This document shows positions 1 to 64,000 of a stretch of 64,000 nucleotides of DNA, one piece after another. The position numbers and the translations under genes are program-made. Numbering within the stretch: the stretch's first letter is position 1; each line of letters opens with the position of its first letter. The DNA comes from Pseudoalteromonas holothuriae (GTDB lineage Bacteria; Pseudomonadota; Gammaproteobacteria; Enterobacterales; Alteromonadaceae). The notes under the pieces are model-generated. The model had not been told where the DNA came from and searched no databases. It was given only the letters and a program-made list of their open reading frames with translations. The stretch spans positions 1 to 64,000 of the forward strand of contig NZ_CAMAPC010000006.1 of the NCBI RefSeq assembly GCF_945859825.1, written 5' to 3'.

Positions 1-266
1 TCTTAGCTTCGGTAGATGCGATGATAGGTGCGATAGATGCAAAACGTGCACAATTAGGTGCGGTGCAGAATCGATTCTCATCGACTATCCGTAACCAGAC
101 CAACATTATTGAAAATGTATCGGCGGCACGTTCACGAATTAAAGATGCGGATTTTGCGATAGAAACGGCTACGTTAACAAAAGCACAGATATTACAACAG
201 GCAAGTAGTACGATATTGTCTCAGGCGAATCAGCGTCCACAGTCAGCATTGTCACTGCTTGGGTAA
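1..266 (+). CDS. Flagellin, C-terminal fragment (cut by window start)
   Basis: The reading frame is open from base 3 to the stop at 264-266, so this is the 3' end of a gene that starts outside the window. The visible 87 residues match the C-terminal D0/D1 helices of the complete flagellin at 961-1872, with about eight substitutions over the last 81 residues, and end in the same LSLLG. Flagellin polymerises into the extracellular filament, and this region forms the inner filament core and the export/chaperone (FliS) binding end. DNA identity with the paralogue is much lower than protein identity because of synonymous changes, which points to an old duplication. Assignment as flagellin is secure; which paralogue it is cannot be decided. 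Confidence 0.95.
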   Translation, partial: LASVDAMIGAIDAKRAQLGAVQNRFSSTIRNQTNIIENVSAARSRIKDADFAIETATLTKAQILQQASSTILSQANQRPQSALSLLG

Positions 267-287
267 CTCTGGTTTAGTGCTCTTATA

Positions 288-325
288 GCAACTGTGGCTC
301 ACACAGTTGCATTTACTTCAGTTTT
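288..325 (+). terminator. Probable terminator after the first flagellin
   Basis: A perfect 9-bp stem (288-296 with 302-310) with a 5-base loop lies 21 bases after the flagellin stop and is followed by a moderately T-rich stretch. The stem is only moderately GC-rich and the T tract is broken, so termination strength is uncertain. Confidence 0.6.
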
Positions 326-799
326 ATACCAATTTTATTAAAACCTTGATCATTCTAGCCAGCTAAATGACTCATGTAGAATAACGACATACCGAAACCT
401 CCCTAGTTACTAAGCCATTTATTTGTCGCAATATTTGGTCATTTACTTAATGCAATTTATATTAAGCACCATTGTAAAGTTCTTTCGATTTCTTCATTAA
501 GCTGCATCTTTATCTAAGTTTGCTTATATACAAGCCTTTGATGTCAAAAAAGCATATTTGACCTAAAAAATAGCACAAGCACTGTGAGTGATTGTCTGGA
601 GTTATCGTCAATATACTGTCAATTCTCTAAGGGCTTGTTAAAGACTCTAAGCCTCATATCTGTATGTTTAAATTTGCGATTAACAATTTCTTATAACCTA
701 TAAAATTTGATTTAACTCTAAGTTTTAGACTTTAAAACAAGGGAATATTTCATAAATTTCAATTAATTAAAAAAAATTTAAAAAACTTCATTTTTTTAT

Positions 800-826
800 T
801 AAAGAAATACTTTGCCATGCCGATAG
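800..826 (+). promoter_or_regulatory. Sigma-28 (FliA) promoter for flagellin
   Basis: TAAAGAAA at 800-807, then exactly 11 bases, then GCCGATAG at 819-826. The enterobacterial FliA consensus is TAAAGTTT-N11-GCCGATAA, so the -10 matches at 7 of 8 positions and the -35 at 5 of 8, with ideal spacing. Transcription would start near 834, giving a leader of about 125 bases before the ATG at 961. The sigma factor itself is encoded at 44705-45439. Confidence 0.88.
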
Positions 827-960
827 ATCTAGTGAGGCAATCTATTTGCTATCAGAAATGTGATAAATGGTTTGATCGTACTTTGTATTCATTCGGGCGT
901 TTACAGGGTTGTTTTATTCAGGTCAGTCATTTGTTACTCATTTAATGACAGGAGGCTATT

Positions 961-1872
961 ATGGCTATGTTTGTGAACACAAATGTTTCGAGCTTAAATG
1001 CGCAGAGACAATTAACAAAATCTGGTAATACACTAGATGAAGCTTTTCAGCGGTTATCTTCAGGTATGCGTATTAATAGCGCAAAAGATGATTCGGCGGG
1101 TATGCAGATTTCTAGTCGTTTAACGGGCCAAATTAATGGTCTTACTCAAGGTAACAGAAATGCCAACGACGGAATTTCATTAGCGCAAACAGCGGAAGGT
1201 GCGCTGGATGAAATGACCAGTATGTACCAGCGTATTCGTACTTTGGCAGGTCAAGCTGCGAATGGTTCAAATACGGCATCTGACCGTGCTGCATTGCAGC
1301 TTGAAGCAAGGCAGTTAGGTGAAGAAATGAACCGTATTGCAGTAGATACTACATTCGGTGGAACAAACTTGTTAGATGGTAGCTTTAGTTCTGAGTTCCA
1401 AGTGGGAGCTGATGCGAACCAAACGATCAGTATGACCATGACTGCTATTGAAGCTGCCACAGGTGGTTCAATTTCTGTGAATAGTTTTGCCGTAAGTGAT
1501 TTAGCGGCTGCAGCTAGTAGTGTAGCAGGGGTATCTTCGGGTGCGGTTAATTCATTTGCTAGTGCCAGTGGTTTATCATTTACTTCGGTTGGTGAAGCAC
1601 AGGATGTTTTAGCTGCGGTTGATGCAATGATTGGTGCAATTGATGCAAAGCGTGCGGAGTTGGGTGCGATTCAAAACCGATTCTCTTCAACGATTCGTAA
1701 CCAAACAAATGTCATTGAAAATGTATCGGCAGCAAGATCGCGTATTCAGGATGCAGATTTTGCAACTGAAACAGCTAAATTGACCAAAGCGCAAATTTTG
1801 CAGCAGGCGAGTTCATCAATTCTGAGTCAGGCTAATCAGCGACCGCAAACCGCGTTGTCATTGCTTGGGTAG
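961..1872 (+). CDS. fliC: Flagellin (filament structural protein)
   Basis: A 303-residue flagellin. The N-terminal D0/D1 region (residues 1-140) carries the classic signatures NTNVSSLNAQ, QRLSSGMRINSAKDD and the NDGISLAQTAEGAL block. The C-terminal core (about 215-303) carries RFSSTIRNQTN and ends LSLLG. The central variable part is short and rich in Ser, Ala and Thr, which are typical attachment residues for Maf-dependent nonulosonic acid glycosylation. It starts at the ATG at 961, five bases after a perfect AGGAGG. It is monocistronic or leads into flaG, and is driven by the sigma-28 promoter at 800-826. The family assignment is certain. The polar gene symbol (flaA/flaB/fliC) is arbitrary. 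Confidence 0.97.
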   Translation: MAMFVNTNVSSLNAQRQLTKSGNTLDEAFQRLSSGMRINSAKDDSAGMQISSRLTGQINGLTQGNRNANDGISLAQTAEGALDEMTSMYQRIRTLAGQAANGSNTASDRAALQLEARQLGEEMNRIAVDTTFGGTNLLDGSFSSEFQVGADANQTISMTMTAIEAATGGSISVNSFAVSDLAAAASSVAGVSSGAVNSFASASGLSFTSVGEAQDVLAAVDAMIGAIDAKRAELGAIQNRFSSTIRNQTNVIENVSAARSRIQDADFATETAKLTKAQILQQASSSILSQANQRPQTALSLLG

Positions 1873-1905
1873 GTATGACTAGTTAAGCATGCTAATATGT
1901 ATAGG

Positions 1906-1949
1906 AGGGGACGGTGCGTACTCATTTGGTACTTTCCGTTTTCTCCCCT
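1906..1949 (+). repeat. Imperfect hairpin between flagellin and flaG
   Basis: AGGGGA (1906-1911) pairs with TCCCCT (1944-1949), continued inwards by CGG/CCG and GTAC/GTAC with small bulges. No T run follows, so it is not a standard terminator. It may be an mRNA processing or attenuation structure that lowers flaG-fliD expression relative to flagellin (inference). Confidence 0.4.
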
Positions 1950-1973
1950 AGAAAGTTTAGGTAGGAGAGTATT

Positions 1974-2420
1974 ATGTCTTCTAGTATAAGCCCAACAGAT
2001 ACAAATGTATTTGAACAACAAAGAAGCAACCTTGAAGCGCGTAATTTGGGGGAGCAAACTAATGCTCTTACAAAAGATGCTAAGGTAGCTAAAGAATTGT
2101 CACAAACTGCCGATAAACAGGTAGATGAAAGCTCAAAATCAGTTGGCAAAGAAAGTGAACATGATAAGCCATCTTTAACAGAGAGTTTTAACAAACTTTT
2201 TGGTGAAAATAGCTCTATATCGTTATTGCAATCTAGGTCATTAGAGTTTTCTGTGGGTGAGCACGAAGGTAAAACGGTTGTGAAAGTCATTGATAAGGAT
2301 AACAAAGATGTGATCCGTCAAATTCCATCGGAAGAATTTATTAAGATGGCACAACGTATTGATAACTTGTCAGATGAAATGCAAAAGGCGCGTGGTGTCT
2401 TGCTAGATAAACAAGTTTGA
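1974..2420 (+). CDS. flaG: FlaG family protein
   Basis: A 148-residue protein. The first 70 residues are polar and low in complexity. The C-terminal half (about 88-145) has the FlaG signature: a predicted beta strand segment with EGKTVVKVIDKDNKDVIRQIP, followed by a helix that ends in MAQRIDNL. FlaG affects filament length in polar flagellates, where flaG lies between flagellin and fliD, as here. The start follows GTAGGAG. It lies 34 bases before fliD and is likely co-transcribed with it. The biochemical role of FlaG is poorly defined. Confidence 0.92.
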   Translation: MSSSISPTDTNVFEQQRSNLEARNLGEQTNALTKDAKVAKELSQTADKQVDESSKSVGKESEHDKPSLTESFNKLFGENSSISLLQSRSLEFSVGEHEGKTVVKVIDKDNKDVIRQIPSEEFIKMAQRIDNLSDEMQKARGVLLDKQV

Positions 2421-2454
2421 CAGTATTACAGCAATTTGGTTTTAGGAGGTTTTT

Positions 2455-3864
2455 ATGCCAGCTATTACATCAGCGGGCGTTGGCTCAGGTCTAGATTTAG
2501 AAGCCATTATAAGCGCGACACTTGACGCAGAAAATGCGCCCAAGGTGGATCGATTCAATAAAAAAGAATCAACACTTAAGGTTCAGTTAACTGCTCTGGG
2601 GCAAATTAAATCAGACTTAAGTGCATTTGAATCTTCTTTAGACATTTTGAAAGATATTTCGAACTTCAATAAGCGGACCTCAACCGTCACTCAGCCTGAA
2701 GGTGGAGATGTAATTTCTGTCAGTTCTCAAAGTACGGCAACCGAGGGTTCATTTAATATAGCCGTCAAACAATTGTCACAAGGAAGCCGAGCAGTTCAGT
2801 CTGATGCTGCCTCGTATTCATCTACCACCGATGTAGTGAGTGCAAGCGGTGGTACTTTGTCCTTTGCTGCCGATGGAAAGTCTTTTGATGTCACACTTGC
2901 AGCAGGTGCGACGCTTGCAGATTTGCGCACAGCAATTAATGATAATGCGGATAATTTTGGTATATCAGCAAATATAATTAATACAGGGTCGAGTTCTAAG
3001 TTAGTCTACACTTCTTCAGTTACTGGCGAAAACAATGACCTTGTAGTAACCAATAGTACTGCAGAGCTAGATAATGTATCCACCAATGCAAATGGTGGTG
3101 GTAATGGCGGAATGGTGATAGACCCATTGGATGCGGCAAGAGATGCTATTATTGAAATTGATGGTATTGAAGTTACCAGTAGTACAAATACATTTGAAAA
3201 TGCAATTCAAGATTCAACCATAACAGTAAAAAAAGAAAGCCCAACTGACCCAAATGATGCGACAAAACTACTAACTGCAAATCTTAATATTGCTACAGAC
3301 CAAGAATTTGTTAAAGAAACCTTAGAGAAATTTGTTGAAAGTTATAATAAGCTTATGACAACTTTAGATACTATGGTTACTGCGAAAACTGTTGACGCGA
3401 CGGCGAGAGGCTTGAGAGATACGATAGTAAATCAATTAAGCTCAGTAGTTTCTGGCGCAGGAAGTTTAGAAACTATTTATGATGCTGGCTTTAGCCTAGA
3501 GAAAGATAGGAAGCTGGCCATTAAAACAACGGGTGTTAATGCATTAAGCGATGTACTTAATGAATCTTATGATGATGTTGGCAAACTTTTTGCAGGGACT
3601 GGTAACATTGCAGACACTTTAAGTGAGACGGTTGATGCTTACCTGAAAGCCGGTGGGCTTATATCAGATCAAACAAATGCTTTAGAGAGCGATAAGCGTG
3701 CGTTAGTTGACGACCGAGAAAAGCATGCATACAGAATGGAAAGGTATGAAGCTAGGTTGCGTGAAAAGTATGCTTCACTAGATGTTTTGGTCGCAGGTTT
3801 ACGTAGTCAAGGCAATGCTATTTCGGCTTCTTTAAGTAGTTTGCCGGGTTTTGTTAAGAAATAA
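2455..3864 (+). CDS. fliD: Flagellar filament cap protein FliD (hook-associated protein 2)
   Basis: A 469-residue filament cap protein that sits at the growing tip and inserts exported flagellin monomers. The N-terminal FliD domain begins with the diagnostic GVGSGLDLEAIISATL (residues 7-22). The C-terminal FliD domain (about 230-450) contains the coiled-coil-prone YNKLMTTLDTMV segment and ends with RMERYEARLREKYASLD. The length is normal for the family. It starts at the ATG at 2455, five bases after AGGAGG (2444-2449). fliS follows after 13 bases, so flaG-fliD-fliS-fliT reads as one operon. Confidence 0.97.
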   Translation: MPAITSAGVGSGLDLEAIISATLDAENAPKVDRFNKKESTLKVQLTALGQIKSDLSAFESSLDILKDISNFNKRTSTVTQPEGGDVISVSSQSTATEGSFNIAVKQLSQGSRAVQSDAASYSSTTDVVSASGGTLSFAADGKSFDVTLAAGATLADLRTAINDNADNFGISANIINTGSSSKLVYTSSVTGENNDLVVTNSTAELDNVSTNANGGGNGGMVIDPLDAARDAIIEIDGIEVTSSTNTFENAIQDSTITVKKESPTDPNDATKLLTANLNIATDQEFVKETLEKFVESYNKLMTTLDTMVTAKTVDATARGLRDTIVNQLSSVVSGAGSLETIYDAGFSLEKDRKLAIKTTGVNALSDVLNESYDDVGKLFAGTGNIADTLSETVDAYLKAGGLISDQTNALESDKRALVDDREKHAYRMERYEARLREKYASLDVLVAGLRSQGNAISASLSSLPGFVKK

Positions 3865-3877
3865 ATAAGGTTTTTAC

Positions 3878-4297
3878 ATGGCAAATTCATTTTCCAAAGC
3901 TTATCAAAAAGAGAGTATTAATTCTCGTTTGGCGGGAGCGGATTCATACACTATTATAACCATGTTAATGCAAGGTGCGCTTGAGCGGTTAGCCCGTGGC
4001 AAAGGCTGTATAGAAAGAAATGATTTAGCTGGCAAGGCTGAACATCTATCAAGGGCTTCTTCAATTATTCTTGCTTTGATGGAATCACTCGATCACTCAG
4101 AAGGTGGTGAAGTGACTCAGAATCTAGGTAGTTTGTATGAGTATATGAATATGCGGATCACCGATGCGAGTATTGAAAAGTCAGTTGAACCTTTGGTTGA
4201 AGTGATGTCTTTGTTGAACGAAATTAAAAGTGCGTGGGACGCTATTCCTCGAGAGGAAGTTGAGAGTGCATTACAGCTTCAACAACAAAGGGGGTAA
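3878..4297 (+). CDS. fliS: Flagellin export chaperone FliS
   Basis: A 139-residue, largely helical FliS protein, which binds the C-terminal end of flagellin in the cytoplasm and stops premature polymerisation before export. The N-terminal AYQKESINSRL segment and the LMQGALERLARGKG helix are characteristic. The C-terminal tail is Gln-rich. It lies directly after fliD and four bases before the next gene, which fits a chaperone module for the filament proteins. Confidence 0.95.
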   Translation: MANSFSKAYQKESINSRLAGADSYTIITMLMQGALERLARGKGCIERNDLAGKAEHLSRASSIILALMESLDHSEGGEVTQNLGSLYEYMNMRITDASIEKSVEPLVEVMSLLNEIKSAWDAIPREEVESALQLQQQRG

Positions 4298-4300
4298 CGT

Positions 4301-4654
4301 GTGGACCCCTCAGAGCTGCTCGATAAACTAAAGCAAAGCACTCAAGCTTTGCAAGTGCTTTTATTAAAAGTATCTAGTGATGTCGGTTTTAGTGAAGATA
4401 CGTTGGAAGAAGAGTTACCTAAACTTAGTTTTATACTTGAACAAAGAGGAAAGCTTGTATCTGAGCTTCTTGATTTACTAAAAGTGGTAAAAGGTGAGCA
4501 GCAACATAATATTGCACAAGCACTTCATGATACCACTATGCTGGATCAACAGTTGATAGAAACAGCTTTGACAAAAAAAGAATCTGTGCGCAAAGTTATC
4601 GTGAAAATGAATAAAGCGCCAAAAAGCATTTCGTCTTACACCAATAACAAATAA
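4301..4654 (+). CDS. FliT-like small helical protein
   Basis: A 117-residue protein that starts at GTG, with GGGGG about six bases upstream and only three bases after the fliS stop. It is predicted all-helical with a Leu-rich heptad-like pattern (LDKLKQSTQALQVLLLK, LSFILEQRGKLVSELLDLLK) and a basic C terminus. Size and position immediately downstream of fliS match fliT, the chaperone for FliD that can also inhibit the master regulator in enterobacteria. Sequence similarity to FliT is weak by eye, so the call is based mainly on synteny. Confidence 0.65.
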   Translation: MDPSELLDKLKQSTQALQVLLLKVSSDVGFSEDTLEEELPKLSFILEQRGKLVSELLDLLKVVKGEQQHNIAQALHDTTMLDQQLIETALTKKESVRKVIVKMNKAPKSISSYTNNK

Positions 4655-4675
4655 ATATCATTTGGTACCCTACCC

Positions 4676-6781
4676 ATGAGTTTAGAAAATGAATTTGAAG
4701 AGTTAGTTGAGTTTGCTCATGAGCAAGTTCAACTAACTGCACAGCGTCATCAATTTGAAAAGTCGCTTATTGAGAACATGCCTAAGCAGTTTGAAAAAAA
4801 CATTCAGGCGTTTATTAAATACTTACCTGATATTGCACAGGAGTTTAGGCATTATAAACCTAAAAACCTAGACATTTTTTGTGCAAAGAATGGCGAGTTA
4901 AACATTATAGATAGTGCCACTAAGAGCCCCTTATATGGCCATGAACCATCGGTCCAATGTGAAAAACAAGTAGAGAAACTTCTTAAAAAACCTCAATTTA
5001 GTAGTTTAGAGTTTGGTATGAACGAAGGGTTGGATGATGAGTTTATTCATACAACCTATGTCCGTGAAATGTATCAGTTATACTTAGATGCTAAAAAAAT
5101 ATATGAGCCATTAACTGAAGTTCCGGAGCATATCGGATCGTCTATTATATTTGGTATTGGCTTAGGCTATCATTTAAAGCCTCTATTGGATGCCGTGACG
5201 ATTGATCATATTTATTTATGCGAGCCAAGCCGTGACTTATTTTTTGCGAGTTTATACTCATGTGATTGGGCTGAGATTTTAGAACTGATTGATAAGCGTG
5301 ATGGCAATATTATATTTAATATTGGAGTAAATTATGAAAAATTTACTATTGATTTTTTAAATGAAATGAAGCATAGAGGTGCATTTAACTCCGTTGCGAC
5401 TTTACTTTATCAGCATTATCCATCTGAGGAGTTAACACTTTTAATCAAGCAATTTCATAGAGACTTTCATATGGTTGCTATTGGTTGGGGGTTTTATGAT
5501 GATGGTGTAATTAGCATCGCGCATGACTACAATAATGCGAAACAAAGTTTACCTACGTTACGTAAAGATGCAAAACTGCCAAATAAGTGGCGCTCAATGC
5601 CTGTATTTATTATCGGTAATGGACCTTCTCTGGATGAGACTATGTCCTCGGTGATTGAATACCAAGACAAAGCCGTTATTATCAGCTGTGGATCTGCTTT
5701 GCTACCTTTATTGAAAAATAATATTATTCCAGACTTTCATGTTGCGCTGGAGCGTACACGCTTTACTTTTGATTATTATAATGAATTTATTGATCATGAG
5801 ATATTGCAGCAGATTAACTTTTTAACTGTTAATGTGATGCACCCTGAATGTGCCGGGTTATTTAAGTGGACTGGCATGGCGTTCAAAGCCGCTGAACCAG
5901 GCACGACAATTTCCTGTGAGTTTATTGATGGCTATAGACAGTTTCGTCCTATGACATACTGTAACCCTGTTGTGGCAAATACAGCGTTGGCTTTTGCATG
6001 CAATATGGGGTGTGAAGAAATATACCTCATGGGAGTTGATGGTGGTTATAAAGATCCAAAATATCACCACTCAAAAAGTAGTTCTTACTTTAATGATGAT
6101 GGAACTGACAAAGAAGACCTTTCTAAGCTAATTCGTGCTGGTGAAATGAAGACCGATGGTAATTTCACTGAAACGGTTTATACGACGGCATTTTTTAATG
6201 TTGGTAACAACCAGCTTGGTACTTTACTCGGTGATTTTCCTCATGTTAACTGTTTTAACTGCTCCGATGGTGCAAGAATAAAAAATTCAGTGCCCTTGAA
6301 GCATCATAATATATTATTGTCGAATCATTTGCCGGACAAAAATGAATTTGTTGAGGTTTTAAAAAATGAGCAATTTATCATACGGGAGTTTGACGATGTT
6401 GAGTATCAAAATTTAGTTGCCATTGATAAATTTGCTCAAGTCTGTGATGAATTAATTACGTTTGTTGACCGTGATTTTAATAATCGCTCAGAGATTGCAA
6501 TTGCTCTGAAACTACAAGTGCGTTACTTGTATTCGTATGGCCACACTCGATATAGACATTTATATTTTTTATTGGATGGCTCGATTACTTACATGCACTC
6601 AATCTTTAGGATGATTCAGTATAACTTTGAAAAAGATGAGGATGTACTTAGAGTTATGAATGATGCATTTGCCATATTCATTGAATATATGACTGAAGCT
6701 AAGGAAAAGTATCGTGGTGTATTAACTGCTAATGACTCGCAACGCAGCTACTTGATGAATATGTTGGATAGTAAAAAGTAA
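4676..6781 (+). CDS. maf: Motility accessory factor (Maf), putative flagellin glycosyltransferase
   Basis: A 701-residue protein of the Maf / MAF_flag10 (DUF115) family. Maf proteins transfer activated nonulosonic acids such as pseudaminic acid to Ser/Thr of flagellin in the cytoplasm before export. The central domain holds the family signature FIIGNGPSLDET (GNGPSLD at residues 314-320), followed by ISCGSALLPLL and a segment containing IPDFHVALERT. It also has NPVVANTALAFACNMGCEEIYLMGVDGGY, a nucleotide-binding-like strand-helix pattern (given here in two overlapping motifs: NPVVANTALAF and EEIYLMGVDGGY). The N-terminal 150 residues are helical. It lies between the filament genes and the sugar cluster at 10898-20549, which would supply its donor. 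No clear ribosome binding site precedes the ATG. Confidence 0.93.
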   Translation: MSLENEFEELVEFAHEQVQLTAQRHQFEKSLIENMPKQFEKNIQAFIKYLPDIAQEFRHYKPKNLDIFCAKNGELNIIDSATKSPLYGHEPSVQCEKQVEKLLKKPQFSSLEFGMNEGLDDEFIHTTYVREMYQLYLDAKKIYEPLTEVPEHIGSSIIFGIGLGYHLKPLLDAVTIDHIYLCEPSRDLFFASLYSCDWAEILELIDKRDGNIIFNIGVNYEKFTIDFLNEMKHRGAFNSVATLLYQHYPSEELTLLIKQFHRDFHMVAIGWGFYDDGVISIAHDYNNAKQSLPTLRKDAKLPNKWRSMPVFIIGNGPSLDETMSSVIEYQDKAVIISCGSALLPLLKNNIIPDFHVALERTRFTFDYYNEFIDHEILQQINFLTVNVMHPECAGLFKWTGMAFKAAEPGTTISCEFIDGYRQFRPMTYCNPVVANTALAFACNMGCEEIYLMGVDGGYKDPKYHHSKSSSYFNDDGTDKEDLSKLIRAGEMKTDGNFTETVYTTAFFNVGNNQLGTLLGDFPHVNCFNCSDGARIKNSVPLKHHNILLSNHLPDKNEFVEVLKNEQFIIREFDDVEYQNLVAIDKFAQVCDELITFVDRDFNNRSEIAIALKLQVRYLYSYGHTRYRHLYFLLDGSITYMHSIFRMIQYNFEKDEDVLRVMNDAFAIFIEYMTEAKEKYRGVLTANDSQRSYLMNMLDSKK

Positions 6782-6817
6782 TTGTATTACTTACATCATA
6801 TTCAATAGGAGAGATGT

Positions 6818-7555
6818 ATGACTGATTGTAAATCAACATTACAATATCAAGAAGAAACTGAGCGTTGGTATGATGAATCCTATGGTAGTGAAGGGTTTCG
6901 GGCTCAGCGGTTGTATCCTAATGAAGAGCTTTTACGGTTTTTAGGCCGCAAGTTTTTCAATGGTACTCAAAGAGAAGATAGAAAAGACATTAGAGTATTA
7001 GAACTAGGCTGTGGCTCTGGCGCGAACTTATGGATGATAGCTAAAGAGGGCTTTGATACGTACGGTATTGATCTTTCTCAGCAAGCGATAAGCTTAGCAG
7101 AGTCTATGTTAATTCATTGGGATGTAAACGCAACGTTAGTGAAAGGCAGCTTTGAAGAGCTGCCTTTTGAAGACGATTATTTTGACGTTATCATTGATGT
7201 ATTTTCAACTAATTGTTTAACACACAGTGCTTTTACTCATTGTTTAAAGCAAGTTAAACGTTGTTTAAAGCCTTCTGGTGCTTTTTTTTCTTACACCCCA
7301 TCAGCTGCCAGTGATGCTTTTAAAAATCACCACCCAGCTAAATTGATTGATGCATGGACGTTAAATGGCGTGTTTAGAGAGTCATCCCCTTTTTCTGGTC
7401 AGGCATATCCATTTAGATTTATTGATGCAGAGCATTATCAGGCCTTACTGCAAGAAAATGGGATTATAGTTGATTATTTAGAGACTGTTGGTAGAACCTA
7501 CAATACGAAAAAAGAATACTTTGAATTTATTGTTGTATCAGGTATTAATGAATGA
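6818..7555 (+). CDS. Class I SAM-dependent methyltransferase
   Basis: A 245-residue methyltransferase with the SAM-binding motif [14 protein letters not shown] (about residues 62-74). The acidic end of strand 2 follows in [10 protein letters not shown], and motif IV-like [13 protein letters not shown] comes later. The start is well supported by AGGAGAG six bases upstream. It overlaps the next gene by four bases (ATGA), so translation is probably coupled. Position behind maf suggests O- or N-methylation of the flagellin sugar or of flagellin itself. The substrate is not readable from sequence. Confidence 0.85.
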
Positions 7556-8592
7556 CGTTTGAACTGAGCGATTGGCTTAAGCAGTATGTGCAAAATGCAA
7601 ACATGGACGTACGGTTTAATGATAAAGTAGTACTTGAAGAGTTTATCCGAACGAGTGGTTGCAGTGTCATTGATCATTACACCTGGATGTCAGATTACCA
7701 CAAAGAATATTTAGCAAGCCAATATGACAAAGTGCAGTGTGCTTCGCTATTACTGGAGTCTAACGGAAAAGTAGCAGGTGTGTTTACCATAAATGTTCGC
7801 CAAACAGAAAATTCATATGAACTAGGCAGTAGTTCAGCGGAAGTCTTACCGCCTTTTATTGAACAAACGCTTTCAAGAAAGGTAAAACACAAATTATATA
7901 AACAATGTTTTAATTTATTATTGGCTTTAAGTGACACGCTAAGTATCAAAAATTTAGCATCGAGTTTTGACTTTCAAAGTGGTATTTGTGAACCGTGGTA
8001 TAACTTGTTTTTGCAGTATGGCGCGAAAATAAATGTAAGTCAGAACTTGTTTTGTGATCTTACTATGAGCTCAGATGCATATTTAAATGCTATTAGAGAG
8101 CGCTATAAAAATCATATTAAGCGTGCTGATAAACTCTGGAATATCAGTATAAAAACACAAATAAACTGGCAAGATTTTTATCTTTTTCAGCAGTTACACT
8201 TAGATGTTGCAGGTTTTAAAACTCGCAGTGATTTATCTTGGGAAATGCTATATCAGGCCGTTAATCGCCAAGATGCTTTCGTTGTTATTGTTTTGGATCA
8301 AAGCAATAACTTAGTTGGTGCGGCATTATTTACTGTATCGAATGAGGTTGCCACCTATTCAGTTGGTGTATATGACCGTTCTTTATTTGCAAGCCCGGTA
8401 AGTCATTTAGTGCATTATCGAGCGATTGAGAAAATGCGTGATTTAGGGATAAAAACTTACTTTATTGGCGCTAAAAATGCATTAAATGAATGGCATCAGC
8501 CTTCTGAAAAAGAGTCTAAAATCGGCGAGTTTAAAGAAGGCTTTGCGACTTTTTCGTTACTGAAAACCCACTTATCTATTGAATTAAAATAA
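7552..8592 (+). CDS. FemAB/GNAT-like acyltransferase
   Basis: A 346-residue protein with no signal peptide. Residues about 175-330 resemble the acyl-CoA/aminoacyl transferase fold seen in FemAB and GNAT-like proteins. The segment [13 protein letters not shown] is followed by a Phe/Gln-rich helix, [17 protein letters not shown], then TYSVGVYDR and [22 protein letters not shown]. This order (substrate-binding helices, beta strand with a Val-Gly-Ala core, then a His-x-x-Tyr-x-x-Ile helix) is typical of those folds. In this context it may N-acylate an amino group on the nonulosonic acid. The call is by fold pattern only. Translation is coupled to the preceding methyltransferase. Confidence 0.6.
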
Positions 8593-8601
8593 GGCACTGT
8601 T

Positions 8602-9966
8602 ATGACTCGTTGTATTGTTATTGGGGGAGGGATCACAGGACTTTTCTCGGCAATTTTAGCAAGTAAATATTTTGATAACGTAACGCTTATTGAAAATGCA
8701 CCTAAATGTGGTGGGTTGTTACAGTCGTGGCAAGATGAAAGCGGTAACTTTTTTGATTTGGGGACGCATATTCTATCAGAAACCAGTAATCAGCAAATTA
8801 ATGATATTTTGTTTAAAGGTATATACGAGAACCCGCAAGATTGGCATCAGTTTGAAGTCATGAAAGTTTCTAGTAGTTTTAATTCTGCTCGCTATGATAC
8901 TGGTCAGTTTGTACCGTTGCACTATCTTGATGAAGGTGATTATGAAAAAGCGCTTTTGCAATTACTTAATGCCAAAGGGTTACCAATTGAACAAGCTGAT
9001 AATTTAGAGCAGTTTGCAATTGAAAATTATGGTCTAATTGTAACCGATAAAATATTTAGGCCTATCATGCTTAAATTACAAAATGCAGAGCTTAAAGATT
9101 TACATCCTTCGGTACATTATATATTTGGATTGAGTCGGTTTATTCCGGGTTCAGTTGAACTTGCAAGAGAGCTAAAAAAATCCCCTTGTTATGATGCAAA
9201 ACTGGCATTTGCTACTTATTATGATGGGGTTAGCGATGTACCTAAATACTACCCTAAGCGGGGCGGTGTTGAACTTTGGATAGACTATCTGGTTGAACAA
9301 GCAACCGAATTAGGTGTGGAAATTCAAACGTCACAGTGCGTCACAAATGTTGCGTTTTCGGATAGTAAAATAACTGATGTTATATTGGGAAATGGTGAAC
9401 AACTCTCGTGTGATCATATTATTTGGACTATCCCACCTGTTTTTGCTTTAAAGTTACTTGATTGGCCCTTAGCGAATATTCCAGTACGATTTTGTCCAAC
9501 CTCGTTACATCACTTTGTTTTAGATAAACCGTTTATTGATAAAAACTTTTATTCAAATGTTTATGATATCAATAGTATTCCTTTTCGTGTCACTTTTTAT
9601 CCGAATATAACTAATGATAATGTGGTTGGTCCTTATAATTGCACAGTTGAGGTATTGGGTGAGTTTGACCTAACAGAGCAAGCGCTTAATGATCAAATAA
9701 TTTTAGAGCTTAAGTCTTTAGGTTACATCGAGCAAGGTGCAAGTGTAGTCCGTGTTTCAAGTACCAAGCTTGCGATGGGTTTCCCCCAGTTCAGCAATGC
9801 GTTTGTGAATGAAAGAATAAGACAAATAGACGCGCTGGAAGCCGGGGTCAAAAATATGACTTTACTGGGCAAAGCGAGTAAAAAAGAGTTTTTTATTTAT
9901 AGTGTGTTGCAAGAAGCATATGAGCAACTAACTTATAAATTTGATGATAGCCTTACTTCGTCTTAA
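8602..9966 (+). CDS. FAD-dependent oxidoreductase (amine oxidase/UDP-galactopyranose mutase-like)
   Basis: A 454-residue flavoprotein. The N terminus has the Rossmann dinucleotide motif VIGGGITGLFSA (residues 6-17) and an acidic residue (LIENA) at the end of strand 2. GGLL and FDLGTHI then follow at the positions seen in protoporphyrinogen oxidase and UGM-like enzymes. The C terminus has LLGKASKKEFF, where this family usually contacts FAD. It would bind FAD non-covalently in the cytoplasm and oxidise or isomerise a sugar or amine. It lies 9 bases after the acyltransferase. The reaction and substrate are unknown; a role in tailoring the flagellin sugar is inference from location. Confidence 0.7.
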   Translation: MTRCIVIGGGITGLFSAILASKYFDNVTLIENAPKCGGLLQSWQDESGNFFDLGTHILSETSNQQINDILFKGIYENPQDWHQFEVMKVSSSFNSARYDTGQFVPLHYLDEGDYEKALLQLLNAKGLPIEQADNLEQFAIENYGLIVTDKIFRPIMLKLQNAELKDLHPSVHYIFGLSRFIPGSVELARELKKSPCYDAKLAFATYYDGVSDVPKYYPKRGGVELWIDYLVEQATELGVEIQTSQCVTNVAFSDSKITDVILGNGEQLSCDHIIWTIPPVFALKLLDWPLANIPVRFCPTSLHHFVLDKPFIDKNFYSNVYDINSIPFRVTFYPNITNDNVVGPYNCTVEVLGEFDLTEQALNDQIILELKSLGYIEQGASVVRVSSTKLAMGFPQFSNAFVNERIRQIDALEAGVKNMTLLGKASKKEFFIYSVLQEAYEQLTYKFDDSLTSS

Positions 9967-9985
9967 AGGTATACAAAGGAAAAAT

Positions 9986-10660
9986 ATGAGTAAGTTTAAT
10001 TGGCAAGCTATTTACGAAGCGGGTGAGCAACTTAACCAATATCCTTACGATTTTGTTGTGTCACATTTTTTTAAGTTAAAAAGAGCCTGTAAAAATAAGC
10101 AATTAAAAGTGCTTGATTTAGGATGTGGTGCTGGTAATCATGCAATTTTTTGTGCCGAGCAGGGTGCGCAAGTTGTGGCATGTGACTTCTCTATTGCGGC
10201 ACTTAAGGTAGTTGATAAACGGGCAAAAGAAAAAGGATTAGAGGATAAAATTACCACATACCAAGTAGACTTTGATGACTTCCAGTTACCATATTCCAGC
10301 TTTGATATTGTTATTGACAGGCTTGCAGTGACAAATGTATCTCATAAAAGCGCAAGTTCAGTTTATGAATGTGTTTATGATGCGATGTCAAAGGGCGGTT
10401 CAGTTATCGCTAATTTTTTTACGGATATGCACTCACACAAAAATTTTGGCCAATACTGTGAACAAGAGCAAGTATGGAAAAACTTTTCTGGTGGTATGTT
10501 TGAGCCGTTAAAAACTGCAAATTTTTATACACATATGCAGATTCTTCAGTTATTTAATCAATACCAATTTACTGCATTAAATAAAGAGACGGATGAGTCT
10601 GTATTAGCAAATAACGATTCATGCTTATCGACATGGAAGCTACTGGCAAAAAAATGTTAA
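9986..10660 (+). CDS. Class I SAM-dependent methyltransferase (second)
   Basis: A 224-residue methyltransferase. The SAM motif VLDLGCGAGNHAIF and the following strand VVACDFSIAAL are clear. I chose the ATG at 9986 because AAGGA sits five bases upstream (9976-9980). An in-frame ATG at 9941 would overlap the preceding gene by 26 bases and lacks a binding site. It closes the five-gene run that begins with maf. It is not closely similar to the methyltransferase at 6818-7555 outside the SAM motifs, so the two probably modify different positions. Confidence 0.82.
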   Translation: MSKFNWQAIYEAGEQLNQYPYDFVVSHFFKLKRACKNKQLKVLDLGCGAGNHAIFCAEQGAQVVACDFSIAALKVVDKRAKEKGLEDKITTYQVDFDDFQLPYSSFDIVIDRLAVTNVSHKSASSVYECVYDAMSKGGSVIANFFTDMHSHKNFGQYCEQEQVWKNFSGGMFEPLKTANFYTHMQILQLFNQYQFTALNKETDESVLANNDSCLSTWKLLAKKC

Positions 10661-10801
10661 GCGTAAAGGTTGTTATGATAAGTAAGTGTAGTTTGAATAT
10701 ACAGATGTGGAGCAATTGAACACATTTTTGGTCAAATCAAAACCCGTTAGCATAGATACAAAATCAGACGTAATTAGCGCATTAAGTGCTTTTGTAATAT
10801 A

Positions 10802-10858
10802 TATACATCGATATCCGTTATTACTAGTAACTAATTCTGGCCGGTTTACCGATGTATA
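10802..10858. repeat. Inverted repeat in convergent intergenic region
   Basis: Perfect 9-bp arms (10802-10810 and 10850-10858) are separated by 39 bases. A 10-bp palindrome TTACTAGTAA lies between them at 10821-10830. The region separates the plus-strand methyltransferase from the minus-strand DUF4910 gene. It may form a weak bidirectional terminator, but there is no adjacent GC-rich stem with a T run. Confidence 0.4.
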
Positions 10859-10897
10859 CTTATAAATATTAGCTGACGAGAGCCAAGAAGCTGAGCT

Positions 10898-12175
10898 TTA
10901 ATTGGCTACTACTATTAGCCCTTCACCTTTGAGATTATCAATTATTTCATATAAGTCCCAAATGGGAACTTGTATCTTTTGCGCTATTTCTAATGTAGAT
11001 AACTTACCATCACAGTAAATAATAAAATTCATCATATTGCTAACCAGTTGGTTACTTGCTTTGGTGCTTAAATTTGGATACAAGCCGCGTTTACCAAGTT
11101 GAGGTTCGCACTTTACTGTGAGTTGTAATACTTCATTGCGCTCAATTACCTCTAGACTGCGTTGTAGAGCTTCATAGCCACCTTGAAGTCCACTGGGTGT
11201 CACTAAGCTAAGATCATCTAAAGATGTATGATACTCAGGATATTGATTGTATTTGGTACGCATAATTGAAGCAATAGGCAAGTCAATACCTGGTGCGCAG
11301 TACCTTCGCTCGTCACTGCCACTTTCGATAAATGGATAGGTCTTATAATCAGGAGCAAGGTGTTGTAAGACATGTTGAGCAACGATATCTGAGAGCGTAT
11401 TTTCAGCCCGAGAAGGCAAATATGAGTAGCCTCGGTCGTCACCGATGCAGGTAATGTTAAAACCAGCAAATACATGCTTCTTTAGAGTGTGTTCATGTCT
11501 ACTCAAATAGGTTAAAGAACCAATTGTCTCAGGAATAAAAACTATTCTATAACTATATCTGAGTTCAGGTTGTTGCTGTAACCACTTGGCTAAATAAGTT
11601 GTCACCGTAGGGCCTGATAGTTCATTATTAGCCAATGAAGGGTGGCAAACATAAGTTGATAAAAATACTTCCTGCTTTGATTTCCCTTCGATAATTAATT
11701 CTGCATAGGTTAGGTGACCATTTTTGAGCTCAGAGTCAATCACAACGTGATATTCGCCATCTTCTAATTGATCAAATTGCTTTTGTGTAAGGCAAAATCC
11801 CCAATAGCGTGAGTAGTAAGAAGTAATGTATGGAATTGCATCAGGCTGTTCAGGTAGTGTGTGAAGATGCTCTTTCAATTCATTTAGTGAAAGTTTTAGA
11901 TTAATAGGAGTTGAGTAACCAACAACGTGCAAGTTACTTATATTAAAGTCAACAATCTTGCGCCCTTTAGGGTCAATAATATACGCGTCATTAATATTCC
12001 ACTCTTGAGGTACAGTCCAATCAAAACATGGTGTGCCTGTTGGCACTTCATGTATTTTTAGATTAGGTAAATGCTCGCCAATGATGTTTAATGTTTTACG
12101 GACACCATTACCTGTTATGCTTCTGCATATTGGCCAAAGTTCAGTGGCTAGTTGATGAATTTGAGTGCCTATCAT
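10898..12175 (-). CDS. DUF4910-type putative aminopeptidase with C-terminal winged-helix domain
   Basis: A 425-residue protein. Its architecture is that of the DUF2172/DUF4910 family, predicted zinc aminopeptidase-like proteins common in polysaccharide and nonulosonate loci. Visible landmarks are CFDWTVPQEWNI (50-61), the likely metal-site segment CHPSLANNELSGP (177-189), a second block SGSDERRYCAPGID and then YHTSLDD. The last 60 residues (DGKLSTLEIAQKI..LKGEGLIVV) look like a small winged-helix domain. Whether it cleaves peptides or acts on a sugar amide is unknown. It follows pseI by 25 bases on the same strand and is probably co-transcribed with it. Confidence 0.75.
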   Translation of the reverse strand: MIGTQIHQLATELWPICRSITGNGVRKTLNIIGEHLPNLKIHEVPTGTPCFDWTVPQEWNINDAYIIDPKGRKIVDFNISNLHVVGYSTPINLKLSLNELKEHLHTLPEQPDAIPYITSYYSRYWGFCLTQKQFDQLEDGEYHVVIDSELKNGHLTYAELIIEGKSKQEVFLSTYVCHPSLANNELSGPTVTTYLAKWLQQQPELRYSYRIVFIPETIGSLTYLSRHEHTLKKHVFAGFNITCIGDDRGYSYLPSRAENTLSDIVAQHVLQHLAPDYKTYPFIESGSDERRYCAPGIDLPIASIMRTKYNQYPEYHTSLDDLSLVTPSGLQGGYEALQRSLEVIERNEVLQLTVKCEPQLGKRGLYPNLSTKASNQLVSNMMNFIIYCDGKLSTLEIAQKIQVPIWDLYEIIDNLKGEGLIVVAN

Positions 12176-12200
12176 GTGTTATTTCTACCTAGATGCTTAA

Positions 12201-13259
12201 TTACTTGCATAATTCCCAACTTAACGGAGTCCCTCTGCTGATATCTTGTGTTGCTCTTTTGCCCAGAATACTTTGATAATGTTTTGGCGCTAAGCCGAAT
12301 CCTGGGCGTATGCGGCGAATATTTTGTTCACACAAAATATCTCCTTTTTTAATATCTTCTACCACATATATCGAGCGCCTGAACTGTAGATTAGCAGCTT
12401 CAGCATCACGTAGATCATAATTAGCTTGACCAAGTGACTGCCATGCGTCTTTAGTGCTATCACATAAATGTTTTAGTTCGTCAGGCTCAAGTGAAAAAGC
12501 AGCATCAGGGCCTCCATCTTCTCTTGATAGGGTAAAATGTTTTTCTATCACAACTGCGCCAAGTGCTGTTGCAGTGATTGCTGCAGTAGTCCCAAGTGTA
12601 TGATCTGATAAACCGACATGGACGTCAAAGTCTTGTTGTAATCGCTGTATCGTTTTTAAATTAGAGTCGGCTATTGGGGTTGGGTAACCACTAATACAGT
12701 GAAGTACTATTAACTCCTTATTACCATTTTGCTTAGCAACTTTGATAGCGCTGGCTATCTCTTCGTAACTTGCCATGCCAGTAGACATAATTATCGGTTT
12801 GAGGGTTTGTGCAACTTTAGCAATAAGAAGGTGATCGACCAGCTCAAAAGAGGCTATTTTGTAAGCTGGTGTGTCTAAAGACTCTAAGAAATCGACTGCG
12901 GTTTCATCAAATGGTGAGCTAAACAGGGTGATATTTAGTGTTTTAGCATAATTAAATAGCGTTTGATGCCATTCCCAAGGCGTATGCGCCCACTCATATA
13001 GCTGATATAGGTTTTTTCCATCCCATAGCCCACCCTCTATGCAAAAATCTGGTTTATGACAATTTATGGTCATGGTATCTGCGGTGTAGGTTTGCATTTT
13101 AACAGCATGCGCACCTGACTCTTTTGCAACTTGAATGAGCTTTTTGGCGCGCTCAATATCGCCATTATGGTTACCTGAAATTTCAGCAATGATATAGGGT
13201 TCATTTGAAAGACCTATGGATATATTGTTCAGGATTATGCTTTTTTTCATAGTGCTCAT
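12201..13259 (-). CDS. pseI: Pseudaminic acid synthase (NeuB family)
   Basis: A 352-residue NeuB-family enzyme that condenses phosphoenolpyruvate with a 2,4-diacetamido-2,4,6-trideoxyhexose to form a nonulosonic acid. The N-terminal TIM barrel shows YIIAEISGNHNGD, HAVKMQTY, the GGLWDGKNLYQLYEWAHTPWEWH block typical of PseI rather than NeuB sialate synthase, MSTGMAS, GLSDHT and EKHFTL. The C-terminal SAF (antifreeze-like) domain covers about residues 285-350. The start could be the ATG at 13259 or at 13250; neither has a strong binding site. It is separated from the other pse genes by a gene on the opposite strand, so it needs its own promoter. Confidence 0.92.
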   Translation of the reverse strand: MSTMKKSIILNNISIGLSNEPYIIAEISGNHNGDIERAKKLIQVAKESGAHAVKMQTYTADTMTINCHKPDFCIEGGLWDGKNLYQLYEWAHTPWEWHQTLFNYAKTLNITLFSSPFDETAVDFLESLDTPAYKIASFELVDHLLIAKVAQTLKPIIMSTGMASYEEIASAIKVAKQNGNKELIVLHCISGYPTPIADSNLKTIQRLQQDFDVHVGLSDHTLGTTAAITATALGAVVIEKHFTLSREDGGPDAAFSLEPDELKHLCDSTKDAWQSLGQANYDLRDAEAANLQFRRSIYVVEDIKKGDILCEQNIRRIRPGFGLAPKHYQSILGKRATQDISRGTPLSWELCK

Positions 13260-13524
13260 TACAGTAGGCTTTAATACAGCAAAGTGTATCTTACTTTTTG
13301 ATTAGATTCATTTTTACAAGCTTCTTTTTAGCTAATGCGTATTCGGGCAGCTAGAATGGGTTTCTTCTGAGTCACTGCGTATTTGCCTGCATTGGAAAAA
13401 CGCTATATGCTAAGCTTATAACTCATTATTTATAAGGCAGTTTTAGGCTCTTTTCAATTGCCCTTTAGCAACTGGTTTGTTGTTAAAGACTGTTCAGTAA
13501 ACTAAACACTATAAGTTGAATATT

Positions 13525-13941
13525 ATGAATGAATTACAACAACTTAATCAATTGATGTCTGACTCGGCTCAAGATGCTATTGGCTACATCAAAAATATTA
13601 GTAATGAAGATATTGATTTTAATGAAGCTGGTATTCAGCAGTTAGATAGTATTTTGACAGGGTTGTCTCAAGAACATAATGTAAACCCATTTGATAATAA
13701 AATGTTGTTTACTGTCAGTACTATGCTAGGCGCGTTTATCGGAGAAACTTTCAGGAATCGTTTGGGTGGTGAATGGTTTATGGACAAAAGTAATCCAGAT
13801 GCGCCATTTATTGTGCTTAATTATGCAGGTAAATCTTATCCATTTGCATCCGTTTGTTTTGAGAAGATAGTTAATGACCCACAGACAAGTGTATTGAAAT
13901 ATTATGAGTTAGCATTGAATAATGGAGCCTCATCAGGTTAA
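13525..13941 (+). CDS. Conserved hypothetical protein inside the pse cluster
   Basis: A 138-residue soluble protein that starts at the ATG at 13525; an in-frame TTG lies nine bases earlier. I do not recognise it with confidence. It has an acidic helical N terminus (MNELQQLNQLMSDSAQDAIG) and then a compact domain with MLGAFIGETFRNRLGGEWFMDK and FIVLNYAGKSYPFASVCFEKIVND. This pattern recalls the DUF3806-type or SUKH-like small domains that have a conserved GE..R..LGG.W motif. It stands alone on the plus strand between pseI and pseG, and its 3' end overlaps the convergent pseG-GNAT gene by nine bases. No role in sugar synthesis can be claimed. Confidence 0.75.
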   Translation: MNELQQLNQLMSDSAQDAIGYIKNISNEDIDFNEAGIQQLDSILTGLSQEHNVNPFDNKMLFTVSTMLGAFIGETFRNRLGGEWFMDKSNPDAPFIVLNYAGKSYPFASVCFEKIVNDPQTSVLKYYELALNNGASSG

Positions 13942-15471
13942 AAGTGGTTCAAGTATAAATAAGTCTTTTGCAACTTTTGTAAACCCTGCCTTGGAGAATA
14001 AAATTTGCGAAGCAATATTATCTGGATGCACTGCTGCGGTGATTGGCAAACTTTTATATTTGCTTGGTATTGATTCAATCGCTTTTAAAGCCAGCCCTCT
14101 TCCTTGTTGTGACGGGCAAATAAGAATTGAAATTTCGTATTGAGAATTTTGTAAATCAAGCCTAAGCATTCCTACAGAGCATTCTGAGCCGTCTTGCCAG
14201 CACTCCTTAACAATAAAAAGGTGGCGGGTGGGGCTGTTACTAATAGATTGTGCAAACCAATGGCAATGTTCTTCATAGCTTATCTGGTGGTTTGACCTTG
14301 AGTACTTTCGCACTGAAGGTTGTGATTGCCAATCAAATAAGAGGTCTTTGTCTTCAGTTACTGCTGGGCGCAAGTTTACCACTGATAATTGGAGCTTTTG
14401 TATTGTTCTTACAACACCTTTGCCATCACAGCATTCGAATGCATTTTCACTCATGTTTTGGTATTGTTCAGGTTTATTTATGATTGTAGAGAGTGCATTT
14501 TTGACTGTTTCCTGAGTCAGCTCTTTGGCTTTGCCAAGGTTTATAAGGGCGTTACGTTGGGATAGCTTATCAAGTACTAGCGCTTGATTATCTGCAAACT
14601 CGATAGCGAGTGTTGGTAAACCTAAACAGCAGCGCTCCCAAGCCGAAGAGCCACTTGCGCCGATTGCTATATCAGCTTGGTACATCAGCTCTGCCATATT
14701 TGACGCATTCTGTTGCACGCTAAACCAAGGATATTTTTGTTCAGTACTGTGATAGTAGTTTAATTCACTACATTGGCTTGTAATGACGAGTACAACGTTC
14801 ACAGGGGTTAAAAGAGAGGTATTTAACGCTTCAATAGCGCCAATTACAATGTTGTTTGTTTCACTGGTATCTGAACCGCCAAGGCTAATAAGTACGTTTT
14901 GAATAGTTTGGGTTGATTGACGTTTTGCAAGTGCCTTCTTACGTAAACTAGAAAACTCATCTCGCAATAACATATGTGCTTTTCCGAGCAATAATTTGCA
15001 GTTATTTGGGACTAGGCCTCGATAACGTAACGCTTTTGCATCTAGTGTTTGATCAAGTAAAAAGTCGCATTGGTGTTCTCGGTCCGCTAAATCATCAATA
15101 ACAAGTGTTTTATCGACTCGAGTTGATATTGATGAGACATACCAGCATTTTTTGATGTTGTAATGGTCTATTATCAGCAATTGAATAGACTCAAATCGGC
15201 TGATAGCTTTTGCTACACTTTGAGCGTCGTTAATAAGCCATTGGTTATTATTATTACTATGACGATAAACTTCTTCGAGTGAAAAGCTATGTTTAGATAA
15301 TATGGATTGATAATTCTTGGGTATATCATCAGCACATATAAAAGTTATTTTAAACTCGACCTTAGCTTGTAATAGTGTGTTTTTAAAGCCGACAGCCAGC
15401 GCTAAGCAACGCATAAAGTGTCCTGCACCAATGGATGCGTTGACATCTACTCTTACGGCTATGTTAATCAT
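13933..15471 (-). CDS. pseG: PseG-type UDP-sugar hydrolase fused to GNAT acetyltransferase (PseH-like)
   Basis: A 512-residue fusion. Residues 1-350 are PseG-like: the N-terminal motif IGAGHFMRCLALA (GxGH..R), DHYNIKKCW, VIDDLADREHQCDFLLDQ and a C-terminal GT-B half with ISLGGSDTSETN and GASGSSAWERCCLGLP. PseG removes UDP from UDP-2,4-diacetamido-2,4,6-trideoxy-altrose. Residues about 365-512 are a GNAT domain (NLRPAVTEDKDLLFDWQ.., ICPSQQGRGLALKAI, HPDNIASQILFSKAGF), where PseH is expected to acetylate the 4-amino group. PseH acts one step before PseG, so the fusion joins consecutive steps. The start overlaps the stop of the upstream aminotransferase by one base, which implies coupled translation. 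Confidence 0.88.
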   Translation of the reverse strand: MINIAVRVDVNASIGAGHFMRCLALAVGFKNTLLQAKVEFKITFICADDIPKNYQSILSKHSFSLEEVYRHSNNNNQWLINDAQSVAKAISRFESIQLLIIDHYNIKKCWYVSSISTRVDKTLVIDDLADREHQCDFLLDQTLDAKALRYRGLVPNNCKLLLGKAHMLLRDEFSSLRKKALAKRQSTQTIQNVLISLGGSDTSETNNIVIGAIEALNTSLLTPVNVVLVITSQCSELNYYHSTEQKYPWFSVQQNASNMAELMYQADIAIGASGSSAWERCCLGLPTLAIEFADNQALVLDKLSQRNALINLGKAKELTQETVKNALSTIINKPEQYQNMSENAFECCDGKGVVRTIQKLQLSVVNLRPAVTEDKDLLFDWQSQPSVRKYSRSNHQISYEEHCHWFAQSISNSPTRHLFIVKECWQDGSECSVGMLRLDLQNSQYEISILICPSQQGRGLALKAIESIPSKYKSLPITAAVHPDNIASQILFSKAGFTKVAKDLFILEPLLT

Positions 15472-16751
15472 TATCTTACCTTAAATACGCTTTGCAGGGG
15501 TTCGCCTGAGAAAAGCTCCTCTAGGTTTTGCTTTGCAACGCAGTTAGCCAAGATAGGAAGTACCTCCGAGTAGGCCTTGAGTAGTGTTTGAATATGTTTC
15601 TCTTTGTGCGCATAGCTAAGGTTATGGCTTGCATTTATTAATATGCCACGCTTGGCCATCTCCTGTATAAATAGCGAACGTAGTTGTATTGCGCTGTACT
15701 TTCCTTGATTCGCGATATGAATAAACGACCAGCTTGGGTGACCTGAAGTATAAACCCAATCTTGTATATCGTTATCGATAATGATTTTATTTAACTTATC
15801 AGTCAGCAGTGAGCCTAGTTGACTTAAATGTTGTGTGACTTGGTTACGTTGTATTTTTTCGATTGTGGCATAGGTCGCAGCCAGAGATAGTGTCTCCCCA
15901 GCAAAAGTACCAGAGAAGAAAATGTCGTTCATTAACGCCATAATCTCTTTTTTGCCACAAACGACTGAAATAGGGAAGCCATTGGCAATGCCTTTACCAA
16001 ATGTTGCCAAATCAGGGGATACCCCGAATAGAGATTGCGCTCCGCCTAAATCAAACCGAAACCCAGTGATCGTCTCGTCAAAAATTAATACAGCTTGGTA
16101 TTGCTCGCATAACGATTTAACGCCTTTTAAATACCCTTTTTCAGGGTATGCTATATTCATTGGCTCCATAATAACAGCCGCTATATCGTGGGACTTTAAC
16201 AGCTGCTCAAGTGACTCAAGGTTATTATACTCAAAAGTATGGGTAAGCGCTTGTGTAGAAGCGGGTACCCCTAAGTTTCTAGATGTACTGCCAATGTACC
16301 AATCTTGCCAGCCGTGATAGCCGCACACTGCAATGTGTTCTTTATTTGTGTAAGCTCTGGCAAGCCTGATTGCTGCAGATGTTGCGTCGCTGCCATTTTT
16401 AGCAAATCGAACTTGCTCTGCACACGGGATGAGTTCACAAATTTTTTCAGCAACATCAATTTCTATAGGATGAGATAAAGAGAAAGAAACGCCAGATTGC
16501 ATTTGTTTCATTACCGCTTGGTCAACACAAGGGTCACAGTAGCCCAAAGAGATTGCTAATAATCCATTCACGAAATCTATGTATTCATTGTCATCGGCAT
16601 CAGTAACAATACACCCTTGTCCACGCTTGATAAATAATGGGGCCGCACCTTTGGGGAAAGCCATTTGGCTTTTACTAAATGTTTGCGCACCTAAGGGTAT
16701 ATACTCTAGTGCGCGTACTAAGTTTTGATTTGAATTATCAAAGCGGTTCAT
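15471..16751 (-). CDS. Class III PLP-dependent aminotransferase (glutamate-1-semialdehyde aminomutase-like)
   Basis: A 426-residue fold-type I PLP enzyme close to glutamate-1-semialdehyde 2,1-aminomutase (HemL-like). It has DADDNEYIDFVNGLLAISLGY, RFAKNGSDATSAAIRLARAYT (phosphate-binding region), CGYHGWQDWY, VIMEPMN, FDETITGFRF and the Schiff-base lysine in FGKGIANGFPIS. It is not likely to be the haem-pathway enzyme, since it sits inside a sugar operon between the SpsF-like and pseG genes. Probable role: amination or amino-group migration on a nonulosonic acid precursor or side chain. This enzyme is not part of the canonical six-step PseBCHGIF route. Confidence 0.85.
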   Translation of the reverse strand: MNRFDNSNQNLVRALEYIPLGAQTFSKSQMAFPKGAAPLFIKRGQGCIVTDADDNEYIDFVNGLLAISLGYCDPCVDQAVMKQMQSGVSFSLSHPIEIDVAEKICELIPCAEQVRFAKNGSDATSAAIRLARAYTNKEHIAVCGYHGWQDWYIGSTSRNLGVPASTQALTHTFEYNNLESLEQLLKSHDIAAVIMEPMNIAYPEKGYLKGVKSLCEQYQAVLIFDETITGFRFDLGGAQSLFGVSPDLATFGKGIANGFPISVVCGKKEIMALMNDIFFSGTFAGETLSLAATYATIEKIQRNQVTQHLSQLGSLLTDKLNKIIIDNDIQDWVYTSGHPSWSFIHIANQGKYSAIQLRSLFIQEMAKRGILINASHNLSYAHKEKHIQTLLKAYSEVLPILANCVAKQNLEELFSGEPLQSVFKVR

Positions 16752-16754
16752 AAT

Positions 16755-17507
16755 TTATTTATCTCCAACAGCATTGTTTTTCAAAGCTTCATTTCTTTCA
16801 AAATGTTCATTTTGTTTTAGCCACTGAGGGTGTTTATAAAGGAGCTTAAGCGTACTGCTTAGGTCAAAATTTGGCTCAGTTTTGTAAAGGGACTCATATA
16901 TATTTTTTATTAGTTGTAAGTCTTGCGGATGATCTACTGTTAATCGGTAGTCAGGTATTAATTCATTTGCTTCAAAATTTGCACATGTAAGCGTATCAGG
17001 CTGAGTGAATAAATATGGAGTAACATGCTCACGCTGATATGCGGTTTTTGCTTCATGATGCGCTGTTCTCAGTGCACTAGTTTTCATAATTTCAACATCA
17101 AGGCCATCTGGAAAGGTTGCAGGATGGCAATTGCTTGTAAAGTCTGCCTTTTTACATAAATGTAGGTTTACTATTTTATCAACTAATGCACTATCAACTA
17201 ACGGACAGTCAGCGGTGATTCTAACAATATGGTCACTAGGGTATGCGATGCTCGCTAGATAAAATCGCTGCAATACGTCGTCTAAAGGACCTCTGAAGCA
17301 ATGAATTTGATAATTTGTACAAAATTCTTCAATGGCATCATCTGATATTTGATCGCTAGTAAGTACCACAATTTTGTCTATTGTGGTTGTGTACTTAAGA
17401 CGTTCTATAATATGCAATAACATAGGTTTGTTGAGTATGTTCTCAAGTACCTTACCGGGGAGTCGACTAGATGTCATTCTTGCCTGAATAAATACGTTTA
17501 TTTTCAT
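16755..17507 (-). CDS. SpsF-like cytidylyltransferase (nonulosonic acid activation)
   Basis: A 250-residue nucleotidyltransferase with the signature INVFIQARMTSSRLPGKVL (residues 3-21), then MLLHIIERLK and VRITADCPLVD. These match the SpsF / NeuA-like cytidylyltransferase family found in Bacillus spore coat loci. Campylobacter-type PseF instead begins with an IIPARGGSKGIP signature. In this position it is expected to activate the final sugar as the CMP derivative for Maf. It ends three bases before the aminotransferase start. Whether it truly uses CTP and a nonulosonic acid cannot be read from sequence. Confidence 0.83.
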   Translation of the reverse strand: MKINVFIQARMTSSRLPGKVLENILNKPMLLHIIERLKYTTTIDKIVVLTSDQISDDAIEEFCTNYQIHCFRGPLDDVLQRFYLASIAYPSDHIVRITADCPLVDSALVDKIVNLHLCKKADFTSNCHPATFPDGLDVEIMKTSALRTAHHEAKTAYQREHVTPYLFTQPDTLTCANFEANELIPDYRLTVDHPQDLQLIKNIYESLYKTEPNFDLSSTLKLLYKHPQWLKQNEHFERNEALKNNAVGDK

Positions 17508-17533
17508 TTTTGTTGATTCTTACTGCACTGATA

Positions 17534-18405
17534 TTAGTTTATCGGCCAATTTGCCGGATTGATAAGCTCTAAATCATCACACTTTAGTACTTTAATATGT
17601 TTGGGGTGAAGAGGGAGCAGTTGTAGGGCTTTAGCGTAATTGGTTAGTATCTGTTCCAATTGATTCGTTGAGCATACACCAACAATGGCTTGACTGATAA
17701 AATCAAAATGCAAGGCGATGGCTAGCGCTAAAATCATAGGAGTGCACTGTAATTCAGTACATACTTTGTGAAAGCGCTCAAAGTCACTCTTAAATTTATT
17801 AAAATGAGCTGGCAAGCTTTGTATATCACTTAATAAAGCGCCCTGAAGAAATAATGAACGAGTATGTACTTCGATATTATGGGTTTTGTATAATTCAAGG
17901 CATGCACTTTGGGCAAAGCGTTGATCAAAACAATTTAGTGGGATTTGAACTACGTCTATTGGGAAGTTGTCGCTTATCTTTGCTAATTGTTCTGGTGTGT
18001 ATACAGAAACCCCTATTTTTTCACAAAGGCCTTGTGCTTTTATCTCAAGTGCTTGCTCAAAAAAAGTATTGGCTTCTGCAGATAATAGGTCATCTGCGTT
18101 ATGAAAAAGTAACGCATAGACGCAGTCTACTTTTAAAGCTGCTAGGCTTTGCATAAAGGTTTGCTTAATGTCTTTATTTTCTGCATTTAGGCTAGGTATC
18201 TTGGTAACAATTTTAAAGGTCTCTAAGCTGTCATATTGACTAAGTGCTTGCTCACTTTTTCCATATGCACGAGCGGTATCTAACAATCTAATGCCAGATT
18301 GTTGCGCTAAATTAAGAATTTTTTTGATCTCATGGTTCTTGACTTGGCCATCATGATTGGTCACACCATAACTTAAGCCAAATTGAACAGTACCTATTGC
18401 TAACT

Positions 18406-18409
<4 letters not shown>
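17534..18409 (-). CDS. Aldo/keto reductase family protein
   Basis: A 291-residue AKR-fold enzyme. The catalytic tetrad is visible: Asp and Tyr in LLDTARAYGKSE, Lys in IVTKIPS and His in YALLFHNADD. The C terminus has IVGVCSTNQLEQIL, the usual NADP-binding loop. I chose the ATG at 18409 because it gives a four-base ATGA overlap with pseC; an in-frame ATG lies six bases upstream. Such reductases accompany pse/leg genes in other marine Gammaproteobacteria, but their substrate is not established. Reduction of a keto-sugar or side chain is the obvious inference. Confidence 0.83.
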
Positions 18410-20687
<2,278 letters not shown>

Positions 20688-20797
20688 TAGCAAACATAAT
20701 AAACATGGCTTAGGGTGACATTTTTATCAAGAAAGACTAAAATTTAGACATAAATAGCATGTGATTTGAGCACGTAAATGTGCCTACAGGAGGAATT

Positions 20798-21583
20798 ATG
20801 AAAATTTCACCACCAAGTTTTAGTGCGCTAAACCGTACAGAAGAAGCGGCTAGTAAAATTAATCAGCAGTTAGCTTCTGCCAAACGAGTTAATAGTGCTG
20901 CAGATGATGCAGCAGCATTGCAGATTATAGACCGATTAAACTCTCAACAAGATGGTTATCAGCAGTCAATAAGAAATGCGTACGATGGTATTTCATATTC
21001 ACAAACTGCTGATGCCGCACTTTCAGGGGTTAATGATGCAGTAACTCGAATTGAGGAGCTATCTGTTCAAGCTGGTAACGGCGCTTTGAGTGATTCAGAT
21101 AGGCAAGCTTTGCAAAGTGAAGTTGCGCAGTTGCAGACACAAATATCAGAAACTTTTGAGAATACTTCATTCGGTGGGGCCTCTGTTTTTACAGGCCAAG
21201 AAACGCAGTTTCAAGTTGGGCCTGATGCAAATACAACTCAGAGTTTAACTGTGCGAGATGGTAGTTTTGCAGATGATATCGCGAACATCGACATCTCCAC
21301 TCAGGCTGGAGCTCAAGCCGCGCTTGATGTGACTAAGGTAGTTTCTGAAGATCTCAACACTCAGCGTGCGGAATTAGGGGCATTTGAAAATACAGTTGCA
21401 AGTAGAATTAAAAGTTTGGGAACTCAAGCTGAGAATATTGCAGCGAGCCAAAGTCGCATTGAAGATACCGACTATGCCAAAGTTATTTCTGAACAAACTG
21501 CTAATAATATTCTCTCACAAGCATCAATTGCTGTGCGTGGGCAAGCTAATCAATCGGCTTCAGCAGTACTCGGACTTTTATAG
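20798..21583 (+). CDS. Short, divergent flagellin-like protein
   Basis: A 261-residue flagellin homologue that starts at the ATG at 20798, behind AGGAGG (20788-20793). Both conserved ends are present: RVNSAADDAAALQIIDRL and NAYDGISYSQTADAAL near the N terminus, FENTSFGGASVF in the middle, and SRIEDTDYAKV..NNILSQASIAVRGQANQSASAVLGLL at the C terminus (shown in part). It lacks the NTNVSSLNAQ start of the filament flagellins and almost all of the variable domain. It may be a minor filament subunit, for example a proximal flagellin, or a FlgL-like/regulatory paralogue. No clear sigma-28 site precedes it. It sits alone between the pse operon and flrA. Confidence 0.88.
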   Translation: MKISPPSFSALNRTEEAASKINQQLASAKRVNSAADDAAALQIIDRLNSQQDGYQQSIRNAYDGISYSQTADAALSGVNDAVTRIEELSVQAGNGALSDSDRQALQSEVAQLQTQISETFENTSFGGASVFTGQETQFQVGPDANTTQSLTVRDGSFADDIANIDISTQAGAQAALDVTKVVSEDLNTQRAELGAFENTVASRIKSLGTQAENIAASQSRIEDTDYAKVISEQTANNILSQASIAVRGQANQSASAVLGLL

Positions 21584-21618
21584 TAATTAATACAAAAGCA
21601 TTGGTTTAATATATATCT

Positions 21619-21658
21619 GGTGGCATTTTTTTGGCGAAAGTGTCAAAAACTTGCCACC
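21619..21658 (+). repeat. Hairpin after flagellin-like gene
   Basis: GGTGGCA (21619-21625) pairs with TGCCACC (21652-21658). Inside the stem a T-run and an A-run can extend the pairing. It lies 36 bases after the flagellin-like stop. No T-run follows the 3' arm, so this is a possible terminator or barrier before flrA and not a proven one. Confidence 0.45.
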
Positions 21659-21730
21659 AAGGTATTGCATCCCTTTCTAACTGCCTTACAATCATAATAT
21701 ATTCATGCCAAAAGTAGTTGGACTTGTAAG

Positions 21731-23170
21731 ATGGTTTTGATCTTAGACAATAATAATAACCGAGCTAGTAGTCTTTGTGGTGCTTTAACGTTTGTTGGTC
21801 AAGGCGCAAAAGTCATCGGCGAGTCTGATATTGATGACCAAGTTGCATTTCCAAAAGAGTCTATTATTGTGCTTGGTGCACTATCTGAACTTGACCATGA
21901 ACAAGTAATTAAATCCCTGCCCGCATCTCCTTTTTTACTGATTGGTGAAACTCTAAAGCCTTTATTGAGCTTGGCAAATGTTGTTGGCCTTATCTCTGAG
22001 CCTTTTAGTCATGATGTGACAATGCAATTATTGCATGACTGCCAGCAATACCAACGTATGTTGCCGGGCAAATCAAGTAAGCACAATAGCAAAACGTTTG
22101 ATGGTTTAGTTGGAGAAACAGACGCTGTTAAACAGGTGAGGTTTTTAATCTCTCAAGTTGCGAATACAGATGCTAATGTGCTTATTTTAGGTGAGTCTGG
22201 TACAGGTAAAGAGGTGGTTGCACGTAACGTTCACTTACTTTCAAAGCGTAGTCAGGGACCATTCGTACCTGTGAACTGTGGTGCCATACCTGGTGAATTA
22301 CTTGAAAGTGAGTTGTTTGGTCATGAAAAAGGGGCATTTACAGGGGCTATCTCAGCACGTAAGGGGCGTTTTGAATTGGCACAAGGTGGCACGTTGTTCT
22401 TGGATGAAATTGGGGATATGCCACTGCAAATGCAAGTGAAATTACTGCGAGTGTTACAAGAGCGTAGTTACGAGCGGGTTGGTGGAACTAAGCCTATTCA
22501 GGCTGATGTACGGATAATTGCAGCCACACATCGCAACTTAGAAATAATGATCGAGTCAGGTAAGTTTCGCGAAGATTTATTTTATCGTTTGAATGTTTTT
22601 CCAATTGAAAACCCATCGTTACATGAACGAGCAGATGACATTCCACTTTTACTTAAAGAGCTGATGCGTCGCGTTAACGAGCAAAGTGGAACAACTGCGA
22701 AATTTACTGAACGCGCAATTGAAAGTTTAAAAGCGCATGATTGGCCCGGTAATATTCGCGAGCTTGCTAATTTAGTGGAGCGTATGGTTATTATGTTCCC
22801 AGATAAAGTGGTTGATGTTACTGATTTACCTAATAAATATCGCTATATTGAAGTAGATGCATACGAGCCAGAATATCCCGAAGAGCTGCTTGAAAAAGAC
22901 GCGTTTAATGAACTATTCAGCGATGGCTTTAGTGACTTTGAAGAGGAAGGAGAAGAGGCTGCTGATGCGATGAATGGTTCATCTCACATTGGTTTATTAC
23001 CCGATGCGGGTATTGAACTTAAAGATTACTTAGCTGATCTAGAAGTGAGTTTAATTACGCAAGCACTTGAGCGTTATGATTATGTGGTGGCACGTGCTGC
23101 AGAAGTGCTAGGGGTTAGACGTACTACACTGGTAGAGAAAATGAAAAAATATAACCTTAATCGAGATTAG
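21731..23170 (+). CDS. flrA: Sigma-54-dependent flagellar master regulator FlrA/FleQ
   Basis: A 479-residue enhancer-binding protein at the top of the polar flagellar hierarchy. The N-terminal FleQ domain (1-110) is receiver-like, but the strand-3 phospho-acceptor Asp is absent (IIVLGALSE), as in known FleQ/FlrA, so it is not expected to be phosphorylated. The AAA+ domain has Walker A GESGTGK (154-160) and the sigma-54 contact loop GAFTGA (201-206). A Fis-type HTH ends the protein ([20 protein letters not shown]). FleQ homologues bind cyclic di-GMP. It is transcribed from the short region at 21584-21730, whose promoter I cannot define. Confidence 0.96.
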
Positions 23171-23252
23171 GGTTTGTTGCTCTTTGAGGTATGAAATTTT
23201 GTTCTAATCAAAGACTTTTAATACGCCAAATGAGCAGCATAGTATAATTAGT

Positions 23253-23351
23253 TATGTAAGTTACGAATGTCAAAGTTGTGAAAGCCTTTGGTTGAACTCT
23301 ACAAGCAGCGCGAGTTGGCGGTTTATTCTAAGCTTTTGGCTAACTTACATA
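23253..23351. repeat. Inverted repeat between flrA and tag
   Basis: Perfect 11-bp arms (23253-23263 and 23341-23351) are separated by 77 bases, with a further partial copy of the second arm (TAACTTAC) at 23392-23399. It lies in the 244-base convergent gap between flrA and tag. It could be a relic of a mobile or repetitive element or part of an RNA structure. No transposase is visible. Confidence 0.45.
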
Positions 23352-23414
23352 GAATAGCTATGCGATGTAGCCTCTGCCTTGTCTAAAACCCTAACTTACT
23401 GCGGTAAAAACAAA

Positions 23415-24038
23415 CTACAAAGATAAACAACCTCTAGATTTAATCGCGGCAAAATCAATGTTTTTATAACTATCGATAATTTGTTGCTTTCTAAAGCAGC
23501 GGTTGTCATGATCATTAATCATGCCACAAGCCTGCATATGTGCGTATACCGTAGTTGGCCCTAAAAACTTAAATCCTCTTTGTTTTAAATCTTTGGCGAA
23601 TGCGACGCTTAGCTCACTTTGAGAATGGTAATCTATTTTACTCATGATTTGATTAACAATAGGAAAGTAATTAACAAATTGCCATTGATAGCTGGCAAAA
23701 CTCCCGTGACTACGTTGAATCTCAATAAATGCCTTTGCATTATTAATCGTGGCTTGTATTTTTTTTTCGTTACGTACTATCCCTGTGTTATTCATTAGCT
23801 TTATTAAATCTTGCTCGCCCATGGCGGCAACAAGCTTTACATCAAATTGAGCAAATGCAGTTTTATATGCTGCTCTTTTTTTTAAAATGGTGTACCAACT
23901 GAGGCCTGCTTGGGCTGATTCTAATGTGATAAACTCAAATAGTGTTCGGTCATCAAGTACTGGTACACCCCACTCTTGGTCATGATAGTGAATATAATCT
24001 TCTTTACTTAGGTCTAACCACATGCACCGTGTACACAT
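23415..24038 (-). CDS. tag: DNA-3-methyladenine glycosylase I
   Basis: A 207-residue base-excision repair enzyme that removes 3-methyladenine from alkylated DNA. It aligns well with the E. coli Tag pattern: RCMW (zinc ligand Cys5), YHDQEWGVP (His19), the helix-hairpin-helix region around QAGLSWYTILKKR, GIVRNEKKIQA, RGFKFLGPTTVYAHMQACGMINDH and a second Cys/His pair in NDHDNRC. All four zinc ligands are kept. AAAGGA precedes the ATG. It has no functional link with motility and is placed on the opposite strand between flrA and flrB. Confidence 0.95.
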   Translation of the reverse strand: MCTRCMWLDLSKEDYIHYHDQEWGVPVLDDRTLFEFITLESAQAGLSWYTILKKRAAYKTAFAQFDVKLVAAMGEQDLIKLMNNTGIVRNEKKIQATINNAKAFIEIQRSHGSFASYQWQFVNYFPIVNQIMSKIDYHSQSELSVAFAKDLKQRGFKFLGPTTVYAHMQACGMINDHDNRCFRKQQIIDSYKNIDFAAIKSRGCLSL

Positions 24039-24157
24039 TTTAATTCCTTTAATAAATCATTCAAAAATTAATTGTACATGATCTGTATAAAAAGACAGTG
24101 TCAAAAATATGTTGTAAAACTTTATAGGTAAGTTGTTGTAAAATAGCTGTTTTATTT

Positions 24158-24173
24158 TGGCCTGAATCCTGCA
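24158..24173 (+). promoter_or_regulatory. Sigma-54 promoter of flrBC
   Basis: TGGCCTGAATCCTGCA, with GG (24159-24160) and GC (24171-24172) separated by 10 bases. It lies 38 bases before the flrB ATG, so the leader is very short. The flanking TTTATTTTGGC is shared with the fliE promoter at 26799. Known Vibrio flrBC promoters are activated by FlrA and sigma-54. Confidence 0.87.
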
Positions 24174-24210
24174 TTAGCCTATATAGAGTTTTAATTTAGA
24201 GAGCTATGTT

Positions 24211-25314
24211 ATGGCATTAGCACATGTTTTGAATCCACAATTCTTGCCACCAGCACAATTTTCTGCCGGTTTGCTTCAAGAAGCATATGTGGGAGAGTTG
24301 AGTGAATTACGTCAACAAGCAAGTTGGTTAAGCCATTTGGTGCACACTATGCCTGCGGGAGTCGTTGTACTTGATGGTCAAGGCATGATAGCAAAAGCAA
24401 ATCAGATCGCTATTGATATGCTAGGAGAGCCGCTAGAAGGTGAGAAGTGGTTCAATATTATTCAGCGTTCTTTTAACCCAAAGCAAGATGATGGCCATGA
24501 AATTTCTCTTAAAGATGGACGATTGATCAAACTTGATATAACAGCGCTCGCCCCAGAGCCTGGACAGCTAATTTTAATGACAGATTTAACTGAAACGCGA
24601 CGTTTGCAATCCAGAGTTGCGCATATGCAGCGTTTGAGTGCATTGGGTAAAATGGTAGCTTCATTGGCTCACCAAGTACGTACCCCTTTGTCTGCTGCAA
24701 TGTTATATGCAGCAAATTTAGGCAGTGGCACGTTACCAAAAGCATCTCGTACGCGATTTCATGAAAAGCTCTTGTCTAGGCTTAAAGATCTCGAGTCTCA
24801 AGTGAATGATATGTTGTTGTTCGCAAAAAGTGGTGAGCAGCAAGTTGTTGAGACTGTTTCAATGGGACAATTGCTCAATGAAGTTAAAGCTGGTGCTGAT
24901 GCTATGGTGGCCATGAACAATAGTGCATTAGATGTGTTATTACCTGAGCCGGACATTGCGGTTACAGGTAATAAGACAGCCCTTGCTAGTGCAGTACAAA
25001 ACTTGATACACAACAGTATTCAAATTATTGGCTCACAAGCCGAAATTAAAGTAAGTGCAAAGCGTGAAGACGATAAAGTGCGAATTTCCGTTATAGATAA
25101 CGGCCCAGGTATAGACCCGCAAATAGCAGAAAAAGTATTTGAACCGTTTTTTACAACAAAAAGCCAAGGCACAGGTCTTGGACTTGCGGTGGTGAGCTCG
25201 GTGGCTAATTCTCACAAAGGGCAAGCAGAAGTACAAAATATGCCAGATGGCGGTGCATGTTTCAGTTTACTTCTTCCTATTTCATTCAATACCGAACAGT
25301 TGGAGGTTGTATGA
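24211..25314 (+). CDS. flrB: Flagellar sensor histidine kinase FlrB/FleS
   Basis: A 367-residue soluble histidine kinase. An N-terminal PAS-like domain (about 45-125, MPAGVVVLDGQGMIAKANQIA) precedes the dimerisation box SLAHQVRTPL, with phospho-accepting His154. The ATP-binding domain shows NLIHNSIQ (N box), VIDNGPGIDP (G1) and TKSQGTGLGLAVV (G2). No membrane segment is visible, so the signal is cytoplasmic. It phosphorylates FlrC, whose gene overlaps by four bases. Confidence 0.95.
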   Translation: MALAHVLNPQFLPPAQFSAGLLQEAYVGELSELRQQASWLSHLVHTMPAGVVVLDGQGMIAKANQIAIDMLGEPLEGEKWFNIIQRSFNPKQDDGHEISLKDGRLIKLDITALAPEPGQLILMTDLTETRRLQSRVAHMQRLSALGKMVASLAHQVRTPLSAAMLYAANLGSGTLPKASRTRFHEKLLSRLKDLESQVNDMLLFAKSGEQQVVETVSMGQLLNEVKAGADAMVAMNNSALDVLLPEPDIAVTGNKTALASAVQNLIHNSIQIIGSQAEIKVSAKREDDKVRISVIDNGPGIDPQIAEKVFEPFFTTKSQGTGLGLAVVSSVANSHKGQAEVQNMPDGGACFSLLLPISFNTEQLEVV

Positions 25315-26696
25315 GTCATTCTATTTTAGTAGTGGAAGATGATGCGGGGCTCAGAGAAGCGCTAATTGACACCTTACATTTATCTGGATTTGATTGTGTC
25401 GAAGCATCTAGTGCTGAGCAGGCTGTTATTTTGCTAAAGCAGGCAAGCTTTTCTTTGGTTGTCAGTGACGTTCAAATGGGCACTATGAGCGGGATTGATT
25501 TGCTTAGAACAATTAAGCTAAATTACCCAGACTTACCAGTGTTGATGATGACTGCGTATGCAACCATTGACGATGCTGTAGAAGCGATGCGATTAGGCGC
25601 TATTGATTATATGGCTAAACCTTTTGCGCCTGAGGTTTTACTGAATATGGTAAGCCGCTACATGCCAGTGAAAGAAAAAGAAACTGATGGCCCTGTTGTT
25701 AAAGACCCACAAAGCCTCCAGTTACTTGAATTGGCAGCCAAAGTCGCAAAATCAGATGCGAGTGTAATGGTACTTGGACCAAGTGGTTCAGGTAAAGAAG
25801 TTTTGGCGCGCTATATTCATGATAAGTCTGAGCGTGCGCAAGAAGCATTTGTTGCCATAAACTGTGCTGCGATACCAGAGAATATGCTAGAAGCAACGCT
25901 ATTTGGTTATGAGAAAGGTGCGTTTACGGGGGCTATCCAAGCATGTCCAGGCAAATTTGAACAAGCCCAAAAGGGCACTATTTTACTTGATGAAATCACT
26001 GAAATGGACCTAGCACTGCAAGCAAAGCTGCTCAGGATCTTGCAAGAGCGTGAAGTAGAGCGACTGGGTGGTAGAAAAACCATAGAGCTTGATGTGCGTG
26101 TACTGGCTACCAGTAACCGAGACTTAAAAGAAGCCGTCGCTGCTGGTAATTTTAGAGAAGATTTGTATTATCGGCTTAATGTGTTTCCTCTAATGTGGTT
26201 ACCATTGTGTGAGCGTCCAGAGGATATAGTGGTGCTTGCAGAGCACTTAATTTCAAGGCATTGCACTAAAGCGAGTAAACCGGTCCCCACACTGTGTGAG
26301 GATGCCAAACAAAAGCTCTTATCACATTTTTGGCCAGGCAATGTACGTGAACTAGATAATGTTGTGCAGCGGGCTTTGATATTACACCAAGGCTTGCAAG
26401 TTAATGCGGATGACATTTTTATAGAAAGTCATCAGCCTATTTTGTCTAAAAATAACAATAAAGCAATTGAGCAAATTCAAGTTGAGTTGTCTACTAAATG
26501 TGAAACACTCGACAGTGTAGATAATCAAAGTTATAAAACAGAGTTACAAGATAAGGAACATCAAATGATTTTGGACACCTTATCTCGATGCCAAGGTAAG
26601 CGCAAAGACGTGGCTGAAATATTAGGGATGAGCCCTCGAACGTTACGGTATAAGTTAGCGAAAATGCGTGACATGGGGATCCCACTACCAGCTTAA
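25311..26696 (+). CDS. flrC: Sigma-54-dependent response regulator FlrC/FleR
   Basis: A 461-residue NtrC-type regulator. The receiver domain has acidic pocket EDD (9-11) and phospho-acceptor Asp53 in VVSDVQMG. The AAA+ domain has Walker A GPSGSGK (156-162) and GAFTGA (203-208). The C-terminal Fis-type HTH is KRKDVAEILGMSPRTLRYKL. I placed the start at the ATG at 25311, behind TGGAGG, which gives an ATGA overlap with flrB; a longer in-frame start inside flrB is unsupported. FlrC activates the later sigma-54 flagellar genes. A terminator follows. Confidence 0.96.
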   Translation: MSHSILVVEDDAGLREALIDTLHLSGFDCVEASSAEQAVILLKQASFSLVVSDVQMGTMSGIDLLRTIKLNYPDLPVLMMTAYATIDDAVEAMRLGAIDYMAKPFAPEVLLNMVSRYMPVKEKETDGPVVKDPQSLQLLELAAKVAKSDASVMVLGPSGSGKEVLARYIHDKSERAQEAFVAINCAAIPENMLEATLFGYEKGAFTGAIQACPGKFEQAQKGTILLDEITEMDLALQAKLLRILQEREVERLGGRKTIELDVRVLATSNRDLKEAVAAGNFREDLYYRLNVFPLMWLPLCERPEDIVVLAEHLISRHCTKASKPVPTLCEDAKQKLLSHFWPGNVRELDNVVQRALILHQGLQVNADDIFIESHQPILSKNNNKAIEQIQVELSTKCETLDSVDNQSYKTELQDKEHQMILDTLSRCQGKRKDVAEILGMSPRTLRYKLAKMRDMGIPLPA

Positions 26697-26714
26697 CCCC
26701 TTCCAAATACCATG

Positions 26715-26738
26715 AGCCAGTTTAATACTGGCTTTTTC
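26715..26738 (+). terminator. Rho-independent terminator of flrBC
   Basis: AGCCAGT (26715-26721), loop of five bases, ACTGGCT (26727-26733), followed by a run of T. It lies 19 bases after the flrC stop and before the fliE promoter, so flrBC and fliE-fliJ are separate units. Confidence 0.88.
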
Positions 26739-26798
26739 TAGTCAAAATCATGACAGCCCGCTTTGCTTGTAACTAACTGTTATAGTTGGTTTTTATTT

Positions 26799-26814
26799 TG
26801 GCATGAATTGTGCT
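26799..26814 (+). promoter_or_regulatory. Sigma-54 promoter of the fliE operon
   Basis: TGGCATGAATTGTGCT, with GG (26800-26801) and GC (26812-26813) separated by 10 bases. It lies 36 bases before the fliE ATG. It is close to the flrB promoter in both core and 5' flank. Confidence 0.92.
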
Positions 26815-26849
26815 TTATCTATGTATCTTTAGTAAAAAGGGTGAGCACA

Positions 26850-27182
26850 ATGAACATTCAACCCAATGCTTTATATCAAGAAATGCAGTCGTTAGCTTCA
26901 GAAGCTACACGCAATAAACCGCAAGATAGTCTGCCAGTACAGACATCAGCAAATTCATCAGCGCAGTTTGGCGATATGCTATCAGATGCTATTAATACGG
27001 TCAGTGGCTTGCAAAAAGATGCAAAATCAAAAGTAACGGCACTGGAGATGGGTGATCGCAGCGTGTCGCTCGCTGAAGTCATGATTGCTTCTCAAAAATC
27101 GTCAGTGGCTTTTGAGGCGACGGTACAAGTTAGAAATAAGCTTGTAGAGTCATATAAACAAATCATGAGCATGCCTGTTTAA
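26850..27182 (+). CDS. fliE: Flagellar hook-basal body protein FliE
   Basis: A 110-residue FliE, the adaptor between the MS ring and the proximal rod and one of the first exported substrates. The conserved C-terminal segment ALEMGDRSVSLAEVMIASQKSSVAFEATVQVRNKLV (two helices, parts cited: GDRSVSLAEVMIASQKS and AFEATVQVRNKLV) identifies it. The ATG at 26850 follows AAAAGGG and lies just downstream of the sigma-54 promoter. A frame extension upstream to 26763 would span that promoter and is rejected. Confidence 0.95.
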   Translation: MNIQPNALYQEMQSLASEATRNKPQDSLPVQTSANSSAQFGDMLSDAINTVSGLQKDAKSKVTALEMGDRSVSLAEVMIASQKSSVAFEATVQVRNKLVESYKQIMSMPV

Positions 27183-27204
27183 GCTTAGGTAGTGGAGAAT
27201 AACT

Positions 27205-28914
27205 GTGGCAACGAATCAATCAACAGAACTGGCTTTATCGGATGGCGCAACTGGTGCAGATTCTGGTGAACAGCAAGAGCAAAAATCAGGTTATCTGAGT
27301 GCGCTAAGTGGCGTTGATATGCTTCGCCAAGTTACTTTAATTATTGCCTTAGCTATCTGCTTAGCTATTGCTGTGTTTATTATTATTTGGGCACAGCAAC
27401 CAGATATGCGCCCACTTGGTCAATATCCTACCGAAGAGCTAGTGCAAACATTGGACTTTTTAGACGCTCAAAAAATTGATTATGAATTAGATGGCAATAC
27501 CATATTGGTAGCTGAAAATGATTATCAAACCATAAAATTACAAATGGCACGTGATGGATTTACGCAAGCACCAAGTTCGGGTACGGATATTTTAATGCAG
27601 GACATGGGCTTTGGTGTCAGCCAAAGATTAGAGCGAGAACGGTTAAAGCATAGTCGTGAGCAGCAGCTAGCGCGTACAATTGAAGAATTAGACGACATTA
27701 ATCGTGCCAAAGTATTGTTAGCTATACCAAAAGAGAACGTGTTTGCTCGTCGTGAGAAAAAGCCATCAGCTACCGTAGTACTCACATTAAAACGTGGCAG
27801 AACCCTAGGTGGTGAAGAAATAGATTCAATAGTGGATATCATTGCTTCTGCTGTACAAGGACTAGAACCAGCGCGAGTGACTGTTACAGATCAAAATGGT
27901 CGCTTACTGAATTCAGGCTCGCAAGATTCGCTTGCAGCACGTTCTCGTAAAGAGTATGACCTTGAGCGTAAAAGAGAGCAAGAATATCTAGAAAAGATTG
28001 ACAGTATTTTGATCCCTGTTATTGGATTAGGTAAGTACACTGCTCAGGTTGATTTAACGATGGACTTTAGTGCTATCGAAGAGACCCAAAAACGCTACAA
28101 CCCGGACTTGCCAGCGGTACGCAGTGAGACAACATTTGAAGAGAATAACATTGGTGGTTTGGCTGTCGGTATTCCCGGCGCTTTAAGTAATCAACCCCCA
28201 GTCAACTCAAATATTCCTGAAGTAGCAGGTAATGGTAATGCGGGCAGTGCATCTAATCCAAGCCGAATGCAAAAAGAAGCAACGCGAAACTATGAATTAG
28301 ACACTACAATTAGTCATAAGCGTCAACAAACTGGCGTGATCCGTCGCATCAGTGTATCGGTGGCGGTTGATTATTTACCCAAAGCAGATGCTGAAGGCAA
28401 TGTAACGCTGCAACCACGAGCACAAGAAGATTTAGCAAACATTCGCCGTTTGTTACAAGGTGGAGTTGGCTTTGATATGCAACGAGGTGATGCACTAGAA
28501 GTGGTAACAGTGCCATTTGTACGAGAAGACATGGCTGAAGCTGCAGAGTTGCCACTTTGGGAGCAAGAGTGGTTTATGAAAACGACTCGTTTAGCGTTAG
28601 GTGCTCTGGTTATCATTGTACTGATTCTAGCGGTTGTTAGACCGATGTTGAAACGTTTAATTTATCCAGATGATACGTTAGAAGAGTTTGATGAAGATTC
28701 ACTTACGGCAGGCGTGGATTTAGGTGATAGTACGTTAGATATGCTAAATCACGAATTTGACTCAGCTGCTGTTGGCTTCTCATCAGATGGTACTTTACAA
28801 TTACCTGACTTACATGGTGACGAAGACTTACTCAAAGCGGTACGTGCACTCGTTGCCAATGAACCAGAATTATCATCACAAGTAGTGAAAGCGTGGTTAA
28901 CAGAAGATGACTGA
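27205..28914 (+). CDS. fliF: Flagellar MS-ring protein FliF
   Basis: A 569-residue inner-membrane ring protein. It has an N-terminal transmembrane helix (about 43-63) and a ring-building YscJ/FliF domain with QYPTEELVQTLDFLD and RARVLLAIPKENVF-like (here NRAKVLLAIPKENVFAR). A second transmembrane helix lies near residue 460 (LALGALVIIVLILAVV). The cytoplasmic tail (LLKAVRALVANEPELSSQVVKAWL) binds FliG. It starts with GTG after TGGAG and overlaps fliG by eight bases. Confidence 0.97.
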   Translation: MATNQSTELALSDGATGADSGEQQEQKSGYLSALSGVDMLRQVTLIIALAICLAIAVFIIIWAQQPDMRPLGQYPTEELVQTLDFLDAQKIDYELDGNTILVAENDYQTIKLQMARDGFTQAPSSGTDILMQDMGFGVSQRLERERLKHSREQQLARTIEELDDINRAKVLLAIPKENVFARREKKPSATVVLTLKRGRTLGGEEIDSIVDIIASAVQGLEPARVTVTDQNGRLLNSGSQDSLAARSRKEYDLERKREQEYLEKIDSILIPVIGLGKYTAQVDLTMDFSAIEETQKRYNPDLPAVRSETTFEENNIGGLAVGIPGALSNQPPVNSNIPEVAGNGNAGSASNPSRMQKEATRNYELDTTISHKRQQTGVIRRISVSVAVDYLPKADAEGNVTLQPRAQEDLANIRRLLQGGVGFDMQRGDALEVVTVPFVREDMAEAAELPLWEQEWFMKTTRLALGALVIIVLILAVVRPMLKRLIYPDDTLEEFDEDSLTAGVDLGDSTLDMLNHEFDSAAVGFSSDGTLQLPDLHGDEDLLKAVRALVANEPELSSQVVKAWLTEDD

Positions 28915-29947
28915 TGAAGAACAAAAACAACTACCCGCTGCGTATGACGTCAATAAACTTGATGGCGTAGATAAAGCCGCCATTTTGTTGCTTAGCTTAT
29001 CGGAAGAAGATGCTGCACAAATTTTAAAGCACTTAGAGCCTAAGCAAGTACAACGTGTCGGCATGGCAATGGCCGCACTTGATGATTTGTCGCAAGCAAA
29101 AATAAGTGCTGTTCATAATCTGTTTATAGAACAAATACAAAGTTTTAGTACCATTGGGTTCCAATCTGAAGACTTTATCAAAAAAGCACTTACAGCGGCG
29201 CTTGGTGAAGATAAGGCGGCAAGCCTTATTGATCAAATTGTGATGGGCTCAGGGGCTAAAGGCCTTGATTCTTTAAAATGGATGGATTCAAAACAGGTTG
29301 CCAATATTATCCGTAATGAGCACCCGCAAATTCAAACAATCGTATTGTCATATTTGGAGCCTGAGCAATCAGCTGAGATCTTGTCACAATTTCCAGAAAA
29401 AGTGCGACTTGACTTAACGATGCGTATTGCAAATCTTGAAGAAGTACAACCTGCTGCATTGCAGGAGCTAAACGAGATTATGGAAAAACAATTTGCTGGT
29501 CAAGCAGGCGCACAAGCCGCGAAAATGGGTGGTTTAAAAGCTGCTGCTGATATAATGAACTACTTAGATACCAATGTCGAAGGGCAGTTAATGGACTCAA
29601 TTCGTGAGCATGACGAAGAAATGTCGCAACAAATTCAGGACTTAATGTTCGTATTTGAAAACTTATTGGATGTGGATGATCGCGGTATTCAGGCAATATT
29701 ACGTGAAGTACAGCAAGATGTGCTTATGAAAGCAATCAAAGGTACGGATGATGCACTTAAAGATAAAATTCTCGGTAATATGTCAAAACGTGCAGCAGAA
29801 ATGCTCGCTGATGATTTAGAAGCTATGCCACCTGTGCGTATAAGCGAAGTAGAAGCCGCACAAAAAGAGATCTTATCTACAGCCCGTCGTCTGGCTGATT
29901 CAGGTGAAATTATGCTTGGTGGCGGTGGTGGTGAGGAGTTCTTATAA
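28907..29947 (+). CDS. fliG: Flagellar motor switch protein FliG
   Basis: A 346-residue C-ring protein that couples the MS ring to the stator. The N-terminal part (DKAAILLLSLSEEDAAQILKHL) binds FliF. The middle has the EHPQ motif (RNEHPQIQTIVLSYL). The C-terminal torque helix has DDRGIQAILREV with the expected charged residues, and the protein ends with a Gly-rich GGGGGEEFL tail. The ATG at 28907 lies within the end of fliF. Confidence 0.97.
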   Translation: MTDEEQKQLPAAYDVNKLDGVDKAAILLLSLSEEDAAQILKHLEPKQVQRVGMAMAALDDLSQAKISAVHNLFIEQIQSFSTIGFQSEDFIKKALTAALGEDKAASLIDQIVMGSGAKGLDSLKWMDSKQVANIIRNEHPQIQTIVLSYLEPEQSAEILSQFPEKVRLDLTMRIANLEEVQPAALQELNEIMEKQFAGQAGAQAAKMGGLKAAADIMNYLDTNVEGQLMDSIREHDEEMSQQIQDLMFVFENLLDVDDRGIQAILREVQQDVLMKAIKGTDDALKDKILGNMSKRAAEMLADDLEAMPPVRISEVEAAQKEILSTARRLADSGEIMLGGGGGEEFL

Positions 29948-29950
29948 TTT

Positions 29951-30769
29951 ATGACTGATACTAAATTTTATAAAGGTCGGCCTGTTGAGGGCGAAGCACT
30001 TGATGAGTTACTGAAAAACTGGCCTATTCCTGATGTATCAGAAGATCCTCGTAAGTATTCGGGCCGTTCAACTGCCTTTGGTAAGCCACTGGAGCAAGTA
30101 TATCAAAAGCCTGAAAAGAAACCGAAAGACTCTGATAGCCAAGAGCCGGAATTCCCGACTTTGACCTTGGAAGAGTTAGAGCAAATTCGCCAAGATGCTT
30201 ACGATGAAGGTATCAAACAAGGTCATGAGCAAGGCTATATTGATGGCTTTGATAAGGGTGTATCTGAAGGCAAAGAAGCGGGTTACAAAGAAGGTGTTGA
30301 GATTGGTAAACAACAAGGGGAAGATGAAGCAAAGCCGCTCATCGAAGAAAAGCTACAGACATTGACGCTTATTGTGAATGAATTACATGAGCCATTACGT
30401 TTGGTTGATGAACAATGTGAAAAGCAGTTAGTACAGTTAGCCAATTTATTGGCGCAGGAAGTTATTTTTCGTGAAGTAGCCTTAGATCCAAACGTTGTTT
30501 TACTCGCCTTAAAAAAAGCCATGGATGCGTTACCTATTTCGGATCAAACAGTAAAAGTGCATTTGCATCCTGATGACCTAGAACTTGTTAAAACGGCCTA
30601 CGGTGAGCAGCAACTCGCAGCACAACATTGGCATCTATTGCCTGAACCCACTTTAGAAAGAGGGGGCGTAGAGGTAAAAACGTCTCAATCTTCTATCGAC
30701 ATGACACTCAAAACAAGAATGAAAGAAATTTTGGAAGACTTTTTGCATGACAGTGGTATCGAGTCGTAA
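29951..30769 (+). CDS. fliH: Flagellar export ATPase regulator FliH
   Basis: A 272-residue stator of the export ATPase FliI. The N terminus keeps the Trp-containing segment ([10 protein letters not shown]) that docks to FlhA/FliN. A run of GxxxG-type repeats occupies residues 87-123 ([17 protein letters not shown]..), which is the FliH hallmark. The C-terminal domain (about 130-270) resembles the V-type ATPase E subunit. It starts four bases after fliG. Confidence 0.94.
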
Positions 30770-30783
30770 TATTTGGCTATACC

Positions 30784-32115
30784 ATGAGTGTTGAAAGTCC
30801 GCTTGCTGAGCGTTTATCAAAATATAAAAAGCATATCAGACCATTTACAGTGCCCGTCGCTGGCAGTTTAACGAGAGTTGTAGGTTTAACGCTTGAAGCA
30901 CGGGGGCTTAGTGCGCCAGTAGGAAGCCAGTGTAAAATTGAAACTACTCGAGGGCTGGTGGATGCAGAAGTCGTTGGTTTTAACGATGATACTTTATATC
31001 TAATGCCTAATGATCACATATCAGGTGTGTTACCAGGCGCTCGTGTTATTCCACAATTGAAAGAAACGGGATTGCCTGTTGGCATGAGCTTGCTTGGCCG
31101 TGTAGTTGATGGTTTAGGGCGGCCTCTTGATGGACTTGGAGCAATCCACGCTGAGCACACGCTTAAATTTGCACAAAATACCATTAACCCGCTTGCGAGA
31201 AGACCCATTAATCAGCCTATGGATGTGGGGGTAAGGGCAATTAACTCGGTTATTACAGTTGGACGAGGCCAGAGGATGGGCTTATTCGCAGGAAGTGGTG
31301 TGGGTAAGTCAGTGCTACTTGGTATGATGACACGAGGAAGTGAAGCCGATGTAATTGTCGTAGGTTTAGTGGGTGAGCGTGGCCGTGAGGTTAAAGAGTT
31401 TATAGATGAGATTTTAGGTGCAGAGGGACGTAAGCGCTCAGTGGTGGTAGCGGCTCCCGCAGATGCATCACCACTGATGCGTTTGAAAGGGTGTGAAAGT
31501 GCAGTAACTATTGCTGAATACTTCCGTGATCAAGGCTTGAACGTTTTATTGTTATTAGATTCTGTCACTCGATATGCCATGGCGCAACGTGAAATAGCAC
31601 TGGCTGTGGGTGAGCCACCTGCGACAAAAGGCTATCCACCTTCAGTGTTCGCAAAATTACCCGCGTTGGTTGAGCGTGCTGGCAATGGTGGGGAAGGGCA
31701 AGGTTCAATCACCGCTTTTTTCACGGTGTTAAGCGAAGGGGATGATATGCAAGACCCGATTGCTGATGCTGCTAGAGCAATACTTGATGGGCACATTGTG
31801 CTTTCGCGAGATTTGGCTGATAGCGGCCATTACCCTGCAATTGATATAGAAAAATCAATAAGTCGAGTCATGCCTCAAGTGATCTCTGAAAGTCACTTGC
31901 AGCAGGCAAGAGTACTTAAACAAGTTTATGCAATGTATCAACAAAACAAAGACATGATCACATTAGGAGCATATCAAAAAGGCAGTGACCAAATGCTTGA
32001 TCAGGCAATTATTATGATGCCAACAATCAATGGTTTTTTACAGCAAGGGATGAAAGAAGTACTTAATTATGATCAGTGCTTACAAGAGCTTGCTAAGTTG
32101 CTAGGACAAGAATGA
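30784..32115 (+). CDS. fliI: Flagellum-specific export ATPase FliI
   Basis: A 443-residue F1-beta-like ATPase that powers unfolding and entry of substrates into the flagellar type III export gate. Walker A is [10 protein letters not shown] (in [15 protein letters not shown]), Walker B is [18 protein letters not shown], and [10 protein letters not shown] and [18 protein letters not shown] are conserved. Length is typical. It overlaps fliJ by four bases. Confidence 0.97.
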
Positions 32116-32555
32116 TGGCCAATAATAAACTAGATTTACTCTATAAACTTGAGTCAGAAAAAGAAGAATCTCTGCGAGTTAACTATATGCAGGCGCAGCA
32201 TCACTTAAACGATAATCAGCAGAAGCTATCTGGGCTTAATGATTTTCGTTTAGAGTATGCTCAGCAACTTCACATTAAGGCAAAGCAAGGTTTGACCAGT
32301 GGCGGTTTTACTCAATATCATGCGTTTATAAAAAAGATTGAAGAAGCTATTTTACAACAAGCAAGCACGGTTAATACTGCGAAACAGGTGGTTGAGCAAC
32401 GAAAAACGCTTTGGCTTGCTCAGCAAGTTAAAGCAAAGGCCATTGCAAAACTAATAGAGAAAAAACAAGTCGCCCATCAAACACGTATAAATAAAGCAGA
32501 GCAAAAAATGCTAGATGAGTTTGCAACAAATCAGTTTATGCGTCGCCGAGCTTAA
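32112..32555 (+). CDS. fliJ: Flagellar export protein FliJ
   Basis: A 147-residue, Gln- and Lys-rich helical hairpin protein, predicted to be coiled coil almost throughout. FliJ sits like a gamma subunit in the FliI hexamer and escorts chaperones. Identity rests on position after fliI, length and coiled-coil character, with [20 protein letters not shown] matching the family turn region. It is the last gene of the fliE-fliJ operon. Confidence 0.92.
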
Positions 32556-32560
32556 TATTA

Positions 32561-32576
32561 TGGCTCGATTTTTGCT
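32561..32576 (+). promoter_or_regulatory. Sigma-54 promoter of the fliK-flhB operon
   Basis: TGGCTCGATTTTTGCT, with GG (32562-32563) and GC (32574-32575) separated by 10 bases; only the fifth base differs from the consensus TGGCACG-N4-TTGCT. It lies directly after the fliJ stop and 57 bases before fliK. Confidence 0.92.
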
Positions 32577-32632
32577 GCTAACTCATTAGTGATGTAATTG
32601 CGGTTCAAAATTGCCGCCTCGCAGGTACCCAA

Positions 32633-34750
32633 ATGCTTAATATAACTTTTAACAATACTAAGACTTTAGCGAATGGAACAGGTTCGCAAGATGTTTTCAG
32701 CACGCAAAGTGATAATTTAGCGGACGAACCGAATAGTTTCCTTTCTACATTTAAGATGTTAACCGATGCAAGTGACAAAGAAACCCCTGACACTTCAGTT
32801 TCTGACACTTCAGTTTCTGACACTTCAGCTTCTGACACTTCAACTTCTGACACTTCAACTTCTGACACTTCAACTTCTGACACTTCAACTTCTAAAGAAT
32901 TAATAGTTGATAGCTCTGACTCAGCCAGCAATTTGGCAAAGCAAGCGTTATCAACTTCAACAACTGAAAACCAAAACCAGTTAGCTGAAGAGCCAACTGA
33001 GGAAGTTTCAGACCACAAGCCAGTGGTAGCGGAATCGACCAAACAGCAGGTATTACCTAAAGCAGTCGATGAGCTAATAGCTCAGATCAACGCCGCGAAT
33101 CAACAAAAAACGGATGTAGTCGTGCATCCAATAGCCACTTCCAATGAAGGCGAAGTTAGTCAGGCCGATACAATAAAAATAATTGATTTTTTAAATTCGA
33201 AAAAAAGTACTTCAACTTCTCATTTAGAGGGTGAGTCGGTTTCAGTTGTGAAAAATACAGACTTTAATCGTGTTGAGGAGGTTGACAAAATGGTTGGCTC
33301 TGAAACTAAAGTGAATGAACTAGTTGATTCAGATACGAAAATGAGTAAGGAAGAAATTGTTACTCCATTAAAGTTAAACGCACAAATAAAAAATGAAGCT
33401 GGGGAAGCTGCTCGTGAAGGTAAAGACCAATTATTGCAGCAAACTTTACAGCCCAGCAAAGCAGAATTGGCACATAAGCTTGAAAAAGTAAGTTCACAGA
33501 TTGAGCATAGCAAGGAAGTTAAAGAAGCAGGTGATCAGATAAAAACACCAGCTGATACGAGAAGTTTGAATGAAGATAAGCAAAGTATTGCTGCGTTACA
33601 TACATCACAACAAGGTGATGTGGAACAACAATCAGCTGATACACCATCCGTGAGAAAACAAAATGAATTGGCCAAACAAATAGGTGAAATAGTAAAGCAA
33701 ACTGAGTCCCACTTACCAAAAGAAAGCACAAGTTTAGCATCGATTAAAGAGTACTCTGTAGAGCAACGACTAGCGCAACAGTTAGCCTCTTTAACACCTA
33801 AAGAAAGAAGTGCGCTAAAGCAGGGCTTACAGCAGTTAACTAATGAGGGAAGGTCTACACCGCTTGTTGAGCAAGCGTTATCTCAACTGAAGGCGTTAGA
33901 AGAAAAGCAGGTTTTTACCGATAAGTCATTATCCAATGACGCTAACTTAGCAGCAGCAAGTGTTTTAGTGGCTAAAAACAAGCCAGCAGCGTACAACAGT
34001 ACCAAAGTAGATAAAGATACAGCTAAGCATGAAGCTAAATTTGGAATTAAGACTGAAGGAAATCACGGCGCAGAGCAAAACGTGAGTTCCAAAATAAAAC
34101 AAGACATGAGTGCGTCAATATCCTCTTTGGGTCAAGCGATGCCGACGCCTCAAGTAGAGCAACTATTTAAAGCAATTGCGGCTCCATTAACAAATGGAAG
34201 TGCTTCACAATATACTGAATTTGTTAATTATATGCAGCAATTAGACGAAGCCCCTAAAAATATTCAAACACAGCAAAACCATGCAACAGCGCAAAAAATA
34301 CAAGTAGATCCACAAATGTTACAAGCGGTAAATATTGCTAGAAATGATGCTGCGAAAATACTGCAAGAGAAAGTGTCTATGATGCTGAACTTGAATAATC
34401 AAGAGGCTGAAATACGTTTAGACCCCAGAGAGCTAGGCGCTATGCAAATACGTATCCGAACGGATGCAGAGCAGGCACAAGTAAACTTTATCGTTCAAAA
34501 TCAGCAAGCTAAAGATTTGCTAGAGCAGTCTATGCCAAAATTAAAAGAGATGCTTGCAGAGCAAGGCATTGAACTTGGAGAAAGTAATATAGAGCAAGGT
34601 GATGGGTCACAAGGCGAGCAAGAGTTAGGCTCTGAACAGCAAGGGCAGTCACAATCGTCATCGTTGGAGCACGGTGAGGACGAAAAAAATAGTCAATCAC
34701 CGACTCAACAATCTCTAAACGATGGTTCTTCAATAGATTATTACGCCTAA
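32633..34750 (+). CDS. fliK: Flagellar hook-length control protein FliK
   Basis: A 705-residue exported ruler protein. The N-terminal two-thirds is low-complexity and rich in Ser, Thr, Gln and Lys. The C-terminal Flg_hook domain (about 560-660) has EKVSMMLNLNNQEAEIRLDPRELGAMQIRI (parts: NNQEAEIRLDPRELGAMQIRI trimmed to EAEIRLDPRELGAMQIRI), followed by FIVQNQQAKDLLEQSMPKLKEML. That domain flips FlhB from hook to filament export. The tail is Gln/Ser-rich. Residues 53-87 are seven tandem copies of a five-residue unit, described separately. Length exceeds that of enterobacterial FliK (about 405). Confidence 0.94.
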   Translation: MLNITFNNTKTLANGTGSQDVFSTQSDNLADEPNSFLSTFKMLTDASDKETPDTSVSDTSVSDTSASDTSTSDTSTSDTSTSDTSTSKELIVDSSDSASNLAKQALSTSTTENQNQLAEEPTEEVSDHKPVVAESTKQQVLPKAVDELIAQINAANQQKTDVVVHPIATSNEGEVSQADTIKIIDFLNSKKSTSTSHLEGESVSVVKNTDFNRVEEVDKMVGSETKVNELVDSDTKMSKEEIVTPLKLNAQIKNEAGEAAREGKDQLLQQTLQPSKAELAHKLEKVSSQIEHSKEVKEAGDQIKTPADTRSLNEDKQSIAALHTSQQGDVEQQSADTPSVRKQNELAKQIGEIVKQTESHLPKESTSLASIKEYSVEQRLAQQLASLTPKERSALKQGLQQLTNEGRSTPLVEQALSQLKALEEKQVFTDKSLSNDANLAAASVLVAKNKPAAYNSTKVDKDTAKHEAKFGIKTEGNHGAEQNVSSKIKQDMSASISSLGQAMPTPQVEQLFKAIAAPLTNGSASQYTEFVNYMQQLDEAPKNIQTQQNHATAQKIQVDPQMLQAVNIARNDAAKILQEKVSMMLNLNNQEAEIRLDPRELGAMQIRIRTDAEQAQVNFIVQNQQAKDLLEQSMPKLKEMLAEQGIELGESNIEQGDGSQGEQELGSEQQGQSQSSSLEHGEDEKNSQSPTQQSLNDGSSIDYYA
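32789..32893 (+). repeat. Seven tandem 15-bp repeats inside fliK
   Basis: Seven consecutive copies of a 15-base unit (GACACTTCAGTTTCT and close variants) encode DTSVS, DTSVS, DTSAS and then four DTSTS. The last four copies are identical at the DNA level, a sign of recent slippage or unequal recombination. A unit of 15 keeps the frame, so copy number changes only alter the ruler region by five residues each. Confidence 0.97.
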
Positions 34751-34806
34751 CTACTGCTATTATATAGAAATAGGCCCTTAGCTTTGTAGCTTAAACAAGG
34801 ATTAAC

Positions 34807-35331
34807 ATGGCAGAAGAAACCGATTTAGAGATTGAAGAAACGGGTGGTAATAAAAAGAAAATTATTATTATTGCAGCTATTGCCGCAGTAGTTTTAGTCG
34901 TTGTAGCAGTATTGTTTTTAACATCCGCTGATGATGAGCCTGTTGAAACTCTAGCAGAAGAAGAAACGGTATCTCAGACTGTTGAATCAAGTAGCTCTTC
35001 TGCTGAAACAGGCAGTGCACTATATGTTGCAATGCCAAGGCCATTTGTTTTTAACGTACCAGGTGCGAGTCGAGATCGTATTGTACAAATAAAAGTGCAA
35101 CTACTTGTGCGTGGGGATGTTAATGAAGAAGTTGCTAAAAAACATATTCCTCTTATTGAAGGTACACTTTTGAGTGTCTTTTCTACCACAACAGCTGATG
35201 AATTGAGTACGAGTGCAGGAAAAGAAACATTACGCTTGTCAGCCGTTGATAAAGTTCAAGAAGCAATGGAAGGGGTTGAAGGTAGTAAAGTCATTGAACG
35301 CGTACTTTTTACCGGCTTTGTAATGCAGTGA
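34807..35331 (+). CDS. fliL: Flagellar basal body-associated protein FliL
   Basis: A 174-residue single-pass inner-membrane protein. A short acidic N terminus and KKK stop signal precede a transmembrane helix (about 19-39, IIIIAAIAAVVLVVVAVLFL). The periplasmic domain has YVAMPRPFVFNVPG and RIVQIKVQLLVRG, typical of FliL, and the end is VLFTGFVMQ. FliL rings surround and stabilise stator units. It lies between fliK and fliM. Confidence 0.95.
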   Translation: MAEETDLEIEETGGNKKKIIIIAAIAAVVLVVVAVLFLTSADDEPVETLAEEETVSQTVESSSSSAETGSALYVAMPRPFVFNVPGASRDRIVQIKVQLLVRGDVNEEVAKKHIPLIEGTLLSVFSTTTADELSTSAGKETLRLSAVDKVQEAMEGVEGSKVIERVLFTGFVMQ

Positions 35332-35339
35332 GGTCTTAA

Positions 35340-36431
35340 GTGAGTGATTTATTATCCCAAGACGAAATCGATGCGCTATTACATGGTGTTGATGATGTTG
35401 AAGAGGAAGAGGTAGGCGGCGATGATGAGGGTGATTCAACTGCGCTACAGTATGACTTTTCGTCTCAAGACCGTATTGTTCGCGGTCGGATGCCAACGCT
35501 TGAAATTGTGAACGAACGTTTTGCACGCCATATGCGTATCAGTTTATTTAACATGATGCGTCGTACTGCTGAAGTATCGATTAACGGTGTGCAAATGCTG
35601 AAGTTTGGGGAGTATATTCACACCTTATTTGTACCAACCAGCTTAAATATGGTGCGCTTTAGACCGTTAAAAGGTACGGGTCTAATCACCATGGAAGCGC
35701 GACTTGTATTTATCCTAGTAGATAACTTTTTTGGTGGTGATGGTCGATATCATGCAAAAATAGAAGGGCGAGAGTTTACGCCAACAGAGCGACGCATTGT
35801 TCAAATGTTGCTAAAAATTATTTTTGAAGATTACAAAGAAGCTTGGGCACCAGTCATGGATGTGTCGTTCGAGTATCTTGATTCTGAAGTAAACCCTGCA
35901 ATGGCTAATATTGTAAGCCCAACAGAAGTGGTGGTGATCAGCTCATTTCATATAGAACTTGATGGTGGTGGAGGGGATTTTCACATATCTCTACCTTACT
36001 CCATGTTGGAGCCTATCAGAGAGTTATTAGATGCGGGTGTACAATCTGATACAGAAGATACTGACCTACGGTGGAGTAAAGCATTACGCGATGAAATTAT
36101 GGATGTTGAAGTTGAACTTTCAACCCAATTATTAGAAATTGATTTGACGCTTGCACAAATTATGGATTTGAAGGCGGGTGATGTTATTCCCGTTGAAATG
36201 CCTGAACACATTACGGTATTTGTAGAAGAACTACCAACATTTAGGGCAAAAATGGGGCGCTCACGTGATAACGTTGCCTTGCAAATAAGTGAGAAAATTA
36301 AACGCCCAGAGTCTGTTAAATCAGAGTTACATGTATTTACAAAGGGTGGCAAAAAACTCGATTCAGATGCAGAATTAGCGGAATTGGAAGAAGATTTACA
36401 CCTATCAGAAGGTGTGGACTTAGATTGGTAA
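35340..36431 (+). CDS. fliM: Flagellar motor switch protein FliM
   Basis: A 363-residue C-ring protein. The N terminus carries the CheY-P binding peptide LLSQDEIDALLHG. The middle domain has GGDGR and the FliG-binding region (RFEFTPTERRIV-like: REFTPTERRIVQMLLK). The C-terminal SpoA-like domain follows from about residue 260. It starts with GTG after GAGG. CheY encoded at 45478 would bind here to reverse rotation. Confidence 0.97.
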   Translation: MSDLLSQDEIDALLHGVDDVEEEEVGGDDEGDSTALQYDFSSQDRIVRGRMPTLEIVNERFARHMRISLFNMMRRTAEVSINGVQMLKFGEYIHTLFVPTSLNMVRFRPLKGTGLITMEARLVFILVDNFFGGDGRYHAKIEGREFTPTERRIVQMLLKIIFEDYKEAWAPVMDVSFEYLDSEVNPAMANIVSPTEVVVISSFHIELDGGGGDFHISLPYSMLEPIRELLDAGVQSDTEDTDLRWSKALRDEIMDVEVELSTQLLEIDLTLAQIMDLKAGDVIPVEMPEHITVFVEELPTFRAKMGRSRDNVALQISEKIKRPESVKSELHVFTKGGKKLDSDAELAELEEDLHLSEGVDLDW

Positions 36432-36459
36432 AGATTGATTATATAAAGGTTTTGATAGT

Positions 36460-36861
36460 ATGAGCGATGATCAAGATACAATGGATGAATGGGCTGCAGC
36501 CCTAGCAGAAGCTGAAGAGACTGATGCACCAGATGGTGAGCCTGAAGTTGCTGAGCTTGATGAGCTTAAGGACTCAACCGATAACTTATCTCCAGATGAA
36601 AAGCGCAAGTTAGATACAATTTTAGATATACCTGTCACCATATCAATGGAGGTGGGGCGTTCTAAAATCAATATTCGGAATTTGCTGCAACTAAACCAAG
36701 GTTCGGTTGTTGAACTTGACAGAGTTGCTGGTGAGCCGTTAGATGTATTGGTTAACGGAACTTTGATCGCACATGGTGAAGTAGTTGTAGTGAATGATAA
36801 ATTTGGTATTCGTTTAACTGATGTTATTAGCCAAGTTGAACGAATTAAAAAGTTACGATGA
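36460..36861 (+). CDS. fliN: Flagellar motor switch protein FliN
   Basis: A 133-residue C-ring base protein. The first 50 residues are acidic and probably disordered. The SpoA domain (about 55-130) has ILDIPVTISMEVGRSKINIRNLL, LNQGSVVELDR, GEPLDVLVNGTLIAHGEVVVV and FGIRLTDV. Its ends overlap fliO by four bases. FliN docks FliH-FliI complexes. Confidence 0.97.
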   Translation: MSDDQDTMDEWAAALAEAEETDAPDGEPEVAELDELKDSTDNLSPDEKRKLDTILDIPVTISMEVGRSKINIRNLLQLNQGSVVELDRVAGEPLDVLVNGTLIAHGEVVVVNDKFGIRLTDVISQVERIKKLR

Positions 36862-37259
36862 ATAAAATGACACTATGGTTATTGTTAGCTTTTGCTACAC
36901 CTGTAGCCGCAAAGTCTGCAGCTTCGGGGTTAAGTACCGAGCTGTTGTCAGTGGGCTTATCGCTGATGTTGGTCGTTTTACTTGTGATAGGGTTAGGCTT
37001 TTTGGTTAAAAGGTTTAACCCTAATATTGGTAACACACCAGGTTTTAAAGTTATCCGTAGTTTGCCACTTGGAACAAAAGAGCGGCTGATGGTAATTGAG
37101 ATAGATAATAAGCAGCATTTATTAGGTGTAACGCCTGGCAGTATTAACTATTTATATCAGCTTGAACAGCCGCTTGAGCAGGCTGATATGCCGGTATTTG
37201 CGAAAGAGTTGAGTCGGTTTATTGGCAAGCAAAATAACAAGAATAATTTAAATGATTAG
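36858..37259 (+). CDS. fliO: Flagellar biosynthetic protein FliO
   Basis: A 133-residue membrane protein. A hydrophobic N-terminal segment with a possible signal cleavage after PVAAKSA is followed by a transmembrane helix (about 30-52, [22 protein letters not shown]). The cytoplasmic domain contains [19 protein letters not shown], the FliO signature. It helps assemble the FliP ring. Confidence 0.93.
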
Positions 37260-37992
37260 ATTTCTCATCGTATTGATAAGTATCGGCTTTTTTCCTTATG
37301 CGGGAGCAGAAGGAATTGATGCTCTGAGTATTACGACTAACCCAGATGGGTCTCAAGAATACTCTGTAACTCTACAAGTACTTGCTATTATGACCGCGCT
37401 GAGTTTTATTCCAGCGGCAGTTATAATGATGACGTCTTTCACCCGTATTATCGTCGTTTTAGCAATTTTGAGACAAGCTATAGGCCTCCAACAAACACCT
37501 TCTAACCAGATTCTTCTGGGTATGTCTTTGTTTTTAACTTTTTTCATTATGGCACCGATATTTAGCCAAATACACGATAAGGCAGTTCAACCTTATCTCA
37601 ATGAAGAAATGACCTCGCTGCAAGCTTTAAATCAAGCGAAAGAGCCGTTAAAAACATTTATGTTGTCTCAAACACGAATTAAAGATTTAGAAACCTTCGC
37701 TAAAATAGCAGGATATGACAGTCTTGATAAGCCAGAAGATACGCCGTTTATAGTTATTATCCCTGCGTTTGTAACGAGTGAGTTGCAAACTGCATTTATT
37801 ATTGGTTTCATGTTTTTTATACCCTTTCTGATTGTTGACTTAGTCGTAGCCAGTGTTTTAATGGCAATGGGTATGATGATGTTATCGCCGATGATAGTGT
37901 CTTTACCATTTAAAATTATGCTGTTTGTATTAGTTGATGGCTGGGGTTTGGTAATGGGTACGTTAGCCCGCAGTTTTGGCTTAGGAACGTGA
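37252..37992 (+). CDS. fliP: Flagellar export gate protein FliP
   Basis: A 246-residue polytopic protein with a cleavable N-terminal signal (ending near AGAEG), which is usual for FliP. Conserved segments are [27 protein letters not shown] (part), [22 protein letters not shown] and MGMMMLSPM. FliP forms the pentameric core of the FliPQR gate. It overlaps fliO by eight bases. Confidence 0.97.
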
Positions 37993-37993
37993 C

Positions 37994-38263
37994 ATGGAAC
38001 CAGAAGTATTTGTTGATATTCTAAGTGACTCGCTTTTTATAGTGATAAAACTGGTTGCGGCAATCGTTCTACCCGGTTTATTGGTTGGCCTCGTTGTTGC
38101 TGTATTTCAAGCAGCGACATCAATTAATGAACAAACTTTAAGCTTTTTACCCAGGTTGATTATTACAATTGTTGCGCTCATCATTGGAGGGCATTGGTTT
38201 ACACAAGTGTTGATGGACTTTTTTATCGGGATTGTAATGCGGATCCCTGAAATAGCAGGTTAG
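37994..38263 (+). CDS. fliQ: Flagellar export gate protein FliQ
   Basis: An 89-residue protein with two transmembrane hairpin helices (about 14-39 and 52-76). Conserved landmarks are PGLLVGLVVAVFQAATSINEQTL (partial) and FLPRLI. Four copies join FliP and FliR in the export gate. It starts one base after the fliP stop. Confidence 0.97.
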   Translation: MEPEVFVDILSDSLFIVIKLVAAIVLPGLLVGLVVAVFQAATSINEQTLSFLPRLIITIVALIIGGHWFTQVLMDFFIGIVMRIPEIAG

Positions 38264-38265
38264 GA

Positions 38266-39045
38266 ATGGAATTTCCTTTAGCCGTTATTATACAGTGGCT
38301 TAGTGACTTGTTGCTTCCCTTAGTTCGCATTAGCTCGATGATCATGATAATGGCTGGCTTAGGTGCTAAAACAGTGCCAGCGCGAATAAAGATGGCGTTG
38401 TCAGTGGTTATTACTCTAGCGGTGATGCCTGTACTTCCCCCCTCCCAGTTTGTCGACTTGTTTTCTTTTGGTATGGTATTTGTTGTTATTCAGCAAATGA
38501 TTATTGGTATAGCAATTGGGTTTGCATCATTATTATTACTAAATACATTTATCATTGCAGGTCAGATTTTAGCAATGCAAACCGGTTTGGGTTTTGCATC
38601 TGTGGTAGACCCAGCAAACGGGTTGAGTGTACCTGCAGTAGGGCAGTTTTATCTCATTTTATCGACACTGCTCTTTTTTGTCTTTAATGGTCATTTAATG
38701 ATGCTGAAAATGATTATTTTTAGTTTTGAAACGCTCCCTATTAATGGGCAGTGGTGGGTGGTTGATAGCTATTGGCTAATTATTAATTGGGGAGGGTGGA
38801 TGTTTGCAACTGCATTAGCGCTTTCACTTGCTCCTTTAACAGCTATGTTAGTTATCAATATTTCATTTGGCATAATGACTCGGGCAGCGCCTCAAATGAA
38901 TATTTTTTCAGTAGGGTTTGCGTTTACGTTGATAGCAGGTTTGACAATCATTTGGGCTACGCTCGGTAATTTTGTGGTTCAATACGAATTTCAATGGCTG
39001 AAAATGACGGAGTTAATGTGTAACTTAATTGGATGTACGGTGTAA
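38266..39045 (+). CDS. fliR: Flagellar export gate protein FliR
   Basis: A 259-residue polytopic protein with about six hydrophobic segments. Conserved features are MIMAGLGAKTVPARIKMALSV (partial), IAIGFASLLLLNTFIIAGQILAMQTGLGFAS (partial), VDPANG and FSVGFAFTLIAGLTI. FliR closes the FliP5Q4R1 gate. It lies two bases after fliQ. Confidence 0.97.
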   Translation: MEFPLAVIIQWLSDLLLPLVRISSMIMIMAGLGAKTVPARIKMALSVVITLAVMPVLPPSQFVDLFSFGMVFVVIQQMIIGIAIGFASLLLLNTFIIAGQILAMQTGLGFASVVDPANGLSVPAVGQFYLILSTLLFFVFNGHLMMLKMIIFSFETLPINGQWWVVDSYWLIINWGGWMFATALALSLAPLTAMLVINISFGIMTRAAPQMNIFSVGFAFTLIAGLTIIWATLGNFVVQYEFQWLKMTELMCNLIGCTV

Positions 39046-39048
39046 GCA

Positions 39049-40179
39049 ATGGCAGAAGATTCAGGCCAAGAACGTACCGAAGAACCTACCTCAAAGAAAA
39101 TAGAAGAGGCGCGGAAAAAGGGGCAAATTGCGCGTTCTAAAGAACTTGGCACAACATTTGTTTTGATTTTTTCTGCTATTGCCTTGTTATTGTATGGACC
39201 TGCGCTCGGTCAGGGGTTGTATAATATTATGGGCCGCGCCTTAACTCTTAATCGTAATGAAACATATGATACAACTAAAATGTTTTCTGTATGGGATATG
39301 GCTTTCGCAGAATTACTATTTCCATTTTCTATGTTTGTACTCATTATTGCTTTAGCTGGTGTTGTGGGTAATACGCTACTTGGTGGGTTTAACTTTAGTT
39401 GGCAAGCAGCAGCGCCTAAAGCAAGTAAAATGTCTCCTATGAAAGGCTTAAAGCGTATGCTTGGACCGCAGGCTGCAGTTGAACTAATCAAGTCGATCCT
39501 AAAGTTTATATTGGTTGCAGGCGCTGCAATTTTTCTTATTAACACTTTTTTTTATGAAATACTGCACCTTAGTATTGAGGCAGTACCAGGCAGTATTATC
39601 CATTCATTAGAGATACTTGCATGGATGTTTCTAGGACTAAGTTGTACTTTGATTATAATTTCGGCAATTGATGCGCCTTATCAAAGTTATAATCACCATA
39701 AACAGCTAAAAATGACACTGCAAGAGGTGAAAGATGAATATAAAAACTCTGAAGGTGATCCGCAAATTAAGGCTCGTATCAGGCGAACACAGCGAGAAAT
39801 GTCACAACGAAGAATGATGCAAGATGTACCTGATGCTGATGTGGTGGTGACTAACCCGACACATTATTCTGTCGCGCTTAAATATGATACCGATAAAGCA
39901 GGTGCGCCGATGGTCATAGCCAAAGGTGTTGATGAACTGGCCATGCAAATTCGTAAGGTTGCCATCGGTAATGAGGTACCAATTGTTGAATCACCATTAC
40001 TAACACGTTCTTTGTATCATACTACTGAAGTAGGTGAGCAAATACCTGATCAGCTCTTTACTGCAGTGGCACAAGTTTTAGCATATGTTTTTCAGCTTAA
40101 ACGTTTTAACAAGGGGCGAGGCCGTAAGCCAACCTCATTAAATAAAGACTTGTCTATTCCCGATCACCTAAAACATTAA
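39049..40179 (+). CDS. flhB: Flagellar export switch protein FlhB
   Basis: A 376-residue export gate protein. The N terminus ERTEEPTSKKIEEARKKGQIARSKE is typical. Four transmembrane segments follow, then the cytoplasmic autocleavage domain with the NPTH motif at residues 269-272 (VVVTNPTHYSVALKY), the same position as in Salmonella. Cleavage between Asn and Pro permits the switch to filament substrates under FliK control. It is the last gene of the fliK-flhB run. Confidence 0.97.
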   Translation: MAEDSGQERTEEPTSKKIEEARKKGQIARSKELGTTFVLIFSAIALLLYGPALGQGLYNIMGRALTLNRNETYDTTKMFSVWDMAFAELLFPFSMFVLIIALAGVVGNTLLGGFNFSWQAAAPKASKMSPMKGLKRMLGPQAAVELIKSILKFILVAGAAIFLINTFFYEILHLSIEAVPGSIIHSLEILAWMFLGLSCTLIIISAIDAPYQSYNHHKQLKMTLQEVKDEYKNSEGDPQIKARIRRTQREMSQRRMMQDVPDADVVVTNPTHYSVALKYDTDKAGAPMVIAKGVDELAMQIRKVAIGNEVPIVESPLLTRSLYHTTEVGEQIPDQLFTAVAQVLAYVFQLKRFNKGRGRKPTSLNKDLSIPDHLKH

Positions 40180-40189
40180 TAACGATAAT

Positions 40190-40205
40190 TGGCTCATTAC
40201 TTGCT
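40190..40205 (+). promoter_or_regulatory. Sigma-54 promoter of the flhA operon
   Basis: TGGCTCATTACTTGCT, with GG (40191-40192) and GC (40203-40204) separated by 10 bases and a perfect TTGCT -12 element. It lies 38 bases before the flhA ATG, in the only sizeable gap between flhB and fliA. Confidence 0.92.
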
Positions 40206-40243
40206 TTAGTAGCTTAGTGTCAATATTTTGCAGTTGTTAAGTT

Positions 40244-42340
40244 ATGGAATTTAAAGCAGTTTTATCTCAGCTCAATAAAGATAAAAAAGAATACGCTAAA
40301 GGTGTAGGTACGCCTTTACTGGTGCTTGCGGCTCTCGGTATGGTTATTTTGCCATTACCCCCATTTTTGCTGGATATTCTGTTTTCGTTCAATATTGCAT
40401 TATCTCTTGTGGTCTTACTAGTTACTGTTTATACCATGAAACCATTAGAGTTTGGTATGTTTCCGGCTGTGTTGTTAATTGCGACGATTATGCGCTTGGC
40501 TTTGAATGTTGCAAGTACACGTGTTGTACTTTTAGAAGGGCACAATGGTGGAGATGCAGCGGGCAAAGTGATTGAAGCGTTTGGCTCAGTAGTTATTGGT
40601 GGAAATTATGCTGTTGGTCTTGTTGTATTTTTAATTCTGATCATTATAAATTTTGTTGTAATCACTAAAGGTGCAGGACGTATTTCTGAGGTGTCAGCGC
40701 GTTTTACCTTGGATGCTATGCCAGGTAAGCAAATGGCGATTGATGCAGATTTAAACGCCGGGTTTATAAGTGCAGAAGACGCTCGAGCTAGGCGTGAAGA
40801 GGTAACTCGAGAAGCTGACTTTTATGGTTCTATGGATGGTGCTAGTAAGTTTGTAAAAGGTGATGCAATAGCGGGTATCGTAATATTGGCAATTAATATT
40901 ATCGGTGGTTTGTTTGTTGGAATGATCCAGCATGACCTGACTTTTGGTAGGGCAATGGAAGTATATACGTTGCTAACGATCGGTGATGGATTAGTTGCCC
41001 AATTACCATCACTTTTATTATCAATTGGTACCGCAATTGTGGTGACTCGACAAAATGAGTCTCATAATATGGGTGATCAGTTTAAGTCTCAGCTTGGTAA
41101 CGAAAAGTCTCTGTTTATCGCTTCAGGCATCTTAACCGTAATGGGGCTTGTTCCTGGTATGCCGCATGTTGCATTTTTAAGCTTGGGCGCTTTATTAGGT
41201 TATCTTGCTTATTACACCCATAAGCAAAAGAGTGAGGCGGCTGAAAACAATGCTGGGCAAGAAGCGAGTGGTACTGATATTGCCAACAAGCAAGAACAAA
41301 AAGAGTTGGGGTGGGATGATGTTCAACCTGTAGATGTTATTGGTTTAGAAGTTGGCTACCGTCTTATTCCACTCGTTGACCAATCGCAAGGTGGTGAACT
41401 ATTAAGTCGCATAAAGGGCGTACGTAAAAAGCTATCTCAAGAGCTTGGTTTTTTGGTACCGCCAGTACATATTCGTGACAACTTAGAGCTTGACCCAAAC
41501 GCGTATAACATCACATTAATGGGTGTTGGATCTGGCGAAGGTGAATTAAAACATGGTGACGAGCTAGCGATTAATCCAGGGCAGGTATTTGGTCCTATCA
41601 AGGGTGTGGAGACAAAAGACCCTGCATTTGGTCTAGATGCGGTTTGGATTAAACCCGAGCAAAAAGACGAAGCGCATTCTTTAGGTTATACAGTCGTTGA
41701 CGCGGCGACAGTAGTTGCGACACATATTAGTCAGTTGCTAACCAACAATGCTTCGTTATTGCTAGGGCATGAGGAAGTGCAAAACTTATTGGACATGTTG
41801 GCTAAGAGTCATCCTCGACTCGTAGAAGGGTTAGTACCTGATGTACTTCCTCTCACTACCATTGTAAAAGTTCTACAAAATTTACTTAATGAAGGCGTTG
41901 CAATTCGTGACATGCGCTCAATTGTTCAGACCCTTGTCGAATACGGACCACGCAGCCAAGACCCTGATGTATTAACGGCTGCAGTAAGAATTTCACTGCG
42001 TAGATTAATAGTTCAAGATGCGGTTGGTAATGCTGATGAAATCCCTGTCATAACATTGGCGCCTGAGTTGGAACAGATGTTGCATCAGTCACTTCAGAAC
42101 GCAGGTGATGAAGGGGCCGGTATCGAACCAGGCCTTGCGGAACGGCTTCAGAACTCATTGAGAGAAGCCCATCAAACGCAAGAGATGCTAGGTGATCCGT
42201 CCATTTTATTAACCTCAGGTATGTTAAGAAGCGTGCTTTCAAGATTTGTTAAACATACGATCCCAGGCCTTCGCGTGATGTCATATCAAGAAGTGCCAGA
42301 TGAAAGACAAATAAAGATTGTGAGCTCGGTTGGACAGTAA
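40244..42340 (+). CDS. flhA: Flagellar export gate protein FlhA
   Basis: A 698-residue protein. The N-terminal half is membrane-embedded with about eight helices. It includes the FHIPEP-family loop (MKPLEFGMFPAVLLIATIMRLALNVASTR, partial) and the charged cytoplasmic loop RISEVSARFTLDAMPGKQMAIDADLNAG (partial). The C-terminal half forms the nonameric ring that receives chaperone-substrate complexes (EVGYRLIPLVD, GVRKKLSQELGFLVPPVHIRDN partial). The end is typical (LRVMSYQEVPDERQIKIV). Confidence 0.97.
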   Translation: MEFKAVLSQLNKDKKEYAKGVGTPLLVLAALGMVILPLPPFLLDILFSFNIALSLVVLLVTVYTMKPLEFGMFPAVLLIATIMRLALNVASTRVVLLEGHNGGDAAGKVIEAFGSVVIGGNYAVGLVVFLILIIINFVVITKGAGRISEVSARFTLDAMPGKQMAIDADLNAGFISAEDARARREEVTREADFYGSMDGASKFVKGDAIAGIVILAINIIGGLFVGMIQHDLTFGRAMEVYTLLTIGDGLVAQLPSLLLSIGTAIVVTRQNESHNMGDQFKSQLGNEKSLFIASGILTVMGLVPGMPHVAFLSLGALLGYLAYYTHKQKSEAAENNAGQEASGTDIANKQEQKELGWDDVQPVDVIGLEVGYRLIPLVDQSQGGELLSRIKGVRKKLSQELGFLVPPVHIRDNLELDPNAYNITLMGVGSGEGELKHGDELAINPGQVFGPIKGVETKDPAFGLDAVWIKPEQKDEAHSLGYTVVDAATVVATHISQLLTNNASLLLGHEEVQNLLDMLAKSHPRLVEGLVPDVLPLTTIVKVLQNLLNEGVAIRDMRSIVQTLVEYGPRSQDPDVLTAAVRISLRRLIVQDAVGNADEIPVITLAPELEQMLHQSLQNAGDEGAGIEPGLAERLQNSLREAHQTQEMLGDPSILLTSGMLRSVLSRFVKHTIPGLRVMSYQEVPDERQIKIVSSVGQ

Positions 42341-42361
42341 TAGGATTTAAGGGGTTGTAAC

Positions 42362-43849
42362 ATGAAAATCAAACGTTTTTTTGCCAAAGATATGCGCACT
42401 GCACTCAAAGAAGTGAAAGAAGAGCTAGGTGTAGATGCTGTTATTATGTCAAATAAAAAGTTGGCTGATGGCGTGGAAATTGTTGCTGCAATAGACAATG
42501 ATCGCGCACCAGTAGCTCCTACACATGAAGAGCCGATGGAGCAACAGCCTCAAACTCGTTCAGCTTCGCCTCGTTTTGTTCGCCCTGAATCTCTGCGCGC
42601 GCGCCCTGAACCTCAGGCCCCTGTTGCAGACAGCCTTGAGGCACTATTGGAACGTCAAGCCCCGCGTCCTCGCTCTGCACAATTAGCTTCTATGTTTTCG
42701 CAATCAGGCATAGATACAGATCAAGTTTTTAAGGCTCGTCAACAAGCTCCTCAAGATAACCGCGCTCAAGAGCCTGCACCACAAAGCCTCAAAAGCCATA
42801 CTAATCCGTCTCAACATGTTGCTAATGAAAGAATGCAAGCGGCTGCAGACTGGCAGTTTGAAGACGAGTTAGAGTCTGGGTTTGGGGATGATATGAATCA
42901 TAGTAGTCCTGAAAATAATGAAATGACTTCCATGCGCGAAGAAATGAATGCTATTCGTCAACTTTTAGAGCATCAAGTCTCTGGCTTGATGCAACAAGAT
43001 ATGGCGCGCAGAGACCCGACTCGAGCCTGTTTAATTGATAGACTACAGGGCATGGGAATTGATGCCGAGGTAGCACAGCAGATGGCATGCTTCATTCCCG
43101 ATGATGTATCACGAAAAGAAGCATGGAATGCACTTTTAAACATGGTTGTAAACCAAATGCATACCACTAATAATGACATTCTTCGTCAAGGTGGGGTCTA
43201 TGCATTTGTGGGCCCTACAGGTGTTGGCAAAACAACGACCGTTGCTAAATTAGCTGCGCTGGGCGCACAAAAATATGGTGCTGATAAAGTTGCGCTTATC
43301 ACCACCGATACATACCGTATAGGTGCCTATGAGCAGTTATCTACTTACGGACGCATTATTGGCTGCCCGGTAAAACAAGTCAAAGATGCCAATGAACTTG
43401 CAGAAGTTTTATATCACTTACGCAATAAGCGACTAATATTAATAGATACAGCTGGTATGAGCCAAAGAGATTTGCGTTTAACCGAGCAATTAAATACTTT
43501 AATGCGTAGCACCCGGGTTGATATTCGTAGCTATTTAGTATTAAGTGCAACATCACAGATGCATGTATTGCAAGAAACAGTTCGTCACTTTCAAAAAGTG
43601 AATCTAAGTGGCTGTATCTTTACTAAACTTGATGAATGTCTGAGTTTGGGTGAGATTATTAGCATAGCGATTCAAAATCGCTTGCCAATAGGGTATCTTA
43701 CTAATGGACAGCGAGTTCCTGAGGATATTCGTGTTGCGAATGCTCAAAAGCTAGTCAAAAAAGCGGAGCAATTGTATTTAAAGAGAATAAAAGCACAACA
43801 TTCGAGACCTGCAGCAGTAGCGTCTCAGACAGTAGGAATGTATGATTAA
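42362..43849 (+). CDS. flhF: Polar flagellum placement GTPase FlhF
   Basis: A 495-residue SRP-type GTPase that marks the pole for flagellar assembly. The B domain (1-170) starts MKIKRFFAKDMRTALKEVKEELG and is followed by a Pro/Gln-rich low-complexity stretch. The NG domain has G1 GPTGVGKTT (284-292), TTDTYRIGAYEQL, IDTAGMSQRD and FTKLDE. The N domain is preceded by a helical region with Met-rich segments. It is followed by its antagonist flhG with an eight-base overlap. Confidence 0.97.
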   Translation: MKIKRFFAKDMRTALKEVKEELGVDAVIMSNKKLADGVEIVAAIDNDRAPVAPTHEEPMEQQPQTRSASPRFVRPESLRARPEPQAPVADSLEALLERQAPRPRSAQLASMFSQSGIDTDQVFKARQQAPQDNRAQEPAPQSLKSHTNPSQHVANERMQAAADWQFEDELESGFGDDMNHSSPENNEMTSMREEMNAIRQLLEHQVSGLMQQDMARRDPTRACLIDRLQGMGIDAEVAQQMACFIPDDVSRKEAWNALLNMVVNQMHTTNNDILRQGGVYAFVGPTGVGKTTTVAKLAALGAQKYGADKVALITTDTYRIGAYEQLSTYGRIIGCPVKQVKDANELAEVLYHLRNKRLILIDTAGMSQRDLRLTEQLNTLMRSTRVDIRSYLVLSATSQMHVLQETVRHFQKVNLSGCIFTKLDECLSLGEIISIAIQNRLPIGYLTNGQRVPEDIRVANAQKLVKKAEQLYLKRIKAQHSRPAAVASQTVGMYD

Positions 43850-44702
43850 CACAGTATTAGATCAAGCAAGTGGCCTGCGTAAAATGAGTCAAAATAATAA
43901 TCACGGTGTTAAAGTTATCGCGGTAACAGGTGGTAAAGGGGGGGTTGGTAAAACAAATGTCTCCTTAAATACTGCAATCGCACTGGGTCAGCAAGGAAAT
44001 CGTGTCTTAGTATTGGACGCTGATTTGGGTTTGGCAAACTGTGATGTCATGTTAGGTCTTAGAGTTGAGAAAAATTTATCACATGTGCTTTCTGGTGAGT
44101 GTGAACTAGATGAAATATTAGTCGAAGGACCTGCGGGAATTAAAATTGTGCCTGCTACGTCAGGGTCGCAAAGCATGGTGGAGCTGACCCCGGCAGAGCA
44201 TGCAGGTCTTATTCGTGCATTCAGTGAGTTAAATACTGAATTTGATATACTTATCGTAGATACTGCAGCTGGCATTTCAGATATGGTGCTGAGCTTCTCT
44301 CGTGCAGCACAAGATGTGATGGTAGTCGTGTGTGATGAACCGACATCAATAACGGACGCTTATGCACTAATTAAAGTATTAAGCCGTGAGCATGGTGTTT
44401 ATAAATTTAAAATTGTTGCTAATATGGTGCGAAGTTTACGAGAAGGGCAAGAATTATTTGCTAAACTCTCAAAAGTAACGGATAGGTTTTTGGATGTAGC
44501 TTTGGAGCTTGTGGCAACAGTACCGTTCGATGAAAATATGCGTAAATCATCAAGACGGCAAAAGACGATTGTTGAGTTGTTTCCCAACTCACCTGCAGCG
44601 GTCGCATTTAGAGGTCTTGCGAGTAAGGCAGTAAAGTGGCCAATACCGCATCAGCCATCGGGGCATTTAGAGTTTTTTATTGAACAACTAGTCAATGGTT
44701 AA
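43842..44702 (+). CDS. flhG: Flagellar number regulator FlhG/FleN (MinD-like ATPase)
   Basis: A 286-residue MinD/ParA-family ATPase. The N-terminal DQASGLRKM helix is the element that activates the FlhF GTPase. The deviant Walker A is KGGVGKT (32-38), and Walker B/A' follow as VLVLDADLGLANCDVMLG and ILIVDTAAGISD. FlhG limits the polar flagellum number and restrains FlrA/FleQ. It precedes fliA by two bases. Confidence 0.97.
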   Translation: MINTVLDQASGLRKMSQNNNHGVKVIAVTGGKGGVGKTNVSLNTAIALGQQGNRVLVLDADLGLANCDVMLGLRVEKNLSHVLSGECELDEILVEGPAGIKIVPATSGSQSMVELTPAEHAGLIRAFSELNTEFDILIVDTAAGISDMVLSFSRAAQDVMVVVCDEPTSITDAYALIKVLSREHGVYKFKIVANMVRSLREGQELFAKLSKVTDRFLDVALELVATVPFDENMRKSSRRQKTIVELFPNSPAAVAFRGLASKAVKWPIPHQPSGHLEFFIEQLVNG

Positions 44703-44704
44703 CT

Positions 44705-45439
44705 ATGGCATCATCGGTGAGTAAAGCGATGGGGTATCAGACATCTGAACATTTACATAAAGTGGTGGAACGTCATGCATCACTGGTCAAAAAAGTTGCG
44801 TGTCATATGCTGGCGCGACTACCTGCGAATATTCAATTAGATGATTTGATACAATCTGGCATGATAGGGCTAATTGAAGCAACTAAAAATTTTGATGCAT
44901 CAAAAGGAGCGAGTTTTGAAACGTTTGCAGGTATTCGCATTCGAGGTGCAATGTTAGATGAGATCCGCCGGGGTGATTGGGCTCCTCGTTCAGTTCACCG
45001 TAAAAGTAGAATGGTTGCAGAAGCCATCTCAGAACTTGAGTCTGCCCTCAATCGAGAGCCAAAAGATACGGAAATAGCTGAAAAACTTGATATTACGCTG
45101 GATGAGTACCATCATATCTTAAGTGATGTTAATAGCAGTAAAGTCATAGGTATTGAGGACTTAGGTGTAGATGAAGATGTTATTTCACCTGCAGACAACG
45201 ATTTATCGCTAGACAAACCATTTAATAACGTTAAAAATGAACGTTTTAACGAGTCGTTAGTGGCAGCGATAAATGCTTTGCCAGAAAGAGACGCCCTAGT
45301 GTTGTCGCTTTATTACAACGATGAAATGAATTTAAAAGAAATCGGGCAAATACTAGATGTAAGTGAATCTCGTGTTAGCCAAATTCATGGGCAGGCAATG
45401 ATAAGGTTAAGAGCCAAAATCAATGACTGGGTCAATTAG
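44705..45439 (+). CDS. fliA: Flagellar sigma factor FliA (sigma-28)
   Basis: A 244-residue sigma-70 family factor. Region 2 shows LVKKVACHMLARLPANIQLDDLIQSGMIGLIEA (partial) and FETFAGIRIRGAMLDEIRRGDW (partial). Region 3 has RKSRMVAEAISELE, and region 4 has ALPERDALVLSLYYNDEMNLKEIGQIL (partial) with the HTH VSESRVSQIHGQAMIRLR. It recognises promoters such as the one at 800-826. An anti-sigma factor FlgM gene is not in the window. Confidence 0.97.
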   Translation: MASSVSKAMGYQTSEHLHKVVERHASLVKKVACHMLARLPANIQLDDLIQSGMIGLIEATKNFDASKGASFETFAGIRIRGAMLDEIRRGDWAPRSVHRKSRMVAEAISELESALNREPKDTEIAEKLDITLDEYHHILSDVNSSKVIGIEDLGVDEDVISPADNDLSLDKPFNNVKNERFNESLVAAINALPERDALVLSLYYNDEMNLKEIGQILDVSESRVSQIHGQAMIRLRAKINDWVN

Positions 45440-45477
45440 AGTAAAAATAATAGGTTCAAACCTCACTGGAGGATGTT

Positions 45478-45861
45478 TTGGATAAAAACATGAAGATTCT
45501 CGTGGTTGATGATTTTTCTACAATGAGGAGAATAATCAAAAACCTGCTTAGAGATTTAGGCTTTACCAATGTACAAGAAGCTGATGATGGCAGTACTGCG
45601 CTTCCAATGCTACAAAATCAAGAGTTTGATTTTGTTGTAACAGATTGGAATATGCCTGGCATGCAAGGAATTGATTTGCTCCGTGCAATTAGAGCAGATG
45701 ATAACCTTAAGCATATCCCAGTGTTAATGGTGACTGCGGAAGCGAAAAAAGAACAAATTGTGGCAGCTGCGCAAGCTGGGGTTAACGGTTACATTGTTAA
45801 ACCATTTACTGCAGGAACACTAAAAACTAAGTTAGAAAAAGTGTTTGAGCGTTTAGGCTAA
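45478..45861 (+). CDS. cheY: Chemotaxis response regulator CheY
   Basis: A 127-residue single receiver domain. Asp11 and Asp12, the phospho-acceptor Asp56 ([10 protein letters not shown]), Thr in VTAEAKKE and the Lys in VKPF are all present. The start is TTG at 45478, placed six bases after GGAGG; this gives the N terminus [13 protein letters not shown], which matches polar-flagellum CheY proteins. The next ATG is four codons inside and has worse spacing. CheY-P binds FliM. Confidence 0.96.
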
Positions 45862-45881
45862 GAATTAAGAAGGAGAGGCTA

Positions 45882-46664
45882 ATGTCAACGCCTTCTGTGC
45901 CTCAGATCAGCCTTGAACAGGCAAAACAGCTTGTTGCTTATCTAGAGCAAGGTGAACAAGAAAAAGCAGATCAATTAATTCTAGATGCTGCCAATAAAGA
46001 GCAATCTGAGTTATTTGCAGAGGTGGGTAAATTAACCCGCCAACTGCATGAGTCACTAAAGAGCTTTGAACTCGACACGCGTCTTGCTGATTTGACGACT
46101 GATGCCCTTCCTGATGCAAAGCAACGTTTAAACTACGTGATGGAACTGACGGAAAATGCTGCTAATAAAACTATGGATGCTGTTGAAGCAAGCTTACCGC
46201 TTGCACAGCAGTTAGCAGATGATTTGTCTGATATAAAACCGACTTGGGATCGCCTAATGAGGCGTGATATACAACTTGGTGAGTTCAAGTCGCTATGTCA
46301 TGATTTAGATAAGTTTATGCAAGGGTCACAAACGCGTACCGATGAACTGCAAAGTTTGATGACTAATGTGCTAATGGCTCAAGATTATCAAGATTTAACA
46401 GGACAAGTTATACGCAGAGTTATTGAGCTGGTAAGAGAAGTTGAAGATAGTCTAATAAATCTGTTAACCGTTTTTGGCACTTCTGATGAACTACCGAGTA
46501 AAAGTCAGCAAGCTCAAAGTAATGCCGTTTTACCAAATGAGGTTGATGCTGACATAAACGAGATTTCAGGGCCGGAAGGGCCCATTATTGATGCAGATAC
46601 TCGAGATGATGTGGTATCAGGTCAAGATGAAGTTGATGATTTGCTATCAAGTTTAGGCTTCTAA
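45882..46664 (+). CDS. cheZ: CheY-P phosphatase CheZ
   Basis: A 260-residue helical protein. The catalytic segment MAQDYQDLTGQVIRRVIELV contains the essential Asp/Gln pair (DLTGQ). The C terminus DDLLSSLGF is the CheY-binding amphipathic peptide. A Pro- and acid-rich linker joins the two. It starts after AGGAGAG and follows cheY by 20 bases. Confidence 0.95.
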   Translation: MSTPSVPQISLEQAKQLVAYLEQGEQEKADQLILDAANKEQSELFAEVGKLTRQLHESLKSFELDTRLADLTTDALPDAKQRLNYVMELTENAANKTMDAVEASLPLAQQLADDLSDIKPTWDRLMRRDIQLGEFKSLCHDLDKFMQGSQTRTDELQSLMTNVLMAQDYQDLTGQVIRRVIELVREVEDSLINLLTVFGTSDELPSKSQQAQSNAVLPNEVDADINEISGPEGPIIDADTRDDVVSGQDEVDDLLSSLGF

Positions 46665-46677
46665 TAGGAGAGTATGC

Positions 46678-48903
46678 ATGAGCTTTGAAGTCGATGAAGA
46701 TATCCTACAAGACTTTCTCGTCGAAGCTGGAGAGATCCTTGAATTGTTGTCTGAGCAGCTTGTAGAGTTAGAAAATAACCCTGAAGACAAAGACCTTTTA
46801 AATGCAATTTTTAGAGGGTTTCATACAGTTAAAGGTGGCGCTGGCTTTTTAAGCATGACCGAGTTGGTAGATGCATGTCACGGTGCAGAAAATGTGTTTG
46901 ATGTGTTGCGTCAAGGGCAGAGAAAAGTGACTTCAGAGCTAATGGACGTTATTCTCCAATCGCTTGACACAATCAATGAAATGTTCGCACATATTCAAAA
47001 CCGCGAAAAACCGGAGCCTGCAGACCCAGCTCTTCTAGAGACTCTACACCAACTTAGTAAACCTCAATCAGAAGATGAAGTTATTGCTGCACAAGTGCCT
47101 GATGAGGATTCACCACATCCCCCTGAGGAAGTAGTCAGTGCAGACGATATATTGTTTGATATGGATGCACAAGGTCCGGAAGCTGCGTCAGGCGAAGATG
47201 ATAGTATTGATGAAATCACTGAAGATGAGTTTGAAAGCTTACTTGATGAACTGCATGGCAGTGGTAATGGACCCGCGGTTGTAGAAGAGAATAAAGCACC
47301 AAACGCGAGTGGTACGCAAAGCGGGGGGGATATTACGGATGATGAGTTCGATAATTTGCTTGATGAATTACATGGTGTAGGGAGTTTTGGCTCAATCAGT
47401 AAAGATGAAAACACTGCGCCTACAACACCAGTACAAAAGCCTGCGGCTGGTCAACCATCAAATAGTATGGATGATGATGAAATTAATGATGATGAGTTTG
47501 AAGCATTATTAGATGAATTGCACGGAAAGGGAAGTGCACCTAGTTCAATTGAAGCAAGTGCACCAGCACCAGTTGAACAGCCTAAAACAGTGCCAAAGCC
47601 AGTAGCAGCGCCAAAGCCAGTAGCAGCGCCAAAGCCAGTGACACCAGCGAAGCCACCTACTCCAGCACCAGCTACAAAAGCGCCTGCACCTGAAACAAAA
47701 GCCCCTGTTGCTGCTAAGAAGCCACCAGCTCCTCAAGCAGAGACAACAGTTCGAGTAGATACTAAACGTCTAGACCAAATTATGAATATGGTTGGCGAGT
47801 TGGTTTTGGTTCGAAATAGACTAGTGAGCTTGGCTAACAACACCAATAGTGAAGCTATGGGTAAGGCAATCTCTAATCTTGATGTGGTTACTGCAGACTT
47901 GCAAGGTGCAGTAATGAAAACCCGCATGCAGCCGATTAAGAAAGTATTTGGTCGTTTCCCACGTGTAGTAAGAGATTTAGCCCGTAGCTTGAAAAAAGAT
48001 ATCAACCTTGTCTTAGAAGGTGAAGAAACCGATTTAGATAAGAACTTAGTTGAGGCTTTAGCTGATCCTTTAGTCCACTTGGTAAGAAACTCCGTAGATC
48101 ACGGTATTGAAATGCCAGATGTACGAGAAGCCGCAAATAAAGTTCGCACTGGTACTGTGACTTTGGCGGCCTCACAAGAAGGTGACCATATCTTACTTAC
48201 CATTCGTGATGATGGTGCTGGTATGGATCCTGAGAAGCTTAAAAAAATAGCAATCAATAAAGGCGTTATTGACTCTGATCAAGCGAGTCGATTATCAGAT
48301 ACTGAAGCATACAACTTAATATTCGCACCAGGCTTCTCTACTAAAGAGGAAATTTCTGATATTTCAGGGCGTGGCGTGGGTATGGATGTGGTGAAAACAA
48401 AAATCACCCAGCTCAATGGTTCTATCAACATCCAGTCAGAACTTGGTGTTGGTACTGTATTAGAAATAAAAGTTCCACTAACACTGGCTATTTTACCTAC
48501 ACTAATGGTAGTGGTTGGTCAGCAAACATTTGCTTTGCCTTTAGCAGGGGTGAGCGAAATTTTCCACTTAGATTTAACCAAAACCAATATTGTTGATGGA
48601 CAACTCACGATTATTGTTCGTGAAAAAGCCATTCCTCTGTTCTACTTAGAGCACTGGTTGGTTAAAGGAGCAGATAGAAGTACTCGCAAAGCAGAAGGCC
48701 ATGTAGTTATCGTTCAAATCGGTACTAAGCAGGTAGGCTTTGTGGTTGATTCCTTAATTGGTCAAGAAGAAGTGGTTATCAAACCTCTTGATGCGCTATT
48801 GCAAGGGACTCCAGGCATGGCCGGTGCAACTATAACATCAGATGGTGGTATTGCACTTATCTTAGATGTGCCAAACATGCTTAAGCATTATGCAGGCAAA
48901 TAG
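46678..48903 (+). CDS. cheA: Chemotaxis histidine kinase CheA
   Basis: A 741-residue kinase. The P1 HPt domain has phospho-accepting His49 in FHTVKGGAGF. The linker at about 130-360 holds three copies of a DDEFxxLLDELHG-type motif, followed by a Pro/Ala/Lys-rich stretch. The dimerisation domain P3 (TKRLDQIMNMVGELVLVRNRL, partial) comes next, then the kinase P4 (LVRNSVDHGIE, RDDGAGMD, GRGVGMDVV) and the CheW-like P5 at the C terminus. No recognisable P2 CheY-binding domain is visible; the repeats may replace it. A strong terminator follows. Confidence 0.97.
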   Translation: MSFEVDEDILQDFLVEAGEILELLSEQLVELENNPEDKDLLNAIFRGFHTVKGGAGFLSMTELVDACHGAENVFDVLRQGQRKVTSELMDVILQSLDTINEMFAHIQNREKPEPADPALLETLHQLSKPQSEDEVIAAQVPDEDSPHPPEEVVSADDILFDMDAQGPEAASGEDDSIDEITEDEFESLLDELHGSGNGPAVVEENKAPNASGTQSGGDITDDEFDNLLDELHGVGSFGSISKDENTAPTTPVQKPAAGQPSNSMDDDEINDDEFEALLDELHGKGSAPSSIEASAPAPVEQPKTVPKPVAAPKPVAAPKPVTPAKPPTPAPATKAPAPETKAPVAAKKPPAPQAETTVRVDTKRLDQIMNMVGELVLVRNRLVSLANNTNSEAMGKAISNLDVVTADLQGAVMKTRMQPIKKVFGRFPRVVRDLARSLKKDINLVLEGEETDLDKNLVEALADPLVHLVRNSVDHGIEMPDVREAANKVRTGTVTLAASQEGDHILLTIRDDGAGMDPEKLKKIAINKGVIDSDQASRLSDTEAYNLIFAPGFSTKEEISDISGRGVGMDVVKTKITQLNGSINIQSELGVGTVLEIKVPLTLAILPTLMVVVGQQTFALPLAGVSEIFHLDLTKTNIVDGQLTIIVREKAIPLFYLEHWLVKGADRSTRKAEGHVVIVQIGTKQVGFVVDSLIGQEEVVIKPLDALLQGTPGMAGATITSDGGIALILDVPNMLKHYAGK

Positions 48904-48932
48904 CAGCCTCTGATTTTAGCCAGTTAGACACA

Positions 48933-48956
48933 GTGGTGCCTTGGGCACCACTTTTT
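48933..48956 (+). terminator. Rho-independent terminator between cheA and cheB
   Basis: A perfect 8-bp GC-rich stem (48933-48940 with 48944-48951), three-base loop and TTTTT at 48952-48956, 29 bases after cheA. It is the strongest terminator in the window by eye and should lower readthrough into cheB, parC and parP. Confidence 0.93.
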
Positions 48957-48971
48957 CGATCTAAATTTTAA

Positions 48972-50099
48972 ATGAGCGTGCCAATGGCAGTTAAAGTTTT
49001 AGTAGTTGATGATTCAAGTTTTTTTAGACGTCGAGTTAGTGAAATACTTGAATTAGATAGTGATATCAAGGTGATAGACTTTGCAGTGAACGGCAAAGAA
49101 GCCGTTGAGAAGGCTGCTCAATTAAAGCCTGACGTTATCACTATGGACGTAGAAATGCCGGTATTGGATGGCATTAGTGCTGTAAAACAAATAATGGCTT
49201 CAAATCCTACGCCAATCTTAATGTTTTCGTCTTTAACCAGAGAAGGGGCTGGCGCTACTTTAGATGCCCTTGATGCTGGTGCATTAGATTTCCTACCTAA
49301 AAAGTTTGAAGATATTGCGCGCAATAGCGATGATGCCATTAAATCTTTGCAAACTAAGGTAAAAGAAATTGGTCGCCGTAGACTACCTCGGTTTGCAGCA
49401 AGTACTGCAACTCGACAATCTTCTAGGCCAACTACTGCTCGCCCAAATTCTAGTATTAGTCAGCCAGATAGGACCTTTCAGCGCGCAGGCAATGCAAATA
49501 TATCAAGTGGTACTGCTAAGGCATCGGGAAAGAAATACCAACTGGTTGCTATTGGCACCTCCACAGGTGGCCCTGTGGCACTACAGACTATTTTAACGCA
49601 GCTGCCTGCAAACTTCCCTTACCCAATTTTGTTAATACAGCATATGCCAGCGGCGTTTACTCCTGCTTTTGCTACTAGATTGAATAGTCTATGTAAAATA
49701 AGAGTTAAAGAAGCTCAACAAGGGGATAGGCTTGAACCTGGGGTTGCGTATTTGGCACCAGGTGGTCAGCAAATGATGGTTGAGTCTCGTGGTTCACTTA
49801 AGGTATTTGAAGATGATAGCCCTCGAATTACTTATAAGCCAAGTGTTGATATTACGTTTGCAAGTGCAGCCAAAGCATATCAAGGTGATGTTTTAGCCGT
49901 TGTTCTGACTGGGATGGGGGCTGATGGTAGAGATGGTGCGCGTATGCTTAAGCAAGCAGGTGCTACTATTTGGGCGCAGGACGAAAAAACCTGTGTTGTC
50001 TACGGAATGCCACAAGCTATCGCAAACGCAGGGCTAGCAAGTGAACACGTTGCACTACCAGATGTAGCAAATCGAATTAGCAAAGAAGTCGGGTGTTAA
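48972..50099 (+). CDS. cheB: Chemotaxis methylesterase/deamidase CheB
   Basis: A 375-residue protein. The receiver domain has [11 protein letters not shown] and the acceptor Asp in [12 protein letters not shown]. After a Ser/Arg-rich linker (about 135-180) the methylesterase domain carries the catalytic Ser in [11 protein letters not shown], a His in [11 protein letters not shown] and an Asp in [12 protein letters not shown]. It removes methyl groups from chemoreceptors. No cheR is present in the window. Confidence 0.97.
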
Positions 50100-50164
50100 C
50101 GGATAACACCGTGCAGTAGATGTACGATAATAATAACAATAAACTTGTATCGTAATTTGGGAGA

Positions 50165-50947
50165 ATGTATCAGCTCGTGAAAATTTGGACAGTGGCAAAC
50201 CAAAAAGGGGGAGTAGGGAAAACAACTACTACAGTGAGCTTGGGAGGAATATTAGCTCTGCAAGGGAAGCGAGTACTGTTAATTGATACTGATCCTCACG
50301 CATCTTTAACTTATTATTTCGGTATAGATTCTGAAGAGCTGGAAGTTAGTGTTTATGATATTTTTGCTCGAGGCAATGCAATGCAAAGTGAAGAGATTTT
50401 GCAAGCATTGTGCCCTTCGACGATAGATAATTTGGACATATTGCCTGCAACTATGGCAATTGCAACATTAGATAGAAGCATGGGCAATCGGGCAGGGATG
50501 GGGCTGGTATTAAAAAAAGCGCTGGAAAAGATTAGCGAGCATTACGACTATGCAATATTAGATTGTCCCCCTGTACTAGGGGTTTTGATGGTCAACGCAC
50601 TGGCTGCCAGTGAACGAATATTGATACCCGTACAAACCGAATTTTTGGCACTTAAGGGGCTGGATAGGATGATGCGGACAATGGAATTAATGCAAAGTTC
50701 GCAATCTAAGAAATATCAATATACCATAGTACCTACTATGTATGATAAGCGCACGAAGGCTTCGTTAGAGGCATACAAGAATTTATTATCCAATTATAAA
50801 GAATATGTTTGGCCCGGTGTTATTCCTGTGGATACTAAGTTTCGAGATGCGAGCCTAGCGCAAAAAGTTCCAATTGAGTATTGTCCAAAATCTCGAGGGG
50901 TGTTTGCTTATCGTGCTTTATTGGATTATTTGCTGCAGGTCAATTAG
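50165..50947 (+). CDS. parC: ParA-like ATPase ParC for polar chemotaxis arrays
   Basis: A 260-residue ParA/Soj-type ATPase. Walker A is KGGVGKTTT (in VANQKGGVGKTTTTVSL), with VLLIDTDPHASLTYYFG and YAILDCPPVLG following. The gene order cheB-parC-parP-cheW is the same as in Vibrio, where ParC positions chemosensory arrays at the cell pole. It is a chemotaxis gene and not a plasmid partition gene. The ATG at 50165 has GGGAG very close to it; a GTG four codons later is an alternative start. Confidence 0.92.
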   Translation: MYQLVKIWTVANQKGGVGKTTTTVSLGGILALQGKRVLLIDTDPHASLTYYFGIDSEELEVSVYDIFARGNAMQSEEILQALCPSTIDNLDILPATMAIATLDRSMGNRAGMGLVLKKALEKISEHYDYAILDCPPVLGVLMVNALAASERILIPVQTEFLALKGLDRMMRTMELMQSSQSKKYQYTIVPTMYDKRTKASLEAYKNLLSNYKEYVWPGVIPVDTKFRDASLAQKVPIEYCPKSRGVFAYRALLDYLLQVN

Positions 50948-50955
50948 AGGTATAG

Positions 50956-51726
50956 ATGAGTAAACAGTTGTTTGCTAATGAAAAAGTAATGAAACAATAT
51001 TTGGGTGCGCTACTGAATGAAGAAGAGCCTGAAGATAGTTCGTTGCTACCTGTTGCTAAGTTACTTGAACAAGTTCCAGATGTATCCGAGCAACCACAGG
51101 ATGTTATAAAAGAAGCACCGATAAAAAAACAAGTTGTAGAAGCGAAGTTAAAGCCGATTGTTACGCAGGAAATCCCTGAAGAACAAACAAAAAATCTTGA
51201 GATAACAGAAAATAATACTATTATCAAAGAATCGGCTGAAGTATCAAATCAATTAGTTAGCGCAAAGGAAGCTTACGGTGAAAATGAGTTCCAAGCGTTG
51301 TTTTTTGAAGTGGCGGGGCTCACTCTTGCGGTACCTTTAAAATCATTGGGTGGAATTCATCAATTAGGTGAAGTTAATCAACTCTTTGGTAAGCCAAAAT
51401 GGTTTAAAGGGGTAATGTTAAATCGCGATGAAAAATTAAATGTAGTTGATACAGCACGATGGGTTATGCCTGAAAAATTTTCCCCAGAATTGGAAGAGGG
51501 ACTTGATTACCAATATTTAATCACTTTAGGTGATAGCCCCTGGGGTTTATTAGCGGAAAACTTGGTTAATAACATTACTTTACGGCCAGATGATGTAAAA
51601 TGGCGTACGGGAGATGGTAAGAGACCATGGCTAGCAGGCGTCATAAAAGAAAAAATGTGCGCTTTGATTGATGTAGAAAATTTAAACCGCTTGCTTGAGC
51701 AAGGCCTCGATAGTCGAGAGCAGTAA
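50956..51726 (+). CDS. parP: CheW-domain protein ParP (array-pole coupling)
   Basis: A 256-residue protein. The N-terminal 110 residues are acidic and low-complexity (probably disordered). The C-terminal CheW-like (AIF) domain starts near FQALFFEVAGLTLAVPLKSL and continues with WFKGVMLNRDEKLNVVDTARW (partial), LITLGDSPWGLLAENL and WLAGVIKEKMCALIDVE. In Vibrio, ParP links CheA and ParC. GAGG lies six bases before the ATG. Assignment rests on this domain plus synteny. Confidence 0.88.
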   Translation: MSKQLFANEKVMKQYLGALLNEEEPEDSSLLPVAKLLEQVPDVSEQPQDVIKEAPIKKQVVEAKLKPIVTQEIPEEQTKNLEITENNTIIKESAEVSNQLVSAKEAYGENEFQALFFEVAGLTLAVPLKSLGGIHQLGEVNQLFGKPKWFKGVMLNRDEKLNVVDTARWVMPEKFSPELEEGLDYQYLITLGDSPWGLLAENLVNNITLRPDDVKWRTGDGKRPWLAGVIKEKMCALIDVENLNRLLEQGLDSREQ

Positions 51727-51750
51727 ATAAGATCTTTTTGGAGTTGAACT

Positions 51751-52248
51751 ATGAGCCAAGATAGACTACTTTCCGCAGACAAGAATGCCGATAGTAATGA
51801 TGAAGTTCTTCAATGGGTGACGTATAAGCTCGAGGATGAAACATACGGTATAAATGTAATGCAGGTGCAAGAAGTATTGCGTTATACTGAAATAGCACCG
51901 GTTCCCGGCGCACCAGCATACGTTTTGGGTATAATAAACTTACGCGGTAACGTAGTGACGGTGATAGATACGCGAGCGCGTTTTGGTTTAGTTAGCTCTG
52001 AAGTAACTGACAATTCTCGTATTGTGATCATTGAAGCTGAGAAACAAGTGATTGGTATATTAGTCGACAGCGTTGCAGAGGTTGTTTACTTACGTAGTTC
52101 TGAAATAGACAGTGCTCCAAATATAGGCACAGAAGAAAGTGCTAAGTTTATCCAGGGCGTATCTAATCGTGAAGGCGAATTATTGATCCTTGTCGATTTG
52201 AATAAACTACTCAATGATGATGAGTGGGATGAATTGAGTCATATATAA
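51751..52248 (+). CDS. cheW: Chemotaxis coupling protein CheW
   Basis: A 165-residue CheW made of a single SH3-like double barrel. Conserved sites are LEDETYGINVMQVQEVLRY, APAYVLGIINLRGNVVTVIDTR (partial), VIGILVDSVAEVV and FIQGVSNREGELLILVDLNKLL (partial). It bridges receptors and CheA. It starts after TTGGAG and follows parP by 24 bases. Confidence 0.97.
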   Translation: MSQDRLLSADKNADSNDEVLQWVTYKLEDETYGINVMQVQEVLRYTEIAPVPGAPAYVLGIINLRGNVVTVIDTRARFGLVSSEVTDNSRIVIIEAEKQVIGILVDSVAEVVYLRSSEIDSAPNIGTEESAKFIQGVSNREGELLILVDLNKLLNDDEWDELSHI

Positions 52249-52251
52249 GTT

Positions 52252-52674
52252 GTGGAAGTAGTAAACAATAATATTATCTTACTGGTATTGGTTGCCTCAA
52301 GTCTATTGGTTGTTGTATGTTTGGGGCTGATTTTTATGTTAAGTAAACGCCTAGGCTACAGTCAGCAGGAAGTCTTTGCCCTCACTCATAAGATTAAAGA
52401 TACCCATGATCAAACGGCAATTTTACGAAGTGAAATTGCAGAGGTTCGTAGCAGCTTGATGAGTATTGGAAAGCGACTCGTTGCTTGTGAAAGTTATGCT
52501 AAAGAATTGGCACAACAACAAGCTGTGCAAAAGTACGATGATCCCGATGCAAAAATTTATTCACGTGCGGTCAAAATGATTGAGCTGGGAGCTGACTTGC
52601 AAGAGATAATGCGTGAATGTGAACTACCTCGTGCAGAGGCAGAGTTATTGATGTCTTTACATCAAAAATCGTAA
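52252..52674 (+). CDS. DUF2802 membrane-anchored protein
   Basis: A 140-residue protein that starts at GTG three bases after cheW. A transmembrane helix spans about residues 8-28 (LLVLVASSLLVVVCLGLIF). A coiled-coil segment follows (TAILRSEIAEVRSSLMSIGKRL, partial). The C-terminal DUF2802 domain is KIYSRAVKMIELGADLQEIMRECELPRAEAELL (partial). It is the conserved last gene of the polar che operon in Vibrio, Shewanella and Pseudomonas. Function is unknown. It abuts the convergent gene at 52675 with no gap. Confidence 0.9.
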   Translation: MEVVNNNIILLVLVASSLLVVVCLGLIFMLSKRLGYSQQEVFALTHKIKDTHDQTAILRSEIAEVRSSLMSIGKRLVACESYAKELAQQQAVQKYDDPDAKIYSRAVKMIELGADLQEIMRECELPRAEAELLMSLHQKS

Positions 52675-52971
52675 TTACGCTTTTATGTCTAATTTGTTAC
52701 TGAACCCTTGCCAGCCAGGTGGAAATTTCCCACGCAAAACATACGAAAAAGCAATGAGCTCTGCGATTACATAGTAGAGCTCTTTTGGGATCTCTTCATG
52801 TAAATCTAGTTTACTCAGCGTGTTTGCCAACTCAGCGTCTTCATGTATCATAATTCCCTTTTCATTTGCCAGAGCAACTATTTCATCTGCAAGTTCACCA
52901 AAGCCTTTACACGCAACGTGGGGTGAGCTGCCAGCCTCATATAACAATCCGATCGCCGTTTTTTGTTTCAT
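52675..52971 (-). CDS. FlhB C-terminal domain homologue (FlhB2/export switch-like)
   Basis: A 98-residue protein that corresponds to the cytoplasmic domain of FlhB/YscU without the membrane part: AIGLLYEAGSSPHVACKGFGELADEIVALANEKGI (partial), IHEDAELANTL, LDLHEEIPKELYYVIAELIAFSYVL (partial). The place of the NPTH autocleavage motif is occupied by YEAGSSPHV, so self-cleavage is not expected. It is paired with a FliK-like gene 11 bases upstream on the same strand. In full FlhB this domain binds FliK. Its job as a stand-alone protein is unknown. Confidence 0.88.
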   Translation of the reverse strand: MKQKTAIGLLYEAGSSPHVACKGFGELADEIVALANEKGIMIHEDAELANTLSKLDLHEEIPKELYYVIAELIAFSYVLRGKFPPGWQGFSNKLDIKA

Positions 52972-52982
52972 TGTCTTACTTC

Positions 52983-55322
52983 CTAAACCTTGATGTTAAC
53001 AATTGCATGATGTTCATAGAATGTATGTAACTGTTGAGCATCTTCGTTAAGTACTATCTCATTGACTTGAAGGCCATGAGCACAGAGTTTCCGTCGTAAA
53101 GCATCAAGATGAGGCTCTGCCATGTCACATACCTGTTTGCTGTTACCGATTATTTCACATTCAAGCGCTTTGTCCATAAGTTCAGCATGCGCACTAAGCT
53201 TACCCATGTTTGCATAATCAAAGTTTAAACGCACAAACCAAACTGTTTTTTCAGGCATTTTTGCTTTTGCAGGCTTTTTATATTGACCAATTTGTAGCTC
53301 CGTTTGTCTACATTCAGCTGGTACTTTCATTGGCATAAGGAGATTAAGTAATAGCTGGGTTTCACTTTCTATCTTTTGAGTAGTTGGTGGCGTAAGTTGT
53401 ACACTGGATGAAAAACTATTTTGTAGCTGTGATAACTCAGCTAATAAGTTGCTATTCAATTGCTGAAGATGTGGCACCAGCTGTTTGGCAGATACATTTT
53501 TTGAATTTGGTAATAAGGTTTCAAGTAAAGTGTTAAGGCGCTGACTTTGGTCATTACTCTCAGGCATTGATTGTGCTGACAATGCTTTGGGTGAGGCCAG
53601 TAAAGTAACTAGAAGTTTATCCAGTGCCTGCATAAAGCTATTGGCCATTACCAAAGGTGCAGATTGTGTGTTGGTATTTACTAACCCAGGGACCATGCTA
53701 TTTAACTCGCTAGCTACAAGGCTAGCAGAGATATTATTTGCATCAATCATACGGCTAAATGCTTGGTGTACAAGTTTTGACATATCAACCGACTGGGGAT
53801 GCTTATATTGACTGAGTTGTGATATTTTTTCACTGATTGCTTGATTGTTTATGGGTTTTAGGGCTGATGTGTCGGATTGGTTGATAAGTTTAAGCAGTGG
53901 CTCAAATAACATTCTTTCAATTGGAAGACTCGCTTTGTACAAACTGTTGAGTTGTCTAGGATATGGTAACGGTCGGTTTATGTTATCACGAACGCTCACA
54001 TCATTATCAGTAGGCAAGTGCGTCTTGTTTGTTTGTAATGGTGTTTTTAGTTGATTTGAATTTAAGCTTGATAACATAGGTTGAGTGAGCGGAGTTTGTA
54101 ATTGTGCGGCCACATTTTTACCCAATAATTTGCTATTTTCATCTTTTGGCGTCGTATTACGATGAATAATCGGGGCTAATACATTTTTTAGCTGCGCGAC
54201 TAATTTTACAATAGGTGGCAGTGTTTGCGTTTGCATCGGAGGTTGACGAAGCATCAGTGGCAGAGCATCTTGTTTGACTATTGCTTGGTTGGTGCTTGGC
54301 TGAGATACATGTAATGCGCTTTGTGCTTTATTTACCTGTTTAAATGGTTTTGTTAACCATTGGCCAATTGCCTGTTCTACTGCTTGTTTAATATCTTGAA
54401 GGGTAATGTTAAACATTGGCTTCGCGTAATTTAAGGTATGCAGGTTTGCTACGGTGTCAGTATTTCTCACTGGGGGGATGTGGGCCACTTGATTTAACTT
54501 ACCTTTTACTGATTGCTTTAAATCAATGCTGCGTTGCTCACTTGATGTTTTTATTTCTATACCCTGTATATTGGTTTGTAACTTGGCATGTTGCCATTTT
54601 AGCGGACCTATTTGTGGTGCACTGCTGAGGTTACTAATCGGTAAGCTTAGGGGCTGTTGCTGCGAAGAAAACTTAACTTGCAGGGCATGTTTTTCAACTA
54701 ATATCAACGGTCTTTTGCCGAGCACGGCCAGTTGCTCAGCAACCTTTTGTTTACTTAATACACTACTAAATAGTTGATCTGCAAAACCGTTGAGCAGCTT
54801 AAGTTGAACTTTATTTTCATTTGCTTGTAGTTGTGCAACTAACTTATGCTCACTATGGAGGATCTTTGCAAGAGAGGGATCTAATGCCAATTTGATTCCC
54901 AGTTGTTCCAGTAAAAGCTGTGGGTTTGACCCTGTGTGCACACGAGCATTGGTGATTAAGCTTGATTCTGCCACTCCCCCTTTAAGCAACGTAAGGAGTG
55001 ATAGAAGATCATTCGCAGCCTTAATATTAATAACTTGGTCAACACTCTTTATAGTCAGTGTTTGACCATTATTATTTAACGTTATATATGCTTCGTTCAA
55101 ACGAAGTGGCAGTTGGTTTGCGTTTTTGGTTGCCAAGCGAATGGTTTGCCAGCGGCCATTTATTTCAACATCCATTTGTAATGAATCAGATTTGATTTGC
55201 ACATTATGCGCAACAAACTGACTAGATTGTTTGCTGAGGTCAATATTTGTACGGCCTTCGCTTAAAGCTGCGTTTGCATCAGGTGCTGTCGAATATTGAA
55301 TAGAAATCGGTGGCTTATTCAT
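52983..55322 (-). CDS. Second FliK-like protein (hook-length control domain)
   Basis: A 779-residue protein, mostly low-complexity and rich in Gln, Leu, Asn and Ser. The C-terminal 100 residues (KTVWFVRLNFDYANMGKLSAHAEL, partial; EIIGNSKQVCDMAEPHLDALRRKLCAHGL, partial) resemble the FliK C-terminal domain. There is no secretion signal apart from a polar N terminus, as usual for type III substrates. It is distinct from fliK at 32633 and lies beside an FlhB-domain gene. It could be a regulator of the export switch or a FliK paralogue for another appendage. Confidence 0.75.
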   Translation of the reverse strand: MNKPPISIQYSTAPDANAALSEGRTNIDLSKQSSQFVAHNVQIKSDSLQMDVEINGRWQTIRLATKNANQLPLRLNEAYITLNNNGQTLTIKSVDQVINIKAANDLLSLLTLLKGGVAESSLITNARVHTGSNPQLLLEQLGIKLALDPSLAKILHSEHKLVAQLQANENKVQLKLLNGFADQLFSSVLSKQKVAEQLAVLGKRPLILVEKHALQVKFSSQQQPLSLPISNLSSAPQIGPLKWQHAKLQTNIQGIEIKTSSEQRSIDLKQSVKGKLNQVAHIPPVRNTDTVANLHTLNYAKPMFNITLQDIKQAVEQAIGQWLTKPFKQVNKAQSALHVSQPSTNQAIVKQDALPLMLRQPPMQTQTLPPIVKLVAQLKNVLAPIIHRNTTPKDENSKLLGKNVAAQLQTPLTQPMLSSLNSNQLKTPLQTNKTHLPTDNDVSVRDNINRPLPYPRQLNSLYKASLPIERMLFEPLLKLINQSDTSALKPINNQAISEKISQLSQYKHPQSVDMSKLVHQAFSRMIDANNISASLVASELNSMVPGLVNTNTQSAPLVMANSFMQALDKLLVTLLASPKALSAQSMPESNDQSQRLNTLLETLLPNSKNVSAKQLVPHLQQLNSNLLAELSQLQNSFSSSVQLTPPTTQKIESETQLLLNLLMPMKVPAECRQTELQIGQYKKPAKAKMPEKTVWFVRLNFDYANMGKLSAHAELMDKALECEIIGNSKQVCDMAEPHLDALRRKLCAHGLQVNEIVLNEDAQQLHTFYEHHAIVNIKV

Positions 55323-55371
55323 TATTTTAAATCAAATTTCCGTTAATCGGTCGCAAGGCGTTATTCGTATT

Positions 55372-55387
55372 ACCATACCATTATGGT
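55372..55387. repeat. Short inverted repeat upstream of ccmA
   Basis: ACCATA and TATGGT (6-bp arms, four-base loop) lie midway in the 88-base divergent gap between the FliK-like gene and ccmA. A second small hairpin (CCCAA/TTGGG) lies at about 55398-55408, just before the ccmA ATG. These may be an operator and a leader structure; evidence is weak. Confidence 0.35.
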
Positions 55388-55410
55388 AGACTAACGCCCA
55401 ATTTTGGGTA

Positions 55411-56046
55411 ATGAGAATAACCAATTTGCTAGAGATTAAATCTGTTACTTGTACTAAACAAGAGCGTTGTCTGTTTGAGTCGCTAAGCTTCTTTTTGGGA
55501 GCTGGGGAGATTCTGCAAATTGAGGGCCCAAATGGTGCAGGTAAAACGTCACTGTTACGTATTATTGCAGGCTTTGCACGACCAGATGAGGGTGAAATAT
55601 TTTTTGATACAAAGCCAATTAGCCAATACTACGATGAGTTTGCCGCTCAGCTATTGTTTATTGGTCACAAGAGCGGTGTAAATGGTCAACTAAGTGCATA
55701 TGAAAATGTGTGCCATTGGTTACAAGTACATGGTTATAAAGTAGATGAACAAGCTTATGAGCTGTTATCCAAGCTTGGCTTAGTTGGATTAGAAGACGCA
55801 CCTGTGCGGACACTTTCAGCGGGGCAACAGCGACGTGTTGCGTTGGTAAGGTTATGGTTGAATGATGCAAAGCTTTGGGTGTTAGATGAACCATTCACAG
55901 CACTTGATAAAAAGGGTGTAATACTTTTACAAGGGCAATTTGCTAAGCACCTCGCAAAAGGTGGGTCTATTTTATTGACTACGCACCAAGACTTAACGAC
56001 ACATTTTGACGCGCTTAAAACACTTGTTTTGGAGTATCAGTTCTGA
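55411..56046 (+). CDS. ccmA: Haem exporter ATP-binding subunit CcmA
   Basis: A 211-residue ABC ATPase. Walker A is GPNGAGKTSLL, the signature is TLSAGQQRRVALVRL, and Walker B is KLWVLDEPFTALD. With CcmB, CcmC and CcmD it forms the complex that releases haem-loaded CcmE during cytochrome c maturation. Only two bases are shared between its stop and the ccmB start, so the operon is tightly coupled. Confidence 0.96.
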   Translation: MRITNLLEIKSVTCTKQERCLFESLSFFLGAGEILQIEGPNGAGKTSLLRIIAGFARPDEGEIFFDTKPISQYYDEFAAQLLFIGHKSGVNGQLSAYENVCHWLQVHGYKVDEQAYELLSKLGLVGLEDAPVRTLSAGQQRRVALVRLWLNDAKLWVLDEPFTALDKKGVILLQGQFAKHLAKGGSILLTTHQDLTTHFDALKTLVLEYQF

Positions 56047-56729
56047 TGATGAATCACTCCTACTGGCAGCTATTTATTAGTGTTTATAAAAAAGATGTGA
56101 CGCTGGCTTTTAGACAACGCTCAGAGATTGTTAATCCACTGCTGTTTTTTTTGATTGTGATTACTTTATTCCCTTTGGCTATAGGTCCAGAACCTGCACT
56201 TTTGACTCGAATGGCGCCTGGTATTATTTGGGTAGCAGCATTACTTTCTACTATGTTAGGGTTAGATAAACTATTTAGAGATGACTTTAATGATGGTTCT
56301 TTAGAGCAGTTAATAGCCTCTCCTTATCCGTTACCGCTGTCTGTATTGGCTAAAGTCTTAGCGCATTGGACAACAACTGGCTTACCTATGGTGCTCATGG
56401 CACCGGTGTTTGCTCTACTAATGAACTTAGAAGCTCAAGCCCTTAGCGCGACAGTACTGACGCTTTTAATTGGTACTCCATTGCTGAGCTTTATTGGCGC
56501 AATTGGCGCTGGGCTTACTGTGGGCTTACAAAAGGGAGGAATACTGATGAGCTTACTGGTCTTGCCTCTTTACATCCCTGTACTAATTTTTGCGACGTCC
56601 GCCATTGATACCAGTAGCATGTCTTTAGCGTATGGTGGACAACTAGCAATCCTCGGTGCCATGCTGGCTATTGCCTGCGTATGTGCACCGATAGCAATAT
56701 CGTCAGCATTAAAAGTGAGTGTAAATTAA
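56046..56729 (+). CDS. ccmB: Haem exporter membrane subunit CcmB
   Basis: A 227-residue polytopic protein with about six membrane segments. Conserved parts are FRQRSEIVNPLLFFLIV, LDKLFRDDFNDGSLEQL and LIASPYPLPLSVLAKVLAHW (partial). The start overlaps the ccmA stop (ATGATG); the second ATG is equally possible. It is the permease partner of CcmA. Confidence 0.96.
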   Translation: MMNHSYWQLFISVYKKDVTLAFRQRSEIVNPLLFFLIVITLFPLAIGPEPALLTRMAPGIIWVAALLSTMLGLDKLFRDDFNDGSLEQLIASPYPLPLSVLAKVLAHWTTTGLPMVLMAPVFALLMNLEAQALSATVLTLLIGTPLLSFIGAIGAGLTVGLQKGGILMSLLVLPLYIPVLIFATSAIDTSSMSLAYGGQLAILGAMLAIACVCAPIAISSALKVSVN

Positions 56730-56730
56730 C

Positions 56731-57471
56731 ATGTGGAAATGGTTACATCCCTATGCAAAAGCAGAGCGTGCGTATCAGTTGTGTAACACGCTGTTGCCGT
56801 ACTTTGCAGTTATCACCTTAGTATGTTTAGTTATTGGTTGGGTTTGGGGGCTTGCCTATGCGCCTGCAGATTATCAACAAAAAGATAGCTATCGCATTAT
56901 TTTTATTCACGTGCCATCGGCTATCTTGTCAATGGGAGCGTACTCATCAATGGCGATAGCGGCCATTATAGCTCTAGTATGGCAAATTCGTAATGCTGAA
57001 CTGGCCGTGATTTCTATAGCACCTGTCGGCGCTGCTATGACTGCTATTGCACTTTTAACCGGTGCCGCATGGGGTAAGCCAATGTGGGGCGCATGGTGGG
57101 TGTGGGATGCTCGTTTAACGTCTGAACTCATTCTCTTGTTTTTATATTTTGGTGTTTTGTCTTTATATCACGCTTTTGAAGACAAAAAATCAGCAGGGCG
57201 TGCCGCATGTATCCTAGCAGTTGTTGGTGTGATTAATCTTCCGATTATTCATTTTTCTGTAGAATGGTGGAATACATTACATCAAGGTTCTACTATCACT
57301 AAATTTGATACATCAGCAATAGACCCTTCAATGCTTTGGCCATTACTTATTAATATAGTGGCGTTTGCAGGGTTTGTTGGGTTGGTTACATTGATCAGAT
57401 TGAAAAATGAGATCATACAACATGAAAAGCACCGTCCGTGGGTGCGTGAACTAGTTGGTCGAGGTGAGTGA
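56731..57471 (+). CDS. ccmC: Haem-handling membrane protein CcmC
   Basis: A 246-residue protein with six membrane helices. It carries the tryptophan-rich haem-handling motif WGKPMWGAWWVWDARLTSEL and two periplasmic His (IFIHVPSAI; HFSVEWWNTLHQG). It loads haem onto CcmE at the periplasmic face. The stop overlaps the ccmD start (TGATG). Confidence 0.97.
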   Translation: MWKWLHPYAKAERAYQLCNTLLPYFAVITLVCLVIGWVWGLAYAPADYQQKDSYRIIFIHVPSAILSMGAYSSMAIAAIIALVWQIRNAELAVISIAPVGAAMTAIALLTGAAWGKPMWGAWWVWDARLTSELILLFLYFGVLSLYHAFEDKKSAGRAACILAVVGVINLPIIHFSVEWWNTLHQGSTITKFDTSAIDPSMLWPLLINIVAFAGFVGLVTLIRLKNEIIQHEKHRPWVRELVGRGE

Positions 57472-57674
57472 TGCAATTTGAATCATTTAGTGAGTTTTTA
57501 GCCATGGGCGGCTATGGCTTTTATGTTTGGCTATCTTTTGGTAGCTGCAGTGCAATTTTGTTGGCAATTTTTATTAGTTCGTTGCGAGATGGTTATAAAC
57601 TGCGTGATGAAGTTCGTGCCCAGATGCGCCGAGAAGAGCGCATTAAACAAGCAAAGCAACAGGAGCAGGTATGA
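57471..57674 (+). CDS. ccmD: Haem exporter accessory protein CcmD
   Basis: A 67-residue single-pass protein: [26 protein letters not shown] (partial), then a basic cytoplasmic tail ([16 protein letters not shown]). The ATG at 57471 is preferred to the GTG one codon earlier. CcmD helps release holo-CcmE. It overlaps ccmE by four bases. Confidence 0.93.
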
Positions 57675-58150
57675 ATCCAAGAAGAAAGAAACGTCTACTT
57701 ACCGTCGTTGCTATAGTTTTTGGTGTTGGGTCGGCGATTGGTTTGATGTTGTATGCTTTGCAAGAAAACATCAATCTATTTTATACCCCAAGTGAACTAA
57801 TCAATGGTAAAGGTGAAAGTCACGAGAAGCCATTTATTGGTCAAAAGCTAAGAATTGGTGGCATGGTTGTTCCGGGTACTGTTGAGCGAGATGAAGATAG
57901 CTTGGATGTGAGCTTTAAACTAGCAGATACAGGCCCTACAGTGACTATCCGTTACCATGGGATTTTGCCTGATCTATTTAGAGAGGGTCAGGGTATTGTC
58001 GCTCAAGGTACATTGGTTGAAACCAATGTTATTGAGGCATTTGAGGTACTGGCTAAACATGATGAAGAATATATGCCCCCAGAAGTCGCTGAAGCACTTA
58101 AGGGTATTAAGCATGAGAAGCCAAAGTACAACTTAGGAAACGAGAACTAA
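57671..58150 (+). CDS. ccmE: Haem chaperone CcmE
   Basis: A 159-residue protein with an N-terminal membrane anchor (about 8-28) and a periplasmic OB-fold. The haem-attaching His and the following Tyr lie in [13 protein letters not shown]. Strands [11 protein letters not shown] and [20 protein letters not shown] (partial) fit the family. It carries haem from CcmC to CcmF/H. Confidence 0.97.
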
Positions 58151-58151
58151 T

Positions 58152-60116
58152 ATGATCCCTGAAATTGGTTATTTTTCACTTGTCCTAGCAATGGCACTGA
58201 GTTTATTGTTATGTATTTTTCCACTATGGGGTGCACACACAGGTAATTTGCGCTTAATGCGGGCTGCACCGTCATTAGCTGTCGGCCAGTGTGTGTTTGT
58301 GTTGTTCTCTTTTGCGGTTTTAATTTATGTTACCTTAACCGATGATTTTACTGTCGCTTATGTAGCGCATCATTCAAGTAGTACCTTACCTTGGTATTAT
58401 AAAATCACGTCGACCTGGGGTGGGCACGAAGGTGCTATTTTACTGTGGCTCGTAATGCAAACATCATGGACTGCTGTTGTCGCTTTGATGTCTAATTCTA
58501 TCCCTTGGGTATTGCGTGCAAGAGTGTTAGGTGTTTTAGGGTTTCTAGGCGTAGGGTTTATGTTATATACGCTTTGGATGTCTAGCCCATTTGAGCGTTT
58601 ATTGCCTTATTATCCAGTGGAAGGTCGAGATTTAAATCCACTATTGCAAGACCCAGGTATGATCATACACCCGCCTCTGCTGTATATGGGTTATGTTGGA
58701 CTTTCTGTCTCTTTTTCATTTGCTATTGCGGCATTACTGACAGGTAAATTAGATAATACCTGGGCTAAATGGTCTCGACCTTGGACTATTGTTGCTTGGG
58801 CTTTTTTGACACTAGGCATCACCATTGGTAGCTGGTGGGCGTATGCTGAACTTGGCTGGGGCGGCTGGTGGTTTTGGGATCCGGTTGAAAATGCATCTTT
58901 GATGCCATGGCTTGTGGCAACAGCACTGCTACATTCTCTCGCTGTAACTGAAAAACGCGGCGTATTCAAGTCTTGGACCGTGTTATTGGCTATCACGGCT
59001 TTTAGCTTATGTTTGTTGGGCACCTTTATCGTTCGATCGGGCATTATAGTATCTGTACATGCCTTTGCGACTGACCCTGACAGAGGGTTATATATACTGT
59101 TGTTTCTTGGCGTGGTGGTTGGCGGCAGTTTAGCGTTATATGCAGCGCGTGTATCGCAGGTTAAAAGTGAAGGCCGATATCAACTCTTCTCACGCGAAGT
59201 GGCGCTTTGGGTCAATAATATATTTCTTGTTGTTGCTACTTTAGTGGTGTTTTTGGGCACCTTGCTTCCTATGATCCACAAAGAGTTAGGTTTAGGCTCA
59301 ATTTCTATTGGAGTACCGTTTTTTAATCAAATGTTTGCCATTTTAATCGTCCCTTTTGCAATTTTAATGGGCTTGGCGCCAATGCTTCGCTGGAAGCAAA
59401 ATAAACTCTCATTACTTGTTAAAAAATGGCTAGTGGTATTCGTAGTAACAATAGTTATTACATCTGCATGGTTATTTGGTAATTATGAAGTGGTTAAACC
59501 GCTGACTTTCTTAGCCACTGCGCTGGCGGTTTGGATTGTACTGGCAACAGGATTAGATATTTTGCAAAAAGTATCTTTACCCGAGAACTTGGCAGAAGGG
59601 TTCAAACGTCAAGGCTTGAGTTATTGGGCAATGGTGTCAGGTCATGTTGGTATTGCTTTTGTGATTGCTGGTGTCACATTAACTTCCGCTTATTCAGTTG
59701 AGCGTTCAGTGCGCATGCAACCGGGAGATACTGCATCGTTGAATGAATACGTTTATCGTTTTGAGGGTGTTAAAGAAATTGTTGGACCAAATTATAGTGG
59801 CCATGCAGGAGTTGTAACGGTTTTAAAAAATAATCAAGTCGTTACCGAGTTATATGCAGAGAAACGTTTATACACCATTGGTATGCAATTTATGACAGAA
59901 GCAGCGATTGACGACGGTTTCTTTCGAGACTTGTATTTGGCTCTTGGTGAGCAGTTAAGCCAAGGAGCTTGGTCGTTGCGTATTTATCACAAGCCATACG
60001 TACGTTGGATGTGGTTAGGTGGGTTATTAATCGCTTTAGCAGGCTTTATGGTGGTAGCTGACAAACGATATAGAAAGGGCTCGATGCTTGATAGTAAGCA
60101 AGGAGCCAATGCATGA
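58152..60116 (+). CDS. ccmF: Cytochrome c haem lyase subunit CcmF
   Basis: A 654-residue polytopic protein. The WWD-domain motif is at GWGGWWFWDPVENASLMPWL, with an upstream STWGGHEGAILLW and HPPLLYMGYVG that contain the conserved haem-binding His residues. With CcmH and CcmI it attaches haem to CXXCH apocytochromes. The stop overlaps ccmG by four bases. Confidence 0.97.
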   Translation: MIPEIGYFSLVLAMALSLLLCIFPLWGAHTGNLRLMRAAPSLAVGQCVFVLFSFAVLIYVTLTDDFTVAYVAHHSSSTLPWYYKITSTWGGHEGAILLWLVMQTSWTAVVALMSNSIPWVLRARVLGVLGFLGVGFMLYTLWMSSPFERLLPYYPVEGRDLNPLLQDPGMIIHPPLLYMGYVGLSVSFSFAIAALLTGKLDNTWAKWSRPWTIVAWAFLTLGITIGSWWAYAELGWGGWWFWDPVENASLMPWLVATALLHSLAVTEKRGVFKSWTVLLAITAFSLCLLGTFIVRSGIIVSVHAFATDPDRGLYILLFLGVVVGGSLALYAARVSQVKSEGRYQLFSREVALWVNNIFLVVATLVVFLGTLLPMIHKELGLGSISIGVPFFNQMFAILIVPFAILMGLAPMLRWKQNKLSLLVKKWLVVFVVTIVITSAWLFGNYEVVKPLTFLATALAVWIVLATGLDILQKVSLPENLAEGFKRQGLSYWAMVSGHVGIAFVIAGVTLTSAYSVERSVRMQPGDTASLNEYVYRFEGVKEIVGPNYSGHAGVVTVLKNNQVVTELYAEKRLYTIGMQFMTEAAIDDGFFRDLYLALGEQLSQGAWSLRIYHKPYVRWMWLGGLLIALAGFMVVADKRYRKGSMLDSKQGANA

Positions 60117-60685
60117 ATCGTAAATTGCTTGGATTAATTCCGTTTCTTATTTTTACATTGCTATGCGTGTTTTTATATCAGGGGTTGTTTGGTAACCCTC
60201 GTGAGCTACAAACTGGGCGAATAGGGCATACAATGCCAAGCTTTACGTTACCAGATTTAATGGATAGTCAAAAGCAGTGGCAAAATAAAGATTTGTTGGG
60301 CGAGGTATACTTACTCAATGTCTGGGGAACTTGGTGTCCAACTTGTGTTGCAGAATTAAGCTATCTGACTGAGCTAAAAGAGCAGGGGGTCAAAATTGTA
60401 GGTTTGTATTATGAACAAGCTTATGACCCCGATTTTGGTGATCGATTCGATATAAACAAATTACGTGTCGAAGTGCAGACTATGTTGGCTAGAACTGGTA
60501 ATCCTTACCAATTTAATATTCTCGATTTAGAGCGAACTCTAGCGCTAGATTTAGGCGTATCTGGTGCCCCCGAAACATTTTTAGTCGATAAGCAAGGAAC
60601 GATTTTGCTGCATCATACAGGCGATATTAATCAACGTGTTTGGCGAGCTAAGTTCGCACCTAAGATCATGGAGTTAACGCAATGA
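60113..60685 (+). CDS. ccmG: Periplasmic thiol:disulfide interchange protein CcmG/DsbE
   Basis: A 190-residue thioredoxin-fold protein with an N-terminal membrane anchor (LLGLIPFLIFTLLCVFLYQ). The active site is WGTWCPTCVAEL (CPTC) and the cis-Pro loop is VSGAPETFLVD. It keeps apocytochrome cysteines reduced. It overlaps ccmH by four bases. Confidence 0.97.
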   Translation: MNRKLLGLIPFLIFTLLCVFLYQGLFGNPRELQTGRIGHTMPSFTLPDLMDSQKQWQNKDLLGEVYLLNVWGTWCPTCVAELSYLTELKEQGVKIVGLYYEQAYDPDFGDRFDINKLRVEVQTMLARTGNPYQFNILDLERTLALDLGVSGAPETFLVDKQGTILLHHTGDINQRVWRAKFAPKIMELTQ

Positions 60686-61137
60686 AAATTGTGATGGTAT
60701 TACTTTTGTTATGGTGTAGCTCAGGCTTCGCAGCAGAAGACAAATATGAATTTTCAAATCAAGAACGTGCCTCAACATTTAGGGAGCTAACACACGAGCT
60801 ACGCTGCCCTAAATGTCAAAATCAAAATATTGCAGATTCAGATGCGATTGTGGCTAAAGACCTGCGTGATAAGGTTTTGAACTTAGTTAATGAAGGTAAG
60901 AGTAAGCAAGAAGTCATTGATTATATGATAGACCGATATGGGTACTTTGTGCATTATCAGCCACCAGTTACCCCTGCTACAATCATTCTTTGGGTGTTAC
61001 CAATACTAATCGTTATTATTGGCTTTGGGGTTATTGTATTTAGGCATAAGAAGGCATCAAGTAAGCAAACTTGGAGCCCAGAAGATGAGCAACAGCTTAC
61101 AAAATTAATTCAGCAATATCAGCGTAGGGAGCAATAG
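60682..61137 (+). CDS. ccmH: Cytochrome c maturation protein CcmH
   Basis: A 151-residue protein with a signal peptide (cleavage near GFAAEDK). The redox motif LRCPKCQNQNI (LRCxxC) lies at about residues 41-51, followed by a three-helix domain and a C-terminal transmembrane helix (IILWVLPILIVIIGFGVIV). The short length shows that the TPR part is encoded separately as ccmI. Confidence 0.97.
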   Translation: MKIVMVLLLLWCSSGFAAEDKYEFSNQERASTFRELTHELRCPKCQNQNIADSDAIVAKDLRDKVLNLVNEGKSKQEVIDYMIDRYGYFVHYQPPVTPATIILWVLPILIVIIGFGVIVFRHKKASSKQTWSPEDEQQLTKLIQQYQRREQ

Positions 61138-61139
61138 TG

Positions 61140-62402
61140 ATGACCGGTATTATGCAAATGTGGGGTATGTTTGCGTTACTCACATTATTGGCCATATTGT
61201 TTGTTGTTGTGCCATTTCTGCGTCGTGAGAAAGTATTAAAAGTTGACAATGAAGCGAATGCGCAGCGCATTGATATTTATCAACAGCGATTTAATGAACT
61301 ACAAGTAGAGCTTGATAACCAAAGAATTGATACACAGTTATATCAAGAGTCGATTTTAGAATTAAAGCGCCGTTTGCTTAATGAGTTGTCTCCTGAAAAG
61401 CAGTTAAATAGTAAAGGTAATAACCGCATATTTGCGCTCACAGGCTTGCTATTTACACTAGCTGTAAGTGGGGTTTTTTATCAATTTATGGGTAGTCAAC
61501 AACAAATCGAAAATTGGTATGATGCAATAGAAAAACTACCAGAGTATGGGGAACGAGCAGTATTACAACAAGGTGAGGTTTTATCAGCAAACGAATTACA
61601 AGCTTTCGCTTTAGGTTTGCGTACTAAGCTTGCTAACAGTGGCGATGACGCTGTAGCATGGATGTTGCTAGGCCGTGTTGCTATGTCATTGAATGATTAT
61701 CAAATGGCTAAACAGGCATTTGATAAAGCATTAAAAATGGACCCCAATAACCATAATATTTTAATCAACTATAGCCAAGTGCTACTGATTGAAGGCTCTG
61801 AAGCAGGCATGAATCGCGCTGCGCGTTTACTTGCTAAGGTGCTAAAAAGTGAGCCGACAAATATCGACGCAATTTCTTTGCTCGCGTTAATTGCTTATGA
61901 AAAACAAGACTGGTTAGAGGCAAAAACCGCTTTTGAAGTGCTGCTTGCTAACATGCAAAAAAATGACCCTAGATATGCCATGATTGAACAGCGTATTGCA
62001 CAAATTGAAGAAAAAATAACACCGGTACAGCAGGCTAAGCCTATAAGTTTAACCGTTAAGGTGGCGCTGGATAGTACCTTACAAACACAGTTGCCAGAGC
62101 AAGGCACTTTATTTGTTTTTGCTAAAGCGGTAGATGGACCCGCTATGCCACTTGCAGTAGCGAAGCTTACAAATTTTAACTTGCCTTTGACTGTCACCTT
62201 AGACGATAGTATGGCTATGATGCCAAGCTTAAAGCTTTCTAATTATCAGGATGTTGTTATAACTGCCCGTATATCAAAAGATAGTAGTGTGATGACACAA
62301 GAAGGTGAGCTGGAAGGGTTAAGTCAGATAATTTCATTAGCTGAGAACAGCAAAGAGGCTTTTGTAGAGATTAATCGGATTATATCAAGCACAGGAAAGT
62401 AA
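61140..62402 (+). CDS. ccmI: Cytochrome c maturation TPR protein CcmI
   Basis: A 420-residue protein with two N-terminal transmembrane helices (about 6-25 and 97-115) and a Leu/Gln-rich coiled coil between them. TPR repeats follow (DDAVAWMLLGRVAMSLNDYQMAKQAFDKAL, partial; NHNILINYSQVLL), and a C-terminal beta domain binds apocytochrome. The ATG at 61140 follows AGGGAG; a GTG one codon earlier overlaps the ccmH stop. It presents apocytochrome to CcmF/H. Confidence 0.94.
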   Translation: MTGIMQMWGMFALLTLLAILFVVVPFLRREKVLKVDNEANAQRIDIYQQRFNELQVELDNQRIDTQLYQESILELKRRLLNELSPEKQLNSKGNNRIFALTGLLFTLAVSGVFYQFMGSQQQIENWYDAIEKLPEYGERAVLQQGEVLSANELQAFALGLRTKLANSGDDAVAWMLLGRVAMSLNDYQMAKQAFDKALKMDPNNHNILINYSQVLLIEGSEAGMNRAARLLAKVLKSEPTNIDAISLLALIAYEKQDWLEAKTAFEVLLANMQKNDPRYAMIEQRIAQIEEKITPVQQAKPISLTVKVALDSTLQTQLPEQGTLFVFAKAVDGPAMPLAVAKLTNFNLPLTVTLDDSMAMMPSLKLSNYQDVVITARISKDSSVMTQEGELEGLSQIISLAENSKEAFVEINRIISSTGK

Positions 62403-63134
62403 ATGTTTAAGCCATTTTTAGCTGCCTTTGCAGCCGTTGTAATTTGTGGATGTAGTAGTATTCCTATCGAGAAACAGGATGATCGAGATCCATTGCAAAC
62501 ACTCAATAGACCTATATATGATTTTAATATGGATGTGATAGATTCATATATTTTGCGCCCCGTTACCGTTGGATATGTTGCTATAACCCCACAGCCAGTG
62601 CGAACTGGCTTAGTGAATTTTACGACAAATTTAACAACGCCTACCGATGCTATCAATGCGGCCTTGCAAGGAAAGCCAGAAAGTTTGGGAATAAATACGG
62701 CGCGCTTTTTGATCAACTCAACCGTTGGAGTGCTAGGCTTGTTTGATGTAGCCAGCAGTTTAGGTCTTAAGCATCATGATGAAGATTTTGGACAAACGTT
62801 AGGAGTTTGGGGGGTTGGGGATGGCGCTTATTTAATGCTTCCGGGTATGGGGCCATCAACATTAAGAAATTTAACCGGAGATGTAGTTGATAATGTCGTT
62901 TTACCTGAAATTGCTTTAACAACACCACAAACAATTGCTGTATTTGCATTCAAAGCAATTGAAACAAGAGCGCAGTTAATGGCGCAAGAAAAGTTGCTAC
63001 ATGAGTCTTTGGACCCTTATATATTTGTAAAAGATGTGTATTTCCAAAGGCAATTATACGAACTTTACGATGGTAATCCACCAATTAAAGAAGAGCCGGA
63101 AGATTTCGATGAGGATTTTTTAGAAAATTTATAA
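62403..63134 (+). CDS. mlaA: Outer-membrane lipid asymmetry lipoprotein MlaA (VacJ)
   Basis: A 243-residue lipoprotein. The lipobox ICGC sets Cys17 as the lipidated residue, and the next residues Ser-Ser favour the outer membrane. MlaA motifs are DPLQTLNRPIYDFNMDVID (partial), PVRTGLVNFTTNLTTP, RFLINSTVGVLGLFDVAS, DEDFGQTLGVWGVGDGAYLMLPG (partial) and GPSTLRN. It removes mislocalised phospholipids from the outer leaflet with porins and MlaC. It starts directly after the ccmI stop but is not a ccm gene. Confidence 0.96.
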   Translation: MFKPFLAAFAAVVICGCSSIPIEKQDDRDPLQTLNRPIYDFNMDVIDSYILRPVTVGYVAITPQPVRTGLVNFTTNLTTPTDAINAALQGKPESLGINTARFLINSTVGVLGLFDVASSLGLKHHDEDFGQTLGVWGVGDGAYLMLPGMGPSTLRNLTGDVVDNVVLPEIALTTPQTIAVFAFKAIETRAQLMAQEKLLHESLDPYIFVKDVYFQRQLYELYDGNPPIKEEPEDFDEDFLENL

Positions 63135-63150
63135 TTGAGATTTAAAGGAG

Positions 63151-63180
63151 ATAGGCTGGCGACGGGCAGTGCCAGCCTAT
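63151..63180. terminator. Terminator after mlaA (probably bidirectional)
   Basis: A perfect 10-bp stem (63151-63160 with 63171-63180) with a 10-base loop lies 16 bases after mlaA. A second small hairpin GGGAG/CTCCC lies at 63188-63203. It separates mlaA from the convergent small gene that ends at 63216 and can serve both. Confidence 0.82.
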
Positions 63181-63215
63181 TATAGTTGGGAGAGTAGGCT
63201 CCCATAAATTAGTTA

Positions 63216-63509
63216 CTAGTGGATTACACCATTTTGTTTTTGTTTGCGAACAAAACCAAGATTATTGAGCTTTTCTACTAAAACGGATGGGTCATCTAAT
63301 TTTTTCGCTGTAGACTCATTTCTTAAAAAATGGTCATCAGGCACATTGTGTAAGTCGAGCATTTTATTAAAAAGAATGCTTCGCATTGTCAGCGCTGTCA
63401 TTCCGTTATCCTGAATTTCATCAAGACGTCCTTGCAGTTCAGAAAATGGCCCAGATTGTACATCATCAACAACCGCAGCGAAGTGATTTACCTGTTTATT
63501 TTTTAGCAT
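63216..63509 (-). CDS. Small hypothetical protein
   Basis: A 97-residue soluble protein that I do not recognise. The ATG at 63509 is chosen because AGAAGG lies five bases upstream; the frame continues nine codons further without support. It is predicted mainly helical, with MTALTMRSILFNKMLDLHNVPDDHF in the middle and a basic C-terminal part (NLGFVRKQKQNGVIH). No signal peptide, membrane segment or cysteine motif is visible. It is monocistronic and convergent with mlaA. No function is proposed. Confidence 0.75.
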   Translation of the reverse strand: MLKNKQVNHFAAVVDDVQSGPFSELQGRLDEIQDNGMTALTMRSILFNKMLDLHNVPDDHFLRNESTAKKLDDPSVLVEKLNNLGFVRKQKQNGVIH

Positions 63510-63743
63510 AATAGCCTTCTCCCGGAAAACATCCAATTGTCATAGTTAACAGCGTCCATCATATTTTTTGTGTTAAAAATAGATACTTACACCTTTCAAG
63601 TTGAAAACAGTGTACTCTGTTTTTAGGGCAGATTACTAACTTGGATGTAAAGCTTTGTAAATCGAGTAATGAACGTTTTAAAGTGGCTTACATAAAATGG
63701 TTTAGACATCTAGAAGTAAGATATTGATGAGCAAATAAAAATA

Positions 63744-63773
63744 GTTATCAGTACCTTTTATGGTACTGATAAC
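63744..63773 (-). terminator. Terminator of the antiporter gene
   Basis: A perfect 12-bp stem (63744-63755 with 63762-63773) and six-base loop lies just 3' of the antiporter stop. Read on the minus strand it is followed by a T-rich tract. The plus strand also has a T run shortly after. Confidence 0.85.
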
Positions 63774-63784
63774 AAACTTTTACA

Positions 63785-64000
63785 TTAAGAAAATAAATTC
63801 TGTTTTACATGTTCAGCGAAGCCACTTCCAGCTTCAAGATAAAAGTTATAGGTCGAATCGACACCCATTTCTTCAAGTTCTTTTTGTTGATCGGGATAAT
63901 TTGCAATAGCGGTAACTTGACCTTTAAAACCCGATGCTTTTAGTTGCTCCAGTGCGTATATATTCTGCATATGCTTGGGCATTGCGAGCATGACCATATC
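63785..64000 (-). CDS. C-terminal end of a KefB/YbaL-type cation:proton antiporter
   Basis: The last 71 or so codons of a minus-strand gene that continues past the window end (the frame is open to base 64000). The visible part is an RCK/TrkA-N nucleotide-binding segment: DMVMLAMPKHMQNIYALEQLKASGF (partial), GQVTAIANYPDQQKELEEMGVD (partial), then YNFYLEAGSGFAEHV. This is the usual end of potassium/proton antiporters of the CPA2 family. The exact subfamily cannot be told from the fragment. Confidence 0.8.
   Translation of the reverse strand, partial: DMVMLAMPKHMQNIYALEQLKASGFKGQVTAIANYPDQQKELEEMGVDSTYNFYLEAGSGFAEHVKQNLFS

Follow-up and report, generated by a model that had tools for sequence, protein, structure and literature searches.

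A probable pseudaminic acid-tailoring gene set behind maf in a flagellin glycosylation island of Pseudoalteromonas holothuriae

For nonulosonic acids, the genes of core biosynthesis are known, but most of those responsible for the many unusual N- and O-substituents of these sugars are not. What, then, do the genes that directly follow maf in Pseudoalteromonas holothuriae (genome size 5.18 Mb) contribute to its flagellin glycan? We analyzed a stretch of 64,000 nucleotides (hereafter the window), for which an earlier note had proposed four sugar- or protein-modifying genes behind maf that would yield methylated, acylated or oxidized nonulosonic acid. Our analyses lead us to regard these genes as a module that probably tailors pseudaminic acid (Pse) within a flagellin glycosylation island.

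The plus strand between 961 and 10660 carries, in this order, a flagellin gene (961..1872; PF00669 E 3.3e-40, PF00700 E 2.2e-25) whose product is the likely glycosylation target, flaG, fliD, the flagellin export chaperone gene fliS (3878..4297; PF02561 E 1.5e-32), which lies upstream in the same run, a fliT-like ORF, maf (4676..6781), a SAM methyltransferase gene of the kind paired with FemAB-type genes (MT1; 6818..7555; PF13649 E 1.4e-19), a FemAB-type transferase gene (7552..8592; PF13480), a gene for an FAD enzyme of the flavin amine-oxidase superfamily (8602..9966; PF01593 E 4.1e-15) and a second SAM methyltransferase gene (MT2; 9986..10660; PF13649 E 1.3e-16); fliD and the fliT-like ORF were named by position. 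The maf product possesses both the N-terminal domain (PF20157, E 5.8e-61) and the MptE-like domain (PF01973, E 4.5e-32) of Maf, each over its cut-off, in agreement with its earlier assignment as a flagellin glycosyltransferase, here taken to transfer nonulosonic acid. No gap from flaG to MT2 exceeds 36 bp, and the four genes behind maf are indeed co-directional and overlapping or closely spaced, with ORFs as previously described (maf/MT1 36, MT1/FemAB-type -4, FemAB-type/FAD 9 and FAD/MT2 19 bp). This co-directional run (4676-10660) is far above chance, because its five longest stretches free of stop codons span 701, 457, 346, 248 and 242 codons, whereas 200 base-shuffled versions of it never exceeded 180 codons. 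The start of MT2 is more likely the ATG at 9986, which follows AAAGGAAAA, than the TTG at 9941, and therefore the FAD and MT2 genes probably do not overlap. The GC content of MT1, MT2 and the FemAB-type and FAD genes is 35.7-37.3%, compared to 40.0% for the window. A promoter scan was uninformative (30 sites vs. a shuffle mean of 40.4), and a terminator scan returned 11 sites vs. a shuffle mean of 8.7.

The interval 4676-10660 consists of maf and the four genes, but the minus-strand genes that follow belong to the same picture. They begin with a fifth candidate that the earlier note had missed, a gene for a Cj1295-type protein with DUF4910, DUF2172 and HTH_47 domains (10898..12175; PF16254 E 3.9e-106, PF09940 E 9.6e-41, PF16221 E 1.5e-22). 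The pse block (12201-20570) comes next, with genes for pseudaminic acid synthase PseI (12201..13259; TIGR03586, 524.5 bits, cut-off 340), a PseG-PseH fusion (13933..15471; TIGR03590, 235.9 bits, above its cut-off; TIGR03585, 38.7 bits, below the cut-off of 93.1), a GSA-aminomutase-like class III aminotransferase (15471..16751; PF00202 E 2.9e-53; NF004856, 401.6 bits, below the cut-off of 486), a PseF-like CMP-sugar cytidylyltransferase (16755..17507; PF02348 E 3.9e-35), an aldo/keto reductase (17534..18415; PF00248 E 4.2e-30), a PseC-like aminotransferase (18406..19551; PF01041 E 1.8e-103) and a PseB-like dehydratase (19548..20570; PF02719 E 6.5e-105). Past this block, the plus strand carries a second flagellin gene and one for a FleQ-type regulator.

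Are these genes linked to maf elsewhere? Among 108 genomes of the genus, 82 have a maf homologue and 26 have none. Homologues of the FAD enzyme are found in 45 of the 82 maf-bearing and none of the 26 maf-less genomes (Fisher p 7.6e-8), and those of the DUF4910 protein in 40 and none, respectively (Fisher p 8.5e-7), but these p values overstate the case and are not independent tests, as the genomes and loci are related. Within 15 kb of maf lie 51 of the 52 FAD matches (the exception is a weak match, E 3.6e-4), so placed in all 45 genomes that have one, as well as 34 of the 40 DUF4910 matches, some of the other six being on separate contigs. At E<=1e-15, the same holds for 12 of the 13 non-self matches to MT1 and 9 of the 10 to MT2. 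The window's exact FemAB-type gene is rare (1/108); congeners bear analogous gene sets of the same enzyme classes.

We compared the window with loci from 37 of the other 81 maf-bearing genomes, a non-random choice drawn largely from the highest-scoring genomes, and with three outgroup loci (41 loci in total, 38 of them from the genus with the window included). FemAB-type genes of families 19, 31 and 48 occur in 16 of the 38 genus loci, all 16 of which contain an FAD gene, 15 a methyltransferase gene of the MT1/MT2 cluster (cluster 13) and 14 a DUF4910 gene; the last count was 14/14 before family 48 of L060 and L063 was recognized as FemAB-type. The DUF4910 gene belongs with the module because of this frequency. 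The order is maf-MT1-FemAB-FAD-MT2-DUF4910(<) in the window, maf-GNAT(<)-MT2-FAD-FemAB19-DUF4910(<) in the sister genome G484, whose MT2 orthologue is 51% identical, maf-FAD-MT-PseH-DUF4910-FemAB19 in L047, L052 and L056, and maf-DUF4910-FAD-FemAB19(<)-MT(<) in L067-L074, where (<) marks the opposite strand. Thus, the enzyme classes persist in these loci while families and gene order vary, as if the module were a kit of exchangeable parts, and there are about four independent arrangements that combine FAD, FemAB-type, DUF4910 and methyltransferase genes. The window's FAD enzyme and MT1 are distant from their counterparts in most congeners. Partial sets were also found. L075 and L076 have DUF4910, methyltransferase and FAD genes with an aminoglycoside-N-acetyltransferase-like gene and no FemAB-type gene. 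An FAD gene occurs without DUF4910 in eleven genus loci, nine of which also lack a FemAB-type gene and have FAD beside pseI, and without a family-19 or family-31 FemAB gene in 13 of the 41 loci, 2 of which have family 48, leaving 11. The outgroup loci L038 and L040 are without FAD.

Beyond the genus, the FemAB-type gene follows Pse. The nearest NCBIfam model is TIGR04421 (FemAB_IMCC1989), against which the window protein scores 179.2 bits; given the curated cut-off of 250, it is a relative and not a member. Four of 369 genomes of the class match this model, one of them weak and stop-ridden, and one class genome (G341) passes it with 263.3 bits. The FemAB search of plasmid records gave no match and a single-sequence scan of genome contigs no confirmed match, but an alignment-query scan of genome contigs yielded 18 loci. 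Fourteen of these have at least two Pse-type genes and 12 have pseB, pseC or pseI, while maf or flagellin genes appear in 3 of the 18 within the stretch examined. The FemAB-type enzyme therefore tracks Pse more than flagella, so that the flagellar link drawn earlier stands as a tie to Pse and not as one strictly to flagella. The 15 loci without maf or flagellin in the stretch examined would suit a module for decorating O-antigen, capsule or some other polymer, whose place behind maf would be incidental. We consider this very improbable for the window, whose genes continue from maf with short gaps and whose FAD and methyltransferase homologues in the genus are almost confined to maf islands. 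What these comparisons demonstrate is which genes are present, that they are co-linear, and that the enzyme classes repeatedly occur linked to one another, to Pse genes and to maf. The confinement of FAD and DUF4910 to maf-bearing genomes of the genus, the MT1 and MT2 homologues in maf islands and the FemAB relatives in Pse loci across phyla support, in outline, the idea of a nonulosonic-acid decoration module beside Maf.

What would the FemAB-type enzyme add? It had been described as FemAB/GNAT-like, of which FemAB-type is retained and plain GNAT is not. In its predicted structure (pLDDT 89.8), the two-GNAT-domain FemABX fold extends over most of the protein, and the top fold matches are FemX (1ne9; Foldseek E 2.8e-13, TM 0.66/0.68) and the streptothricin peptide synthases Sba18 and Sbb17 (Sba18 9wqy, VIA Z 21.6, rmsd 3.1, 279 aligned), with 6snr at VIA Z 22.5 (rmsd 4.4, 308 aligned); tandem GNATs and N-myristoyltransferase align at lower Z. 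At the sequence level, the window protein matches PF13480 alone at E<=0.01 and not PF02388, which the FemAB analogues of L060 and L098 pass; it has no match in the PDB as a single sequence or as a profile, and hhalign of its family against family 19 gave a weak probability of 60.8. The family-19 profile, for its part, matches Sbb17 by sequence (E 4.9e-5). An alignment of the window protein with those of 13 of the 18 loci (L084, L090 and L093-L095 were left out) revealed Phe327 in 14/14 and Lys328 in 13/14 relatives, at a C-terminal place like that of the catalytic pair F304-K305 of FemX, of which they may be the counterpart. Of the 19 FemAB-type proteins in families 19, 31 and 48, all but one have FKxxF/Y near the C-terminus (18/19), and FK is present in the remaining one. 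In the available sections of the respective reports, F304 and K305 of FemX are essential (PMC4964394), DhpH-C uses F328 and K329, and Orf11 transfers glycine from Gly-tRNA to an amino-sugar intermediate (PMC12945691). As both the fold and the Phe-Lys motif place the enzyme near the FemABX aminoacyl transferases, we infer that its donor is more probably aminoacyl-tRNA than acyl-CoA. The acylated product predicted earlier would then probably be an aminoacylated one.

The same module could instead employ a FemAB-type enzyme that takes a hydroxyacyl group from acyl-CoA or acyl-ACP; MT1 and MT2 would then serve as two O-methyltransferases, and the product would resemble di-O-methylglyceroyl-Pse. 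The number of methyltransferases suits a product with two O-methyls, some genus loci encode AMP-binding enzymes, and the di-O-methylglyceroyl-Pse of Campylobacter jejuni depends on Cj1295, a protein of the DUF4910 kind (PMC3068675, available sections). We nevertheless find this rather doubtful, given that the top folds are aminoacyl-tRNA transferases, that the island in the window showed no AMP-binding gene and that the window protein lacks the CoA loop [RQ]xxGx[GA], a weak pattern present in only 11/20 PseH controls and somewhere in 4/14 members of the FemAB family.

Either cap needs an acceptor, which the DUF4910 protein may provide. Its 425 residues combine DUF4910, DUF2172 and a winged helix, all three over their Pfam cut-offs, and it has a solved relative (3k9t, E 1e-116). 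Cj1295 itself presumably bears the same three Pfam domains. According to the available sections of its description, Cj1295 is a 435-residue protein with an aminopeptidase-like domain that C. jejuni requires for di-O-methylglyceroyl-Pse, with removal of the C5 acetyl group being its authors' proposal (PMC3068675). By analogy, we propose that the DUF4910 protein may be a de-N-acylase or an acyl-exchange factor. De-acylases were found in 3 of the 18 FemAB loci (DUF4910 in L079, PIG-L in L081 and L092) and no de-N-acylase was detected beside FemAB in the other 15, so the de-N-acylation step is not universal. The acceptor amine might be installed by two enzymes of the pse block (aldo/keto reductase and class III aminotransferase) and not be freed by DUF4910; both are encoded in the window, and a class III aminotransferase in 11 of the 18 FemAB loci. 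This origin is unlikely, in that the pair is also usual in loci without a FemAB-type gene and in group I islands of Aeromonas (PMC7874193, available sections), and the FemAB loci L085, L087 and L088 have Pse genes and show no such aminotransferase.

The methyltransferases MT1 and MT2 match generic models only, which do not separate N- from O-methylation. The nearest neighbors of MT1 in the phylogenetic tree are two Bacillota genes (100/98), followed by L038 (99/99) and then by L060 and L063 (99/97), and all six genes of this branch adjoin a FemAB-type gene. A further locus, L098 (another family of the same class), was found via MT1 alone; its methyltransferase gene overlaps the FemAB-type gene by one base within a maf and NeuB island. 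The MT1 branch is thus beside a FemAB-type gene in 7/7 loci from two phyla, of which four (window included) were known via FemAB and L060, L063 and L098 were not. This pairing bears on whether MT1, MT2 or both might methylate flagellin lysines and not the glycan, as the methyl-lysines on Shewanella oneidensis flagellins would allow (PMC3765264, available sections). We judge that very unlikely: the closest relatives of MT1 (Bacillota L079 and L084) adjoin Pse-type genes as well as a FemAB gene, and neither maf nor flagellin genes were found in the stretch examined.

The FAD enzyme is the least defined member. Its model, built from 5 sequences, is poor (pLDDT 58) and speaks neither for nor against a ring mutase like UDP-galactopyranose mutase (4dsg). 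Against TIGR00031, the family model of that mutase with a cut-off of 303.75 bits, the enzyme scores 17.1 bits, and no precedent for the FAD step was found in the literature searched. In one genome (L055), FAD enzyme and methyltransferase share a single 680-residue ORF, which, barring a sequencing error, hints that the two act together.

Taken as a Pse-tailoring module, these genes suggest the following route. By homology, the pse block would provide CMP-pseudaminic acid and Maf would place Pse on flagellin. Before transfer, the DUF4910 protein, if it acts like Cj1295, would free or exchange an N-acyl group on Pse, which the FemAB-type enzyme, with its resemblance to transferases that use aminoacyl-tRNA, might then re-cap. 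MT1 and MT2 may methylate the added group or the sugar, and the FAD enzyme could oxidize either one, the weakest of these steps. In a specific form of this route, which we advance tentatively, as a possibility, the FemAB-type enzyme would aminoacylate the nonulosonic acid with aminoacyl-tRNA as the donor, and the accompanying methyltransferase and FAD enzyme would then convert the residue (e.g., seryl to a methylated glyceroyl-like cap); tRNA-dependent amino-sugar acylation, known from streptothricin-type antibiotics, would in that case also be a widespread means of diversifying the sialic-acid-like sugars of flagella and cell surfaces. A tRNA-dependent FemAB-type enzyme would link translation substrates to flagellar glycan diversity. 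The locus offers defined, recurring candidates (FemAB-type, FAD, paired methyltransferase and DUF4910), with a concrete prediction for each.

Variable flagellin glycosylation islands are a known kind, while this particular set, with its likely tRNA-dependent cap, is undescribed in the open-licence literature searched. Relatives are nonetheless apparent. The Aeromonas polar flagellin islands likewise have pse, aldo/keto reductase and class III aminotransferase genes beside maf, as well as variable methyltransferase, deacetylase and GNAT genes, but no FemAB or FAD enzyme is named in the available sections of their description (PMC7874193). FemABX, Sbb17, Sba18 and Orf11 share the double-GNAT fold, and probably a C-terminal Phe-Lys, with the window protein (PMC12945691; PMC4964394, available sections), at about 9-15% identity. 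In S. oneidensis, the tailoring operon sfmABCDE lies near maf and includes the methyltransferase SfmD, and the flagellin bears mono-acetylated Pse (274 Da) that carries a moiety of 236/250/264 Da with up to two methyls; unlike the window, the operon encodes a TPP enzyme (SfmB), a reductase (SfmC) and an ATP-grasp protein (SfmE), and the FemAB and FAD classes are not among its five genes as given in the available sections (PMC3765264). In C. jejuni, a Cj1295-type, aminopeptidase-like protein, akin by its domain description, is encoded in a Pse flagellin locus whose product carries a methylated acyl group on the Pse amine, with no FemAB-type or FAD partner named in those sections of the report that were available (PMC3068675). 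Both precedents, as far as these sections describe them, fit a sequence of trimming, re-capping and methylation (PMC3068675; PMC3765264).

In the outgroup locus L038, a second protein with an MptE-like domain, which is one of the two domains of Maf, is encoded at 7203-8516 on the reverse strand and adjoins the FemAB-type and first methyltransferase genes; the L038 island therefore contains two Maf-type transferases. In the window itself, at least three flagellin genes are found, at 1-266 (forward strand, at the window start, where only the 3' end is present), 961-1872 and 20780-21583. A 141-residue ORF without a Pfam match (13516-13941, forward strand) lies between pseI and the pseG-pseH fusion, and the sister locus L041 carries a relative of it.

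Among the congener maf loci, the FAD enzyme and methyltransferase of L055 are joined in one reading frame of 680 residues (4665-6707, forward strand), while those of its relative L052 are encoded by two distinct genes that overlap by 20 bases. We also observed that 13 congener loci (L042-L049 and L052-L056) had an additional nonulosonic-acid gene set behind maf, consisting of genes for an aminotransferase, PseF, PseI, an FAD enzyme, PseG, a methyltransferase, a second PseC-like protein and another methyltransferase, with a WbqC gene as a frequent, not constant, component. The AKR-pseC-pseB block of these loci is located apart from this set.

FemAB relatives also adjoin Pse genes in one Pelagibacteraceae and one SAR86 genome (L087 and L088), where neither maf nor flagellin genes were found in the examined stretch. 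These two loci are probably associated with surface polysaccharide.
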